Assembly (NCBI RefSeq): GCF_012641365.1
Contig: NZ_JABAIM010000001.1
Coordinates: 558,001 to 622,000 of the forward strand
DNA from: Leeia aquatica
GTDB lineage: Bacteria; Pseudomonadota; Gammaproteobacteria; Burkholderiales; Leeiaceae
Direction: 5' to 3'
Length of the DNA stretch: 64,000 nucleotides
The position numbers and the translations under genes were made by a program. This document shows, in pieces, positions 1-64,000 of this stretch (its first letter is position 1; each line of letters starts with the position of its first letter). The notes below the pieces were generated by a model. That model was not told the DNA's origin. It searched no databases and worked only from the letters and a program-made list of their open reading frames with translations.

Positions 1-1672
1 CCACTTTACCCACATATTCAGCCTGACGATCGGTAATGTTGAGCACCATCGCCTGCACCGGCGCCAGCCACATCGGGAAGCTGCCAGCGTGGTGTTCGAT
101 CAGGATGCCGAGGAAGCGCTCAAACGAGCCAATGATGGCCCGGTGCAGCATCAGCGGGCGACGACGGCCATTGTCTTCCGTGACATACTCGGCATCCAGA
201 CGCTCCGGCAGCACCGCATCGAGCTGAATGGTGCCACATTGCCAGGAGCGGCCCAGCGCATCCTTGATGTGGTATTCCACCTTGGGACCATAGAAAGCGC
301 CCTCACCCGGCAGCTCTTCCCACTCCACTTCACAGGCACGCAGCGCAGCACGCAGGCCTTCTTCGGCCATGTCCCACAGCTCATCGCTACCGGCACGCTT
401 TTCCGGGCGCAGCGACAGCTTGATCGCCACCTGGTCAAAGCCGAAATCGCCATATACTTCCATCGCCAGCTTGTGGAAGGCTTTGACCTCTTCAATGTAC
501 TGGCCTTCGGTACAGAAAATGTGGCCATCATCCTGCACAAAGCCACGCACCCGCATCAGACCATGCAAGGCGCCGGACGGCTCATTGCGGTGGCAGCCGC
601 CAAACTCGGCCAGCCGGATCGGCAGCTCACGGTAAGAGCGCAGACCGTTATTGAAGATCTGGATGTGCGCCGGGCAGCTCATCGGCTTCAGCGCGTAATC
701 GCGCTTTTCCGATTCGGTGGTAAACATGCCTTCGCGGTAGTTGTCCCAGTGACCGGAACGCTGCCAAAAGGTGCGGTCCATCAGCTGCGGCGTACGCACT
801 TCGTTATAGCCCACCTTGGCCAGCTTCTTGCGCAGGTATTGCTCCACCATCTGCCACAGATGCCAGCCCTTGGCGTGCCAAAACACCATACCCGGCGCTT
901 CATCCTGCAGGTGGAACAGGTCCAGCTGCTTGCCCAGGCGGCGATGGTCACGCTTTTCAGCCTCTTCCAGCTGGAACAGGTAGGCTTCGAGGTCTTCCTT
1001 CTTGGCCCAGGCGGTACCGTAGATGCGCGTCAGCATCTCGTTGTTGGAGTCGCCACGCCAGTAAGCACCGGCCACCTTCATCAGCTTGAATACCTTGAGC
1101 TTGCCGGTAGACGGTACGTGCGGGCCACGGCACAGGTCGGTGAAGTCACCCTCACTGTACAGGCTCACATCCTCACCTTGCGGGATGGAGGCAATGATCT
1201 CGGCCTTGTAGTGCTCGCCGATGCCCTTGAAGTAGCTAACCGCTTCATCACGCGGCAGCACCTTGCGCGTCACCGGAATGTCGCGCTTGGCCAGCTCCTG
1301 CATGCGCTTTTCGATCGCCTCCAGGTCTTCTGGCGTGAACGGGCGCTGGTAGGAGAAATCATAGTAGAAGCCGTTTTCAATAACCGGGCCAATGGTGACC
1401 TGAGCCTCCGGATACAGTTCCTTCACGGCATAGGCCAGCAAGTGTGCCGTAGAGTGGCGAATGATCTCCAGCCCGTCTGCATCACGCTCGGTGACGATGG
1501 CGACATCGGCGTCTTCGGTCAGCAGGGTCGAGAGGTCAACCAGCTTGCCATTGAGGCGGGCTGCCAGTGCAGCACGGGCCAGACCGGCACCAATATTGGC
1601 GGCAACATCAAACAAGGAAACCGGCTGCTCAAACTCGCGCTTGGAGCCATCGGGTAAACGGGCTATCGGCAT
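1..1672 (-). CDS. thrS: Threonyl-tRNA synthetase, 3' end cut off by window edge
   Basis: Charges tRNA-Thr with threonine in the cytoplasm. The visible 557 codons begin [17 protein letters not shown] (TGS domain), then the second additional/editing domain with HSTAHLLA and SCPAHIQIF, and the class II core with [16 protein letters not shown] and RPEKRAGS. Family members are about 635-640 residues, so roughly 80 residues, most of the anticodon-binding domain, lie beyond base 1. The ATG at 1672 has AGGA copies 2 and 11 bases upstream. A leader peptide and a terminator hairpin precede it, so expression is probably controlled by threonyl-tRNA supply. Identity is certain. Confidence 0.97.
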
Positions 1673-1704
1673 GATCCTGTGGGTCCTGTAAGGAAAATAC
1701 GGGC

Positions 1705-1736
1705 AAAAAAAAGTGCGGTCGAGCCGCACTTTTTTT
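1705..1736 (-). terminator. Attenuator terminator in the thrS leader
   Basis: On the minus strand the stem AGTGCGG / CCGCACT (1730-1724 with 1718-1712) encloses a 5-nt loop, is extended by an A-run facing a run of eight T (1712-1705), and ends 32 bases before the thrS start. Nothing else is transcribed into this point on the minus strand except the short leader ORF at 1772-1810. A factor-independent terminator placed before its own gene is the hallmark of attenuation. Confidence 0.85.
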
Positions 1737-1771
1737 CAACAACGTGACGCGAACTCTACCGGCGAGATTGC

Positions 1772-1810
1772 TCAGCTAGTCGTCGTAGTTCGGTTCAGTT
1801 GCATGATCAT
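1772..1810 (-). CDS. thrS leader peptide with four consecutive Thr codons
   Basis: A 12-codon reading frame on the minus strand encodes MIMQLNRTTTTS and stops at TGA (1774-1772). The Thr run is ACT ACG ACG ACT. An AGGA lies just upstream (AGGACGAATG), also suitably spaced for the second ATG at 1804. The frame ends 35 bases before the terminator hairpin at 1705-1736 and about 100 bases before thrS. The layout matches leader peptides of the his, thr and pheST attenuators: ribosome stalling at Thr codons when Thr-tRNA is scarce would prevent terminator folding. CGAACT inside the peptide (1792-1787) can pair with AGTTCG (1755-1750), a possible part of the switch. The function is inferred; the codon run is seen directly. 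Confidence 0.8.
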   Translation of the reverse strand: MIMQLNRTTTTS

Positions 1811-1839
1811 TCGTCCTGATCGGGGATGGTTTGACCGCC

Positions 1840-1845
1840 ATCATA
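1840..1845 (-). promoter_or_regulatory. Candidate -10 element of thrS leader transcript
   Basis: TATGAT on the minus strand, one base from the sigma-70 consensus, lies about 30 bases upstream of the leader peptide start. No good -35 hexamer is seen 16-18 bases before it, so this is tentative. Confidence 0.35.
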
Positions 1846-2037
1846 CCTGAGGCAGTGCATTTTGGGTAGCGCCCGCATTCGGCAAACGATGGCGCTCGTG
1901 GACAGGTCATGGTCGGGAATGATGGCGTATTGATCCGCCGAGAGGCGAACAATCGTCAGGCTGCTCCCGATGGGCATCGGCCTTGGCGGAGCCGCAGCCG
2001 TCGAACTGATCCACCATCCCGATAACGAGGAGGCAAG

Positions 2038-3240
2038 ATGACGAGCAATCGTGGTGTTGTTTACGTAGGGCCCGGCAAGGTAGAGGTGCAATCCATCCCT
2101 TTCCCGAAACTGGAAAATCCGTTTGGCAAAAAAATCGAGCACGGCGTGATCCTGCGCGTGGTCTCCACCAATATCTGCGGCTCGGACCAGCATATGGTAC
2201 GCGGCCGTACCACTGCACCGGCAGGCCTGGTGCTGGGTCATGAGATCACTGGCGAAGTGATCGAAGTGGGTCGCGACGTGGAAACCCTGAAGCTGGGCGA
2301 TCTGGTATCGGTTCCCTTCAACGTGGCCTGTGGTCGCTGCCGTACCTGCAAGGAACAAGCCACCGGCGTGTGCCTGAACGTGAACCCGTCCCGTGCCGGT
2401 GGCGCTTATGGCTATGTCGACATGGGCGGCTGGATCGGTGGTCAGGCTGAGTATGTGATGGTGCCGTATGCAGACTTCAACCTGCTGGCCTTCCCCGACC
2501 GCGACCGTGCCATGGAGAAGATCCGCGACCTCACCTGCCTCTCCGACATTCTGCCCACCGGCTTCCATGGCGCAGCCTCTGCCGGGGTGGGGCCCGGCTC
2601 TACCGTCTATATCGCCGGCGCAGGGCCGGTAGGCATGGCGGCGGCGGCTTCGGCTCGTCTGTTGGGCGCAGCGGTGGTGATCGTTGGCGATGTGAACCCG
2701 GCCCGTCTGGACCACGCTCGCAAAGTGGGCTTTGAGACCGTCAACCTGTCGCTGGATGCCACCCTGGGCGAACAGATCGCGCAGATTCTCGGTACACCGG
2801 AAGTGGATTGCGCGGTGGATTGTGTCGGCTTTGAAGCCCGTGGTCACGGCCACGACGGTGTGCGTTTTGAGGCCCCCGCCACCGTGCTGAACTCGCTAAT
2901 GGAAATCACCCGTGCCGCGGGCAAGATCGGCATCCCCGGTCTGTACGTTACCGATGATCCGGGTGCGGTAGACGATGCCGCCAAGCGCGGCGCGCTCTCG
3001 ATCCGTTTTGGCCTCGGTTGGGCCAAGTCGCACAGCTTCTTTACCGGCCAGACCCCGGTGATGAAGTATAACCGGGCGCTGATGCAGGCCATTCTGTGGG
3101 ACCGCATCAACATCGCCGAAGTGGTCGGGGTACAAGTCATCACGCTGGACCAGGCGCCGAACGGCTATGCCCAGTTCGATGCCGGTGCGCCGCAGAAGTT
3201 TGTGATTGACCCGCACGCACTGATCCGCCGGGCCGCCTGA
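2038..3240 (+). CDS. fdhA: Glutathione-independent formaldehyde dehydrogenase (zinc, NAD-dependent)
   Basis: Zinc-dependent medium-chain dehydrogenase of 400 residues, the usual length of the Pseudomonas-type enzyme that oxidises formaldehyde to formate with NAD and without glutathione. Catalytic zinc ligands are seen as C47 in NICGSDQH and H68 in VLGHE; the structural zinc lobe is C98, C101, C104 and C112 (CGRCRTC...GVC). The Rossmann motif is GAGPVG near residue 195. The N-terminus TSNRGVVYVGPGKVEV and the block HMVRGRTTAP are typical of this subfamily rather than of alcohol dehydrogenases. GGAGG lies 6 bases before the ATG. It is monocistronic and divergent from thrS. Related aldehyde dismutases share the fold, so substrate is inferred. 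Confidence 0.9.
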   Translation: MTSNRGVVYVGPGKVEVQSIPFPKLENPFGKKIEHGVILRVVSTNICGSDQHMVRGRTTAPAGLVLGHEITGEVIEVGRDVETLKLGDLVSVPFNVACGRCRTCKEQATGVCLNVNPSRAGGAYGYVDMGGWIGGQAEYVMVPYADFNLLAFPDRDRAMEKIRDLTCLSDILPTGFHGAASAGVGPGSTVYIAGAGPVGMAAAASARLLGAAVVIVGDVNPARLDHARKVGFETVNLSLDATLGEQIAQILGTPEVDCAVDCVGFEARGHGHDGVRFEAPATVLNSLMEITRAAGKIGIPGLYVTDDPGAVDDAAKRGALSIRFGLGWAKSHSFFTGQTPVMKYNRALMQAILWDRINIAEVVGVQVITLDQAPNGYAQFDAGAPQKFVIDPHALIRRAA

Positions 3241-3252
3241 CAGCCCGTTCAC

Positions 3253-3285
3253 GCCTGGGACCGACCTCGCAAGAAGGTCTCAGGC
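3253..3285 (+). terminator. Hairpin after fdhA, possible terminator
   Basis: GCCTGGGACC (3253-3262) pairs with GGTCTCAGGC (3276-3285), ten pairs including one G-T, starting 12 bases after the fdhA stop. No T-run follows, so it may act with Rho or only stabilise the mRNA end. Confidence 0.4.
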
Positions 3286-3379
3286 GCCCCTCCTCTGACC
3301 CTGCTGGGCTGTACCAGACTGGTGATACGCCTTACCATCAGCTTCTTCCCATCGCCTGCCAACCCATTCTGAGGTCATC

Positions 3380-3886
3380 ATGTACCCTGCCATGCTAGAC
3401 ATGCTCCGCGCATTCCCTGCCGATCTTGAAGCTTGTTACGCCCTGTTTCCACCCCACTTGGTAAACTGGAAGCCTTCATCATGGGAAGGTATCCCCAGTG
3501 AGTCATTGAGCGCGATTGAGCAGATTTGTCACGTTTGGGATATTGAGAAGGACGGTTACCACGTCCGTTTTCAGCGTGTGCTGAGTGAAGACAACCCGAC
3601 TCTGGTTTCACTGGATACCGATGCGCTGGTCATCAGCGGACAATACAGCCAGGCCAATGCGAACGACGTACTGGCTGCGTTTAAATCTGCCCGCCTCCAC
3701 ACCCTGGATCTGCTCTCCAACTTGACAGAGACACAGCTGCGCCGTTCAGCCGATTTCCCGGGCTATGGCAAAGTGACAATGCATGGTCTGATTCATTTCC
3801 TGTGCAGTCACGATCAGCAGCATCTGGCCGGATTACACTGGCTGTTGGGGAAAATTCATTCCAGCGCGGCAAGCCTGTCCGCTTAA
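3380..3886 (+). CDS. DinB-family (DinB/YfiT-like) four-helix protein
   Basis: A 168-residue cytoplasmic protein of the DinB_2 type, a four-helix bundle that usually binds a divalent metal through three histidines. Candidate ligands are the His in QICHVWD (about residue 51) and the pair in SHDQQHLAGL (about 147 and 151), spaced as in the family. The closing pattern H-x3-H followed by GLHWLLG is typical. Members include thiol-dependent transferases, but many have no known substrate, so no reaction is assigned. GAGG stands 6 bases before ATG. It lies alone between fdhA and a shared terminator. Confidence 0.8.
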   Translation: MYPAMLDMLRAFPADLEACYALFPPHLVNWKPSSWEGIPSESLSAIEQICHVWDIEKDGYHVRFQRVLSEDNPTLVSLDTDALVISGQYSQANANDVLAAFKSARLHTLDLLSNLTETQLRRSADFPGYGKVTMHGLIHFLCSHDQQHLAGLHWLLGKIHSSAASLSA

Positions 3887-3969
3887 TGCCATCCTTGTTG
3901 GGATGAGGTCGCTTGCGGCGACTCCCCAAGCGCCCTACTTCATCCCCAAGCTCGCGCAGGCAGAAATAA

Positions 3970-4006
3970 AAAAACCGCAAGTATCAGTATACTTGCGGTT
4001 TTTTTG
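3970..4006. terminator. Bidirectional terminator between DinB gene and tRNA-Val
   Basis: AAAAACCGCAAGTAT (3970-3984) and its complement (3989-4003) form a 15-bp stem with a 4-nt loop, with A and T runs at both sides. It ends transcripts from the DinB gene (plus) and from tRNA-Val (minus), whose 3' end lies 9 bases away. Confidence 0.85.
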
Positions 4007-4014
4007 GAATTCGT

Positions 4015-4091
4015 TGGTAGGCACGATTGGACTCGAACCAACGACCCCCACCATGTCAAGGTGGTGCTCTAACCAGCTGAGCTACGTGCCT
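4015..4091 (-). tRNA. tRNA-Val (GAC anticodon)
   Basis: A 77-nt cloverleaf including an encoded CCA (4017-4015). The acceptor AGGCACG pairs with CGTGCCT, the anticodon stem CCACC/GGTGG holds loop TTGACAT with anticodon GAC, and the T-arm contains TTCGAGT. It is followed directly by a strong terminator. Confidence 0.97.
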
Positions 4092-4182
4092 AACGAAGAA
4101 GCGAGACTATACCAGCCTGATTTCTACTGCGCAAGGCCCTGAGCGCGTTTGCGGGCGATTTTTTTCAAATCACCCACAGCGG

Positions 4183-4503
4183 TCACGCCGCACGGGCAGG
4201 CTTGCGCCGGGGCCACAGATAGCGGTAGGTAAAGCCCGGGAAACCAAATACCAGGAAGATGCAGAATACGCTGACGTAAAACGGCATCACGTTCTGACTG
4301 TGCACCGGCGAGCTGAGCGATTCCAGCATGCGGCCCAGCAGTAGCGCCAGTGCAAAGCACATTATACATTCCAGCACCCGCATCCACACCGGCTTGCTGA
4401 CGGGTTTCCACACCATCAGCAGCGGGCGGTTGAGCAGGAACGGCAGGTTGGCCAGCAGCAGCCAGCCCACGAGCAACAGTAACAGGCTGGTGGACTGTGC
4501 CAT
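4183..4503 (-). CDS. DUF2818 inner-membrane protein, last gene of the nuo operon
   Basis: A 106-residue protein with three hydrophobic segments (about residues 5-25, 40-60 and 73-93) and a basic tail WPRRKPARAA. It starts 3 bases after the nuoN stop, so it is co-transcribed with complex I. Small DUF2818 proteins are known at this place behind nuoN in beta-proteobacteria; the role is not established. The position suggests an accessory or assembly role for complex I, which is inference. Confidence 0.8.
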   Translation of the reverse strand: MAQSTSLLLLLVGWLLLANLPFLLNRPLLMVWKPVSKPVWMRVLECIMCFALALLLGRMLESLSSPVHSQNVMPFYVSVFCIFLVFGFPGFTYRYLWPRRKPARAA

Positions 4504-4506
4504 GGC

Positions 4507-5961
4507 TTAACCCAGGTGAATATTACGGCTGCACAGATCCAGCAGCCATTGCGGCATCACGCCGAGTGCCAGAATCGCCAGCGCGGTCAGAACCAGCAAT
4601 ACTCGCTGGCTCGGGCAGCGGGTAAAGCCTTCCGACGATTCCGGTGCATCAAAATAGGCCAGTTTGACGATGCGCAGGTAGTAGAAAGCGCCAATCACCG
4701 ACAGCAGCACCACCGTGACCGTCAGCCAGGTCTGGCCGGACGCCAGCACCGCGCTCAGTACCGAGAACTTGCTGATGAAGCCCACCGTGGACGGGATACC
4801 GGCCATCGAGAACATCACCAGCAGCAGCACGCCACCGAACAGCGGGCTACGCTTGGCCAGACCCTTGAGGTCTGACAGGTTCTCGGCTTCAAAGCCGCTG
4901 CGCGCCAGCAGCAGGATGAGGCCAAAACCACCCAGCGTCATCAGCATGTAGGTGACGACATAGAACATCGACGCCGCGACACCGTCCTGCGTATTGGTCA
5001 TCACGCCCAGGATCACAAAGCCCATGTGCGAGATGGCCGAGTACGCCAGCATGCGCTTGAGGTTAGTCTGCGCAATGGCGGTGAGGTTACCGATGGCGAT
5101 AGACGCCACCGCCAGCACCGTCAGCATCATCTGCCAGTCCACATGCAAGGCAGGCAGGGCGATCACCAGCGTACGGGTCAGGAATACAAAGGCGGCCAGC
5201 TTCGGTGCCGAGCTGACGAACAGGGTCACCGCGGTCGGCGAGCCGTGGTACACATCCGGCACCCACATGTGGAACGGTACAGCGCCCAGCTTGAACGCCA
5301 GACCGGCTACCATGAACACCAGACCAATCTTCACCAGAATGGCATTGGCCGCACCACTGCTCAGCATGGCGGCGATGTCTTCCACGAACAGGGTGCGGGT
5401 ACCACCGTAGACCATGGACATACCGTACAGCAGCATGCCAGAGGCCAAGGCGCCCAGCACAAAATACTTCATGGCGGCTTCGGTGCTGCGCACGCTGTCA
5501 CGCTCCAGCGCCACCAGGGCGTAAGTCGCCAGCGACATCACTTCCAGACCCACGTACATGGCGAGCAGGTTGTTGGCGGAGATCAGCACGAACAGGCCAA
5601 ACAGCGCGAACAGCATCAGGATGCGGTACTCGCTCTTGAAGAAGCCGCGATCTTCCGCATAAACACGCCCAAACACCATGACCAAGGCGACAGTCATCAC
5701 CGCCGCCAGCTTGGTTACCCACGCCATGCCGTCCAGCACGAACATGCGGTTGAAGGTGTACTGGGCGACATCTCCCGGCTGGTTGTGCCAGACCAGCCAG
5801 CCAGTACCCAGCAAGGCCAGCAGGCTCAGTGCGTAGCTGAGGTTTTGCCGCTCATCACCGAGCAGCAGATCGACAATCAGCAGCAACGAAGCGGCACACA
5901 GCAGGAACAATTCCGGCAGCGCGGGTGTGAGGTTGATTCCAGCGAGCATCATTGGGTTCAA
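4507..5961 (-). CDS. nuoN: NADH-quinone oxidoreductase subunit N
   Basis: A 484-residue antiporter-like membrane subunit of complex I, one of three proton-pumping subunits in the membrane arm. The protein is almost wholly hydrophobic, with about 14 helices. The conserved NAIAQTNLKRMLAYSAISHMGF-type block (the part NLKRMLAYSAISHMGF is near residue 305) carries the lysine of the discontinuous helix, and the Glu of GLEVMSLATYALVAL is present. It follows nuoM by 55 bases and precedes the DUF2818 gene. Confidence 0.97.
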   Translation of the reverse strand: MNPMMLAGINLTPALPELFLLCAASLLLIVDLLLGDERQNLSYALSLLALLGTGWLVWHNQPGDVAQYTFNRMFVLDGMAWVTKLAAVMTVALVMVFGRVYAEDRGFFKSEYRILMLFALFGLFVLISANNLLAMYVGLEVMSLATYALVALERDSVRSTEAAMKYFVLGALASGMLLYGMSMVYGGTRTLFVEDIAAMLSSGAANAILVKIGLVFMVAGLAFKLGAVPFHMWVPDVYHGSPTAVTLFVSSAPKLAAFVFLTRTLVIALPALHVDWQMMLTVLAVASIAIGNLTAIAQTNLKRMLAYSAISHMGFVILGVMTNTQDGVAASMFYVVTYMLMTLGGFGLILLLARSGFEAENLSDLKGLAKRSPLFGGVLLLVMFSMAGIPSTVGFISKFSVLSAVLASGQTWLTVTVVLLSVIGAFYYLRIVKLAYFDAPESSEGFTRCPSQRVLLVLTALAILALGVMPQWLLDLCSRNIHLG

Positions 5962-6016
5962 TTTCCAGCGTAAGTGATGGCAAGCATACCGGTAGCGCCA
6001 GGCGCCACCGGCCTCC

Positions 6017-7516
6017 TTACATGGCCTGCTTCTCGGCCACCAGCGTAATCAGTTGGGTTACCGAAGCGTGCAGCTTCTGGGCAACCGGCTCCGGGTACAG
6101 GCCCATGCCCAGCACGGCGGCAGCCAGCAGGGTCAGCACCAGGGCTTCACGGGCGTTGATATCGGTCAGTTCGCGCACATGGTCATTGGCAATGTCACCA
6201 AAGATCACGCGCTTGTACATCCACAGGGTATAGGCCGCACCAAGGATCAGGGTGGTGGCTGCCAGCATGCCCACCCAGAAGTTCACCTTGGTGGCACCGA
6301 GAATCACCAGGAATTCACCAATGAAACCACTGGTGGCTGGCAGACCGGCGTTGGCCATGGCAAACAGCATGAAGAAGGCGGCGAACTTGGGCATGGTGTT
6401 GACCACGCCACCATAATCAGCAATCTGGCGGCTGTGCACGCGGTCGTACATCACACCGATACAGAAGAACATGGCGGCAGACACGAAACCGTGCGAGATC
6501 ATCTGCTGCATCGCGCCTTCCACTGCCACCGCGTTGAGCTGGGTGCCGGAGAACAGGAAGATGCCGAGGGTCACAAAGCCCATGTGCGAGATGGAAGAGT
6601 ACGCCACCAGCTTTTTCATGTCCTGTTGCACCAGGGCCACCATGCCGATGTACACCACCGCCACCAGCGACAGCGCCACAATCACCCAACCGTATTGCTG
6701 GCTGGCGTGCGGCGCAATCGGCAGGCAGAAGCGCAGGAAGCCGTAACCGCCGATCTTCAGCGTAATGGCCGCCAGCACCATGGAGCCGCCGGTCGGCGCT
6801 TCCACGTGGGCATCCGGCAACCAGGTATGCACCGGCCACATCGGCACCTTCACCGCAAACGAGGCAAAGAAGGCGATCAGCAGATACACCTGCACATCCT
6901 TGGCAACGCTCAGCTTGTGGAAGTCCGCAATGTTGAAGCTGCCACCAGCCTGCTGGCTGAGGTACAGGAAAGCCACCAGCAGGAGCAGCGAGCCCAGCAG
7001 CGTGTAGAGGAAGAACTTGACCGAAGCATAGACCCGGCGCGGACCACCCCAGATACCGATGATCAGGTACATCGGGATCAGCATGGCTTCAAAGAACACG
7101 TAGAACAGCATGGCATCGCTGGCGGCAAACGAGCCGTTGATCAGACCAGACATGATCAGGAAGGCGGCCAGGTAATGTGCCACACGCTCCTGGATCACTT
7201 CCCAGCCCGCCAGCACCACCAGCAGGGTGATGAAGCTGTTCAGTACGATGAACAGCATGGAGATGCCATCCACCCCGAGGCTGTAGCGGATGTTGAAGCG
7301 GGTGATCCAGTCGTAGTTCTCAATGAACTGCAGGCCACCGTGCAGATCGGCAAAGCCGGTAAACAGCGGCAGCGTGACCAGGAAACTGGCCAGCGCACCG
7401 AGCAAGGCCACCCAGCGCACCTGCGTCGTGGCCAGCAGCGAGCTGACAATCAGCACCAACACCCCGGACAGGATGGGTAACCAGATCGACAGACTTAACA
7501 GATGATTCTCAAACAT
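6017..7516 (-). CDS. nuoM: NADH-quinone oxidoreductase subunit M
   Basis: A 499-residue antiporter-like membrane subunit of complex I. Diagnostic stretches are FFEAMLIPMYLIIGIWGG (the conserved Glu of helix 5), VKVPMWPVHTWLPDAHVEAP and QDMKKLVAYSSISHMGFV. Length is usual. It lies 45 bases downstream of nuoL and is read in the same direction. Confidence 0.97.
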   Translation of the reverse strand: MFENHLLSLSIWLPILSGVLVLIVSSLLATTQVRWVALLGALASFLVTLPLFTGFADLHGGLQFIENYDWITRFNIRYSLGVDGISMLFIVLNSFITLLVVLAGWEVIQERVAHYLAAFLIMSGLINGSFAASDAMLFYVFFEAMLIPMYLIIGIWGGPRRVYASVKFFLYTLLGSLLLLVAFLYLSQQAGGSFNIADFHKLSVAKDVQVYLLIAFFASFAVKVPMWPVHTWLPDAHVEAPTGGSMVLAAITLKIGGYGFLRFCLPIAPHASQQYGWVIVALSLVAVVYIGMVALVQQDMKKLVAYSSISHMGFVTLGIFLFSGTQLNAVAVEGAMQQMISHGFVSAAMFFCIGVMYDRVHSRQIADYGGVVNTMPKFAAFFMLFAMANAGLPATSGFIGEFLVILGATKVNFWVGMLAATTLILGAAYTLWMYKRVIFGDIANDHVRELTDINAREALVLTLLAAAVLGMGLYPEPVAQKLHASVTQLITLVAEKQAM

Positions 7517-7561
7517 AGAAGACCCAATACGTTCTGTTTTGTTTGTATGCCGGAGCGTGTC

Positions 7562-9610
7562 TCAGTGCTTGAACAACAACTGGCTGAACCAGTAGGTGAT
7601 CGCCACCATGCTGGCGAGGATCATCACCAGTGCGTAGTGGTTCAGCAAGCCAGTCTGTGCACGACGGGTAATGCGGGAGAACAGGCCCACCAGCTTGGCG
7701 CTGCCATTCACCACCAGGCCGTCGATCAACAGCACATCGCCCACCTTCCACAGCAACCAGCCCAGACCCCGTGCGCCACGGGCGAACACGTTGAAGTACA
7801 AGTCATCCAGGTAATACTTGTTTTCCAGCAAGCGATACAGCGGCGCGCAGACTTGCTTGATGCGGGCCGGGATCGACGGTGCCTTCAGGTAGAAGAACCA
7901 AGACAGAGCCACACCGGCCAGTGCCAGCCAGAACGGGGCATGCTTGACGGCCGACAGGCCCATGGCCAGTGCCGTGCCACCAGCGTGCTCGAATTCTTCC
8001 TTCATCTCGGTCATCACATGATGGCCGTGGCTGTAGATCACGCCGTCAAAGAAGTTGCCATACAGCATCGGCTCAATCGCCAGATAACCGATGACCAGCG
8101 ACGGAACCGCCAGCAGGACCAAGGGCAAGGTCACCACCCAGCGCGACTCATGCGGCTCGCCACCATGGTGATGGTCGTCATGACCGTGATGGTCATCGTG
8201 CTTCACATGGCGGAAACGCTCTTCGCCGTGGAACACCAGGAAATACATGCGGAAGGAGTAGAAGGCGGTCACGAACACACCCACGATCACCGCAAAGTAA
8301 GCGAAGTGTGCACCCGGCAGATCAGACATGTGCACCGCTTCAATGATGCTGTCCTTGGAGTAGAAACCGGACAGGAACGGGGTGCCGATCAGCGCCAGCG
8401 AACCAATCAGCGAGGTGATCCAGGTCCACTTCATGTACTTGCGCAGGCCACCCATGTTGCGGATGTCCTGATCATGGTGCATGCCGATGATCACCGAACC
8501 GGCAGCAAGGAACAGCAGCGCCTTGAAGAAGGCGTGCGTCATCAGGTGGAACACCGCCACCGAGTAGGCGGATGCACCCAGCGCCACCGTCATGTAGCCC
8601 AGCTGCGACAGGGTGGAGTACGCCACCACGCGCTTGATGTCGTTCTGGATGATGCCGAGGAAACCCATGAACAGCGCAGTGATCGCACCGACCACCAGCA
8701 CCACGTTCAGTGCCACGTCGGAGAGTTCAAACAGCGGCGACATGCGGGCCACCATGAAGATACCGGCGGTCACCATGGTCGCGGCGTGGATCAGCGCAGA
8801 AATCGGGGTCGGGCCTTCCATCGAGTCCGGCAGCCATACATGCAGCGGGAACTGGGCCGATTTACCCATGGCACCGACGAACAGCAGGATACAGATCACG
8901 GCCATCAGCGGCCATTGCTGGCTGCCGATCAGGTTCAGCGTCACGCCTTGCCAGAATTGCTGATGCGCTGCGGCTTCAGCGGCCGGCAGGCCAACACCCA
9001 CCTGACGGAACACATCGGCGTAATCCAGCGAACCGAAGTGCGCCAGCACCAGACCAATCCCCAGCACAAAGCCGAAGTCACCAACACGGTTGACCAGGAA
9101 GGCCTTGAGGTTGGCGAAGATGGCGGTCGGCTTCTTGTACCAGAAACCGATCAGCAGGTAGGACACCAGACCCACCGCTTCCCAGCCGAAGAACAGCTGC
9201 ACGAAGTTATTGGCCATCACCAGCATCAGCATGGCGAAGGTAAACAGCGAGATGTAGCTGAAGAAGCGCTGGTAGCCCGGATCTTCTTCCATGTAACCCA
9301 CGGTATACAGGTGGACCATCAGCGACACGAAGGTCACCACCACCATCATCATCGCGGTCAGACGGTCGATCAGGAAGCCGACCTGGAAGCTGATGCCATC
9401 CACCGTCAGCCACTGGTAAACCGTGCCGTTGTAGGGCTTGCCGACGGTCATCTGGTCATGCAGCACGTAGGCAGACAGCACAAAAGCCACCAGCACACCA
9501 AGGATGGTAACCGTATGGGCGCCCGCCCGGCCGATGAACTTGCCGAACAAGCCAGCCAGCAGGGCACCGACCAGCGGCGCTAACGGGACAAGCAGATACA
9601 GATTTTGCAT
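7562..9610 (-). CDS. nuoL: NADH-quinone oxidoreductase subunit L
   Basis: A 682-residue complex I subunit, the distal proton pump with the long lateral helix at its C-terminus. Seen are FFGWEAVGLVSYLLIGFW (helix-5 Glu), GKSAQFPLHVWLPDSMEGPT and NDIKRVVAYSTLSQLGYM. A loop at about residues 465-487 is very rich in His and Asp (HVKHDDHHGHDDHHHGG), which is unusual against the rest of the protein but occurs in related bacteria. A 90-bp gap separates it from nuoK upstream. Confidence 0.97.
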   Translation of the reverse strand: MQNLYLLVPLAPLVGALLAGLFGKFIGRAGAHTVTILGVLVAFVLSAYVLHDQMTVGKPYNGTVYQWLTVDGISFQVGFLIDRLTAMMMVVVTFVSLMVHLYTVGYMEEDPGYQRFFSYISLFTFAMLMLVMANNFVQLFFGWEAVGLVSYLLIGFWYKKPTAIFANLKAFLVNRVGDFGFVLGIGLVLAHFGSLDYADVFRQVGVGLPAAEAAAHQQFWQGVTLNLIGSQQWPLMAVICILLFVGAMGKSAQFPLHVWLPDSMEGPTPISALIHAATMVTAGIFMVARMSPLFELSDVALNVVLVVGAITALFMGFLGIIQNDIKRVVAYSTLSQLGYMTVALGASAYSVAVFHLMTHAFFKALLFLAAGSVIIGMHHDQDIRNMGGLRKYMKWTWITSLIGSLALIGTPFLSGFYSKDSIIEAVHMSDLPGAHFAYFAVIVGVFVTAFYSFRMYFLVFHGEERFRHVKHDDHHGHDDHHHGGEPHESRWVVTLPLVLLAVPSLVIGYLAIEPMLYGNFFDGVIYSHGHHVMTEMKEEFEHAGGTALAMGLSAVKHAPFWLALAGVALSWFFYLKAPSIPARIKQVCAPLYRLLENKYYLDDLYFNVFARGARGLGWLLWKVGDVLLIDGLVVNGSAKLVGLFSRITRRAQTGLLNHYALVMILASMVAITYWFSQLLFKH

Positions 9611-9700
9611 AGCGGACGTCGTGCCTGTATATCGTTTGAATCTCTCAACAGGGGGCGATGCAGCTCGCCTCCCCTCCCCTTGCGGCGATCAGCCGCAGGA

Positions 9701-10006
9701 TCAGCCCTTCAGCGTACTCAAGTCTTCCACGTTGATGCTGTTTAGGTTACGGAACAGCACCACCAGAATCGCCAGACCGATGGCAGATTCAGCCGCCGCC
9801 ACCGTCAGGATGAAGAACACGAACACCTGCCCTGCCATGTCATGCAGGAACTGCGAAAACGCGATGAAGTTGATGTTCACCGCCAGCAGCATCAGCTCAA
9901 TCGCCATCAGCAACACAATCAGGTTGCGCCGGTTCAGGAAGATGCCCAGCACGCTGATGGCAAACAGGATGGCGGCCAGCACCAGATAATGGGTCAAGGT
10001 CAGCAC
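9701..10006 (-). CDS. nuoK: NADH-quinone oxidoreductase subunit K
   Basis: A 101-residue, three-helix membrane subunit of complex I. The conserved acidic residues stand in [13 protein letters not shown] and [11 protein letters not shown]. The start is GTG at 10006 with AGGAG 7 bases upstream, which fits the standard family length. The gene starts 13 bases after nuoJ. Confidence 0.96.
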
Positions 10007-10019
10007 GCGATGTCTCCTG

Positions 10020-10646
10020 TCATTCAGCCGCCGGCTGCTCGGCAGCCGGAGCCTGCGGTTTTTCGGCAGCCATTTGCACCAGGCGCACGCGGTCTTCGCG
10101 CTTCACCTTGGCCTGCATGCCGGGGTCCACATACTTCTGATCCTTGCGGTGACGCAGGGTCAATGCCACGGCGGCGATGATGGCCACCAGCAGCAGCACG
10201 CCGGCCACTTCAAAAGCATAGATATAATCGGTGTACAGCAGCTTGCCCAGCGCCTTGCTGTTGCTGGCCTGAACCAGTACGCCGTTCGGCGCGCCCACAT
10301 CGGCACCGCGCTGCTTGAGCAACAGCACCAGTTCACCCACCATGATGGCGGCCACCACTCCGGCCAGCGGCAGGCTCTTCCAGAAGCCCTTGCGAATGGT
10401 TTCGATGTCAATGTTGAGCATCATCACCACGAACAGGAACAGCACCATCACGGCACCGACATAGATCAGCACCAGACCCACGCCGAGGAATTCGGCCTGA
10501 ATCAATACCCACAAGCCACTGGCGGTCACAAACGACAGCACCAGAAACAAGGCCGCATGTACCGGGTTACGGGCCGTCACGACCCGCAGCGCTGCCACCA
10601 CCAGAATGGTGGCGAACAGGTAAAAAGTGATTAGTTGCAGACTCAT
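10020..10646 (-). CDS. nuoJ: NADH-quinone oxidoreductase subunit J
   Basis: A 208-residue membrane subunit of complex I with five predicted helices in the first 165 residues ([20 protein letters not shown] is characteristic) and a hydrophilic Ala/Pro-rich tail. Its ATG lies 33 bases after the nuoI stop. Confidence 0.96.
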
Positions 10647-10679
10647 CTTGCGTTTCGCCCTGTCATGTATGCGGTAGGA

Positions 10680-11168
10680 TCAGCGGTACGGCGCATCCGC
10701 CTCGCGGTCCTTGGCAATCTGTGCTTCGTACTGGTCACCCACCGCCAGCAGCATGGGTTTGGTGTAGTACAGATCGCCGCGCTTTTCACCGTGGTATTCC
10801 AGAATGCGGGTCTCGACGATCGAGTCAACCGGACAGGATTCTTCGCAGAAACCGCAGAAGATGCACTTGGTCAGGTCGATATCATAACGGGTGGTACGGC
10901 GGGTCCCATCGTCACGCTGTTCGGACTCGATGGTGATCGCCATCGCCGGGCACACCGCTTCACACAGCTTGCAGGCAATGCAGCGCTCTTCCCCGTTCGG
11001 GTAACGGCGCAGGGCATGCAGGCCACGGAAGCGCGGCGATTGCGGCGTCTTTTCTTCCGGAAACTGCACGGTAATCTTGCGGGCAAACATGTGACGCAGG
11101 GTCACGCCCATACCCTGCAGCAACTCGTACAGCAGGAAGGTTTTGAAAAAATTGCGAATCGGGTTCAT
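10680..11168 (-). CDS. nuoI: NADH-quinone oxidoreductase subunit I (2x 4Fe-4S ferredoxin)
   Basis: A 162-residue peripheral-arm subunit that carries clusters N6a and N6b, the last relay before N2. Two full ferredoxin motifs are visible: [12 protein letters not shown] and [12 protein letters not shown]. The start [11 protein letters not shown] at 11168 is preferred to an upstream TTG at 11186 because it gives the family N-terminus. The ribosome site is weak. Confidence 0.97.
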
Positions 11169-11196
11169 GTTTCTCTGACCTTGCAAGCCTCAGCCA

Positions 11197-12240
11197 TTAC
11201 CACGGTGAATACGGGGTTTGCATCACCACAGCGATCACCACCACCCAGATGAGGGTCACGGGGATGAACACTTTCCAGCCCAGACGCATGATCTGGTCGT
11301 AGCGATAACGCGGGAAAGTGGCGCGGATCCACAGGAACACAAACAGGAAGAACGCCATCTTTGCCAGCAGCCACAGGATGCTGCCCTGGCCGAGCACACC
11401 CCAGCTGGCCGGGAACGGCGACAGCCAGCCACCCAGGAACATCAGCGATGCCAGGGCGGAAATCAGGATCATGTTGGCGTATTCGCCGAGGAAGAAGATC
11501 GCGAACGCCATGCCGGAGTATTCCACATGGAAACCGGCCACGATTTCGGATTCGCCTTCGGCCACGTCAAACGGATGGCGGTTGGTCTCGGCCACCCCGG
11601 AGATAAAGTAAACCAAGAACAGCGGGAACAACGGCAGCCAGTTCCAGCCGAGCACGCTGCCACCGAAGTGCAGCGACTGACGGGTCACGATATCGGTCAG
11701 GTTCAGCGAGCCGGAGACCATCAGCACGCCAACCAGCGCAAAACCCATGGCAATTTCGTAAGACACGATCTGGGCAGCGGAACGCAGTGCACCCAGGAAC
11801 GCATACTTGGAGTTGGAAGCCCAACCCGCCACGATCACGCCATACACACCCATCGAGGTGATGGCCATGATGTAGAGCAGACCGGCATCGACATTGGCCA
11901 GCACCACTTCCGGCTGGAAGGGGATCACCGCCCAGGCGGCAATCGCCGGCATGATGGTCAGCACCGGTGCCAGGATGAACAGCACCTTGTCGGCCTTGGT
12001 CGGCAGGATGATTTCCTTGGACAGCAGCTTGATGGCATCGGCAATCGGCTGCAGCAGACCCAGCGGACCCACCCGGTTCGGGCCGATCCGGATCTGCATC
12101 CAGCCAATGATCTTGCGCTCGGCCAGCGTCAGATAGGCCACGGCGCCCAGCAGCGGCAGCACGATGACCACGATCTTCAGCACGATCCACACCAGCGTCA
12201 GTGCGTCCCCACTCAGTCCCAACTTATGCAGCAGCTCCAT
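11197..12240 (-). CDS. nuoH: NADH-quinone oxidoreductase subunit H
   Basis: A 347-residue membrane subunit that forms much of the quinone chamber and joins the two arms. Typical sequence: [35 protein letters not shown] and [19 protein letters not shown] (acidic loop facing the quinone). Eight to nine hydrophobic segments. It follows nuoG by 2 bases. Confidence 0.97.
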
Positions 12241-12242
12241 GT

Positions 12243-14603
12243 TTACGCACGCTCCACAGTAATCGCGTCAAACAGGCCACCCAGTGCAATGGTGCTGGCA
12301 TGGGCTGCCGAAACCTGAACGGCGTCATCGGCCAGTGCCTCGCTGGTGCTGACAGTCAGCACCACTTCCGCACCGCCTTGGCGCAGCTTCACGCGGTCGC
12401 CCGCTTGCAGGCCCAGCCGTGCCAGTGTGGCGGCATTCATGGCCGCCTGCGGCACAGCCGCATCCACTGTCGCCTGCAGGGCCGGTGCGCGACGGGTCAG
12501 GCTGTCAATCTGGTACAGCGGTACATCGCCCACGCGGTGCAGCCCCTCAGCAGCGGCAACCGACACCGCCACGCTGGCGTGGTTGGACAGCAGCGCCGGA
12601 ATATCCAGCCCTTGCTGCCATTCGGCACGGACCACGTCCACGGTATCTTGCTCAAAGCCCGGCAGGTCGAACAGGTTGCCCAGCACGCGCAGCACCTTCC
12701 AGCCCGGGCGGCTATCGCCTTGCGGCTTCACCACCGGATTGAAAGTTTGCACCGTACCCGCCATGTTGATGAAGCTGCCCGCCGTTTCGCTGAACGGGGT
12801 AATCGGCAGCAACACATCGGCGTACTGCAGTGCGGCTTCCGATTTGAAGGGCGCGCAGTATACCACCATCTTGGCTGCAGACAAGGCACCCAGCGCCTGG
12901 GTACCGTTGTGGCCGTCAAATTCCGGCTCGGTATTGAACAGCACATACGCTTGCTTGCCACCGGCCAACAGATCGCCTGCGGCGTGGCCTGCCGTGGTGT
13001 GCTTGCGGCCATGACCATGCATCGGCACTGCGCCCATCAGCCAGGCACCGGTGCTGTTGGCGGCCATGCCCAGCACGCCCAGCTTGGCGCCGGACAGTTG
13101 AGCCAGTGCATTGGCCAGCGTCAACAGCTGTGCATAGTACGGATGGTTTTGCGCCAGTTGGCCCAGCAGGATGCTGCGCTGCTCACCGTTGAGCAGGGCA
13201 GCCGCGGCAGCGCGGTGGGCATCGCTCACCACCAGGCCGTTCAGGCTGGCAGCCAGCTCAGCGGGCAGCTCGCCACCCGTTGCCTGCTGTACCGCCAGCA
13301 GCACGCTACCCAGCGCGGCTACCAGCTGTTGCGGTGCGACCACCACATTGCTGCTGTACTTGACCAGCAGGTCGCTGGACAGGCAGGACACGCTGGCGAC
13401 CTTGGCGCCGTGCTTCACGGCGTGGCGCAGGCGGGCTGCCAGCAGCGGTTGTTCCTTGCGCAAGGCACTGCCAACCAGCAGTGCGCCACTGACCGTGCTC
13501 AGCTCGGCCACCGACTGACCCAGCCACGGTGCACCTTGCACGCTGGCATCGGCACTGAAATCAGCCTGACGCAGGCGGTGGTCAATATGGTTGCTGCCCA
13601 GGCCGCGCAGCAGCTTCTGGAACAGATACAGTTCTTCAGTGGTACTTTGCGGCGAGATCAGACCCGCCAGCGCATCGGCACCATGGTTGGCGCAGATGTC
13701 CTGCAGGCCATGCGCAACGTATTCGATGGCCTGTTGCCATTCGACTTCGTGCCAGCGGTTGTCCTGCTTGATCATCGGCTTTGTCAGGCGGTCTGCCGCG
13801 TTCAGCGCTTCGTAGGAGAAACGGTCACGGTCGGACAGCCAGCACTCGTTCAGCGCTTCGTTTTCCAGCGGCAGCACACGGTGCACCTTGTTGTGCTTGA
13901 CTTGTACGATCAGGTTGGAACCCAGACCATCGTGCGGGCTGACCGACTTGCGGCGGGACAGCTCCCAGGTACGGGCCGAATAGCGGAAGGGCTTGCTGGT
14001 GAGCGCGCCGACCGGGCACAGGTCGATCATGTTGCCCGACAGCTCGGAATTCACCGATTTGGAGATGAACGGCATGATCTCCGAATGCTCGCCGCGATTG
14101 GCCATGCCCAGCTCCATCACCCCGGCAATTTCCTGGCCAAAGCGCACGCAGCGGGTACAGTGGATGCAGCGGGTCATGTCGGTGCTGATCAGCGGGCCCA
14201 GCTCCTTGTTCGGCACCACGCGCTTTTCTTCTTCGTAGCGCGAGCTGGAGTTGCCGTAACCGACGGCCAGATCCTGCAGCTGGCACTCGCCACCCTGATC
14301 GCAGATCGGGCAATCCAGCGGGTGGTTGATCAGCAGGAATTCCATCACGCCCTTCTGGGCCTTCAGCGCCAGCTCCGAGCGGGTCTTGACCTTCATGCCG
14401 TCGGTTACCGGGGTGGCACAGGCCGGCAGCGGCTTGGGTGCCTTCTCGACTTCCACCAGACACATGCGGCAATTGGCCGCAATCGACAGCTTTTTGTGGT
14501 AGCAGAAATGAGGGATGTAGACACCGGCCTGGTTGGCGGCGTCCATCACCGTGCTGCCCGTTTCTACAGACAAGGGTTGACCGTCGATTTCAATTTCTAA
14601 CAT
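12243..14603 (-). CDS. nuoG: NADH-quinone oxidoreductase subunit G
   Basis: A 786-residue iron-sulfur subunit of the peripheral arm. The N-terminus holds a 2Fe-2S ferredoxin ([15 protein letters not shown]), then [15 protein letters not shown], then a His-Cys3 cluster region and the 4Fe-4S motif with [16 protein letters not shown] and [11 protein letters not shown]. The rest is a molybdopterin-oxidoreductase-like domain that no longer binds cofactor in this family. The start [14 protein letters not shown] at 14603 is chosen because it begins the ferredoxin fold directly; an in-frame upstream ATG at 14651 would add 16 unlikely residues. Confidence 0.96.
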
Positions 14604-14689
14604 TGCAAGCGCTACCTGAATGTTGCGGGCTACCCTGCTGGGCAACCCCATGCTGGCACCGGCCTTGTGGCCTGCCAGCGCCCGTCAAA

Positions 14690-15985
14690 TCAGAACCACC
14701 GATGCTCGACCATGCAGCGTTTGTGCTCGATGTGGTGCTCAAACTCGTGCTTGAAGTGCTTGGTAAAGCTGCGCACCGGGAACACGGCGGCGTCGGCCAG
14801 TGCACAAATGGTGCGGCCTGCCATGTTGTTGCCTACCGAGCTCAGCAGGTCGAGGTCATCCGCCCGCCCCTGCCCGTTCTCAATCCGGTGCACCACGCGA
14901 TACAGCCAGCCGGTACCTTCACGGCATGGCGTGCATTGCCCGCAGGACTCTTCGTGATAGAAGTAGGCCAGACGTTCCAGCGCTTTCACCATACAGACGT
15001 TCTCGTCCATCACGATCACCGCGCCGGAACCGAGCATGGAGCCCGCCTTGCTGATGGCGTCGTAATCCATGGTCAGGTCCATCATCACATCACCCGGCAG
15101 CACCGGTGCAGACGAACCACCCGGAATCACCGCCTTCAGCTTGGCGCCATTGCGCATGCCGCCTGCCATCTCCAGCAGGGTGGCAAACGGAGTGCCGAGC
15201 GGAATCTCGTAGTTACCCGGACGATTGACGTGGCCGGAGATCGAGAACAGCTTGGTACCACCGTTGTTCGGCTTGCCTGCTTCGAGGAACTTGGTGGCGC
15301 CATCACGCAGGATGAACGGCACCGAGGCAAACGATTCGGTGTTGTTGATGGTGGTCGGCTTGCCATACAGGCCGAAGCTGGCCGGGAACGGCGGCTTGAA
15401 GCGCGGCTGGCCCTTCTTGCCTTCCAGCGATTCCAGCAGCGCGGTTTCCTCGCCGCAGATGTAGGCACCGTAGCCGTGGTGGGCAAACAGGTCAAAGCTG
15501 AATTCGGACCCCAGAATGCGCTCACCCAGCAGGCCTGCCTGACGGGCTTCGTCCAAGGCAGCTTCAAAGCGCTGGTACACTTCGAAGATTTCACCGTGGA
15601 TATAGTTGTAGCCGCGCTTCACACCCATGGTGTAAGCGGCAATGATCATGCCTTCGATCAGCGCATGCGGATTGAACCACATGATGTCGCGATCCTTGAA
15701 GGTACCCGGCTCGCCTTCGTCCGAATTACAGACGATGTACTTGTCGCCCGGGAAGCTGCGCGGCATGAAGCTCCACTTCAGGCCGGTCGGGAAACCGGCA
15801 CCGCCGCGACCCCGCAGCGAGGAATTCTTCACTTCGGCGATGACTTCGTCCTGCGGCACCTGGTTTTCGATCAGGCGCTTGAGCGCACTGTAACCGCCAC
15901 GCGCCTGATAACTGGCCAGGGTCCAGCAGTCGGGATTGCTGGTGTCGACGCCTTCAAAAATGACACCCGAGGAATAGACAGCCAT
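14690..15985 (-). CDS. nuoF: NADH-quinone oxidoreductase subunit F (NADH/FMN site)
   Basis: A 431-residue subunit that oxidises NADH and binds FMN and the N3 4Fe-4S cluster. Motifs seen: [19 protein letters not shown] (nucleotide binding), [14 protein letters not shown] (FMN), [17 protein letters not shown], and [12 protein letters not shown] for the cluster. The ATG at 15985 shares its A with the nuoE stop codon (TGATG), so the two genes are translationally coupled. Confidence 0.97.
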
Positions 15986-16473
15986 CAGCGACCACCCTGT
16001 TGTTCGAGTTCTGCCAGTTTCTTGTCGATGGCTTCCTTCGACATGAAACTGCACATGCTGTGATTGTTCACCAGCAGCACCGGGGCATCGCCACAGGCGC
16101 CCATGCACTCCCCTTCCATCAGGGTGAAGCGGCCATCTGCGGTGGTTTCACCAAAACCGATACCCAGCTTTTCCTTCAGGTAATCGGCAGCGGCCACACC
16201 GCCACCCAGCGCACAGGGCAAGTTGGTGCAGACGGTGAGCTTGAAGCTGCCCACCGGCTTGAGGTTGTACATATTGTAGAAGGTGGCGACTTCATAGGCC
16301 GCGATCGGCGGCATCTCCAGATAGTCGGCCACCGCCTCGATGGTTTCCGGGGCGAGCCAGCCTTTTTCTTCCTGCGCGATGCGCAGGGCCGCCATCACGG
16401 CGGACTGTTTCTGGTCGGCCGGATATTTGGCGACCTCGCGGTCGATCCGGGCAAGCGATTCAGCGGACAGCAT
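15985..16473 (-). CDS. nuoE: NADH-quinone oxidoreductase subunit E (2Fe-2S)
   Basis: A 162-residue thioredoxin-fold subunit carrying cluster N1a. Ligands C82 and C87 ([11 protein letters not shown]) and C123 and C127 ([11 protein letters not shown]) are all present. Its ATG overlaps the nuoD stop (TGATG) and its own stop overlaps nuoF, so D-E-F form a coupled translational unit. Confidence 0.97.
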
Positions 16474-17726
16474 CAGCGGTCAATCTCCCCAAACACGATG
16501 TCCTGCGTACCAATGATGGCCACCACGTCGGCAATCATGTGGCCACGGGCCATCTCGTCCAGCGACGCCAGATGCGGGAAGCCAGGCGCGCGGATCTTCA
16601 AGCGGTACGGCTTGTTGGCACCATCCGACACCAGATAGATGCCGAACTCGCCTTTCGGATGTTCGACGGCGGCGTAGGCTTCGCCGGCCGGAACGTGCAT
16701 CCCTTCGGAGAAGAGCTTGAAGTGGTGGATCAGCTCCTCCATATTGCTCTTCATCTTGACCCGCGACGGCGGTGCCACCTTATGGTCGTCAATGATGACC
16801 GGGCCGGGGTTCTTGCGCAGCCAGTCCACACATTGCTTGATGATGCGGTTGGACTGACGCAGCTCTTCCACGCGCACCAAGTAGCGGTCGTAGCAGTCAC
16901 CCTGCACGCCCACCGGGATGTCGAACTCCACCTTGTCGTACGCGGCGTAGGGCTGCTTCTTGCGCAAATCCCACGCGATGCCGGAGCCACGCAGCATCGG
17001 CCCGGTCATGCCCAGCGACAGTGCGCGCTCAGGGCTGACCACACCGATGCCGACGGTACGCTGCTTCCAGATACGGTTATCGGTCAGCAGGGTTTCGTAG
17101 TCATCTACACACTTCGGGAAGCGGTTGGTGAAGTCTTCGATGAAGTCCAGCAGCGAACCCTGGCGGTTTTCATTCAGCTTGCGCAGGGCCTCGGCATTTT
17201 TCAGCTTGGACACTTCGTACTGCGGCATGCGATCCGGCAGGTCACGATAGACACCGCCCGGACGGTAGTAGGCGGCATGCATGCGCGCACCGGATACCGC
17301 TTCGTAGCAGTCCATCAGATCTTCCCGCTCGCGGAAGGCGTACAGGAACATGGTCATGGCACCGATGTCGAGCGCGTGTGCCCCGATCCACAGCAGGTGG
17401 TTCAGGATACGGGTGATCTCGTCGAACATGGTACGGATGTACTTGGCCCGCTCCGGCACATCAAGGTCCAGCAGCTTCTCGATGGCCATCACATAGGCGT
17501 GCTCATTACACATCATCGACACATAGTCGAGACGGTCCATGTAAGGCACGCTCTGGATGAAGGTGCGGGTTTCCGCCAGCTTTTCAGTCGCACGGTGCAG
17601 CAGGCCGATGTGCGGGTCAGCCCGCTCGACCACTTCACCATCCAGCTCCAGCACCAGACGCAGCACGCCGTGGGCGGCCGGGTGTTGCGGACCGAAGTTC
17701 AGGGTGTAATTGCGAATCTCAGCCAC
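16473..17726 (-). CDS. nuoD: NADH-quinone oxidoreductase subunit D
   Basis: A 417-residue subunit lining the quinone pocket, related to the large subunit of NiFe hydrogenases. It contains [22 protein letters not shown] (two conserved His near the N-terminus) and [12 protein letters not shown]. The start is GTG at 17726, with GGAGG 6 bases upstream, giving the family N-terminus [11 protein letters not shown]; it overlaps nuoC by 8 bases. Confidence 0.97.
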
Positions 17727-18303
17727 CGTAGCCTCCTTCACGCACGATGCGCGGCGTGTTCTCACGCGGCTCAATGGTGACCGGCTGGTAAATCACGCGC
17801 TTCTGTTCTTCGTCGTAACGCATTTCGACGTTACCGGAAATCGGGAAGTCCTTGCGGAACGGGTGGCCAACAAAGCCATAGTCGGTCAGGATGCGGCGCA
17901 GGTCCGGGTGACCAGCGAACACAATACCGTACAGGTCAAACGCTTCGCGCTCGTACCAGTTGGCGGCAGACCAGATCTCCACACAGGAGGCGACCACCGG
18001 CATGTCGTCATCGGCACAGAACACCCGCACACGCAGGCGCTGGTTCAGCGCGACCGACAGCAGATGATAGACCACCGCAAAGCGACGGCCATCCCACGCG
18101 CCATCGGCGTAGGTGCTGTAGTCCATGCCACAGAGGTCGAGGCACTGCTCGAACTGCAGGCCATCGCTGTCACGCAGCTGGCGCAGGGTGGTGGTCAGGT
18201 CTTCAGGTTTGACAACGGCAGTGAGCTGGCCACAGGATTCCAGCACATGCACCAGGCGGTCGCCAAGGACAGCCTGCAGGGTGGTAGTCAACGTTGCGGT
18301 CAT
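17719..18303 (-). CDS. nuoC: NADH-quinone oxidoreductase subunit C
   Basis: A 194-residue peripheral subunit with the 30-kDa subunit signature [20 protein letters not shown] and the following [17 protein letters not shown]. The start [10 protein letters not shown] at 18303 lies 4 bases after the nuoB stop. As in most beta-proteobacteria nuoC and nuoD are separate, not fused as in enteric bacteria. Confidence 0.97.
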
Positions 18304-18307
18304 CGTG

Positions 18308-18790
18308 TCAGGCCTGCCGTGCAATGGTGGAAGTACGGCGGATCTTGCCTTGCAGCTGGATCAGGCCATACAGCAGTGCCTCGGCGGTCGGCGGACAGCC
18401 CGGCACATAGACATCAACCGGCACAATACGGTCACAGCCACGCACCACCGAATAGGAGTAATGGTAGTAGCCGCCGCCATTGGCACAGGAGCCCATCGAC
18501 AGCACCCAGCGCGGCTCGGCCATCTGGTCGTACACCTTGCGCAAGGCGGGCGCCATCTTGTTGCACAGGGTACCGGCCACGATCATCAGGTCACTCTGAC
18601 GCGGACTGGGGCGGAAAATGATACCGAAACGGTCCAGGTCATAGCGCGCCGCGCCAGCCTGCATCATTTCCACCGCACAACAGGCCAGGCCAAAGGTCAT
18701 GGGCCACAGCGAACCGGTACGGGTCCAGTTCAGAACCTTGTCAGCCGTGGTGGTGACAAAGCCCTTCTCCAACACGCCTTCTACTCCCAT
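18308..18790 (-). CDS. nuoB: NADH-quinone oxidoreductase subunit B (N2 cluster)
   Basis: A 160-residue subunit that holds cluster N2, which reduces quinone. The four ligands are visible in [10 protein letters not shown] (adjacent Cys pair), [12 protein letters not shown] and [15 protein letters not shown]. The start [14 protein letters not shown] at 18790 overlaps the end of nuoA by 10 bases. Confidence 0.97.
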
Positions 18791-19137
18791 TCCAGCGCAC
18801 CTTTTTTCCACAAATACACGAAACCGATCACGAATTCAGCGAGGAAGATCATCATGGAGACAAAGCCGCCCCAGCCGATGTCTTTTTGTGAGATCGCCCA
18901 CGGAACCAAAAAGGCCGTTTCGAGGTCGAACAAAATGAACAGGATGGCGATCAGGTAGTAGCGCACATCAAACTGCATGCGCGCATCTTCAAACGCCACA
19001 AAGCCGCACTCGTAGGCGGAAAGCTTTTCAGAATCCGGACGATTGGGCCCGATGAGACGGCCGAGCAGCATCGGCACCAGACCGATGCCAATCCCGACAG
19101 CAATAAAGAGCAAGACCGGAAAGTATTGTTGCAGCAT
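18781..19137 (-). CDS. nuoA: NADH-quinone oxidoreductase subunit A
   Basis: A 118-residue membrane subunit with three helices and the conserved loop [27 protein letters not shown]-type segment (the part KLSAYECGF carries the quinone-site Cys). First gene of the 14-gene nuo operon. The ATG at 19137 follows a G-run ribosome site (GGGGGCGGT). tRNA-Leu lies 81 bases upstream in the same direction, so read-through from the tpiA-secG-tRNA unit is possible. Confidence 0.96.
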
Positions 19138-19218
19138 ACCGCCCCCAAGCGACTTCGCAATTCGGGCAGCAACAAACACCACCCGACCCGCGGCCGGATT
19201 GCCAAGACTTGAAACAAA

Positions 19219-19303
19219 TGGTGCCGACAGTGAGACTCGAACTCACACAGCTTTCGCCACTACCCCCTCAAGATAGCGTGTCTACCAATTTCACCATGTC
19301 GGC
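19219..19303 (-). tRNA. tRNA-Leu (GAG anticodon)
   Basis: An 85-nt class II tRNA with long variable arm and encoded CCA (19221-19219). Acceptor GCCGACA pairs with TGTCGGC, the anticodon stem CTATC/GGTAG (one T-G pair) holds loop TTGAGGG with anticodon GAG, and the T-arm has TTCGAGT. Placed between secG and nuoA, an arrangement common in beta-proteobacteria. Confidence 0.96.
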
Positions 19304-19317
19304 CCAGGAAAATCACA

Positions 19318-19334
19318 CCCCGTGAAAAACGGGG
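19318..19334 (-). terminator. Small hairpin between secG and tRNA-Leu
   Basis: CCCCGT (19318-19323) pairs with ACGGGG (19329-19334) just after the secG stop. The T content downstream on the minus strand is modest (GTGTGATTTTCC), so termination would be partial at best. Confidence 0.3.
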
Positions 19335-19340
19335 CCAGAC

Positions 19341-19679
19341 TTAATTGGGAACCTGAGGATTACCCGCCGGTTTAGCCGGCGCTTGCGGCGCAGGTTGGGT
19401 CGCCGCTGCAGGCTGGGTCATGATACTGGAGGATTTCTGACCATGCACGGCCAGAACTGCCAGACCCAGACTTGCTGCAAAGAACACGGTTGCTGCGATG
19501 GCGGTACTGCGACTCAGAAAGTTCGCCGAACCGGATGCGCCAAACAGGGTACCCGAAGCGCCAGAACCGAAGGATGCACCCATATCGGCACCCTTGCCCT
19601 GCTGCAGCAGCACCAAGCCGATCACGATCAGTGCCGCCAGCACATCCACCACCAGCAGCAAGGTTTTCAGCCAATCCAT
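19341..19679 (-). CDS. secG: Protein-export membrane protein SecG
   Basis: A 112-residue subunit of the SecYEG translocon. Two hydrophobic helices (about residues 3-22 and 52-75) flank the family motif VLLQQGKGADMGASFGSGASGTLFG. The C-terminal tail is Ala/Pro/Gln-rich, common in proteobacterial SecG. The ATG at 19679 (MDWLKTLLLVV) lies 20 bases after the tpiA stop, so it is in one unit with tpiA and tRNA-Leu. Confidence 0.95.
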   Translation of the reverse strand: MDWLKTLLLVVDVLAALIVIGLVLLQQGKGADMGASFGSGASGTLFGASGSANFLSRSTAIAATVFFAASLGLAVLAVHGQKSSSIMTQPAAATQPAPQAPAKPAGNPQVPN

Positions 19680-19699
19680 ACAGAACCTTATTTTACCGT

Positions 19700-20464
19700 T
19701 TACCGGAAACTTCGACAAATCTTGACAAACTCGTCCGCCTTCAGCGAAGCCCCGCCAACCAGCGCACCGTCAATATCAAGCATAGCCTGCAATTGTGCCG
19801 CATTTTCAGCTTTTACGCTACCCCCATACAGGATTTGCAAGCCTTGCGCGGCCTCAGCCGCTTCCTCTGCCACTTGGGCACGGATAAAGGCATGCACTTT
19901 CTGCGCATACTCAGGGGTCGCCACCTTGCCAGTGCCTATCGCCCACACCGGTTCGTAAGCCACCACCACGCGCGTCCAGTCAGCCGCCGCCAGCCCAGCC
20001 AGCAAGGGCTGCAGCTGGGCTGCAATCACGGCTTCCGTTGTACCGGCGTCATGTTGCGCCAGTGTTTCACCCACGCAAATGACCGGGATCAAGCCCGCTT
20101 GCAACGCCTGCCCTACCTTTTGTAGCACATCATGGTCGCTTTCGCCGAACAAGGTGCGCCGTTCGGAATGCCCCACCAGCACATAGCGGCAGGCAAAGTC
20201 GGCAAGCATGCGGGCCGACACTTCACCGGTAAAGGCACCCACCGGCTCGCGGCACAGGTTCTGCGCGCCCCAGTGAACAGCGCTCCCCTGCAGCAGCGCT
20301 TGCGCTTGCGCCAGATACGGTGCAGGCACGCACACGGCCACCCGTGCCTCTTCTGCGGAGAATCCGGCCTGCAGCAAGCCTTGCAGCAAGGCGGCATTCT
20401 CTTGCAGATTGCCATGCATCTTCCAGTTGCCCATTACCAGCGGGCGGCGTACCGTCTGCGCCAT
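19700..20464 (-). CDS. tpiA: Triosephosphate isomerase
   Basis: Glycolytic enzyme interconverting dihydroxyacetone phosphate and glyceraldehyde 3-phosphate; 254 residues, usual length. Catalytic residues are visible: GNWKMHG (N12/K14 region), YVLVGHSERR (His), VVAYEPVWAIGTGK (Glu plus the mobile loop) and LYGGSVKAENA (phosphate site). The start MAQTVRRPLVMGNWKM follows the terminator of the pst operon by only 18 bases, leaving little room for a separate promoter. Confidence 0.97.
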   Translation of the reverse strand: MAQTVRRPLVMGNWKMHGNLQENAALLQGLLQAGFSAEEARVAVCVPAPYLAQAQALLQGSAVHWGAQNLCREPVGAFTGEVSARMLADFACRYVLVGHSERRTLFGESDHDVLQKVGQALQAGLIPVICVGETLAQHDAGTTEAVIAAQLQPLLAGLAAADWTRVVVAYEPVWAIGTGKVATPEYAQKVHAFIRAQVAEEAAEAAQGLQILYGGSVKAENAAQLQAMLDIDGALVGGASLKADEFVKICRSFR

Positions 20465-20482
20465 GTGCGGCTCCGTATCATG

Positions 20483-20510
20483 AAAAAGGGGCGGTTTGCA
20501 CCGCCCCCGG
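20483..20510 (-). terminator. Terminator after pstB
   Basis: Stem GGGGCGG (on the minus strand 20507-20501 and 20494-20488) with a 6-nt loop, followed on the minus strand by TTTTT. A second GC-rich hairpin (CCTGCCCAGCCGGGCAGG) sits right after the pstB stop. Together they close the pstSCAB operon. Confidence 0.8.
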
Positions 20511-20542
20511 ATGATACCACTGCCCTGCCCGGCTGGGCAGGC

Positions 20543-21358
20543 TCAGCCAAAGCGACCGGTGATGTAATCCTCAGTCTGCTTCTTCTTCGGCTTGGTGAAG
20601 ATGTTGTCGGTCAGGTCGAATTCCACCATCTCGCCCAGATACATGTAGGCGGTATAGTTGGACACCCGCGCCGCCTGCTGCATATTATGGGTCACCACTA
20701 GGATGGTGACGCGGTTCTGCAGCTCGGTCATCAGCTCTTCAATGCTGGCCGTCGCAATCGGGTCCAGCGCCGAGGTCGGCTCGTCGAACAGCAACAGTTC
20801 CGGATCGGTCGCCAGCGCGCGTGCAATACACAGACGCTGCTGCTGGCCACCAGAGAGGTTGAACGCCATATCGTTCAGGCGGTTCTTCACCTCATCCCAC
20901 AAGGCAGCACCACGCAGCGATTCTTCTACCTTGTCGTCCACCAGCGATTTGTTGTTGGTGCCACGGATGCGCAGGCCATAAGCCACGTTCTCGTAGATCG
21001 ACTTGGGGAAGGGGTTGGGCTTCTGGAACACCATGCCCACCCGCATGCGCACTTCGATCGGGTCCACCCGGCGATCCAGGATGTTCACGCCATCCGGCTG
21101 CAGCACAATCTCGCCCTCATAACGGTTGCCCGGATAGAGGTCGTGCATGCGGTTGAAGCAGCGCAGGAAGGTGGATTTGCCGCAACCGGAAGGACCGATC
21201 AGCGCGGTCACCTTGTTGGCATACACCGGCAGGCTGACGCCCTTCAGCGCGTGAAAGCCGCCATAGTAGAAGTTGAGATTGCGGGCTTCCACCTTGAGGG
21301 TTTCAGCAGCTTGCTGCTCTTTTACCGGATTCAGGTCCATGTTTTCAGTCACTTTCAT
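20543..21358 (-). CDS. pstB: Phosphate ABC transporter ATP-binding protein
   Basis: A 271-residue ABC ATPase that powers high-affinity phosphate import. Walker [10 protein letters not shown], signature [17 protein letters not shown] and Walker [14 protein letters not shown] are present, as is the PstB-typical RMHDLYPG and [21 protein letters not shown]. The ATG at 21358 has GGTGAG upstream; a GTG at 21373 inside the end of pstA is an alternative. It is the last gene of pstSCAB; no phoU follows. Confidence 0.96.
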
Positions 21359-21366
21359 GGTTGTGC

Positions 21367-22299
21367 TCACCACTTGATCGATTTGCGCAGACGGTAGCGC
21401 AGGTAAATGGCCAGGCCGTTCATCAGCAGGGTCATCACGATCAGCACCAGCCCCGCCCCGGCGGCCAGCGCATGGAAATCTTCCTGCGGACGCGACACCC
21501 AGTCAAACATTTGCATCGGCATCACGGTGTACGGGTCTTTCAGCCACTCGAAGGAAATCCATGGGAAATCCGGCTGAATCGGGCTGTGCGGCAGGAAAGT
21601 GATAAAGGCCACCGCCCCCACCACCACCAGCGGTGCGGTCTCACCGATGGCGCGCGCCATGCCGATAATCACCCCGGTCAGGATACCCGGCATGGAGTAC
21701 GGCAGCACATGACGTGATACGGTCTGCCATTTGGTGGCACCCACCCCATAAGACGCCTCCCGGATACCCACCGGGATCGAACGCACGGCTTCACGGGTGG
21801 TCACAATGATTACCGGCAGGATCAGCAGTGCCAGCGTCATGCCTGCGGACAGGATACTGTTACCCAGCGCAAACTTCTGCACAAACACCGCCAGCCCCAG
21901 AATACCGAAGATGATGGAGGGTACACTGGCCAGGTTGGAGACATTCACTTCAATCAGCGAGGTAAACCAGTTCTTGCCAGCATACTCTTCCAGATAGAGG
22001 CCTGCAGCAATGCCCAGCGGAACCGCCACAAGCAGCGTCACCACCATCACCGCTGCCGAGCCCACCAATGCGGCCAGCACACCGGCCCGCGATGCACGAC
22101 CAGACGGGAAGTTGCTGAAAAAGTCTTGCTCTGGCGACACCATCGGGGCATAGCCATCATAAATCAGCCCGCCAAACAGGGTGATCAGGGTCAGCAGACC
22201 CAGCATGATGGCCACCAAACCCATCGCCGCAAAAATCACATCCCAACGCTTGTGGCGGACGATCATCTGCCGCAGCGCGAGGCTACGTTGCGCATCCAT
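21367..22299 (-). CDS. pstA: Phosphate ABC transporter permease PstA
   Basis: A 310-residue inner-membrane permease with six main helices. The permease (EAA-like) loop is [25 protein letters not shown] and is followed by [16 protein letters not shown], typical of PstA. Its ATG shares bases with the pstC stop (TGATG), indicating coupled translation. Confidence 0.96.
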
Positions 22300-23228
22300 C
22301 AGTAGGTCTCCCGGAATTTACGACGCAGCCAGGCGCCCAACAGGTTGAACAGCAAGGTCACCAGCATCAGCGCCAGACCGGCTGCAAAAATGCTCTGGTA
22401 GCCTACGCTGCCATGTTCCAGGTCACCCTTGGCCACCTGCACAATGTAGCTGGTTACGGTGAGGCCTTCCTGCATCGGGTTGACGGTCAGGTTCGGCTGC
22501 ATGCCGCCTGCCACCGCCACAATCATGGTCTCGCCCACCGCACGGGAAATCGCCAGAATGTAGGCTGCGCCAATGCCGGATGCCGCACCTGGCATCACCA
22601 CCCGCCAGGCGGTTTGCAGCTTGGTGGCCCCCATCGCGTAGGAACCTTCGCGCATGTGCATCGGCACCGCGCGCATGGCATCTTCCGCCAGCGAACTGAC
22701 ATACGGGATGATCATCAGGCCCATGGCCAGACCGGCCGACAGCAGGTTGTAGCCCGGCAAATTGGGCATGATTTTCTGCAGCAACGGCGTAATCACCAGC
22801 ATGGCAAAGAAGCCGTACACCACAGTTGGCACCCCGCCCAGCAGCTCCAGAATCGGCTTGGCCATTTCGCGGGTACGGAAACCGGCAAACTCGGACAGGT
22901 AAACCGCAATCACCGTCCCCAGCGGGATGGCAATCAGCAGAGCCACCAGCGACGAGGTCAAAGTACCGGACAGCAGCACAAAAATGCCAAACTGCGGGTT
23001 CTCAAACAGCGGTGTCCACTGGGTGTCCGTCAGGAAGCGCCAGACCGGCACATCCTTGAAAAAAGACAGCGACTCGGAAATCAGCACCACCATGATGCCG
23101 ACCGTCGCCAGTACGGAAATGGAAGCGGCCGCCAGCAGCAGCAGCTCAATACCACGCTCTTTCATATTACGCGAAGCGCGGTAGGTCAGTGTCGAACGCG
23201 CCAGTGCGGCGTCAGCGGTAGCAGACAC
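22299..23228 (-). CDS. pstC: Phosphate ABC transporter permease PstC
   Basis: A 309-residue inner-membrane permease. The cytoplasmic loop EDAMRAVPMHMREGSYAMGATKLQT and the following SRAVGETMIVAVAGG are PstC signatures. The start is GTG at 23228 with GAGGGG upstream. It follows pstS by 86 bases. Confidence 0.96.
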   Translation of the reverse strand: MSATADAALARSTLTYRASRNMKERGIELLLLAAASISVLATVGIMVVLISESLSFFKDVPVWRFLTDTQWTPLFENPQFGIFVLLSGTLTSSLVALLIAIPLGTVIAVYLSEFAGFRTREMAKPILELLGGVPTVVYGFFAMLVITPLLQKIMPNLPGYNLLSAGLAMGLMIIPYVSSLAEDAMRAVPMHMREGSYAMGATKLQTAWRVVMPGAASGIGAAYILAISRAVGETMIVAVAGGMQPNLTVNPMQEGLTVTSYIVQVAKGDLEHGSVGYQSIFAAGLALMLVTLLFNLLGAWLRRKFRETY

Positions 23229-23314
23229 GTTTTCCCCTCATACAAACCCTCTCTACAGGAGGGTAGAAGCACGTACGGGGGCGATGCCGCCCCCGCCTTG
23301 TCGATCAACCTGGC

Positions 23315-24316
23315 TTACATCTTGGCTTCGAGGGCCAGCAGGTCTTCGATCTTCACACCCACCTTCGGATCACCACCAAACACGGTACCCAGCTTCTTCT
23401 TGGCCACGTGTTCCTTGATCATGCCGTAAGCCTTGTCAGGCAGCGGGATGTACTTCACTTCCTTGACCAGCTTCGGTGCATTGGTCAGGTAGAAGTTCAC
23501 CAGTTCCTTCACTTCAGCACGGTCCAGCGCCTTGGCGTTCACGTAGATGAAGATCGGGCGGGACAGCGGCTGGTAGCTGCCGTTGATCACGTTTTCAGCC
23601 GACGGCATCACAGCCGGTGCACCATCCTTGGCGATGATCGGCACGGCCTTCAGCTTCTTGCTGTTTTCAGCGTAGTAGGCGTAACCGAAGTAGCCCAGGC
23701 CACCCTTGTCACGCGACACGCCTTGCACCAGCACGTTGTCATCTTCCGATGCGGTGTAGTCACCACGGCTGGACTTCGGCTTGCCGACGATGGCTTCGGT
23801 GAAATAATCGAAGGTACCGGATTCAGAACCCGCACCGTACAACTTCAGCGGCATGTCAGGGAAAGATGTATCCACCTGGTTCCAGTTGCTCACCGCACCC
23901 TGAGCTTCCGGTGCCCACATTTTCTTCAGCTGGGCCACGGTCAGCGCCTTGATCGGGCTGGACGGGTTCACCACCACGGTCAGCGCGTCGTATGCCACCG
24001 GCAGCTCCAGGTAGCTGATACCGGCCTTCTTGCACTCGTCCATTTCCTTAGTGGTGATCGGACGGGAAGCGTTGGAGATGTCAATCTCGCCACGGCAGAA
24101 CTTCTTGAAGCCACCACCAGTACCGGAGATACCCACGGTCACCTTCACATCGCCCTTTTTGGAGGCCTGGAAGTCTTCCGCCACGGCTTCGGTAATCGGG
24201 TACACGGTGGAGGAACCGTCGATCTTGATCAGGGATTCGGCGTGAACAGCAGCCGTGCTCAGGGAAAATGCACCTGCGACCAGCAGGGCTGCGGACGTCA
24301 TCCGGATCTTGCTCAT
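23315..24316 (-). CDS. pstS: Periplasmic phosphate-binding protein
   Basis: A 333-residue high-affinity phosphate-binding protein. A signal peptide of about 26 residues ends AVHA before [21 protein letters not shown]; the phosphate ligands are expected in [30 protein letters not shown] and [12 protein letters not shown]. The ATG at 24316 ([15 protein letters not shown]) is chosen because it begins the signal peptide. A Pho box and -10 element stand upstream, so it is probably induced by phosphate starvation through PhoB. Confidence 0.96.
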
Positions 24317-24379
24317 GTGCTTACGTCTCCAAAGGGTTCCAGTTTTCGCATTGGCCGGTTGGCTTCTGCAACTGGCGCC

Positions 24380-24413
24380 ATCATAGGCGGGAAACATTAC
24401 ACAATTGTGACAC
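24380..24413 (-). promoter_or_regulatory. PhoB-dependent promoter of pstSCAB (Pho box plus -10)
   Basis: On the minus strand GTGTCAC-AATT-GTGTAAT (24413-24396) forms two 7-bp direct repeats with the 11-bp period of a Pho box (consensus CTGTCAT-N4-CTGTCAT, five of seven matches in each half). It replaces the -35 element: ten bases after it comes TATGAT (24385-24380), the spacing known for PhoB-activated promoters. The start site would fall about 57 bases before pstS. Confidence 0.75.
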
Positions 24414-24466
24414 AATCATGCATCGACTGGAGCCACCCTGCCGCAGCGGCTCCCGTGCGGCCAGAC

Positions 24467-25825
24467 TCAGGCGGCAGCGGCCTCTACTGCGGCGGCCAGA
24501 CGTTGCACCCAGTGTTGCACCAGGGCCTCTTCCCGCGCCTCTACCATCACCCGGATCACCGGCTCGGTACCACTGGGGCGCAGCACCACCCGCCCCTGCC
24601 CGCGCAAGGCCTGCTCGGCTTCCGCCAGCGCCGACTGCACGCCTGCCGAACTGTGGAAATCAAAGCCCTTGCGGATGCGGACATTGATCATCTTCTGCGG
24701 GAAGGGGGTCAGTTCCGCCGCCAGATCGGCCAGCTGCTGCTTGCGCTGCAACAGCGCCCGCAGCACCTGCAGGGCCGACACAATACCGTCACCGGTGGTA
24801 TGGCTGTCCAGGCACAGCAGATGGCCCGAGCTTTCGCCGCCCACCTGCCAACCGGCTTCCAGCAGGCGCTCCAGCACATAGCGGTCGCCCACCTTGGCAC
24901 GGGCAAACGGGATATTGCGTTCCGCCAGCGCCACCTCTACCGCCATATTGGTCATCAGCGTCCCCACCACCCCGCCCTTCAGGCTGCCTTGCTCGTGGCG
25001 CGCCAGCGCGATCAGGTACATCAGGTAGTCGCCGTCAAAGCTGCGCCCGGTATGGTCAACCATGATCAGGCGGTCACCGTCGCCATCCAATGCAATGCCC
25101 AGATCGGCCTGGTGTGCTACCACCGCGTCCTGCAGCGCCTGGGTATCGGTGGCGCCAAAACCGGCGTTGATATTGGTGCCGTTCGGCTGGTTGCCGATGG
25201 CAATCACCTCGGCCCCCAGCTCGTGGAACACGTCTGGCGCCACGTGGTAGGTCGCACCGTGCGCGCAATCCACCACGATCTTCAGTTGCTTGAGGTCCAG
25301 ATCGTTGGGGAAGCTGCTCTTGCAGAATTCGATATAGCGACCGCGCGCATCATCCAGGCGGCGCGCCTTGCCCAAGCGGGACGAGGCCACCACCTGCATC
25401 GGCTGCTCGAGGGCGGCTTCAATCGCCAGCTCCATCTCGTCCGGCAGCTTCCAGCCGCCCGGCCCAAAAAACTTGATGCCGTTATCTTCAAACGGATTGT
25501 GCGAGGCACTGATCACCACCCCGGCGTGCAGGCGCAAGGCGCGGGTGAGGTAGGCGATGCCCGGCGTAGGCAAGGGGCCCACCAGCAGCACATCCACCCC
25601 AGCAGCGGTAAAGCCAGCTTCGAGCGCAGCCTCCAGCATATAGCCGGAGATGCGGGTATCCTTGCCAACCACGACGGTGGGCCGTTCACCACTGCTGTGC
25701 GCAGACTCCATGCTGGCAAACACCCGGCCAGCTGCATTGGCCAGTCGCATCACGAAATCCGGGGTAATCGGCGCTTCGCCCACCCGGCCACGCACCCCAT
25801 CGGTGCCAAAATATTTGCGACTCAC
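24467..25825 (-). CDS. glmM: Phosphoglucosamine mutase
   Basis: A 452-residue enzyme converting glucosamine 6-phosphate to glucosamine 1-phosphate for UDP-GlcNAc synthesis. The phosphoserine loop is [16 protein letters not shown], the Mg site is [13 protein letters not shown], the sugar-specificity loop GGESSGHLL and the C-terminal phosphate site [13 protein letters not shown]. The GTG at 25825 ([16 protein letters not shown]) has GGAGG 7 bases upstream and overlaps the folP stop as GTGA. Confidence 0.96.
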
Positions 25826-26652
25826 TGTAACGCCTCCCACATCTTCAATGCATCACGGGTGGCCGCCACATCGTGCACCCGCACGATGCGCGCCCCCCGC
25901 GCCACTGCCAGCAGGGCCATGGCCACACTGGCATGTATTCGTTCTTCCACTGGCCTGCCGGTCAGTGCACCTAACAGGGATTTGCGCGACACACCGATCA
26001 GCAAGGGGTAGCCCTGTGAAGCCAGGCGTCCTGTGGCCTTGAGCAGCTCCAGATTATGTTCCACCGTCTTGCCAAAACCGATGCCGGGGTCCAGCACAAT
26101 GCGTGCCGACGCCACCCCGGCCGCCCGCAGCACCACAGCACGCTGCAGCAGAAAGTGCTCGACCTCGTCCACCACACTCGCATAGCGAGGAGCCTGCTGC
26201 ATGGTGGCCGGGTCGCCCTGCTTGTGCATCAGACACACTGCTGCGCCACTGTCCGCCAAGGCTTCAACCGCACCCTCTGCCTGCAGCGCGTTGACATCAT
26301 TGATCAGATCGACCCCGGCAGCCAGCGCCGCACGCATCACCCCTGGCTTGACGGTATCCACTGACAAGGGCACACCGTCGTCCCGTAGCGCCGCCAGCAG
26401 CGGCATCACCCGCTCCAGCTCTTCGGTTTCGGATACCGTCGCGGCACCAGGGCGGGTGGATTCGCCGCCAATATCCAGCAAGTCGGCCCCCTCCGCCACC
26501 AGCTGGCGCGCATGGGCCAGCGCGCGGGCAGGATCAGCATAACGTCCGCCATCGGAAAACGAATCCGGCGTCACGTTGACAATGCCCATGATCAACGGCC
26601 GCTGTAAGGACAGGCGAAAACGCCCGCACTGCAGCATCCCCTCTTCCTGCAT
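25822..26652 (-). CDS. folP: Dihydropteroate synthase
   Basis: A TIM-barrel enzyme joining pterin pyrophosphate and p-aminobenzoate in folate synthesis; the target of sulfonamides. Motifs: [32 protein letters not shown] and DPGIGFGKT, ending [15 protein letters not shown]. The ATG at 26652 has AGGAGT 4 bases upstream (276 residues); an internal ATG at 26637 also has a GGA-rich site. The ftsH terminator ends only about 12 bases upstream, so no separate promoter fits in between. Confidence 0.95.
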
Positions 26653-26664
26653 GACCACTCCTGC

Positions 26665-26697
26665 AAACAAAAACGCATTGGCCGAGGCCAATGCGTT
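26665..26697 (-). terminator. Terminator between ftsH and folP
   Basis: AACGCATTGGCC (minus 26697-26686) pairs perfectly with GGCCAATGCGTT (26683-26672) around a 2-base centre, followed by TTTTTGTTT. It lies 56 bases after the ftsH stop and directly before the folP ribosome site, so folP-glmM depend on read-through or on a promoter inside ftsH. Confidence 0.8.
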
Positions 26698-26752
26698 GTG
26701 AGTGTAACAAAACCGTGATGTTTATGCGGCGCCAACCGTCAAGTGACGCGCC

Positions 26753-28663
26753 TTACAACCCTTCAGCCGGTTTGCTGGTGGCCTCAGGAGAAGGAGCAGC
26801 CGGAGGCGGCGTATCGCTGCCGCTGCTGCGCAGGCCGGCGGCCGGTTGCGGCGGGCGAATCGGACGACCGGCCATGATGTCAGCAATCTGCTCGGCGTCG
26901 ATGGTTTCATACTCCATCAGCGCGTCGGTCATCGCTTCCACCTTGTCACGATTGGTGAGCAGGATGTCCTTGGCACGGGCATATTGCTCGTCCAGAATGC
27001 GGCGAATCTCGGCGTCCACCTTCTGCATGGTGGCTTCCGACAGATTCTTGTGGGTGGTCACCGAGCGGCCCAGGAACACTTCGCCTTCATTCTCGGCGTA
27101 CACCACCGGGCCCAGCTCGTCCGACATGCCGTAGCGCATCACCATGTCACGTGCGGTGCTGGTGGCGCGCTCGAAGTCGTTCGAGGCCCCGGTCGAGATG
27201 TCCTTGGTAAACAGCTCCTCAGCCACCCGCCCGCCAAACAGCATGCAGATGTTGGCCAGCATTTCATTGCGGTACAGGCTGAAGCGGTCCTGCTCCGGCA
27301 GTGACCAGGTCACGCCCAGCGCACGGCCACGCGGGATCACCGTCACCTTGTGTACCGGATCACACTCCGGCAGGCTGGCACCGATGATGGCATGGCCGGA
27401 CTCATGATAGGCCGTCTTGCGTTTGTCTTCCGGCTGGATCACCATCGAGCGGCGCTCCGGGCCCATGAAGATCTTGTCCTTGGCCTGCTCGAAATCCAGC
27501 ATGTCAACCAGACGCTTGTTGGCGCGGGCAGCAAACAGGGCGGCTTCATTGACCAGGTTGGCCAGATCAGCGCCGGACATACCCGGTGTACCCCGGGCAA
27601 TCACGTCGGCCTTCACATCGTTGGCCAGCGGCACCTTGCGCATGTGCACGTTCAGGATCTGTTCGCGACCACGGATATCCGGCAGCGGCACCACCACTTG
27701 GCGGTCAAAACGGCCTGGCCGCAGCAAGGCAGGGTCCAGCACGTCTGGTCGGTTGGTAGCGGCAATCACGATCACGCCAGTGGTGCCTTCAAAACCATCC
27801 ATCTCCACCAACATCTGGTTCAGGGTCTGCTCGCGCTCGTCATTGCCGCCACCCAGACCGGCGCCGCGCTGGCGACCGACCGCGTCGATTTCGTCAATGA
27901 AGATGATGCAGGGTGCGTTTTTCTTGGCATTCTCGAACATGTCGCGCACGCGGGCCGCGCCCACGCCGACAAACATTTCCACAAAGTCTGAGCCGGAGAT
28001 CGAGAAGAACGGTACCTTGGCTTCACCGGCAATCGCCTTGGCCAGCAAAGTCTTGCCGGTACCGGGGCTACCCACCATCAGTACGCCGCGCGGGATATGA
28101 CCGCCCAGACGCTGGAATTTGCTCGGGTCACGCAGGAAATCGACAATCTCGGCCACTTCTTCCTTGGCCTCGTCACAACCGGCGACGTCGGCAAAGGTGA
28201 TGGCGTTGTTATTCTCATCGAGCATGCGGGCGCGGCTCTTGCCGAAGGAGAAGGCACCGCCTTTGCCGCCACCCTGCATCTGCCGCATGATGTAGATCCA
28301 CACCCCAAAGAACAGCAGCATCGGCGCCCAGTTGACCAGCAGCGACAGCAGGATGTTGCGCTCTTCCGGCTTGGCGGAGACTTCCACGTTGTACTTCAGC
28401 AGGTCGTCCATCATGCGGGAATCAAACGGGGCGCGGGTGGTGAACTCGCTGCCATCGTTGCGCACGCCACGAATCACCTGCACATCCAGCGGGGTGCCTT
28501 CGATGGTGACCGACTTGACTCGCTGATCGCGCGCCATGCGGATGAAATCACTGTAGCTGACATCGCTCGAGGAGCGGTCATTGCGGCTGAAGCTGCTGTA
28601 TACCGACAGCAATATCGCCGTGATCACCACCCAGATGATCAGGTTCTTGCCCAGATTGTTCAA
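26753..28663 (-). CDS. ftsH: ATP-dependent zinc metalloprotease FtsH
   Basis: A 636-residue membrane-anchored AAA protease that degrades misfolded membrane proteins and regulators such as LpxC. Two membrane helices (about 6-24 and 103-122) bracket a periplasmic domain; then come Walker [10 protein letters not shown], Walker [10 protein letters not shown], the second region of homology [19 protein letters not shown], and the zinc site HESGH. The Pro/Ser-rich tail is variable. The TTG at 28663 ([13 protein letters not shown]) with AGGA 8 bases upstream gives the family N-terminus; longer frames to 28717 look untranslated. Confidence 0.96.
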
Positions 28664-28720
28664 GGTTGCTTCCTCATGACATGCGTTTGCCTGTGTCGGA
28701 CGACTGCCGCCCGACAAAGT

Positions 28721-29380
28721 TCACGCCGGACTGTCCTCATTATCTACCGCACCTGCCGAATTGACCAGACAGGATTTCCCCAGCAAGTACACTTCCGTGC
28801 TTTTATCGCGCGACGCTTTGGGTTTACGGGTCAGCACCTGCTTGAAGTGCTGCCGCATCTGTTCCATGAAATCCGGGTAACCCTCACCCTGGAACACCTT
28901 GACCACAAAGTGCCCACCGGGACGCAGCCAGCGGCTGGCAAAATCCAGCGCCAGCTCGTTCAGGTAAATGCTGCGCGCCTGATCGGTTGTCCGGTTCCCT
29001 GAGAGATTGGGGGCGATATCGGAAATTACAAGGTCTACCTGACGTCCGGCCAGACGCGATTCCAGCTCCGCCAGCACCTTGTCCTCACGAAAGTCACCCT
29101 GAATGAAGTCTACGCGGGGCAGCGGGTCCATCGGCAGAATGTCCAGCGCAAACAGCCGGCCTTCGTCACCCACCAGCTCCCGCGCCACCTGCGACCAGCT
29201 GCCGGGGGTGGAGCCGAGGTCCACCACCGTCATGCCACGGCGGAACAGTTGGTCTTTTTCGTGGATTTCCAGCAGCTTGAACGCGGCACGAGAACGGTAA
29301 CCCCGCGCTTGGGCCTGTTGCACCCAGTGGTCGGTCACATGTTGTTGCATCCACGCCTTGCTGGTCTTGTTTCGTGTCAT
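28721..29380 (-). CDS. rlmE: 23S rRNA 2'-O-methyltransferase (U2552)
   Basis: A 219-residue SAM-dependent methyltransferase (FtsJ/RrmJ) that methylates U2552 of 23S rRNA. Motif I is [15 protein letters not shown], motif [12 protein letters not shown], with the catalytic Lys of [13 protein letters not shown] and [11 protein letters not shown] and the Glu of STEVYLL giving the K-D-K-E tetrad. It is adjacent to ftsH, as in many proteobacteria, and divergent from yhbY with 36 bases between them. Confidence 0.96.
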
Positions 29381-29382
29381 AC

Positions 29383-29391
29383 TGGTAAAAT
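29383..29391 (+). promoter_or_regulatory. Extended -10 promoter of yhbY
   Basis: TGGTAAAAT: a TG dinucleotide one base before TAAAAT, 25 bases upstream of the yhbY ATG. No consensus -35 is seen. It lies directly next to the rlmE start on the other strand. Confidence 0.4.
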
Positions 29392-29416
29392 AGCCGGTTT
29401 AGTCAGGTTAGCCATC

Positions 29417-29764
29417 ATGAAAATCGAATTGAATCCAACGCAGCGCCGCGCGCTGCGTGCCCAGGCCCACGGTCGCAACCCGGTGGTCAGCATTGGCCAG
29501 AACGGTCTGACCGATGCCGTCATCCGTGAAATCGCCCTGTCGCTGGACGCGCACGAGCTGATCAAGGTGCGGGTGTTTTCCGACGAGCGCGAAGAGCGCG
29601 AAGCCTTGTTCGACAGCATCTGCGATCAGCTGGACGCCGCCCCGGTACAGCACATCGGCAAACTGCTGGTGATCTACCGCCCGAATCCGGACCGGCCCCG
29701 TATCACGCTGCCACAGGAAAAAGGCAGCAAGACCAGCACCGTCAAACTGAAAAGCCCCAAGTAA
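29417..29764 (+). CDS. yhbY: YhbY / CRS1-CRM domain RNA-binding protein
   Basis: A 115-residue protein with one CRM domain (residues about 2-95), which associates with pre-50S ribosomes. Typical sequence: LNPTQRRALRAQAHGRNPVV, IGQNGLTDAVIREI, ELIKVRVF and the loop GKLLVIYRPN. The ATG at 29417 is selected because the family begins with the LTPKQRRALRA-like helix. A basic Lys-rich tail follows. The position opposite rlmE and near greA is conserved. Confidence 0.94.
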   Translation: MKIELNPTQRRALRAQAHGRNPVVSIGQNGLTDAVIREIALSLDAHELIKVRVFSDEREEREALFDSICDQLDAAPVQHIGKLLVIYRPNPDRPRITLPQEKGSKTSTVKLKSPK

Positions 29765-29777
29765 GCTTCCCTCTGTT

Positions 29778-29808
29778 GCTGCGCGTACTGCCCTGGCGTA
29801 CGCGCAGC
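29778..29808. terminator. Hairpin between convergent yhbY and the DUF4149 gene
   Basis: GCTGCGCGTAC (29778-29788) pairs with GTACGCGCAGC (29798-29808), an 11-bp perfect stem between two convergent stop codons. It lacks a T-run on either side. Confidence 0.45.
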
Positions 29809-29822
29809 GCTGCCCTCTCCGT

Positions 29823-30215
29823 TCAGGACAGGATCAGCAGCACCCCCAAGACACACTGAATCAGATACAGCATCATGCTGATGGTGTGCCAGGACACCAC
29901 CACATCCCCCAGCCGCACCCCGAGGGCCGCCGAGCCGGTATGAATGGCGTAGCCCAGCACCAGCGCAAACAGCCACATCACGGTGATCAGCCAGAACGGC
30001 AGGGTGCGCATAGCGCGAAAACCCACTTTCCAGAACTGGTGGATCAGCAGGATCAACCCTGCGATGCAGCCGGTGAGCGCCACCGCGCCAAACAGGCTGC
30101 CCGCCACGCTGACGCCGAGATCATGCCGCCGCAGCATCAGCCAGGCCATGATGGCCGCAACGAACAGCAGACTGCCTACCCACAGGGTTTCCGCCAGTTT
30201 GCGCAGCGCTTCCAT
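29823..30215 (-). CDS. DUF4149 inner-membrane protein
   Basis: A 130-residue protein with four hydrophobic segments (about 10-30, 36-62, 70-92 and 105-128). Proteins of this family are commonly found near greA or yhbY in beta-proteobacteria; their role is unknown. The ATG at 30215 has GGAGAGGG upstream and stands 16 bases after the greA stop, so it is probably in the carAB-greA transcript or its tail. Confidence 0.75.
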   Translation of the reverse strand: MEALRKLAETLWVGSLLFVAAIMAWLMLRRHDLGVSVAGSLFGAVALTGCIAGLILLIHQFWKVGFRAMRTLPFWLITVMWLFALVLGYAIHTGSAALGVRLGDVVVSWHTISMMLYLIQCVLGVLLILS

Positions 30216-30231
30216 CAGCCCTCTCCGTCGC

Positions 30232-30708
30232 TCAAATGTAACGAACGTCCAGCACTTCGTATTCGCGGATGCCGCCCGGTGCCTGCACCTCGGCCACATC
30301 ACCGGCCACCTTGCCGATCAGCGCACGGGCAATCGGGCTGGATACCGAAATCTTGCCCAGCTTCAGATCCGCCTCATCATCACCCACGATCTGGTAGGTC
30401 ACCTGATTGCCGCTTTCCAGGTCTTCCAGGTCCACCGTTGCGCCAAACACACAGCGACCATCGGCATCCAGCTCGCTCGGATCAATGATCACCGCGGTCG
30501 ACAGCTTGCCTTCCACTTCCAGGATGCGACCTTCAACAAAGGCCTGACGTTCCTTGGCCGCATCGTACTCGGCGTTTTCCGACAGATCGCCCTGTGCGCG
30601 GGCTTCAGCAATGGCCTGAATCACAGCAGGACGTTCCACCGACTTCAGCCGCTGCAACTCCGCCTTCAACAGTTCCGCGCCATGGACGGTCAACGGAATC
30701 TTCTGCAT
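30232..30708 (-). CDS. greA: Transcription elongation factor GreA
   Basis: A 158-residue factor that restarts backtracked RNA polymerase by stimulating transcript cleavage. The N-terminal coiled coil has the acidic tip [16 protein letters not shown]; the C-terminal FKBP-like domain ends [18 protein letters not shown]. The ATG at 30708 has AGGAGT upstream and begins the family motif [15 protein letters not shown]. Confidence 0.97.
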
Positions 30709-30765
30709 GGTGCTACTCCTCATTCTTGATGATTTCTTTTTTGGCACCGCTGATGGCGCACGCAC

Positions 30766-30804
30766 CAAAAAGAACAAGCCGCCGTACACAGGGACGGCGG
30801 CTTG
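30766..30804 (-). terminator. Terminator between carB and greA
   Basis: On the minus strand CAAGCCGCCGT (30804-30794) pairs with ACGGCGGCTTG (30785-30775) around an 8-nt loop, followed by TTCTTTTT. It separates carB from greA. A second hairpin (GGGAGGGT/ACCCTCCC, 30847-30867) lies right after the carB stop without a T-run. Confidence 0.75.
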
Positions 30805-30875
30805 CGGGATGATTTGCGGGCTATTGTAACGCGGTTTTTCCCATTGCGGGAGGGTTTTTCACCCTCCCCTGTTCA

Positions 30876-34094
<3,219 letters not shown>

Positions 34095-34176
34095 GGGGGC
34101 ACTCTACCAAATTAAACGCATTGCATTCGACCTGCGGGCCAACGGGCCATGCGGCCCGCTACCCCAGACCGCTACA

Positions 34177-35310
34177 TCACTTCTGACGCTTCGCCATCAA
34201 GTCCACGAAGCGGTCAAACAGATACGCCACGTCATGCGGACCGGGGCTGGCTTCCGGGTGCCCCTGGAAGGAGAACGCCGGTACATCGGTGCGGGCAATG
34301 CCCTGCAACGAGCCATCGAACAGCGACACATGGGTCGCCCGCAGAGTGGCGGGCAGGCTGTCCGGGTCCACCGCAAAACCGTGGTTCTGGCTGGTGATCA
34401 TCACCTGCTTGCTGTCGAGGTCCTGCACCGGGTGGTTGGCACCGTGGTGACCGAACTTCATCTTCAGCGTACGTGCGCCAGAGGCCAGCGCCAGCAGCTG
34501 GTGGCCGAGGCAGATACCGAATACCGGGATGCCGGTGGTCAGCAGCTTGCGGATCGCCGTAATGGCGTAATCACACGGCTCCGGATCGCCCGGGCCATTG
34601 CTGAGAAAGAGACCATCCGGGTTCAGCGCCAGTGCTTCTTCTGCAGTGGCCGTGGCAGGCAGCACCGTCACCTTGCAGCCGCGCTCGGCCAGCATGCGCA
34701 GGATGTTGCGCTTCACGCCGTAGTCAAACGCCACCACGTGATACACCGGCTTGTCCTGCTGGCGGAAACCACCCTGCAATTGCCATTCGCCTTCGGTCCA
34801 GCTGTAGGCTTGGTCAGTGGTCACCACTTTGGCCAGATCCAGACCCGCCATCGACGGCGCTTCCTGCGCCATGCGGATGGCACGGGCTTCGTCGATGTCG
34901 CCCGCCATGATCACGCCATTCTGCGCGCCTTTTTCACGCAGCAGGCGGGTCAGCTTGCGGGTGTCGATATCCGCAATGGCCACCACCTGGTTGGCCTTGA
35001 GATAATCGGGCAGCGACTGCTCGGCACGCCAGTTGGACAGAGTAAGGGGCAGATCGCGAATCACCAGACCGGCGGCATGAACACCGGCGGACTCGCAATC
35101 CTGCGCGTTGACGCCGACATTGCCGATATGGGGGTACGTGAGGGTGACAATCTGATGCTTGTAGGACGGGTCCGTCAGGATTTCCTGATACCCGGTCAGC
35201 GCGGTGTTGAACACCACTTCGCCTACGGTGACACCGGTACTGCCGATGGCCGTACCACGAAACACGGTTCCGTCGGCAAGGGCAAGAATGGCGGGCTGAG
35301 GTGCTGACAC
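34177..35310 (-). CDS. carA: Carbamoyl-phosphate synthase small (glutaminase) subunit
   Basis: A 377-residue class I glutamine amidotransferase that feeds ammonia to CarB. The nucleophile Cys is in [15 protein letters not shown], and the His and Glu of the triad are in [14 protein letters not shown]. The N-terminal domain begins [17 protein letters not shown]. The GTG at 35310 with AAGGAG 8 bases upstream sets the start; the in-frame extension to 35502 runs through the leader and promoter and is not coding. Upstream lie a strong promoter and two large hairpins. Confidence 0.97.
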
Positions 35311-35337
35311 AGTGGGGCTCCTTGTCCTTGAATGGGG

Positions 35338-35425
35338 GGTCTGCGCACGTCGGGAGCGGCAGGCAGACCGGCTTTTTCGCCCCCCACTTATGCAAACGGG
35401 ACAGGCCGGCAGGCCTATCCCGTTT
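35338..35425 (-). promoter_or_regulatory. Structured leader of carA with two hairpins
   Basis: Hairpin A: AAACGGGATAGGCC (minus 35425-35412) pairs over 14 bp, one G-U, with GGCCTGTCCCGTTT (35407-35394) around a 4-nt loop, starting about 15 bases after the expected start site. Hairpin B: GGTCTGC (35369-35363) pairs with GCAGACC (35344-35338); a run of G upstream of it could instead pair with the C-run after it. No clear T-run follows. Such a leader may serve regulation, but no known element is recognised. Confidence 0.5.
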
Positions 35426-35446
35426 CGCGCAGTTCTTAACCATGAG

Positions 35447-35475
35447 ATTATAGCGGAGAAAGCACTTCGCTTCAA
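35447..35475 (-). promoter_or_regulatory. Sigma-70 promoter of carAB
   Basis: TTGAAG (35475-35470) and TATAAT (35452-35447) on the minus strand are 17 bases apart, a near-consensus promoter. The transcript would start near 35440, giving a leader of about 130 nt before carA. The -35 element touches the start codon of the divergent Nudix gene. Confidence 0.7.
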
Positions 35476-36158
35476 TGCAAACCCGCTCCGTAATGACCAC
35501 ATACCGCCCAGACAATAATCAACCCTGGCGCACGCTGAACTGGCAGGATGCCAGTCTGGCCGCCGAAGAGTTTCGCACAGCCCTGAGCCACAACCGCGGG
35601 CTACCGGCAGACAGCCCTTCGGCCCGCCATCCGCTGCTGCGCCACATCGAGCACTTCCGCCCTGCCGCCGTACTGCTACTGCTGCACTGGCGACCGCAAG
35701 GCGTGGACATCATCCTGACCAAGCGGCAATATCATCTGAAACACCACCCCGGCCAGATCAGTCTGCCCGGTGGCCGGCAGGACCCGCAAGACCGTGACCT
35801 GGCGACGACCGCGCTGCGCGAGGCCCGCGAAGAAATCGGCCTGCCATCTGAGCAGGTACGCATACTGGGAGAGCTCCCTGCCCTGCTCACCGTCAGCGGC
35901 TACGAAGTCACCCCGCTGGTGGGATGGCTGGATCAACCCTTCCGCGCCACCCCCAACCCCGGGGAGGTGGCCCAGGTCTTTCACCTGCCGTTACTGTATT
36001 TATTGAACCCGGATCACATTCGGCGCTTTCGCATCGAGCGGCGTAGCGGCCCGGTTGACCTGCTGACCATCCCCTATCAGGCACACTTCATCTGGGGGGC
36101 ATCGGCCAGCATGCTGAGCAGCTTCCGCCAGCGTTTGCTGCTGCACCGGCCCTTCTAG
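35475..36158 (+). CDS. NudL-type CoA pyrophosphatase (Nudix hydrolase)
   Basis: A 227-residue Nudix hydrolase. The NudL/YeaB signature is clear: [21 protein letters not shown] (in family form LLTxRxxxLxxHxGQxxxPGG) followed by a Nudix box ending [11 protein letters not shown] (residues about 99-123) that binds divalent metal. Family members cleave CoA and related dinucleotides. The ATG at 35475 has GGAGAAAG about 12 bases upstream; ATG 35493 is an alternative without a ribosome site. Divergent from carA. Confidence 0.85.
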
Positions 36159-36334
36159 GGTGTGGCATCACGGATACAGCACCCGCTTTGCGCCAGATCA
36201 AGGACAAGTGGCCTGCTTTACTCCACAGGGCAAGCTGCTACAATTTGACGCACCCGAGAAGGTTGGCAGGGCGCGACGTCGCCAGCAGCGGACAACGCAT
36301 CCGGCTTTTTCCAGAACAGAAAAGAGGTTGATCC

Positions 36335-36661
36335 GTGAACAAACTGCTGCAAATCATGGTGGTCAGTGCCGGTCTGCTGTTGCTTGCACCTGTCGCCGCC
36401 AACGCCGCAGGCGATCCTGCCCGTGGCAAGCAAAAGAACTCCATGTGTGCGGGCTGTCATGGCATTCCAGGCTACCGCACCGCCTTCCCGTCGGTGTACA
36501 GCGTGCCCAAGATTGGCGGCCAGCACCCCGAATACATTGTCAGCGCGCTCAAGGCCTACAAGGAAGGCCAGCGCAGCCACCCCACCATGCAGGGGATCGC
36601 TGCCGGGCTCAGCGAACAGGACATGCAGGATCTGGCTGCATACTACGCCGCACAAAAATAA
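36335..36661 (+). CDS. Monoheme class I cytochrome c
   Basis: A 108-residue periplasmic electron carrier. A signal peptide of about 24 residues ends AANA; the heme site is CAGCH near residue 38 and the sixth ligand is probably Met in HPTMQGIA. Similar in size and layout to c553-like cytochromes or one half of cytochrome c4. It starts at GTG with GAGG upstream and is followed 13 bases later by a second such gene, suggesting a pair in one transcript. Partner oxidase or dehydrogenase is not in the window. Confidence 0.88.
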   Translation: MNKLLQIMVVSAGLLLLAPVAANAAGDPARGKQKNSMCAGCHGIPGYRTAFPSVYSVPKIGGQHPEYIVSALKAYKEGQRSHPTMQGIAAGLSEQDMQDLAAYYAAQK

Positions 36662-36674
36662 GGGACGACAGCCA

Positions 36675-37013
36675 ATGAACGCCATTCAACGCATTGCCGC
36701 CTGTAGCAGCCTGCTGTTGCTCGGGCTGACCAGCACCAGCAGCTTCGCCGGGGGCGACCCGGCTGCCGGGCAAAAGAAAGCCCAGGCCTGCATTGCCTGC
36801 CATGGTCAGGGCGGCCTCAGCACCAGCCCGACCTATCCGATTCTGGCTGGCCAGCAGGAAGACTATCTGGTTCAAGCGCTGACCGACTACCAAAAGGGCA
36901 ACCGCAAGAACCCGATCATGGCCGGCATGGCCAGCCCGCTGAAAAAGCAGGATATTGCGGATCTGGCTGCTTACTTTGCCAAGCAGACCAGCCCGCTGGC
37001 AGTCAAACGCTAA
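36675..37013 (+). CDS. Monoheme class I cytochrome c, second of a tandem pair
   Basis: A 112-residue protein with signal peptide ending SSFA, heme motif CIACH and a likely Met ligand in NPIMAGMA. It resembles its upstream neighbour over the whole length (GDPAxG-K start, G-Q--Y-V-AL--Y--G-R--P-M-G end), so the pair looks like a gene duplication equal to a split diheme cytochrome c4. The ATG at 36675 starts the signal peptide. Confidence 0.88.
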   Translation: MNAIQRIAACSSLLLLGLTSTSSFAGGDPAAGQKKAQACIACHGQGGLSTSPTYPILAGQQEDYLVQALTDYQKGNRKNPIMAGMASPLKKQDIADLAAYFAKQTSPLAVKR

Positions 37014-37060
37014 GCCGCTCCAGCCACTCGCCCAGTGCGGGCGGGTGGCTCCCCCTCGCT

Positions 37061-38686
37061 TTACCCCACTCTCTGCCTTTCCTGCCGGATCAGATCGACT
37101 GCTTTTTCTGCAATCATGATGGTCGGCGCATTGGTATTGCCGCCTACCAGCGTGGGCATGATGGACGCGTCAACCACCCGCAGCCCGTCTACCCCGCGCA
37201 CCTTCAGCGCAGGGTCCACCACCGCCAGTGCATCCACCCCCATCCGGCAGGTGCCGACCGGGTGGTAGATGGTTTCGGCATGCTGCCGGATGAAGTGCTC
37301 CACTTCTGCATCGCTTTGTACCGCAGGCCCCGGCAGGACCTCCGCCCCACCATACGGGGCCATGGCAGCCTGGGACAGGATCTGCCGGGCGTGGCGCACG
37401 CCACGGATCATCCGGCGCAGGTCATCCGGGTGGTCCAGATAGTTCGCTTCAATGCGGGGTGGCTGCGCAGGGTCGGTTGAGGCCAGTGCCACCCGCCCTC
37501 GGCTCTTGGGGCGCAGGTTGCAGACGTGCAGGGAAAACCCCTGCCCGGTCAGAAAGCGCAGGTTGCGGCCATGGTCCTTGAGCTTGGCCGGGGTGAAGTG
37601 AAACTGCAGGTCCGGAATGACTTCGTCCGGAGCGCTCTTGATGAAGCCACAGGCCTCGGCGCCGTTGGTGGAGAGCATGCCGTCCCGCCGCATCAGGTAG
37701 CGCAGCAGATACCAGGGGGACTTGAGCAGGTTGCGCAGGCCCAGATTGTACGAAACAGGCTGCCGGGAAGCCTGCACCACCATCACATCCAGATGGTCCT
37801 GCAGATTCTGCCCCACGCCGGGCAGATGCGCCAGGCAGGCGATGCCTTGCGCCTGCAAGGCCACCCGATCACCGATCCCGGACAGCATCAGCAATTGCGG
37901 ACTGAAAATGGCCCCGGCAGCCAGCAACACTTCGCAGCGCGCCTGCACCACCTGCTCCTGCCCCCCCTTCCGGTACGCTACCCCACTGGCTTTGGGTGCG
38001 CCTGTCGCTGTGGTCGACAGCAGGATGCGCGTCGCCTGTGCGCCGGTGATCACGGTCAGATTAGGCCGCTGCCGCACCGGGGTCAGATAAGCCTTCGCCG
38101 CACTGCAGCGTGCGCCATCCTTCTGGGTAACCTGAAACAGGCCCACCCCATCCTGCTGCGCACCATTGAAATCCGTGTTGTGCGGAAAGCCCGCCTGCAC
38201 GCCCGCCTCGACAAACGCCTTGCTCAGCACGTTTGGCGTGCGCAGATCCGCCACATTCAGCGGGCCACCCACCCCGTGATACGGGTCCTCGCCCCGTTCC
38301 TGATGCTCGGCCCGCCGAAAGTAGGGCAACACCTCCTGGAAAGACCAGCCCGTGCAGCCCTGCGCGGCCCACCCATCATAATCTGCAGCATGACCCCGGA
38401 TATAGCACATGGCGTTGGATGAGCTGCTGCCACCCAGCACCTTGCCACGCGGCCAGAACAGCCGACGCCCGGCCAGCGCAGGCTCGGGATGAGTATTGAG
38501 GTTCCAGTTCATGCCCGGGCTGCGCATCATCCACAGCAAGCCAATCGGCACATGAATGGCCGGGTGCCAGTCGCTGGGGCCGGATTCCAGCAGGCACACC
38601 GACAGGCTGGGGTCTTCTGACAAGCGCGCCGCCAGCACACAACCCGCCGAGCCACCGCCCACCACCACATAGTCGAAACCCGTCAT
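37061..38686 (-). CDS. GMC-family FAD-dependent alcohol/choline dehydrogenase
   Basis: A 541-residue flavoprotein of the glucose-methanol-choline family. The FAD motif is YVVVGGGSAGCVLAARLSEDP; GMC signature 1 is RGKVLGGSSSSNAMCYIRG and signature 2 is GAIFSPQLLMLSGIG; the catalytic His is in YHPVGTCRMG and the C-terminus has VVDASIMPTLVGGNTNAPTI. It resembles choline dehydrogenase and alkanol dehydrogenase (AlkJ) equally; no betB, betI or transporter lies nearby, so the substrate is open. Monocistronic. Confidence 0.88.
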   Translation of the reverse strand: MTGFDYVVVGGGSAGCVLAARLSEDPSLSVCLLESGPSDWHPAIHVPIGLLWMMRSPGMNWNLNTHPEPALAGRRLFWPRGKVLGGSSSSNAMCYIRGHAADYDGWAAQGCTGWSFQEVLPYFRRAEHQERGEDPYHGVGGPLNVADLRTPNVLSKAFVEAGVQAGFPHNTDFNGAQQDGVGLFQVTQKDGARCSAAKAYLTPVRQRPNLTVITGAQATRILLSTTATGAPKASGVAYRKGGQEQVVQARCEVLLAAGAIFSPQLLMLSGIGDRVALQAQGIACLAHLPGVGQNLQDHLDVMVVQASRQPVSYNLGLRNLLKSPWYLLRYLMRRDGMLSTNGAEACGFIKSAPDEVIPDLQFHFTPAKLKDHGRNLRFLTGQGFSLHVCNLRPKSRGRVALASTDPAQPPRIEANYLDHPDDLRRMIRGVRHARQILSQAAMAPYGGAEVLPGPAVQSDAEVEHFIRQHAETIYHPVGTCRMGVDALAVVDPALKVRGVDGLRVVDASIMPTLVGGNTNAPTIMIAEKAVDLIRQERQRVG

Positions 38687-39209
38687 CCGCCCGCCCCTCC
38701 AGCCGTATGGATTACCCGATTTAGTGAATGCAAGTTTACTTTCACTGCATCATAAGAGGGTTCACCTCAGGCAGGCAACACCAGCCCCTTCTCCCGTTCC
38801 CGAGACACCGCAGCTGCCACACCCTGCACGCCATACCCAACAGCCGCACAGCACATCCCGGAGACGAGACATAGCCACACTCAAATGAGAATAATTGTTC
38901 ATAACACAAAAACATAAATCATCAAGTGGTATCTGAATAACCGTTCGTCAGAACTAAAAAAACATTTAGCAAAACTAAATTTAACTGGCTAACAAGCTGA
39001 AAATAAAGGACTGATCTAAAAACAGCCCAAGCAGTCATCCACACATCTGGTATTAGAGTCCACCCATTCATCAGCTCCGTATTGATCCTGAATTTCCACC
39101 ATGTGAGCATCCCCTTCGTGCATTGAGGCTGAAGCAGTTAGTCAAAATAGCAGCATGAGATGCACACACTGTGTCTTTTACTCAAAACTTGAAACGAGGA
39201 AACACGACA
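38687..39209. other. Long AT-rich intergenic region
   Basis: About 520 bases between the GMC gene and a small secreted protein. The part from about 38880 to 39060 is much richer in A+T than the surroundings. It contains a Fur-box-like site (38886-38902). A hydrophobic 62-codon frame on the minus strand (39110-38922) has no ribosome site and is not called. No RNA gene recognised. Confidence 0.6.
38886..38902. promoter_or_regulatory. Fur-box-like sequence
   Basis: TGAGAATAATTGTTCAT resembles the 7-1-7 Fur box (TGATAAT-A-ATTATCA) with mismatches. It lies 200 bases upstream of the GMC gene and 310 bases upstream of the small secreted gene, so its target, if real, is unclear. Confidence 0.25.
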
Positions 39210-39458
39210 ATGAAAAGCACTTTGAAAACGTTGGCAGTGGCCGCCATGGTCAGCGCTGCCGCACTGATGAGCTCGCCTGCTTTCGCGGTGTACTGTGTCC
39301 AGGACGTGTGCTTTGACAGTTGGGGCGGGGGTAACGGCAAGGAGCGCCCAGATCCGGAAGCGACAACGAAGGATCAGATGAGGAAGGCCAAGGCTGCCTG
39401 CATGGCCTGGAACCTCGCCCACCCGACGAAGAAGAGGGATTGCTCGGTATTTGATTAA
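39210..39458 (+). CDS. Small secreted cysteine-containing protein, unknown
   Basis: An 82-residue protein with a signal peptide ending PAFA at residue 26. The mature part is about 56 residues, hydrophilic, with four Cys (C29, C34, C64, C78) that could make two disulfides in the periplasm or outside. The ATG at 39210 has GAGGA 10 bases upstream. No family recognised. It stands alone between an AT-rich gap and a large inverted repeat. Confidence 0.65.
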   Translation: MKSTLKTLAVAAMVSAAALMSSPAFAVYCVQDVCFDSWGGGNGKERPDPEATTKDQMRKAKAACMAWNLAHPTKKRDCSVFD

Positions 39459-39468
39459 GTCGCTGCCC

Positions 39469-39510
39469 TGCAGGGCAACCGCAATCATGTCGTGCCGCGG
39501 TTGCCCTGCA
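39469..39510. repeat. Perfect 14-bp inverted repeat, terminator-like
   Basis: TGCAGGGCAACCGC (39469-39482) and its exact complement (39497-39510) flank a 14-base loop. It begins 10 bases after the stop of the small secreted gene and stands between convergent genes. No T-run follows, so it may be a Rho-type or bidirectional barrier. Confidence 0.7.
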
Positions 39511-39573
39511 CGGACAGGATGAATTCCATCCATGTACAAGACACGTAGCTATCGGGTACGCCCCCGCGCACCA

Positions 39574-39972
39574 TCAGTCTCCAGCCACGAAGTACGCCAA
39601 TCGCCACTGGCCTGATAGTTTCACGAACCCGGCGCGATAACTCAGCCCAGCGTGCGCAGGACATGCCACCGTCTCTGGTGTCTCTTGAGCGCACGCCACG
39701 CCAGCCGCCGTGATCCGCGACAGCGTGCGCAACAAGTCAGGCCTGGCCTTCCAGGCCGCAATGGCCTGATCTGCACTGCCATCTCCACCGAAGCTCCAGA
39801 TGAACTCCGCCACCATCAACCGTCTCAGCGCCACATAGTCGCGCTGCAGTGCAGCCCGATGCACCTGCTGTTTGACCACATCCAGACGGGGTGATGCAAC
39901 GCCAGGCCCGGACATACCCTGCAGCAGTAGCCCCATCATCACTGCCTGACACTTTGGCTTGATTGCAGACAT
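39574..39972 (-). CDS. Putative secreted protein, unknown
   Basis: A 132-residue protein from ATG 39972 with a likely signal peptide (MSAIKPKCQAVMMGLLLQGM, cleavage near GVAS). The mature part has an alpha-helical first half (VVKQQVHRAALQRDYVALRRLM) and a compact C-terminus with two Cys (VACAQE, VACPAHAG) and the ending GQWRLAYFVAGD, reminiscent of NTF2-like folds but not assignable. A longer frame starts at 40005. Function not recognised. Confidence 0.6.
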   Translation of the reverse strand: MSAIKPKCQAVMMGLLLQGMSGPGVASPRLDVVKQQVHRAALQRDYVALRRLMVAEFIWSFGGDGSADQAIAAWKARPDLLRTLSRITAAGVACAQETPETVACPAHAGLSYRAGFVKLSGQWRLAYFVAGD

Positions 39973-40153
39973 CCCTGCTAACCTCTGCTTCCTTATCAAC
40001 CACAATCATGCATTATGCATATAAATTGATGTCATATCACTGAAATATTTTTAAACATCAGGGTACTAGTTCACTTATTGCTGAGTGACTACATTGACCA
40101 GTGAATGACCCACGCCCGGCCCTGCCGGACCTTTACTAACCTCGCACCAAGCT

Positions 40154-41239
40154 ATGCAAGAAATGAAAACCATGTTATCCCACACCCGACTCACCCTCTC
40201 CCTGCTGACCACCCTGCTGCTCACGGCCATGCCTGGCAGCCAGGCACTGGCCGCCACCCCACTCACCCCCTCCGGCAAACCGGCAACGGCCAAGGCAGGC
40301 AGCAAAACCACCGATGAGGACGTCATCGCCGCGCGCAACAGCATCCGTCAGGAAGGTCTGGAAGCCACGGTCAGGGAGCTGGCCAAACCCAAATACAATG
40401 GCCGCCTGCCCGGCACAGAAGGCGATACACTGTCCCGCGACTGGCTGGTGAAGCAGTTTGAAGCCATAGGCCTGACCCCAGCGGGCAGCAAAGGCTACCT
40501 GCAACCCTTCACCACCAGGATCACCGACCCTGATGAATCTTCCAACTTGCAGCTTGGCCAGAAGGCGAATACCAGCAACATCATCGGCATCCTGCCGGGT
40601 AATGACCCTGAGCTGGCCAAGGAAGTGATCATCATCAGCGGCCACCGGGATCATCTGGGCTTCAACAATGACCTGCGCAAGCAATACCCGGGCGCCAATG
40701 ATGACCTGACCGGGGTCGCCGCCACGCTGGAGCTGGCACGTGCCTTTGCAAAGCTGGAAGGCCAGAACAAGCGCACACTGATGTTTGTCGCCTATGGTGC
40801 GGAAGAGCAGAAGTACATGGGCTCCATCTACCATAGCCAGAACCCGGTCGCCGCCGCCCCCAACGCACAGATTGTGCTGATGATCAGCATCGACATGATC
40901 GGCCTTGGCTACGACAAATGGCAAAGCTTCAGCCAAAAGCAAATGGATGCCTACAGCAAGCGCTGGTTCCGCGAGGTGTATAACGACTCGGATGAAGACA
41001 AGGACGCCTATTCACACGAATACCCGAAAACCCCGGGCCCGACCTTTGACTATGATGCCGGACCATTTGCCCGTATCGGCATCAACACTCGTGTGATTGG
41101 CCTCGCCGACGTGCCGAATTACCACTCCGTCAACGACACCCCGGACAATGTACACTTCAAGCCCATGGTCAACGTCACCCGCACCCTGTTTGACTATCTG
41201 TGGCAGGTCGACCAGGACGATCAGCCGCACACCCGCTAA
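40154..41239 (+). CDS. M28-family zinc aminopeptidase, exported
   Basis: A 361-residue peptidase with a signal peptide ending about residue 34 (QALAA). The M28 metal ligands are all visible: H164 and D166 in SGHRDHLG, D183/D184 in GANDDLTGVA, the catalytic E217 with E218 in AYGAEEQ, D247 in SIDMIG, and His in NYHSVND near residue 323. It probably removes N-terminal residues from peptides in the periplasm or outside. The N-terminal ATG is uncertain (40154, 40163 or 40172), since no strong ribosome site is seen. Confidence 0.88.
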   Translation: MQEMKTMLSHTRLTLSLLTTLLLTAMPGSQALAATPLTPSGKPATAKAGSKTTDEDVIAARNSIRQEGLEATVRELAKPKYNGRLPGTEGDTLSRDWLVKQFEAIGLTPAGSKGYLQPFTTRITDPDESSNLQLGQKANTSNIIGILPGNDPELAKEVIIISGHRDHLGFNNDLRKQYPGANDDLTGVAATLELARAFAKLEGQNKRTLMFVAYGAEEQKYMGSIYHSQNPVAAAPNAQIVLMISIDMIGLGYDKWQSFSQKQMDAYSKRWFREVYNDSDEDKDAYSHEYPKTPGPTFDYDAGPFARIGINTRVIGLADVPNYHSVNDTPDNVHFKPMVNVTRTLFDYLWQVDQDDQPHTR

Positions 41240-41248
41240 GTGCAAACC

Positions 41249-41275
41249 GCCGGATGCCTGCGCCGGGCATCCGGC
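41249..41275 (+). terminator. Hairpin after the M28 peptidase gene
   Basis: GCCGGATGCC (41249-41258) pairs with GGCATCCGGC (41266-41275) over 10 bp with a 7-nt loop, starting 9 bases after the stop. No T-run follows. Confidence 0.45.
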
Positions 41276-41353
41276 ATTGCTCCGGCAAAGCGTTGCCATT
41301 ACACTGGCCTGCACAGTACACACGGGTCAGGCCAGCCATATGGGATACGCATT

Positions 41354-41602
41354 ATGGGATACGCCCTCTACCTCATCCTGTTGACGCTACTGTTTGCCGC
41401 ATGGGTGTGGCTCGTGCCAGCGCTCAGCCAAGCGCCTCATCCTACCCTTCGGGAAAAGGCCTTGTCCTGGCCCATCTTGCTGCTATTCCATCAGCGCGAG
41501 CCGAAATATCACTTGCGGGAGCGCATCGGGCTGGCGCTGCTCTATCTACTGATGGCGCTGGCGCCCATGCTCAGCAGAGTGCTGGACAACAGTGCTGCTT
41601 GA
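41354..41602 (+). CDS. Small two-helix membrane protein, unknown
   Basis: An 82-residue protein with two hydrophobic segments (about 2-20 and 63-77) and a basic linker (LREKALSW, HQREPKYHLRERIG). The ATG at 41354 is embedded in a direct repeat (ATGGGATACGC at 41340 and 41354). It precedes a Sel1-repeat gene by 10 bases, so the two are probably co-transcribed. No family recognised. Confidence 0.55.
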   Translation: MGYALYLILLTLLFAAWVWLVPALSQAPHPTLREKALSWPILLLFHQREPKYHLRERIGLALLYLLMALAPMLSRVLDNSAA

Positions 41603-41612
41603 CAGACCAGAC

Positions 41613-42143
41613 ATGAATCTCAGCGCAGACGCTCCACTCTCACTGGCCGAATCCATCTTCTGTGCAGCGGATACAGCGGAGGAGCATGGTGATTTTACTT
41701 TGGCCGCCTCACTCTTTTTACAGGCCGCATTAATGGGCGATGGTGCCGCCATGTCCCGCCTTGCCATTCTGTACGAATCAGGTCAGGGTGTATCGTGGGA
41801 TGTGGAAGCTTCGGTGGCATGGGATCGGCGCGCCATTGATGCCGGTTATGCCGCCTCCCGCTTCAATCTGGGCATCACCTGCCGTCGCAGCGGGCAGATT
41901 CGGCAAGCCCGCTACTGGTTTGAACGGGCCCTGGAGCATGGTGATAACGATGCCGCGCTGGAACTGGCCAAGCTGTACGCGGTCAGTGGCAGGGAGCGGG
42001 ATACCGTTCGCGGCTACTTGCAGCAAGTACTCAACAGCGAGGATGTGTTCCCGTCTTCGAAAGAAGAGGCTGCGGAAATGCTGGCAGTACTGGACCAAGC
42101 CTCTGCCAAAGCAGGCCCTTACCAAACAGGTGCACAACCTTGA
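41613..42143 (+). CDS. Sel1-like repeat protein
   Basis: A 176-residue helical-repeat protein. Two to three Sel1-type units are seen: ALMGDGAAMSRLAILYESGQGV, IDAGYAASRFNLGITCRRSGQ and LEHGDNDAALELAKLYAVSG, each with the A-x3-L-x3-Y/C spacing. It has no signal peptide. Sel1 proteins are scaffolds for protein contacts; the partner is unknown but the flanking small membrane genes are candidates. ATG 41613 is chosen; an in-frame GTG at 41592 is possible. Confidence 0.75.
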   Translation: MNLSADAPLSLAESIFCAADTAEEHGDFTLAASLFLQAALMGDGAAMSRLAILYESGQGVSWDVEASVAWDRRAIDAGYAASRFNLGITCRRSGQIRQARYWFERALEHGDNDAALELAKLYAVSGRERDTVRGYLQQVLNSEDVFPSSKEEAAEMLAVLDQASAKAGPYQTGAQP

Positions 42144-42442
42144 CCACCCCACTAGACACACCCAGCCGCAAACAATCATCACACGCAGCGCCATTCTGGC
42201 AGTGGATACTGGTCTTGCTCGCAGGCAGCACGGTCATGGTGCTGGTGGTGTTCCTTGCCCCTGCATCGAGCAGCCTATGGCCACTGTTTTCGATCTCGGT
42301 CGGCTGCGCCGCCATCTTGTCTCATGGCACACCCTCCCTCATCGGACGAATTTTGACGGCAATGGCAGTCTTTGCGCTTGCCATCTTCACCTGCGGGCTG
42401 ACTGGCGTCATGACCGCTTGCGGGATGGGTCACTGCTTATAG
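42140..42442 (+). CDS. Small hydrophobic membrane protein, TTG start overlapping the Sel1 gene
   Basis: A 100-residue protein with three hydrophobic segments (about 20-42, 46-62 and 70-92), no family recognised. The TTG at 42140 overlaps the TGA of the Sel1 gene (TTGA), implying translational coupling. Evidence is the overlap, hydrophobicity and coding-like composition; the start codon is uncertain. Confidence 0.5.
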   Translation: MTTPLDTPSRKQSSHAAPFWQWILVLLAGSTVMVLVVFLAPASSSLWPLFSISVGCAAILSHGTPSLIGRILTAMAVFALAIFTCGLTGVMTACGMGHCL

Positions 42443-42475
42443 CTGGCCCGACAGGCACAACATCAGCCCTACCGC

Positions 42476-43561
42476 CTAAGCTTCCCCCACATCAGGCCCC
42501 CAGCGGCTGATGTCCCCCTCCCCTGCCAAGGCAGCCACTTCACGGCGGGCAGACTGGAAATCGAGGTCGTGAACAAGGTCATCCCACTGCAGGGGATTGG
42601 GTTCGCCGTGCAGGCGGGCGAGGCGGCTGAGGGACACCGGGCTAATCTGCCAGTCCAGCCGCTGCAACAGACGCTCGGCCTCTTCCGGGCGGTTGGTGGC
42701 CAGTACCAGATCACAGCCCGCCTCGAACGCGGCCTTGGCACGCTCCTCGATGGTGTTGCCTGCGAAAGCGGCACCGGCCATGTCCAGTGCGTCGCTGATG
42801 ATGGCACCCTGAAAGCCAAGCTGGCCGCGCAGGATGTCCTGCAGCCAGCGCGGCGAGAAGCCGGCGGGCCGCTCGTCTACCTTGGCGTAGATCACGTGCG
42901 CAGGCATCACCGCCGCGAGCCCGTGCTCGATCAAGCGGCGGAAGGGTTGCAGGTCGGCACCGTGAATTTCCGAGAGCGGGCGGTCATCCACCGGCAGGGC
43001 GTGGTGGGAGTCCAGCACCACATGACCGTGACCGGGGAAGTGTTTGCCGCAAGCGTTCATGCCAGCCTGCCGCATGCCCTGCATCAGGTATTGCCCCAGC
43101 TCGCTCACCGCATGCGGGTGGGCATGGAAGGCGCGGTTGCCGATGACGGTGGACACCCCATAGTCGAGGTCCAGCACCGGGGCAAAGCTGAAGTCCACCC
43201 CGCTGGCGCGCAGCTCCGCCGCCAGCACCCAGCCGGTGCGCGCTGCCAGCGCACGCGCGGCTGCGCGGTCGTCATTCCACAGCTTGCCCAGCTCGGCCAT
43301 CGGCGGCAGTCGGGTAAAGCCATCGCGAAAGCGTTGTACCCGGCCGCCTTCGTGGTCCACCGCGATGATCAGCCGTGGGCTGCGTAGCTGGTGAATCTCA
43401 CGGGTCAGTGCACACAGTTGCGCCACCGAACGGAAATTGCGGCTGAACAGGATGACACCGCCCACCTGCGGGTGCAGCAGGCGCTGCCGCTCAGCATCGG
43501 TCAACTCGGTACCGGCGAGGTCGACACACACCGGTCCCAGGGGCAGATTGACTGTGGTCAT
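42476..43561 (-). CDS. nagZ: Beta-N-acetylhexosaminidase (cell-wall recycling)
   Basis: A 361-residue cytoplasmic glycoside hydrolase of family 3 that removes GlcNAc from anhydro-muropeptides. The acid/base motif KHFPGHG (K173, H174) and the nucleophile Asp D257 in IISDALDM are present, as are IAVDHEGGRVQRF and APVLDLD. It is 10 bases downstream of acpS, the end of the lepA-rnc-era series. Confidence 0.95.
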   Translation of the reverse strand: MTTVNLPLGPVCVDLAGTELTDAERQRLLHPQVGGVILFSRNFRSVAQLCALTREIHQLRSPRLIIAVDHEGGRVQRFRDGFTRLPPMAELGKLWNDDRAAARALAARTGWVLAAELRASGVDFSFAPVLDLDYGVSTVIGNRAFHAHPHAVSELGQYLMQGMRQAGMNACGKHFPGHGHVVLDSHHALPVDDRPLSEIHGADLQPFRRLIEHGLAAVMPAHVIYAKVDERPAGFSPRWLQDILRGQLGFQGAIISDALDMAGAAFAGNTIEERAKAAFEAGCDLVLATNRPEEAERLLQRLDWQISPVSLSRLARLHGEPNPLQWDDLVHDLDFQSARREVAALAGEGDISRWGPDVGEA

Positions 43562-43571
43562 GGCTCGTTTC

Positions 43572-43952
43572 CTATCCGATTTCCAGAATCACGGTGGCAA
43601 CCGTGTAGTCGGCCTCATCGCTGAGGCTCACATGCGTTCGGCTTATCCCGCGCTCCGCCAGCCAGGCGGCAACCGCCTCATCCCAGCACAGCAGCGGTCG
43701 CCCCAGCGCGTCGTGGCTGAGCCACAGCGCTTGCAGGGTAATCGGCGCACGCACGCCGGTGCCCGCCGCCTTGCCAAACGCCTCTTTCACCGCCCAGCGC
43801 TTGGCCAGCAGGCGGGCCGGGTGGGCGGCCTGAGCAAAGGACTCGCGCTCAGCCGGGGCCAGTATTTGCTCGACAAAACGCTCTCCATGCCGCTCCAGCC
43901 CTTGCTGGAAGCGACTCACCCGCGCGAGGTCGGTCCCCAGTCCATAAATCAT
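43572..43952 (-). CDS. acpS: Holo-[acyl-carrier-protein] synthase
   Basis: A 126-residue enzyme that transfers phosphopantetheine from CoA to acyl carrier protein. It has the metal Asp in IYGLGTDLARVSRF and the Glu in RWAVKEAFGKAAGTG, the two family signatures. Its ATG overlaps the recO stop as ATGA. In many proteobacteria pdxJ sits between recO and acpS; here it is absent. Confidence 0.95.
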   Translation of the reverse strand: MIYGLGTDLARVSRFQQGLERHGERFVEQILAPAERESFAQAAHPARLLAKRWAVKEAFGKAAGTGVRAPITLQALWLSHDALGRPLLCWDEAVAAWLAERGISRTHVSLSDEADYTVATVILEIG

Positions 43953-44695
43953 GCGTCCCTCCCGTTGGCGGGCTCGTCCAGCTGCCGCAACAGGCGGAAC
44001 AGCTCGCGGGTGGCCAGCGGCCGCTCTGGCAGCAAGCTGGCCAACAGTCGCCGCATCAAGGCCAGTGCTTGCTGGCGGGTCTCAGCCCGCTCATAGTGGC
44101 CGTCGTGCAGGTCGAGCAGGGTTTGGCCATCCAGCGGGATGTCATCACGCTGGCGCTCACGCGCCGGGTACAGCCCATGTTGCAGCCGATAAGCATAGCG
44201 CTGCCCGGCCTCAACCGGCAGCCCTTCCACCGTGTGGCTAAGCAAGAGGCCGTACCCCAGCTCACTCAGCAGCGCCTGCTCGAACTGGCGCAGCACCGGT
44301 GCTTGCTCCAGGCCGTGGCTGAGCGCATGCAGCGCGTGCTGGTAATGATCAAACAGCTCGCCGCTGGCGTCTTCCTTGGGCAGCAAGGCCAGCAGCAGTT
44401 CATTGAGATAGTAGGCACAGATCAGGGCATGACCTGCCGGAAAGCGTACCCCGCCGACCCACTCGGCCTTGTGCAGGGTTTTCAGCTCGTGTTTGCCATA
44501 CCAGGACAGCAGCAGCGGCTGAAACGGCAGCAGCACCCCGCGCAAGGCAGAGCCGGGGCGGCGTGCGCCGCGGGCGACGATGCTGAGCCGCCCATGCTCG
44601 CGGCTGAACACTTCCAGAATCAGGCTGGTTTCCCGCCACGGGTAGTGGTGCAGTACAAAGCCTTCGGTCAGATCGACTCGCTGGGATTGCGCCAC
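43949..44695 (-). CDS. recO: DNA repair protein RecO
   Basis: A 248-residue recombination mediator that helps RecA load on gapped DNA. The N-terminal OB fold begins GFVLHHYPWRETSLILEVFSREHGR and contains ARGARRPGS; the helical C-terminal domain carries FEQALLSELGYGL. No zinc-binding Cys set is seen, as usual in proteobacterial RecO. It follows era by 9 bases. Confidence 0.93.
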   Translation of the reverse strand: MAQSQRVDLTEGFVLHHYPWRETSLILEVFSREHGRLSIVARGARRPGSALRGVLLPFQPLLLSWYGKHELKTLHKAEWVGGVRFPAGHALICAYYLNELLLALLPKEDASGELFDHYQHALHALSHGLEQAPVLRQFEQALLSELGYGLLLSHTVEGLPVEAGQRYAYRLQHGLYPARERQRDDIPLDGQTLLDLHDGHYERAETRQQALALMRRLLASLLPERPLATRELFRLLRQLDEPANGRDA

Positions 44696-44704
44696 GGCCT
44701 GCGC

Positions 44705-45613
44705 TTACTCGAAGCCGAACTCGCGCAGCAGGCGGGTATCATCAGCCCAACCGCTCTTGACCTTGACCCACAGCTGCAGGAACACCTTGCCGTCGAACAG
44801 CTTTTCCATGTCGATGCGCGCCTCGGTGCCGATGCGCTTGAGCTTTTCGCCGCCCTTGCCGATCAGGATGGCTTTCTGGCCGGGCTTATCCACCATGATG
44901 GCGGCGTGGATGCGGCGCATGCTGCCATCCAGCTCGAACTGCTCGATGAACACGTTCATGGCATACGGCAGTTCGTCGCCCAGCAGGCGGAACAGCTTTT
45001 CCCGCACGATCTCAGCGGCAAGGAAGCGTTCACTGCGGTCCGTGATCTGGTCTTCCTCGTACATCGGCTCGCCCTGCGGCAGCAGCGGGCGCACGGCATC
45101 AAGCAACACGTCCACCTTGTGGCCATGCTGGGCGATCACCGGTACCAGCGCGGCAAAATTGAACTTGCCGGACATCTCTTGCAGGAAGGCGAGCAGGGTT
45201 TCCTTGTCGTCCTTGAGGTAATCCACCTTGTTGACCACCAGGATCACCGGACGGTTGGTCGGCAGGCGCTTGAGCACATCGGCATCCGCCTGCGAGAAGC
45301 GCCCGGCCTCAATCACGAACAGCACCACGTCCACGTCCGCCAGCGTACCGCTGACGCTGCGGTTCATCGCGCTGTTCATCGCGCTCTTGTATTTGGTCTG
45401 CCAGCCGGGGGTATCGACGAACACCATCTGGTGGCTGGCATCGGTATAGATGCCGGTCACACGGTGGCGGGTAGTCTGTGCCTTACGTGAGGTAATGCTG
45501 ATCTTCTGCCCGATCAGGTGATTGAGCAGGGTGGACTTGCCAACATTGGGCCGACCCACGATGGCCACCAGGCCACAGTGAAAGTCCGAAGGGGGCGGAA
45601 ACGCTTCTGTCAT
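44705..45613 (-). CDS. era: GTPase Era
   Basis: A 302-residue GTPase that binds 16S rRNA and aids 30S maturation. G motifs: [24 protein letters not shown]; the C-terminal KH domain contains [15 protein letters not shown]. Its ATG overlaps the rnc stop as ATGA, the standard rnc-era coupling. Confidence 0.97.
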
Positions 45614-46311
45614 GATGCTTTCTTGTTTGCCTGCCGTTGCTGCGCCTGTTGCAGCGCGGCCTTGGCAGCCTCCTGCTCGGCGAGCCTGCGACTGTTGCCA
45701 CTGCCTGGCACCGTGATGCCGAGCACAGCGATTTCACATTCCACCGCAAAGGACTGCGCGTGGCTGGCCCCTTGCGCTTGCAATACCCGGTAGACCGGCA
45801 GCGGCAGCCGCTGTCCTTGCAGCCATTCCTGCAGCAAGGTCTTGGGGTCTTTACCCAGCGTCTGCGGGTTGAGCGACACCAGCACCGGCTGGTACAGCCG
45901 GGCAATCCAGGCCAGCGCCGGCGCCAGCCCACCATCCAGATAGACGGCACCGAACAAGGCTTCCAGCGCATCAGCCAGAATTGACGGGCGCTCCCGCCCA
46001 CCACTCTTGACCTCACCCTCGCCCAGCCGCAACACCTGTCCCAGCTTGAGGCCGATCGCCAGCTCGGCCAGCGCCTGCTGGTTGACCAGATTGGAGCGCA
46101 CCCGCGACAGTTCTCCCTCGGAGAGCTGCGGGAAGCGCTCGTACAGCAGGTTGGACAGCGCGAGCGACAGCACACTGTCGCCCAGAAACTCCAGCCGCTC
46201 ATTATGTGGCGTGCCAAAGCTGCGATGCGTCAATGCCTGTTGCAGCAATGACGCATCGGCAAAATCATGACCGATACGCGCTTGCAGCGCCCGGTCTTCC
46301 TGCCGCCTCAA
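45610..46311 (-). CDS. rnc: Ribonuclease III
   Basis: A 233-residue double-strand-specific RNase that processes rRNA and regulates mRNAs. The catalytic signature is [16 protein letters not shown] and the second acidic site is [16 protein letters not shown]; the dsRNA-binding domain lies at about 155-225 ([16 protein letters not shown]). The TTG start at 46311 overlaps the stop of the upstream DUF4845 gene (TTGA) and gives the family N-terminus. Confidence 0.96.
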
Positions 46312-46691
46312 GGCAGCTTACCACCACCACCCGCGCCAGCGGAGGTATCAAAATCCAGCACCAGGCTGACATTGCCGAACAGCTCAATCTTGGCCTCATA
46401 CTTGGCCCGGACGGTAACATTGTCACCCGAACCCTGGATTTCCAGACCTTCGCCCTTGATGGAATGGATATCTGTCACATCCGCAGTCTTGTTGAACGCG
46501 GCACGCATCTCAGCCGGTGTTCCCCCCTCGTGCGACACCTTCTTCAGCGCGTTCTTCACCGCCTGATATTCCGAGATGGCCGGAATGGTCTTGGCAATAA
46601 TGAGCAAGAAAAAGCCCAGCACCACCGCCACGATGATCAGCCCCATGATGGACAATCCGTGTTCGGCCTTGCGCGGTTTCAGTTGCAGCAT
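46308..46691 (-). CDS. DUF4845 pilin-like single-pass membrane protein
   Basis: A 127-residue protein with a short basic N-terminus followed by one helix (LSIMGLIIVAVVLGFFLLIIAKTI, about residues 14-37) and a periplasmic beta-type domain. DUF4845 genes between lepB and rnc are typical for beta- and gamma-proteobacteria; function unknown. GAGGAG stands 8 bases before ATG 46691. It overlaps rnc by 4 bases. Confidence 0.88.
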   Translation of the reverse strand: MLQLKPRKAEHGLSIMGLIIVAVVLGFFLLIIAKTIPAISEYQAVKNALKKVSHEGGTPAEMRAAFNKTADVTDIHSIKGEGLEIQGSGDNVTVRAKYEAKIELFGNVSLVLDFDTSAGAGGGGKLP

Positions 46692-46866
46692 GCAGCGTCT
46701 CCTCAATCAATGCGTTTGCCCATATGGGCTGGCGGTATGCCTGTTTGCCAAGCCCCGCTTCCCTTACCGGTGTGGACGGGAGGAAAGCTTCGTTATCATA
46801 GCGGCATTACCCCTGATCGGATAGTTAAACACTATGCCATGAGGCAGCCAGCCCATGGGGATGCGC

Positions 46867-47835
46867 TTACTGGATGGAAGTACCGATACGGCTGAACGCG
46901 CCGATGTTCATCCAGATCAGGGTGGCTTTGCCGACGATGTTCTCGTCCGGCACGAAGCCCCAGTAGCGGCCATCCGAGCTGTCGTCGCGGTTGTCACCCA
47001 TCATGAAGTAATGGCCTGCGGGCACCTTGCAGGTAAAGCCACTGTCATCATACTGGCAGTTATCGCGGTAGGGGAAATTCAGCACCTGATCCTGGTTCAC
47101 GGGAGGGGCTTGCTCGACCGTCTGCACCAGATAGCTGCGGGTTGCGGTTGTTTCCTTGAAACGTTGCACCGGAATCAGATTGGCGGAGTTGTCGCGCACA
47201 TAGCTGCCTTCTGCGAGAGCAACCTGTGTTACCGACTTGCCATTCACCGTCAGCTGCTTGTTACGGTATGTCACGGTATCACCCGGCAAGCCGACCACCC
47301 GCTTGATGAAATCCGTCTTGGGGTCCACCGGATAGCGAAACACCATCACATCACCGCGTTGCGGCTTGCCCGTCTCGATCAATACGGTGTTAAGCACCGG
47401 CACACGGATGCCGTAGCTGAAGCGGTTGACCAGAATGAAGTCACCCGGTTCCAGCCCGGGCCGCATGGAGCTCGACGGTATGGTAAAGGGCTCAAACAGG
47501 AAGGAGCGTACCAGAAACACCACGGCAATCACCGGGAACAGGCCCGCGAACAGCTCCACCTCATCCGATTGGCGCTCGCCTTGCTTGCGACGGCGCGCCA
47601 GATACCATTTGTCCACCGCCCAGACCACACCGGACACCAGCACGAACAGCAACATGGCCAGCGACAAGGTGGTGTACACCGCAATCAGGCCAAATACGCC
47701 GATGATCAGCGCCATATGGGCAAACTGTACCGTGGCGTGTGCTTCACCCTTGTCATTGCGCGGCAGGTTGCGGCCCATCGCCAGCATCACGGCCCCGATG
47801 ATGGCGGCGCCGGTCCAGGTTGCAATCCAGTTCAT
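46867..47835 (-). CDS. lepB: Signal peptidase I
   Basis: A 322-residue inner-membrane enzyme that removes signal peptides. The catalytic Ser is S123 in IPSSSMRP and the general base is K178 in DFIKRVVGLPGD; the GDNRDDSSDGRYWGFV box is present. The protein has about 80 residues with extra hydrophobic helices (4-22, 40-73) before the usual membrane anchor at 95-112, as in several beta-proteobacteria. It follows lepA by 21 bases. Confidence 0.96.
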   Translation of the reverse strand: MNWIATWTGAAIIGAVMLAMGRNLPRNDKGEAHATVQFAHMALIIGVFGLIAVYTTLSLAMLLFVLVSGVVWAVDKWYLARRRKQGERQSDEVELFAGLFPVIAVVFLVRSFLFEPFTIPSSSMRPGLEPGDFILVNRFSYGIRVPVLNTVLIETGKPQRGDVMVFRYPVDPKTDFIKRVVGLPGDTVTYRNKQLTVNGKSVTQVALAEGSYVRDNSANLIPVQRFKETTATRSYLVQTVEQAPPVNQDQVLNFPYRDNCQYDDSGFTCKVPAGHYFMMGDNRDDSSDGRYWGFVPDENIVGKATLIWMNIGAFSRIGTSIQ

Positions 47836-47856
47836 GCTTGTCCTTGTGTGTACGGC

Positions 47857-49650
47857 TTACTTGTCGCTGACTTGCAGGATGGCGAGGAAGGCCTCTTGCG
47901 GAATCTCCACATTACCCACCTGCTTCATCCGCTTCTTGCCAGCCTTCTGCTTCTCCAGCAACTTCTTCTTGCGGGTGATATCGCCGCCATAACACTTGGC
48001 CAGCACGTCCTTGCGCATGGCTTTCACGTTCTCGCGGGCAATGATGTTGGCACCAATCGCGGCCTGCACTGCCACGTCGTACATCTGGCGCGGGATCAGC
48101 TCACGCATCTTGCTGACCAGTTCGCGGCCACGGTATACGCTGTTGGCCCGGTGCACGATGAGGGACAAAGCATCCACTTTGTCGCCATTCACCAGCACGT
48201 CGAGTTTGACCAGATCAGCAGGCTGGAATTCCTTGAAGTCATAATCCAGCGAGGCGTAGCCACGGCTGACCGACTTCAGCTTGTCAAAGAAATCCATCAC
48301 CACTTCGTTCATCGGCAGGTCGTAAGACAGCATGACCTGACGGCCCATATACTGCATATTGCGCTGCACGCCGCGCTTGTTGTTGCACAGGGTCATCACC
48401 GAGCCGAGGTAATCCGGCGGCACCAGAATGTGGGCGGTAATGATCGGCTCGCGGATTTCTTCGATCTTGGAGAGGTCCGGCAGCTTGGAGGGGTTTTCCA
48501 CTTCCAGCTCGGTGCCATCTTTCATCAGCACGTGATACACCACGGTCGGCGCGGTGGTGATCAGGTCCATGTCGAACTCGCGCTCGAGCCGCTCCTGCAC
48601 GATCTCCATGTGCAGCAGGCCAAGGAAACCGCAGCGGAAGCCAAAGCCCAGCGCTTGCGACACTTCCGGCTCGAAATGCAGGCTGGCGTCGTTCAGCTGC
48701 AGTTTTTCCAGCGAATCACGCAGGTTCTCGTAGTCATGGCTTTCCACCGGATACAGACCGGCAAACACCTGCGACTTGATTTCCTTGAAGCCTGGTAGCG
48801 GCTCGGTCGCGGCCTTATTGGCGATGGTGATGGTATCGCCCACCTTGGCGCTCTTCAGCTCCTTGATGCCGGCGATCACAAACCCCACCTCACCGGCACG
48901 CAGCGCATCGCGCTGCAGCGACTTCGGCGTGAACACCCCGACCTGTTCGCACAAGTACTGGGTCTTGCTGCTCATCAGCAGAATTTTGTCTTTCGGCTTC
49001 AGCTCGCCATCCACCACCCGCACCAGCATGACCACGCCGACGTAGTTGTCGAACCAGCTGTCGATGATCAGCGCCTTGAGCGGCGCGGTCGGGTCACCGG
49101 TCGGTGCCGGGATATTGGCGACCACCGATTCGAGGATGTCCTCAATGCCGATGCCACTCTTGGCGGAGGCGCGCACCGCATCCGTCGCATCAATGCCGAT
49201 GATGTCTTCGATCTCTTCGCACACCCGCTCCGGCTCGGCAGCAGGCAGGTCGATCTTGTTGAGCACCGGCAGCACTTCCACACCCTGTTCGATGGCGGTG
49301 TAGCAGTTGGCTACCGTCTGCGCTTCCACCCCTTGCGAAGCGTCCACCACCAGCAGCGCGCCCTCGCAAGCGGCCAGCGAGCGGCTCACCTCGTAGGAAA
49401 AGTCCACGTGCCCCGGGGTGTCAATCAGGTTCAGGTTGTAGACCTGGCCATCGCGTGCCTTGTACTGCAGCGCGGCGGTCTGCGCCTTGATGGTAATGCC
49501 CCGCTCCTTCTCGATGTCCATCGAGTCGAGCACCTGGGCAGACATTTCGCGGGCGTCCAGTCCGCCACAGAACTGGATGAAGCGGTCGGCCAGCGTGGAT
49601 TTGCCGTGGTCGATGTGGGCGATGATCGAGAAATTGCGTATGTGTTTCAT
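47857..49650 (-). CDS. lepA: Elongation factor 4 (back-translocating GTPase)
   Basis: A 597-residue ribosomal GTPase. Motifs: [30 protein letters not shown]; the LepA-specific C-terminal domain carries [34 protein letters not shown], quoted here only by its core [16 protein letters not shown]. The ATG at 49650 ([14 protein letters not shown]) is the family start; an upstream in-frame start at 49695 is not needed. Confidence 0.97.
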
Positions 49651-49691
49651 GCAGCTTGTGGTTCCAGCAGGCCGTGCGGCAGGCGCAGTCG

Positions 49692-49722
49692 GCAATAAGA
49701 AGGGGCACTACACGAGTGCCCC
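49692..49722 (-). terminator. Terminator between the glutaredoxin gene and lepA
   Basis: GGGGCACT (minus 49722-49715) pairs with AGTGCCCC (49709-49702) around a 5-nt loop, followed by TTCTTATT. It would end the rpoE-rseA-rseB-mucD-glutaredoxin transcript before lepA. Confidence 0.7.
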
Positions 49723-49741
49723 GTCACCTTAACCCTAGATT

Positions 49742-49990
49742 TTACCCAATTTCCGCCAGATACGCATCCAGTCTTGCACGGTTGAGGTGGTAATGACACA
49801 ACTCGTACTCACCCGCCATCAGCACCGGAATCAGCTGGCCGTAGCGGGCCTCGGTGTCATCATCATCCTCAATGTCCACCACCTGCAGCAGCAAGCGCCC
49901 CCGGTAGTCCTGCTGCAGTGCAGCCAGCATGTCCTGGCACAGGTGGCAGTATTCGCGAATGTAGAGTGTCAGCGTCGGTAAGGCGCTCAC
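49742..49990 (-). CDS. Glutaredoxin-family protein (CxxC)
   Basis: An 82-residue thioredoxin-fold protein with the redox site CHLC near residue 15 and the cis-Pro in LIPVLMAG. Short DUF836-type glutaredoxins downstream of mucD are common in beta-proteobacteria. The GTG at 49990 overlaps the mucD stop (GTGA). Being in the sigma-E operon it may serve redox repair during envelope stress, which is inference. Confidence 0.85.
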   Translation of the reverse strand: MSALPTLTLYIREYCHLCQDMLAALQQDYRGRLLLQVVDIEDDDDTEARYGQLIPVLMAGEYELCHYHLNRARLDAYLAEIG

Positions 49991-51381
49991 TTTTCCGGAA
50001 CCCGCACCGGGATGTACAGCGTGCTGTCATCACGGCGGATCAGCAAGGCCACCACACTGCCCTTCGGCGCCCGCTCCAGCAGCAGCAGCAGTTGCTGCTG
50101 CGACTTCAGGGTTTCATTGCTGACGCCGATGATGACATCGCCCTCCTCCACCCCGGCTCGCGCCGCGGCACCCTGCGCCGAGGTCACCAGCAGACCAAAT
50201 CCGACGTCCAATTGACGTTTCTGAGCCGCATTCAGCTCGGTCACCTGCAAGCCAATGCGCACCAGCGCATCCGGCTTCGGCGGGGCGGCAGGCTTGGCCT
50301 TGGCGCTGTCATCCACCACCTCACCCAGCGTCACCGTCACATCCTGGGATGCCTTGTTGCGCCATACCTGCAACTGTACCTTGCTGCCGGGTTTGGTGGA
50401 GCCCACCACACGTGGCAACTCGCTGGACGCACCAATCGGCTTGTTGTCGAACTTCAGAATCACATCACCGGCCTTCAGCCCGGCACGGTCAGCGGCAGAG
50501 CCCTTTTCCACACCCACCACCAGCGCACCCGATGGCGCACCCAGACCCAGCGACTCCGCAATATCCTTGCTCACTTCCTGGATATTGATACCCAGCTTGC
50601 CACGACTGATCCGGCCATTGCTCTTCAGCTGATTGGCCACGTCCATCGCCACGTCGATCGGGATCGAGAACGACAAGCCCATGAACCCGCCGGAGCGACT
50701 ATAGATCTGGGAGTTGATGCCAATCACCTCACCGCGCATATTGAACAGCGGGCCACCGGAGTTACCGGGGTTCACCGCGGCATCGGTCTGGATGAACGGC
50801 ACATAAGTATCGTCCGGCAGGGTACGCCCCTTGGCCGACACGATCCCGGCCGTCACGGTGTTTTCCAGCCCGAACGGCGAACCAATGGCCAGCACCCACT
50901 CGCCCACCTTCAGCTTGTCCGGGTCACCCAGCGTAACGATGGGCAGCTTGCTGGCTTCAATCTTCAGCACGGCCACATCGGTGCGCTTGTCCGCCCCGAT
51001 CAGCTTGGCCTTGAATTCGCGCTTGTCGGTCAGCTTGACGGTGATCTCATCCGCACCATCCACCACATGCGCATTGGTCAGAATCACGCCATCGGCACTG
51101 ATGATGAAACCGGAACCCAGCGAGCGGGTCTGGTAATCCCGCTGCTTGGGCAATTGCGGCATGAAGCGCTTGAAGAATTCATAGGCCGGGTCACCCTCGG
51201 CAAACGGATTGGCAGCGCCACCACTCACCGTCTGCGTGGTACTGATGTTGACCACCGCAGGGCCCTGCTTTTCCACCAGCTCAGTAAAATCCGGTAAATC
51301 CTTGGCTGCTGCCACGCTCACAGTGGACCACAACACAGCCACACCCAACAGGCCGGATTGCAACGAACGCCACAGTTTCAT
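49987..51381 (-). CDS. mucD: DegP/HtrA-type periplasmic serine protease
   Basis: A 464-residue periplasmic protease and chaperone. Signal peptide ends VAAA at residue 26. The triad is H105 (LTNAHVVDG), D135 (RTDVAVLKI) and S208 (NPGNSGGPLFN). Two PDZ domains follow (about 265-355 and 370-460). It belongs to the rpoE operon, where HtrA-type proteases clear misfolded envelope proteins. Confidence 0.95.
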   Translation of the reverse strand: MKLWRSLQSGLLGVAVLWSTVSVAAAKDLPDFTELVEKQGPAVVNISTTQTVSGGAANPFAEGDPAYEFFKRFMPQLPKQRDYQTRSLGSGFIISADGVILTNAHVVDGADEITVKLTDKREFKAKLIGADKRTDVAVLKIEASKLPIVTLGDPDKLKVGEWVLAIGSPFGLENTVTAGIVSAKGRTLPDDTYVPFIQTDAAVNPGNSGGPLFNMRGEVIGINSQIYSRSGGFMGLSFSIPIDVAMDVANQLKSNGRISRGKLGINIQEVSKDIAESLGLGAPSGALVVGVEKGSAADRAGLKAGDVILKFDNKPIGASSELPRVVGSTKPGSKVQLQVWRNKASQDVTVTLGEVVDDSAKAKPAAPPKPDALVRIGLQVTELNAAQKRQLDVGFGLLVTSAQGAAARAGVEEGDVIIGVSNETLKSQQQLLLLLERAPKGSVVALLIRRDDSTLYIPVRVPEK

Positions 51382-51415
51382 GCTCTTCCTCGACTCCAGT
51401 CAGACCCAGATCCAA

Positions 51416-52399
51416 TCAACGCTTGGGCTTGATCCGCAAGCTGTTACCCAGCTGCTGCAGGGCCCCTTTCGGCACCTCGCCCAGCAACATCATCACCGCG
51501 CCTTCATCGGTTTCCACCAGGATATTGGTGTCGTTCTGACGCGATGCGCCCTCTGCAGGCCGCCCTTCCTTGCCGGTAAATTCCAGGAACACCGACATGG
51601 AAGCCAGGCCATCCGAGAACAGGTAATGCGACACCGGCGCAGGCTTGCCCGGTAGCTGCCGCTTGCTGCCCCGCACCAGCTTGAAGCCTGCGGGCAGCTG
51701 CTTGTCGTTGATGATCAGGTCGTCCGCCTTCACCGGGCCATCGCTACGCTGCCAGGCCCCCACCTTGTTGGGCAGACGCGGCTTGAAGGCACTGCGATCA
51801 ATCACCCCGCCGATGTTGACCTGGGTAAAGGACATCTGCTCCAGCAGCTCCTGCCGGTCGTTATAGACCTGCGCCTTGAGCAGCACCGCACGGGTGGGCT
51901 CATAACAGAAGCGGAACGGGTTACGCAGCCCGTCCTTGGGTGCCAGCAACACCATCTGGCAATCGTGGTCGGCCACCCGCTCCATGTCCTGCCGGATCAC
52001 GTGATAGTTTTCCAGCAGGGCGCGACTGTCATTCGGCAGCACATCAGGGAAGAAGCGGCTGTAGGACTGGTAATCCACCTTGTCACTGCGGTTGGCAGGC
52101 ACATAGCAGCTGAGCATGTTGTTGGCACGGATCAGCTCCTGCGCCGGGCCATCCAGCGCCTCCAGCTTCTCATAGCTGTTGCCGTCCGCAAACTGATGGG
52201 TAATGCGGGAGGTTTCCACCAGGGTATCGCGCTGGTAGACATACACTCCGACGAAACTCTGCTGCCGGGTGGCCTGCGTCACCCGGTTCAGCAGTTGCAA
52301 GCCTTCCGAGGGCGACAGTGCCTGCCCGGCCAGCGCTACCCCGACACAGCACGGCAGCAGCAAGCGCAGCAGGTGAACCGGTTTGAAACATAAACTCAT
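51416..52399 (-). CDS. rseB: Sigma-E regulatory protein RseB/MucB
   Basis: A 327-residue periplasmic protein that binds RseA and shields it from site-1 proteolysis; related in fold to LolA/LolB. Signal peptide MSLCFKPVHLLRLLLPCCVG to about residue 25. Typical regions are QQSFVGVYVYQRD, ETSRITHQFADG and FLEFTGKEGRPAEGASR. Its ATG overlaps the rseA stop as ATGA. Confidence 0.92.
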   Translation of the reverse strand: MSLCFKPVHLLRLLLPCCVGVALAGQALSPSEGLQLLNRVTQATRQQSFVGVYVYQRDTLVETSRITHQFADGNSYEKLEALDGPAQELIRANNMLSCYVPANRSDKVDYQSYSRFFPDVLPNDSRALLENYHVIRQDMERVADHDCQMVLLAPKDGLRNPFRFCYEPTRAVLLKAQVYNDRQELLEQMSFTQVNIGGVIDRSAFKPRLPNKVGAWQRSDGPVKADDLIINDKQLPAGFKLVRGSKRQLPGKPAPVSHYLFSDGLASMSVFLEFTGKEGRPAEGASRQNDTNILVETDEGAVMMLLGEVPKGALQQLGNSLRIKPKR

Positions 52400-52890
52400 T
52401 TGTTCACCGGCTCCCCACCCTCATAGTTGGCGGGGCGCACCTCGCTGCGGCCATTCACCTGCCCGGAGAACTGCTGATGCGCAGCCAGGTAGGGGCGCAT
52501 GTCTGCCGTACCTGTTGCCTTGAGCGGGGCCGTGACCGCAGCCTGCATGGTCGGGGCATTGGCCGGGGTCGGGCGGGTATGCCAGCCCATCCAGCCCACC
52601 ACCGACACGGCAGCGACCGATGCCGCAGCAGACAAGGCCACCATGGTGCGGCGAGCCGGCATGCGCGCGCGTCGCGGCGCCAGAATGGTCGGCTCGGCTT
52701 CCAGCTGCGCCATCACCCGGCTGCGGACATCCACATCGGCAGCCCCTTTCTCGCGCAGCGCATCACGAATCAGGTGATAGGTATGCCACTGCTCAGCCCC
52801 GTCCGGGTTGTGTCGCAACCATTGCAATACCGAAGCTTCTTCCTGACTGGAAAGCTCACCATCCATCAAGGCTGAAATACGCTCGTTCAT
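52396..52890 (-). CDS. rseA: Anti-sigma-E factor RseA
   Basis: A 164-residue single-pass membrane protein that holds sigma-E at the inner membrane. The N-terminal sigma-binding domain begins NERISALMDGELSSQEE and includes WHTYHLIRDALR; one helix at about 84-103 (TMVALSAAASVAAVSVVGWM) crosses the membrane. The ATG at 52890 with GGTGA 5 bases upstream is chosen; ATG 52902, overlapping the rpoE stop, is possible. No rseC is present. Confidence 0.92.
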   Translation of the reverse strand: MNERISALMDGELSSQEEASVLQWLRHNPDGAEQWHTYHLIRDALREKGAADVDVRSRVMAQLEAEPTILAPRRARMPARRTMVALSAAASVAAVSVVGWMGWHTRPTPANAPTMQAAVTAPLKATGTADMRPYLAAHQQFSGQVNGRSEVRPANYEGGEPVNK

Positions 52891-52895
52891 GCTGT

Positions 52896-53498
52896 TCACC
52901 ATCTTCTGTTCTGCTTCTGTTCCACCAGCGGTCGCAGCTCCGCTGCAATCGCTTCCCGGGCGCGGAAGATCCGCGACCGCACCGTGCCAATCGGGCACTG
53001 CATTGCCTCAGCAATTTCTTCGTAGCTGAGTCCTTCCATCTCGCGCAGCGTGATGGCCTCGCGCAGCTCCTCCGGCAAGGCTTCCACCACCCGGTTCACC
53101 GCCTGCACGATCTGCTGGTTGGCCAACTCGGTTTCCGGGGTATTGTCATCCGGCACCTGCTCGGCCATGTCCAGCGTTTCGGACTCGTCCACCTCAATGG
53201 ATGTCGAGGTGGTGGTCGCCCGCCGCCCTGCCGACATCAGATAATTCTTCGCCGTATTAATAGCGATGCGATACAGCCAGGTATAGAACGCACTTTCCCC
53301 GCGGAACGAGGGCAAGGCCCGGTAAGCCTTGATAAAGGCTTCCTGCGCCACATCCTCGATCTCCTCCGGATTGCGGACGAAGCGGGACAACAGGCGTGCA
53401 AGCTTCCGCTGGTATTTGCCTACCAGCAGGTCAAAGGCCCGTTTGTCTCCGCGCTGTACGCGCTCTACCAGCTGTTGATCGACTTCGCGATCACTCAT
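52896..53498 (-). CDS. rpoE: RNA polymerase sigma-E factor (envelope stress)
   Basis: A 200-residue ECF sigma factor. Region 2 holds AFDLLVGKYQRKLARLLSRF and EDVAQEAFIKAYRALPSFRG; region 4 holds LREMEGLSYEEIAEAMQCPIGTVRSRIFRAR. It heads the operon rpoE-rseA-rseB-mucD-glutaredoxin. A GGAACTT-N16-TCTG promoter lies 91 bases upstream, indicating autoregulation. Confidence 0.96.
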   Translation of the reverse strand: MSDREVDQQLVERVQRGDKRAFDLLVGKYQRKLARLLSRFVRNPEEIEDVAQEAFIKAYRALPSFRGESAFYTWLYRIAINTAKNYLMSAGRRATTTSTSIEVDESETLDMAEQVPDDNTPETELANQQIVQAVNRVVEALPEELREAITLREMEGLSYEEIAEAMQCPIGTVRSRIFRAREAIAAELRPLVEQKQNRRW

Positions 53499-53588
53499 GC
53501 TGCCATCCCTGATGCTGCGGGACCGGCCCATCCGGTTGCCGCAGACTGAACTCTTGTTTTTGAAGGGTGCAATGCTACCACCTGCAGC

Positions 53589-53617
53589 AACAGACCTGAA
53601 AGCGGAAGGGAAGTTCC
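53589..53617 (-). promoter_or_regulatory. Sigma-E-type promoter of the rpoE operon
   Basis: GGAACTT (minus 53617-53611), 16 bases, then TCTGTT (53594-53589): close to the sigma-E consensus GGAACTT-N15/16-TCTRA. The start would fall near 53583, leaving an 85-base leader to rpoE. The exact seven-base -35 match makes chance unlikely. Confidence 0.75.
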
Positions 53618-53627
53618 GGCCACCGTC

Positions 53628-53636
53628 TGTTAAAAT
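53628..53636 (+). promoter_or_regulatory. Extended -10 promoter of nadB
   Basis: TGTTAAAAT: TG one base before TAAAAT, 36 bases upstream of the nadB ATG. No good -35; the corresponding position overlaps the divergent sigma-E -35 element. Confidence 0.35.
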
Positions 53637-53671
53637 TCACACCTCACTCACGTCAGCAGGAAACGGGCAGC

Positions 53672-55243
53672 ATGCACAAGACAGACGTCCTCATCATCGG
53701 CAGTGGTCTGGCAGGCCAGGCACTGGCGCTGCGGCTGGCCGACCGGCTGAAGGTCACGCTGGTGACCAAGAAAGCCCTGCTCGATGGCGCCAGCAGCTGG
53801 GCGCAAGGCGGCATCGCCGCCGTGCTGACCGACGAAGACTCCATCGACGCCCACCTGCAGGACACCCAGATTGCCGGTGGTGGCCTGTGCGATCCGCACG
53901 CCACCCGCTACATCCTCGAGCATGCCCGCCGCAATATCGAATGGCTGATTGCCCAGGGCGTACCGTTCACCCCGGATGCAGGCCACCCCTTCGGCTTCCA
54001 CCTCACGCGGGAAGGCGGTCACAGCCACCGCCGCATCATTCACGCCGCCGACGCCACCGGCGCAGCGGTACAGCAAACGCTGGTGGAGAAAGTACGGCAG
54101 CACCCGAACATCACCGTGCTGGAAAACCGGGTGGCGATCGACCTGATCACCAGCCGCAAGCTGGGCCACAGTGAACAGCGCGCGCTCGGTACCTATATCC
54201 TGAACACCGAAACCGATCACGTGGAAACCCTGCTGGCCTCGTACACCGTGCTCGCCACCGGCGGCGCAGGCAAGGTCTACCTGTACACCACCAACCCGGA
54301 TACCGCCACTGGCGACGGCATTGCCATGGGCTGGCGCGCCGGATGCCGGGTCGCGAACATGGAGTTCATCCAGTTCCACCCCACCTGCCTCTACCACCCG
54401 GAAGCCAAGTCCTTCCTGATTACGGAGGCGGTGCGCGGCGAAGGCGGCATCCTGCGCCTGCCGGATGGCCACCGTTTCATGCCGGATCACGACCCGCGCG
54501 CCGAGCTGGCCCCGCGTGACACCGTCGCCCGCAGCATCGACTTTGAAATGAAACGCCACGGCCTGGATTGCGTGTATCTGGACATCTCGCACAAACCACG
54601 CGATTTCCTGCGTGACCACTTCCCCACCATCTACGCCCGCTGCCTGGAGCTGGGCATCGACATCAGCCGCCAGGGCATCCCGGTGGTCCCCGCCGCCCAC
54701 TACACCTGCGGCGGCCTGATGGTGGACCTGCAAGGCCGCACCGATGTCGCCAACCTCTACGCTGCCGGTGAAGTGGCGTACACCGGCCTGCACGGTGCCA
54801 ACCGGCTGGCCAGCAATTCGCTGCTGGAATGCCTGGTGATTGCCGAGAGCGCCGCCGAGGACATCCTCTCGCGCCAAGCCGAGCCGCTGCCCAGCGTGCC
54901 GGACTGGGACGAAAGCCGGGTGACCGACGCCGACGAAGAAGTGGTGATCGCGCACAACTGGAACGAGCTGCGCCACGCAATGTGGGACTATGTCGGCATC
55001 GTGCGCACCACCAAGCGCCTGCAACGCGCCCAGCACCGCATCCAGCTGCTCACGCAGGAAATCAACGAGTTCTACCGCAACTTCCGCGTCAGCAACGACC
55101 TGATCGAGCTACGCAACCTGGTGCTCACCGCCGACCTCATCATACAAAGCGCCCTGCGCCGCCACGAAAGCCGCGGCCTGCACTTCAGCCGCGACTACCC
55201 GGACCTGCTGCCGAAAGCGGTACCGACGGTGCTGGTGCCGTAG
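53672..55243 (+). CDS. nadB: L-aspartate oxidase
   Basis: A 523-residue FAD enzyme that makes iminoaspartate, the first step of NAD synthesis. FAD motif [30 protein letters not shown]; substrate residues in [20 protein letters not shown]-type segment (core [11 protein letters not shown]), [12 protein letters not shown], and the active-site region [14 protein letters not shown]; the C-terminal helical domain contains [20 protein letters not shown]. Slightly short of E. coli's 540. nadA and nadC are not in the window. Confidence 0.96.
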
Positions 55244-55333
55244 AATAATTAGATCAATCTTATCTCGAAATAACATAAAAATTTTTACTTTAGAGCCGAG
55301 CGTGTTTATGAAAGGTAAACATTGGGTGCACAC

Positions 55334-55768
55334 ATGCAAGAAGATTTGAATATTTCCATAAAAAAAGAACTTATCAACTTTGAGGCCCACATAGATGCAT
55401 ATTACTCCTCGCTTAATACAGAAGGAGTATGGCTTTTTCTTGCAACGCTTGGTTGCTGGGGTGTAAGCCCCGCCTGGCCTCAACTTCATGCAATTGTTTT
55501 AACGGTCATTTTATTTATGCATAGAACATATTTAAAATTCAACGACAAGAGATCTTTAAAGACCATAAGCAAAGATCTTGAAAGCAAAATAAAAAATGAA
55601 CTTGACGCAGGAGACACACAAAAAGCTAGACTGCATGATTTGCAGCAGATTCACAACATTAAGTTATCCACCACGTCCCAGTTCAAATCTACAATAATTT
55701 TTTTTCTTTGCTATACTTTTCTAGTCGTTACAGTGTGGCATTGGTTCTCTATTCCGAAGGTATATTAA
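55334..55768 (+). CDS. Orphan low-GC membrane protein, unknown
   Basis: A 144-residue protein with hydrophobic stretches at about 31-47, 50-62 and 118-140, and a charged, probably coiled linker (residues 70-110, rich in K, D, E). Base composition is roughly 35-40% GC by eye against about 60% around it, with many AAA/AAT/ATA codons, which points to horizontal transfer. No strong ribosome site precedes the ATG. It stands alone between nadB and a bidirectional terminator. No homologous family recognised. Confidence 0.65.
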   Translation: MQEDLNISIKKELINFEAHIDAYYSSLNTEGVWLFLATLGCWGVSPAWPQLHAIVLTVILFMHRTYLKFNDKRSLKTISKDLESKIKNELDAGDTQKARLHDLQQIHNIKLSTTSQFKSTIIFFLCYTFLVVTVWHWFSIPKVY

Positions 55769-55772
55769 AAAC

Positions 55773-55810
55773 AAAACGGGCTACCTATTCAGGTAGCCCG
55801 TTTTGTTTTA
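55773..55810. terminator. Bidirectional terminator
   Basis: AAAACGGGCTACCT (55773-55786) and its complement (55791-55804) form a perfect 14-bp stem with 4-nt loop, with T-runs on the plus side (TTTTGTTTT) and the minus side (TTTTGTTTTTAA). It serves the orphan gene and the convergent membrane gene. Confidence 0.9.
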
Positions 55811-55846
55811 CACAGCCTCAGGCTGCACTGCCTGGATCAGGAACAA

Positions 55847-56512
55847 TCAGGCCTTGTTCTTCAGATAACGCGTCACACCGCGGTAGGCAATATAGCCTGC
55901 AACCAGTTGAGCGAGATAGAAACCAAGGCTCAGCGAGAACGGCGATGGGCGGCTGAATTCGCCCAGCGCGTTCGCCAGTTGATCCATGCCCGCGTTGAAG
56001 CTGGAGAACACGCGGTAAGCCTGAATATCCGCCAGCAGGGTCACCAGCAGTGGCGCACACAAGGCCAGCGGGGCCAGCTTGTGCTTCCAGAAGTGGGGAA
56101 CAGCAATGCTGGCGCTTGCGAGCAGTACCAGCAGCACACCCGCTGACACAATCTCGGCCAGCGTGATTTTCTGCGCGGCCAAGAAGCCATTGCCCGACAG
56201 GAAAGGCAGGAATAGCGCCACGATGGCAAACACGCCATAGGCGATGGCAACATCCTTGCCGATGTCTTGCCCGATGATTTTAGCGAGCGCGACACCTTGC
56301 GTACCCAGTTGCGCCATTTTTTCCTTGGCCAGCTCGCCTTCGGCAACCGGGGCAAGCCCAGTGAGGGTGTCGCCGTCCAGACTGAGCAGAACCGTCATGT
56401 CCGGCTTGGGCGCGACATTGCCTTGCCACAGCTTGATGTCAAATTCGAAACGCTGCTCAGCAGCGGCAATGGTGCCACTCTCGCCATTCCACGCAATAAT
56501 GGTTCCGCGCAT
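55847..56512 (-). CDS. Four-helix membrane protein with OB/cold-shock-like N-terminus
   Basis: A 221-residue protein. Residues 1-55 (MRGTIIAWNGESGTIAAAEQ..., then FEFDIKLWQG and MTVLLSLDGDTL) show the strand pattern of a small cold-shock/OB-like domain: a G-x-I-x-x-W start, a repeat of G-x-I and a buried F. Then come about four membrane segments (87-110, 116-138, 144-165, 195-215). Such fusions occur in proteobacteria without known role. Start ATG 56512 with GGGAG upstream. Confidence 0.65.
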   Translation of the reverse strand: MRGTIIAWNGESGTIAAAEQRFEFDIKLWQGNVAPKPDMTVLLSLDGDTLTGLAPVAEGELAKEKMAQLGTQGVALAKIIGQDIGKDVAIAYGVFAIVALFLPFLSGNGFLAAQKITLAEIVSAGVLLVLLASASIAVPHFWKHKLAPLALCAPLLVTLLADIQAYRVFSSFNAGMDQLANALGEFSRPSPFSLSLGFYLAQLVAGYIAYRGVTRYLKNKA

Positions 56513-56817
56513 ACCCGATGACTCCCTTTTATGTGATGTACGGTCTGAATCATGATGTACCGTGCGTCCCCATCATGGCAGGTACTGCTTGAGCAGAACA
56601 ACACACGGTCACACACCGACGGCATGACATTATCACATAAAGGTGGCGTTCTCCATCTCGTACCGGTGATAGCCATGCGAGCAGAAAGCCGCGCCAGCCC
56701 TCGCTTGGTGAGATGCATTCTTGCCCATACGGTGGACCAGACCGGATTGACCCGCCCGTCCACCTGTACAAAAGGCCGGTGTTGCCACCGGCCTTTTGTC
56801 TGTCGCGCTCGCCTGCT
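56513..56817. other. Intergenic region with a 19-bp-spaced direct repeat
   Basis: About 300 bases upstream of the OB-fold membrane gene and downstream of the BMP transporter. GATGTACGGT (56535-56544) recurs as GATGTACCGT (56554-56563), 19 bases apart, 23-51 bases before the membrane-protein start: an operator-like pattern. The far end holds the transporter's terminator. No gene seen. Confidence 0.4.
56768..56799. terminator. Terminator of the BMP-type ABC operon
   Basis: ACAAAAGGCCGGTG (56768-56781) and its complement (56786-56799) make a perfect 14-bp stem with a 4-nt loop; the minus strand continues with TTTTGT. It lies 19 bases after the last permease gene. Confidence 0.85.
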
Positions 56818-57780
56818 TTAGCGGGATTTGACGAAGGGGATGCCGATCGCTTTGGGGGCGATGGCGCGGCCAACGAAACCGGCTACCAGCAGCACCGTCA
56901 GCACGTACGGGATCACTTCGAAAATCTGCGACGGCATGATGCCGACCACCGGCAGCGATACCCCAGTGAAGCGGATCTGCAGCGCGTCGAAGAAGGCGAA
57001 CAGCAGGCAGCCGATCACCGCACTACCCGGCCGCCACTTGCCGAAAATGAGCGCCGCCAGTGCCAGGAAGCCCTTGCCGGCGGACATGTCCTTGGCAAAG
57101 CCGGAGTTGATGGAGATGGCCAGGAAGGTACCGGCGATGCCGCAGAGGATACCGCCCCAGAACAGGGCAATGTAGCGCACCTTGGCCACGCTCACCCCGG
57201 CGGTATCAGCGGCATGCGGGTTCTCGCCCACCGCGCGTACGCGCAGGCCAAAGCGGCTGCGGTAGATGAACCAGGTGACCAGCGGGATGATCAGCACCGT
57301 CAGGTATACCAGCAGGGAGTGGCCGGAGATCACATTCTTGTAGATGTGGCCAATCAGCGGAATGTCCTGCACCGCCTCCACGCCCGGCCAGTGGATTTCA
57401 CGGAAGCGCGAGGCATCATCCAGCTGCGGGGTAGCGCCGCCCTGCTCAAACCAGGCCAACCCCAACACCGGTGTCAGGCCGGAGGCGATGGTATTGATCG
57501 CCAGCCCGGAGATCAGCTGGTTGCCATTGTAGGTGACGCTCACAAAGCCGTGCAGCATGGCCATCAGCACCGCAGCACCCATGCCGGCCAGCAACGCCAG
57601 CCAGGGGGAATGGGTGACGGCGGCCACAGCACCAGCAGCAAACGCAGCTGAGAGGATTTTGCCTTCCAGACTGATGTCCACCACGCCCGAGCGCTCGACA
57701 AACAGCCCCGCCAGCGCCGCCAGGATCAGCGGCGTGGACAGGCGGATGGTCATTTCCAGCAAACCGAAGAATTGGTCCAT
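56818..57780 (-). CDS. BMP-type ABC transporter permease (second)
   Basis: A 320-residue inner-membrane permease of the branched-chain-type BPD_transp_2 family, with about eight to nine helices. Typical parts: MTIRLSTPLILAALAGLFVERSGVVDISLEGK, GLAINTIASGLTP, RSRFGLRVRAVGENPHAADTAGV and GILCGIAGTFLAIS. In nucleoside-type importers two such permeases pair. It begins 1 base after the first permease gene's stop. Confidence 0.9.
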   Translation of the reverse strand: MDQFFGLLEMTIRLSTPLILAALAGLFVERSGVVDISLEGKILSAAFAAGAVAAVTHSPWLALLAGMGAAVLMAMLHGFVSVTYNGNQLISGLAINTIASGLTPVLGLAWFEQGGATPQLDDASRFREIHWPGVEAVQDIPLIGHIYKNVISGHSLLVYLTVLIIPLVTWFIYRSRFGLRVRAVGENPHAADTAGVSVAKVRYIALFWGGILCGIAGTFLAISINSGFAKDMSAGKGFLALAALIFGKWRPGSAVIGCLLFAFFDALQIRFTGVSLPVVGIMPSQIFEVIPYVLTVLLVAGFVGRAIAPKAIGIPFVKSR

Positions 57781-57781
57781 A

Positions 57782-58888
57782 TTAGTTCTTCCGTTTGAAA
57801 AGTTGTGACAGCAGCGGGTCGAACAGGTTGTCCAGTGCACCGCAGAACAGGATGATCAGGCCCTGAATGAAAATGATCATCTCGCGGGTGATGTTCGGCT
57901 TGTCCAGCGCCAGGTCCAGCCCGCCTTGAGTGAGCGCGCCAAACAGCAAGGCAGAGAGCACCACCCCGACCGGGTGGTTGCGCCCCATCAGCGCCACCCC
58001 AATACCGACAAAGCCGATACCATTGGTGAAGTTGGTATTCAGGCGGTGGGTGGAGCCCAGCACTTCGTTGACCGCAGCCAGACCGGCCAGTGCGCCGGAG
58101 ACCACCATGGCCATGATCACCACTTTGCTGACATTGATACCGGCGTAGCCTGCGGCTTGCTGGTTGGTACCCACCGTACGCAGCTCATAGCCCCAGCGGC
58201 TGTGCCACACCACCAGCCAGAACACTACGGCCACTACCACCGACAGGAACAGCATGGCGTTGAGCGGGGTTTGCGGCAGATCCAGCCCGATGGCCGCCCC
58301 CATCTGCTGCATGGAAGGAATCCAGCCTGCCTGCACCAGCTCACGGGTAGAGGTACTGTTGAATGCACCCGGCTCTGCCAGCGGCTTGCTGATCAGGTAA
58401 GACATCAGCGAGCTGGCAATGTAGTTGAACATGATGGTGACCAGCACGATATGGCTACCGCGCTTGGCTTGCAGCCAGCCCGGCAGGAAAGCCCATGCAC
58501 CGCCAAAGGCGGCCGCTGCGACGATGGCAAGCGGAATCAGCAGCCAGGAGGGCAAGCTGGTACCAAAGGCAAAGCAGACCAGCGTGACGCCCAGACCGGC
58601 GATGTACATCTGCCCTTCACCACCAATATTGAACAGCCCGGCGTGAAACGCTGCGGCCACCGCCAGCCCGGTGAAGATGAAGCTGGTGGTGTAGAACAGG
58701 GTATAGCCGATGCCTTCCTTATAGCCGAAAGCGCCGCCCACCAGCAGCTTGAGGCATTCCCACGGGTTCTCGCCGATCAGCCATACCACCAGTGCCGTCA
58801 CCGCCAGTGCAGCACACAGATTGAGCAGCGGCAGCAGCGTGAGCTGCGCCCAGCGCGGCAGGGCGGACGGTTGTCCGAATTTCAACAT
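57782..58888 (-). CDS. BMP-type ABC transporter permease (first)
   Basis: A 368-residue permease of the same family as its downstream partner. Seen: GLAVAAAFHAGLFNIGGEGQMYIAG, RGSHIVLVTIMFNYIASSLMSYLI, RTVGTNQQAAGYAGINVSKV and GIGFVGIGVALMGRNHPVGV. Its ATG overlaps the stop of the ATPase gene (TGATG). Substrate by family: nucleosides or related compounds; not proven here. Confidence 0.9.
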   Translation of the reverse strand: MLKFGQPSALPRWAQLTLLPLLNLCAALAVTALVVWLIGENPWECLKLLVGGAFGYKEGIGYTLFYTTSFIFTGLAVAAAFHAGLFNIGGEGQMYIAGLGVTLVCFAFGTSLPSWLLIPLAIVAAAAFGGAWAFLPGWLQAKRGSHIVLVTIMFNYIASSLMSYLISKPLAEPGAFNSTSTRELVQAGWIPSMQQMGAAIGLDLPQTPLNAMLFLSVVVAVVFWLVVWHSRWGYELRTVGTNQQAAGYAGINVSKVVIMAMVVSGALAGLAAVNEVLGSTHRLNTNFTNGIGFVGIGVALMGRNHPVGVVLSALLFGALTQGGLDLALDKPNITREMIIFIQGLIILFCGALDNLFDPLLSQLFKRKN

Positions 58889-60408
58889 CAGTGACCTCCC
58901 ATCAACAAACCGAGCGAGGTGGGGGTCGCCTCGCTTGCCGGCATTTCGCCGGTAATCTTGCCACCTGCCATCACCACCACGCGGTCGGACAGGGCCAGAA
59001 TTTCGTCCAGCTCCACCGATACCAGCAAGATGGCCTTACCTTCATCACGCAGCTGGATCAGCCGCTTGTGGATGAATTCGATGGCGCCAATGTCCACACC
59101 ACGGGTCGGCTGGCCAACCAGCAGCAGGTCCGGGTTGCTGTGGATTTCGCGCGCCAGCACCACTTTCTGCTGGTTGCCACCAGACAGCTGGCCCACGCGC
59201 AGCAGCGGGTCCGCCGGGCGGATGTCGAACTGCTGGATGAAGGATTGCATGCGCTCCACCAGCTTCACCCGATGGTACAGGCCCTTGCCTTGCAGGGCCG
59301 GGTCGCGGTGGTAGCCGAGAATGCCGTTCTCGAAATTGGAGAAGGACTTGATCAAGCCTTCGCGGGAGCGGTCTTCCGGCACATGGCCGATACCCATCTG
59401 CCGCAGCAGCGCCGGTCGTGGCAGCTTGCCCTTCAAACGGCTGATGTCCTGCCCCTTGTAGAGGATCACGCCCTCGCTGGCTTCGGTCATGCCCGCCAAC
59501 ACTTCCATCAGCTCGGACTGGCCATTGCCGGACACCCCGGCAATGCCGACCACTTCGCCAGCGCGGACTTCAAAATTCAGTTTGTCGAGCAGTTTGACGC
59601 CACGGTTATCCACCAGACTGAGGTCGCGCACCTGCAGCACCGGCGCACCGGCTGCACGCACCTGCTTTTCCACCTGCATGTTCACCTTGCGGCCCACCAT
59701 CAGGTCCGCCAGGATTTCCTTGCTGACGTCCGCCGTCTGCACATTGCCGACCACGGCACCGGCTCGCATCACGGTCACCGCGTCGGTCACGTCCATCACC
59801 TCACGCAGCTTGTGGGTGATCAGGATCACGGTCTTGCCCTGCGCTTTCAGCGCCTGCAGGATGCGGAACAGATGGTCGGCCTCCTGCGGGGTCAATACGG
59901 CAGTGGGTTCGTCCAGAATCAGGATGTCGGCACCACGGTACAGCGCCTTGAGGATTTCCACCCGTTGTTGCAGGCCCACGCCCAGCTCGCCCACGATGGC
60001 GTCCGGATTCACATCCAGCGAATAATCCTGGTTGAGCTTGCTGAGGTGCGCGCGCGCCTGGTCCATGCCGCCTTTGAGCACGAACCCGCCTTCGGCACCC
60101 AGAATGATGTTTTCCAGCACGGTGAAGTTGTCGACCAGCATGAAGTGCTGGTGGACCATGCCAATGCCCAGGGCAATGGCGTCGTGACTGTTGCGGATGC
60201 GCACCGGCTTGCCGTTGATGGCAATGCTGCCGGAATCCGCCTGATAGTAGCCGTAGAGAATGCTCATCAGCGTGGATTTGCCCGCGCCATTCTCTCCGAT
60301 GATGCCGTGAATCGATCCCTTGGCGATGGTCAAGGTGACGTCACGGTTGGCATGCACGGCGCCGAAGCGCTTGTCGATGCCGCGAAGCTCGATTGCCATC
60401 TCAGCCAT
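58888..60408 (-). CDS. BMP-type ABC transporter ATPase (two nucleotide-binding domains)
   Basis: A 506-residue tandem ABC ATPase. The first domain has Walker A GENGAGKSTLMSIL, signature GVGLQQRVEILKAL and Walker B ILILDEPTAVLTP; the second has a degenerate Walker A (GVSGNGQSELMEVL), signature LSGGNQQKVVLAREI and GQPTRGVDIGAIEFIH. A degenerate second site is normal for this sugar/nucleoside ATPase class. It drives the two permeases downstream. Confidence 0.93.
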   Translation of the reverse strand: MAEMAIELRGIDKRFGAVHANRDVTLTIAKGSIHGIIGENGAGKSTLMSILYGYYQADSGSIAINGKPVRIRNSHDAIALGIGMVHQHFMLVDNFTVLENIILGAEGGFVLKGGMDQARAHLSKLNQDYSLDVNPDAIVGELGVGLQQRVEILKALYRGADILILDEPTAVLTPQEADHLFRILQALKAQGKTVILITHKLREVMDVTDAVTVMRAGAVVGNVQTADVSKEILADLMVGRKVNMQVEKQVRAAGAPVLQVRDLSLVDNRGVKLLDKLNFEVRAGEVVGIAGVSGNGQSELMEVLAGMTEASEGVILYKGQDISRLKGKLPRPALLRQMGIGHVPEDRSREGLIKSFSNFENGILGYHRDPALQGKGLYHRVKLVERMQSFIQQFDIRPADPLLRVGQLSGGNQQKVVLAREIHSNPDLLLVGQPTRGVDIGAIEFIHKRLIQLRDEGKAILLVSVELDEILALSDRVVVMAGGKITGEMPASEATPTSLGLLMGGH

Positions 60409-60488
60409 GAGCTTTTCCCCGTTATGTTTTTACTTGTAAGACTTCAGGTGACATGCCACCAGTTCGGGGGGCGCCCCGGCAGCAAATC

Positions 60489-60516
60489 AAAGCCCTGCGC
60501 AGCAGCGCAGGGCTTT
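60489..60516 (-). terminator. Intercistronic terminator-like hairpin after the BMP gene
   Basis: AAAGCCCTGCGC (60489-60500) pairs perfectly with its complement (60505-60516) around a 4-nt loop; the minus strand continues TTTGATTTGC. It lies between the binding-protein gene and the ATPase gene, which would raise binding-protein mRNA over the transporter subunits. Confidence 0.7.
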
Positions 60517-60540
60517 GAGGTACAACGTGCCCGTGCGGGA

Positions 60541-61545
60541 TTATTGCACCGGGCAGCTGTTTTTGTCGCGGTAGTCCACCACCACAATCTTGCCAGCGAT
60601 GATGTCGTTACGTGCGGCCACCACCTTCTTCTCGATATCGGCAGAGATCAGCTTGCGGTTGTTGCTGTCCAGCGCCCAATCCACGCCGCCTTCCTTCAGG
60701 CCCAGCACTTTCACGCCCGGCTTCCAGGTGCCATTCTTGGCGGCCGTGAAGGATTCGAACACGGCGTTGTCCACGCGCTTGACCATGGAGGTCAGCATGG
60801 TGCCCGGCTGAATGTGGTTCTGGTTGCTGTCCACACCGATCGCCAGCTTCTTGGCATCCTTGGCGGCCTGGTACACGCCCAGACCGGTGCCGCCTGCAGC
60901 AGCAAACACCACGTCCGCGCCACGGTCGAACTGGGACTTGGCCAGCTCAGCACCCCGTGCCGGGTCGTTGAAGGCTTGCGGGGTGTTGCCGGTCATGTTC
61001 TGGAACACTTCGGCGTTCTTGTTCACGTACTTGGCGCCCTGGGCATAGCCGCAGCCGAAAGCACGAATCAGCGGGAAATCCATGCCACCGATGAAGCCGA
61101 TCTTCTGGCTCTTGGAGGACAGGGTAGCGGCCACGCCCACCAGGAAGGAGCCTTCCTGTTCCTTGAACACGATGTTCTGTACGTTGTCGCCCTTGGCTAC
61201 CGCGTCGATCAGGGTGAACTTGACCTTCGGGAATTCCTTGGCCACGGTTTCCACCGCCTGGGTGAAGGAGAAGCCCACCGCGATCACGATGTCGGCGTCC
61301 TTGCGGGCCAGGTTACGCAGCACTTGTTCTTTCTGGGCTTCGTTGGCGATCTGGCCTTCACGGTAAGCCACGCCGCTTTCCTTCTTGAAGCGCTCGGCGC
61401 CGACGTAAGCCATTTCGTTGAAGCTCTTGTCAAACTTGCCTGCGGAGTCATACACCACAGCCGGGACAAAATCCTTGGCGCTGACGGTCGCGGCCATCAG
61501 GGCGGCGGCTACAGCGATGCTCATGTGTTTGATGCTGACCTTCAT
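60541..61545 (-). CDS. BMP-family periplasmic substrate-binding protein
   Basis: A 334-residue binding protein of the Bmp/Med (PnrA-like) family, which bind purine or other nucleosides. A signal peptide ends TVSA near residue 23; no lipobox Cys, so it is periplasmic. Family features: VYDSAGKFDKSFNEMAYVGAERF, IVIAVGFSFTQAVETVA, GGMDFPLIRAFGCGYAQGAKYV and AAGGTGLGVYQAAKD, IGVDSNQN. ATG 61545 with GGTGAAGAG upstream. Confidence 0.92.
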   Translation of the reverse strand: MKVSIKHMSIAVAAALMAATVSAKDFVPAVVYDSAGKFDKSFNEMAYVGAERFKKESGVAYREGQIANEAQKEQVLRNLARKDADIVIAVGFSFTQAVETVAKEFPKVKFTLIDAVAKGDNVQNIVFKEQEGSFLVGVAATLSSKSQKIGFIGGMDFPLIRAFGCGYAQGAKYVNKNAEVFQNMTGNTPQAFNDPARGAELAKSQFDRGADVVFAAAGGTGLGVYQAAKDAKKLAIGVDSNQNHIQPGTMLTSMVKRVDNAVFESFTAAKNGTWKPGVKVLGLKEGGVDWALDSNNRKLISADIEKKVVAARNDIIAGKIVVVDYRDKNSCPVQ

Positions 61546-61878
61546 GCTCTTCACCTTTGTATGAGTGTGATTTTCCAGTACTTCAACAAGCCGAAACAGG
61601 GCCACCTGACCTGCATTCCCTGCGGTTAGACAGGGTAGACTGCACGCCAGCAGCGCCTGCAGGATTCCAGCGTGTCGGCATTGTCCCTCGCTTGCGGCGT
61701 GCGGACAAGCCACTGCGAACTTTCATTCACGGACTGTTCACTGACTGAGGGATTCTGTTGTCCCGTCGTGTGCGGCAATTGTCATCAAATCAGGTGAAAA
61801 TTGTCAACAATTTCCATCACCCCTACGCCGCTTGCCACATCTGCGCAACGGGCCATTGGGCCAGCCACTTGATCGTGC
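61546..61878 (-). promoter_or_regulatory. Long leader/promoter region of the BMP operon with operator-like dyad
   Basis: A 333-base gap. On the minus strand TTGACA (61807-61802) followed after 18 bases by GACAAT is a possible promoter. The perfect dyad AAATTGT-CA-ACAATTT (61798-61813) overlaps the -35 element, as expected for a repressor site (GntR- or LacI-like in style). The leader to the binding-protein ATG would be about 225 nt; no known riboswitch fold is recognised. Confidence 0.4.
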
Positions 61879-62514
61879 TCAGTTTTTTACCAGCTCCAGC
61901 TGGCCGTTGCCCCGCACCATCTTGACGCGATTGAGGAAGCTCATGCCCAGCAGCACACCGGGCATGTCCGCCTCGATCACCGCCCCTTCCACCTGATACA
62001 GGGTAATGGTACCCAGCCGCACGGTATCCCAGCGGACAATCCACACCGGCACCAGCCCATTGGCTGTCTGGCTGACGGCGCGTTGCCCATTGCGATACTC
62101 CAGCCCTAGCTGGCGAGCGGTGGCGGCGCTCATCGACACGGTGGTCGCACCGGTGTCCACCAATGCCTGCACCGAGTGACCATTGACTTGCACCGTGGTG
62201 ACAAAGTGGCCATTGCCATCTGCCGTCAACACCTCGCGGGCCTTGCCCTTGTCGCTGGACGCGGTGGAGAAGCTGCTGCTGCCCATGGCAATGCGGGTGC
62301 GGCTGCCGTCGATCTCGAAGGTACCGCTGCTGCCATCCACCGCCAGCAACTTGACGCTGCCCTGGCTTTGCCCCACCCGCAAGGTCTTGGGGCCACTGCC
62401 ATCGACCTTGACCACTGCCATGCCCGGCATCACGCCAATCACTTCCACCTGGGTTGCCGCAGCCGACAATGCACAGCATGCCAGCAAGGCCGCCAGTCCG
62501 GTTTTGATCCGCAA
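61879..62514 (-). CDS. Retropepsin-like aspartic protease, exported (TIGR02281-type)
   Basis: A 211-residue protein with a signal peptide (LAALLACCALSAAA) and an N-terminal SH3-like stretch, then a single retropepsin domain with catalytic D120 in ALVDTGATTVSMS, a flap-like QTANGLVPVW and the ending GVLLGMSFLNRV. Such clan AA proteases act as dimers. The TTG at 62514 has a perfect AGGAGG 5 bases upstream, which decides the start. Confidence 0.88.
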   Translation of the reverse strand: MRIKTGLAALLACCALSAAATQVEVIGVMPGMAVVKVDGSGPKTLRVGQSQGSVKLLAVDGSSGTFEIDGSRTRIAMGSSSFSTASSDKGKAREVLTADGNGHFVTTVQVNGHSVQALVDTGATTVSMSAATARQLGLEYRNGQRAVSQTANGLVPVWIVRWDTVRLGTITLYQVEGAVIEADMPGVLLGMSFLNRVKMVRGNGQLELVKN

Positions 62515-62578
62515 GTTTGCCTCCTGTTGGTCCCTGAACCCGTAATAGTCAACGCTGGCCCATTCGGCCAGGCTGGAA

Positions 62579-62608
62579 TGAAAAACGCGGGCTCACGAGC
62601 CCGCGTTC
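62579..62608 (-). terminator. Terminator of the ATP sulfurylase gene
   Basis: AACGCGGGCT (minus 62607-62598) pairs with AGCCCGCGTT (62593-62584) around a 4-nt loop, then TTTTTC. It is 23 bases after the sat stop. Confidence 0.85.
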
Positions 62609-62630
62609 ATCTTACACCAGCTACGCCATT

Positions 62631-63860
62631 TCAGCGTGCTGAGTGACCACTCAGTTTCACTTCCACCCGCTCGTGAGCTTCCAGCCCGGCGTAGTATTCG
62701 CGCAGGATGGCCAGCACCTCGGGACGGCTGAAATGCTCCGGCACCGGCTGGTCTTCCGACAGCAGCTTGCGCAGCTTGGTGCCTGAGAGCAACAGGCGCT
62801 TCGATTCATCATGCGGGCAGGTACGGCTGGAGGCCATACCGCCGCACTCGGAGCAGTAGAAGGTCCAGTCGATCTTCAATGGCTCGATCTGCAATGCCCC
62901 GGCAGGCAGGGTATCGAAAATGTGCTGGGCGTCGAACGGGCCGTAGTAGCTGCCCACCCCGGCGTGGTCGCGCCCCACGATCAGGTGGGTACAGCCGTAG
63001 TTCTGGCGGAACAGCGCATGCAGCAGTGCCTCACGCGGGCCAGCGTAACGCATGTCCAGCGGGTAGCCGGCTTGCAGCACGGTACCCGGCACAAAATAGC
63101 GGTCCACCAGCGTGCCGATGGCCTCGGTCCGCACCGGTGCTGGAATGTCGCCCGCTTTCAGCTTGCCCAGCAGCGAGTGGATCAGCACGCCATCGCACAC
63201 TTCCACCGCAATCTTCACCAGATACTCATGTGAGCGGTGCATCGGGTTACGCGTCTGGAAGGCAGCGATCTTCTTCCAGCCCTTGGCGGCGAACGCGGTA
63301 CGCGTCTCGGCCGGGGTCTGGAACAGCTCGCCATATTGCTCGGGGAATTCACCCAGGCTCAGCACCTGCACCTGACCCGCCAGATTGACCTCGCCCTGCT
63401 CCAGCACCATGCGCACGCCCGGATGCTCCGGGTCAGTGGTGGCAAACACCTGCTGGCATTCGTAGGCTTTGTCGATGGTGTAACGCTCACTCAGCGTCAG
63501 GATGGCCAGCGGGCTGCCGTTGTCCGGGTCACGCAGCACCACCTCCTGCCCGACGGTCAGCGCCTCGGCCTCGCTGGCACTGGCAGACAGGGTGATCGGA
63601 ATCGGCCAGAACACCCCGGCCAGCGCGCCCTGCTGCAGCTGCATGTCGGCGCAGACACCGCGCCAGTCTGCCTCGCCCATGAAGCCGCTCAGCGGCGTAA
63701 AGCCACCGATGCCCAGCATGATCAGGTCCCCCTTCTCACGCGAACTGACCGTCAGTGACGGCAGCGATGGCACCCGGGCCAGCGCTGCCTCCAGCGCCGC
63801 ACCGGTCAACAGCAACGGCTTCAGCTCACCCCCACCGTGGGGCGGAATCAATGCAGACAT
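62631..63860 (-). CDS. sat: ATP sulfurylase, single-chain type
   Basis: A 409-residue sulfate adenylyltransferase that makes APS from ATP and sulfate. The N-terminal PUA-like domain contains [21 protein letters not shown]; the catalytic core has [15 protein letters not shown] (QTRNPxHxxH), [15 protein letters not shown] and [12 protein letters not shown] zinc-ribbon-like CSECGG...C lies near residue 330. It is the Sat type, unrelated to CysDN. Start ATG 63860 with AAGGAG upstream. Assimilatory or other use cannot be told here. Confidence 0.93.
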
Positions 63861-64000
63861 CCAGAACTCCTTGCGGGCGACACGCGGCCCGGTAACATGA
63901 TCAGACAAGCGTCACTATATCACCCGCTTTAGCGCCATTCATTATCATGTTTCCATATCATTATAATAAACAGGTCTATACAAACACCAAGTCAAAAAAG
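63861..64000 (-). promoter_or_regulatory. AT-rich promoter region of sat
   Basis: The last 140 bases include an AT-rich stretch (63930-64000) with TATAAT on the minus strand (63965-63960) and TATAGT nearer to the gene. No complete promoter can be fixed because the region is cut by the window. Confidence 0.3.

Follow-up and report, generated by a model that had tools for sequence, protein, structure and literature searches.

The question raised by this locus is whether the self-activating promoter of rpoE and the promoter of nadB, which face away from each other in Leeia aquatica, are placed so closely that a polymerase at one of them blocks the other, linking envelope stress with NAD synthesis, as was suggested in a first-pass annotation of the window (the whole stretch of DNA analysed, 64,000 nucleotides). 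Leeia is placed in Neisseriales by the NCBI taxonomy. The genes concerned are the following.

52896..53498, minus strand: rpoE, ECF sigma factor of 200 aa (TIGR02939 RpoE_Sigma70, 306.6 bits, cut-off 236.15)
52396..52890, minus strand: rseA, anti-sigma-E (PF03872 RseA_N, E 1.1e-18)
51416..52399, minus strand: rseB/mucB (PF03888, E 4.4e-47; PF17188, E 8.6e-19)
49987..51381, minus strand: degP/mucD-like Do serine protease (TIGR02037, 520 bits, cut-off 416)
53672..55243, plus strand: nadB, L-aspartate oxidase of 523 aa (NF006567, 946 bits, cut-off 629; TIGR00551, 636 bits, cut-off 453)

On the minus strand the order is thus rpoE, rseA, rseB, the Do-family protease and then lepA, with nadB diverging on the plus strand. 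The matches of rseA and rseB to PF03872, PF03888 and PF17188 exceed the gathering scores, and those to the NCBIfam RseA and RseB models fall under their curated cut-offs. With an RpoE of the curated family followed downstream by rseA and rseB, the operon is of the RpoE (ECF02) type. It is noted that past nadB there is an open frame of low GC (window positions 55337-55768, 143 aa) with no Pfam match.

The promoter elements between rpoE and nadB are as follows, the elements themselves being read directly from the sequence.

53611..53617, minus strand: -35 element GGAACTT of the sigma-E promoter of rpoE
53595..53610, minus strand: spacer of this promoter, 16 bases, CCCTTCCGCTTTCAGG
53588..53595, minus strand: -10 region GTCTGTTG of this promoter, with the TCTG core at 53591-53594
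53584..53586, minus strand: predicted rpoE start site, placed by the usual -10 to +1 spacing
53572..53580, minus strand: possible second, housekeeping extended -10 for rpoE, TGGTAGCAT, weak
53628..53636, plus strand: extended -10 of nadB, TGTTAAAAT (TG-T-TAAAAT)
53643..53644, plus strand: predicted nadB start site, likewise placed by rule

On the minus strand GGAACTT (53617-53611) is followed by CCCTTCCGCTTTCAGG and then by TCTGTTG, the first base of the -10 region GTCTGTTG doubling as the last spacer base. The resulting GGAACTT-N16-TCTG, running from 53617 to 53591 upstream of the rpoE-rseA-rseB-degP cluster, has the sigma-E form (GGAACTT, a spacer of N15-17 and TC(T)) and the correct direction, and the rpoE promoter is predicted to be an ordinary autoregulatory promoter of the sigma-E (ECF) kind. 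In the genome of 3,556,396 bases the pattern KGAACTT-N14..16-GTCT has a single match, which is this site, against 5 for the reversed-pattern control, and the looser GGAACTT-N14..15-GTC has 5 matches against 43 for its reversed control. Among the latter 5 the rpoE site alone precedes an evident gene start; of the remaining matches, three lie in or across long open frames, and around the fourth (L129) the ORF scan found nothing near. No sigma-E regulon can be drawn from the motif, the tight pattern giving one site and the looser one these four in addition.

Stronger evidence for the sigma-E promoter than this genome-wide rarity is its conservation. From relatives 122 nadB loci were gathered in three sets (30 + 80 + 12), of which 82 have a divergent rpoE inside the fetched flank; after merging of one duplicate there are 81 distinct regions of betaproteobacteria, with intergenic lengths of 118-347 bp. 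The 40 loci having no divergent rpoE inside the flank were excluded, two of them (L016 and L048) having less than 400 bases upstream and hence being uninformative. A sigma-E box in the rpoE sense is present in 61 of the 81 regions, a class that is set by a loose rule, contains at least one probable false match (L067) and counts relatives regardless of shared descent; the corresponding number in 100 dinucleotide shuffles has a mean of 2.66 and a maximum of 6. With a stricter pattern the number is 56 of 81 (shuffles: mean 0.23, maximum 2). The consensus in the relatives is (T/G)GAACT(A/T), a spacer mostly of 16 or 17 bases and then GTCT. Thus the GGAACTT-N16-TCTG promoter that the first-pass annotation had put upstream of rpoE is confirmed both by direct reading and by comparison.

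For nadB, TGTTAAAAT has the extended -10 form TGN-TANNNT and lies 35 bases before the ATG. At spacers of 15 to 19 bases the hexamers are GAAGTT, GGAAGT, GGGAAG, AGGGAA and AAGGGA, none of them recognisable as a -35, and no TTGACA-like hexamer lies 15-19 bases ahead of TAAAAT, so that nadB would depend on its extended -10. A general sigma-70 scanner calls no promoter at the rpoE/nadB region, being silent at nadB because it demands a -35 match. Among the relatives 55 of the 81 regions have an extended -10 placed 20-62 bases ahead of the start codon of nadB; in the shuffles this number has a mean of 2.25 and does not exceed 5, and on the reverse complement it is 5. We thus predict that the nadB promoter is an ordinary extended -10 housekeeping promoter. 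Since the conservation of both is far above that of the shuffles, the sigma-E promoter of rpoE and the extended -10 promoter of nadB are well supported, at the level of sequence, as genuine properties of the rpoE/nadB pair in betaproteobacteria. It was also considered that sigma-E drives nadB, since GTCTG overlaps the nadB extended -10. This was rejected, because no sigma-E box in the nadB sense is present in any of the 81 regions and because on the nadB strand a GGAAC-type -35 at a suitable distance is absent from the two further Leeia genomes.

This conservation also bears on whether the two predicted promoters are the main ones. In a rival reading rpoE is transcribed mainly from a housekeeping promoter nearer to it, or nadB from another site. 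Such a promoter for rpoE is suggested by a TATACT-type box that most relatives have in the stretch from the sigma-E box to rpoE and by the weak TGGTAGCAT in the window; against it, both the sigma-E box and the extended -10 are conserved far above the shuffles and the second box of the window is poor, and we consider it very improbable that either predicted promoter is not the main one.

Several other observations on the relatives are noted here. The box between the sigma-E box and rpoE, GGTTATACT or TATACT, is found in about 49 of the 61 loci, as counted without a shuffle control (for example L005, L014, L033 and L036), and is probably a housekeeping promoter for rpoE in these species; Leeia has no good copy of it. 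Eight loci of the Azonexus/Dechloromonas type (L050, L060, L064, L070, L071, L074, L077 and L087) have no confident sigma-E box, and common to the same eight is a direct repeat like TGTGAC-n4/5-TGTAAC upstream of the nadB extended -10, which is possibly a response-regulator site. In many betaproteobacteria the rpoE sense shows a weakly conserved block, A-rich and then C-rich, such as GGAAAACCCC, at 10-18 bases ahead of the sigma-E -35, where an UP element would lie (L031, L032, L051, L010 and L021 are examples); in Leeia the zone held by this block is occupied by the nadB -10.

We now consider the spacing. In the window the gap from the sigma-E -35 to the TG of the nadB extended -10 is 10 bases, and that to the -10 hexamer is 13, so that the closeness on opposite strands claimed earlier, with about 11 bases, holds. 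In the three Leeia genomes the gaps are 10, 11 and 11 bases, tight in all three; the nadB -10 of the other two is TGATACACT and TGATAAAAT at the same place, the box being conserved as TGNTAMAMT. The intergenic lengths in the three are 164-184 bp, and the flanking parts differ by indels while the promoter gap stays nearly constant, which could be due to selection for the overlap.

Outside the genus the spacing is not kept. The automatic picks of the nadB -10 are implausible for some loci (for example L020, L025 and L068), and the gap statistics were therefore limited to the 37 loci, Leeia included, in which the sigma-E box is accompanied by a strict extended -10. Over these the gap ranges from 10 to 106 bases with a median of 44, the 10 bases of the window being the smallest extended -10 gap, and values of 10-12 recur outside Leeia in two loci (L013 and L055). 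An order-wide conserved overlap as a proof of function was rejected on this range. The distance from the nadB -10 to the ATG has a median of 34 and a standard deviation of 8.8, and that from the sigma-E box to rpoE is about 102 bases with a standard deviation of 30. The gap rises with the intergenic length (Spearman 0.75, a value that is partly built in, the gap being part of the length, and that ignores kinship), and it does not follow how far the sigma-E box lies from rpoE (0.11, p 0.5, kinship likewise ignored). The range of the gap, the distance of the nadB -10 from the ATG and the rise with intergenic length agree with two promoters that are each fixed relative to the gene they serve and joined by a free linker; most simply read, the distance between them is the remainder. 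The closeness in Leeia then looks like a by-product of a short intergenic gap. It is also noted that in four loci of the Methylophilaceae type (L063, L078, L082 and L098) a TACACT-like nadB box appears to fall within the spacer of the opposite-strand sigma-E promoter, an overlap tighter than in the window.

Based on these positions, the consequence of the closeness can be considered as follows. The starts placed by rule at about 53585 on the minus strand and about 53643 on the plus strand are about 58 bp apart. The standard footprint of a polymerase extends from -55 to +20. From the inferred starts the two footprints would overlap, sharing about 51-54 bp that include the sigma-E -35 and the nadB -10, and from this overlap simultaneous occupancy by two polymerases is unlikely. 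Because the intergenic region of Leeia is short, the sigma-E -35 takes the position expected for a nadB -35, and the nadB -10 falls within the alpha-subunit zone at the upstream end of the sigma-E promoter. Most likely the sigma-E and nadB holoenzymes would then sterically exclude each other, and steric exclusion in Leeia is likely from this geometry. The extended -10 of nadB, with no evident -35 beside it, would let the two promoters still work in alternation. It is expected that under strong firing of the sigma-E promoter nadB would be lowered somewhat, and that occupancy of the nadB promoter would slightly damp the self-activation of rpoE.

The size of the effect depends on the frequency and the duration of occupancy by the sigma-E polymerase, and it was estimated with a simple occupancy formula, in which the firing rates and the residence times are assumed and unmeasured. 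With firing at 0.01-0.1 per second and a polymerase resident for 1-20 seconds, the nadB loss would be 1.01- to 3-fold, and with firing at 0.3 per second and residence of 20 seconds it would be 7-fold. With the slowest firing and a brief stay of the polymerase, again with assumed rates, it would be as small as 1.01- to 1.05-fold, which is consistent with the two promoters being real and having no measurable mutual effect, as would occur if the sigma-E polymerase clears fast, nadB is weak and the demand on it is of low rate. Also consistent with such independence is that both promoters persist in the relatives whether they almost touch or are more than 100 bases apart. By contrast, the 10 bases of the window are the lower extreme of these extended -10 gaps and its footprints clearly overlap, and we regard a complete lack of measurable effect as unlikely.

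At the other end, the overlap could be a selected switch, in which sigma-E holoenzyme released by stress shuts nadB, and polymerases at nadB damp the sigma-E loop when the demand for NAD is high; the shutdown of nadB would cut both NAD synthesis and the peroxide made by the flavoenzyme NadB. The shared 51-54 bp, the near-equal gap in all three Leeia genomes with similar gaps in the two other short-gap loci, and the still tighter TACACT-like overlap in the four loci of the Methylophilaceae type are in its favour, and PMC10191379, in its accessible part, discusses reactive oxygen arising from NadB. However, an exclusion switch would be expected to hold its spacing more widely, and the wide variation of the gap over the 37 loci argues against a dedicated circuit; moreover, the occupancy arithmetic with its assumed rates gives only 1.01- to 3-fold for firing up to 0.1 per second. 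We consider such a switch quite unlikely. The literature searched, with most subscription journals outside it, holds no report of exclusion between the rpoE and nadB promoters or of a stress-NAD link, and this is weak evidence of absence. A bolder form, in which Leeia and, separately, other lineages with short gaps have a two-way switch built on polymerase exclusion alone and needing no regulator protein, which would couple envelope stress with NAD supply, with nadB transcription braking the sigma-E loop and sigma-E firing repressing nadB, would be a long shot.

We return to the passive reading. An ordinary sigma-E promoter of rpoE and an ordinary extended -10 promoter of nadB face away from each other, the two would exclude each other sterically, and the effect would be passive and modest; this we hold to be the probable description of the locus, with good but not complete confidence, and the effect is expected to be of this kind rather than that of a conserved circuit. 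Of the blocking proposed earlier, the part that stands is the overlap, which is genuine and kept within the genus Leeia; the gap varies widely elsewhere, and the regulatory link between envelope stress and NAD synthesis, drawn from the geometry, is a possibility.

The region offers a clean, conserved case of a stress promoter that activates itself and points away from a metabolic gene, at distances graded across related species, which is a natural series for measuring polymerase crowding as a function of spacing. If the exclusion is strong in Leeia, envelope stress would change NAD synthesis without a dedicated regulator; at present rpoE/nadB is an ordinary promoter pair.

Finally, we compare the locus with known systems. 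In Bordetella bronchiseptica, SigE is a betaproteobacterial RpoE-like sigma factor able to work from the rpoHP3 promoter of E. coli, and an RpoE-like (ECF02) consensus has been proposed for it (PMC3490749); the accessible text of that paper makes no mention of a promoter overlap with nadB. In Pseudomonas syringae the sigma-E/AlgU motif GAACTT-N16-17-TCcaA upstream of algU suggests autoregulation, and in strain DC3000 103 pairs of promoter motifs lie within 100 bases of each other, and 17 of these pairs overlap, as given in the available sections of PMC3247240; these counts indicate that promoters this close are not rare, although the pairs belong to genes other than rpoE/nadB. As in Leeia, the sigma factor gene and nadB flank one intergenic region in Pseudomonas aeruginosa, where they are algU (algT) and nadB (PA0762/PA0761), according to an excerpt of PMC3750012. 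In E. coli rpoE and nadB are likewise divergent, both in the excerpted text of PMC3306311 and in the K-12 annotation, and the spacer between them stands in a table of constitutive promoters of extracytoplasmic sigma factors obtained by genomic SELEX, in the part of PMC5493296 that is accessible. Like Leeia, E. coli K-12 has GGAACTT-N16-TCTAA upstream of rpoE, as read by eye; unlike in Leeia, this sigma-E box lies inside the leader gene rseD, 298 bp from the nadB start codon, with no overlap, which counts against an overlap selected as a switch.
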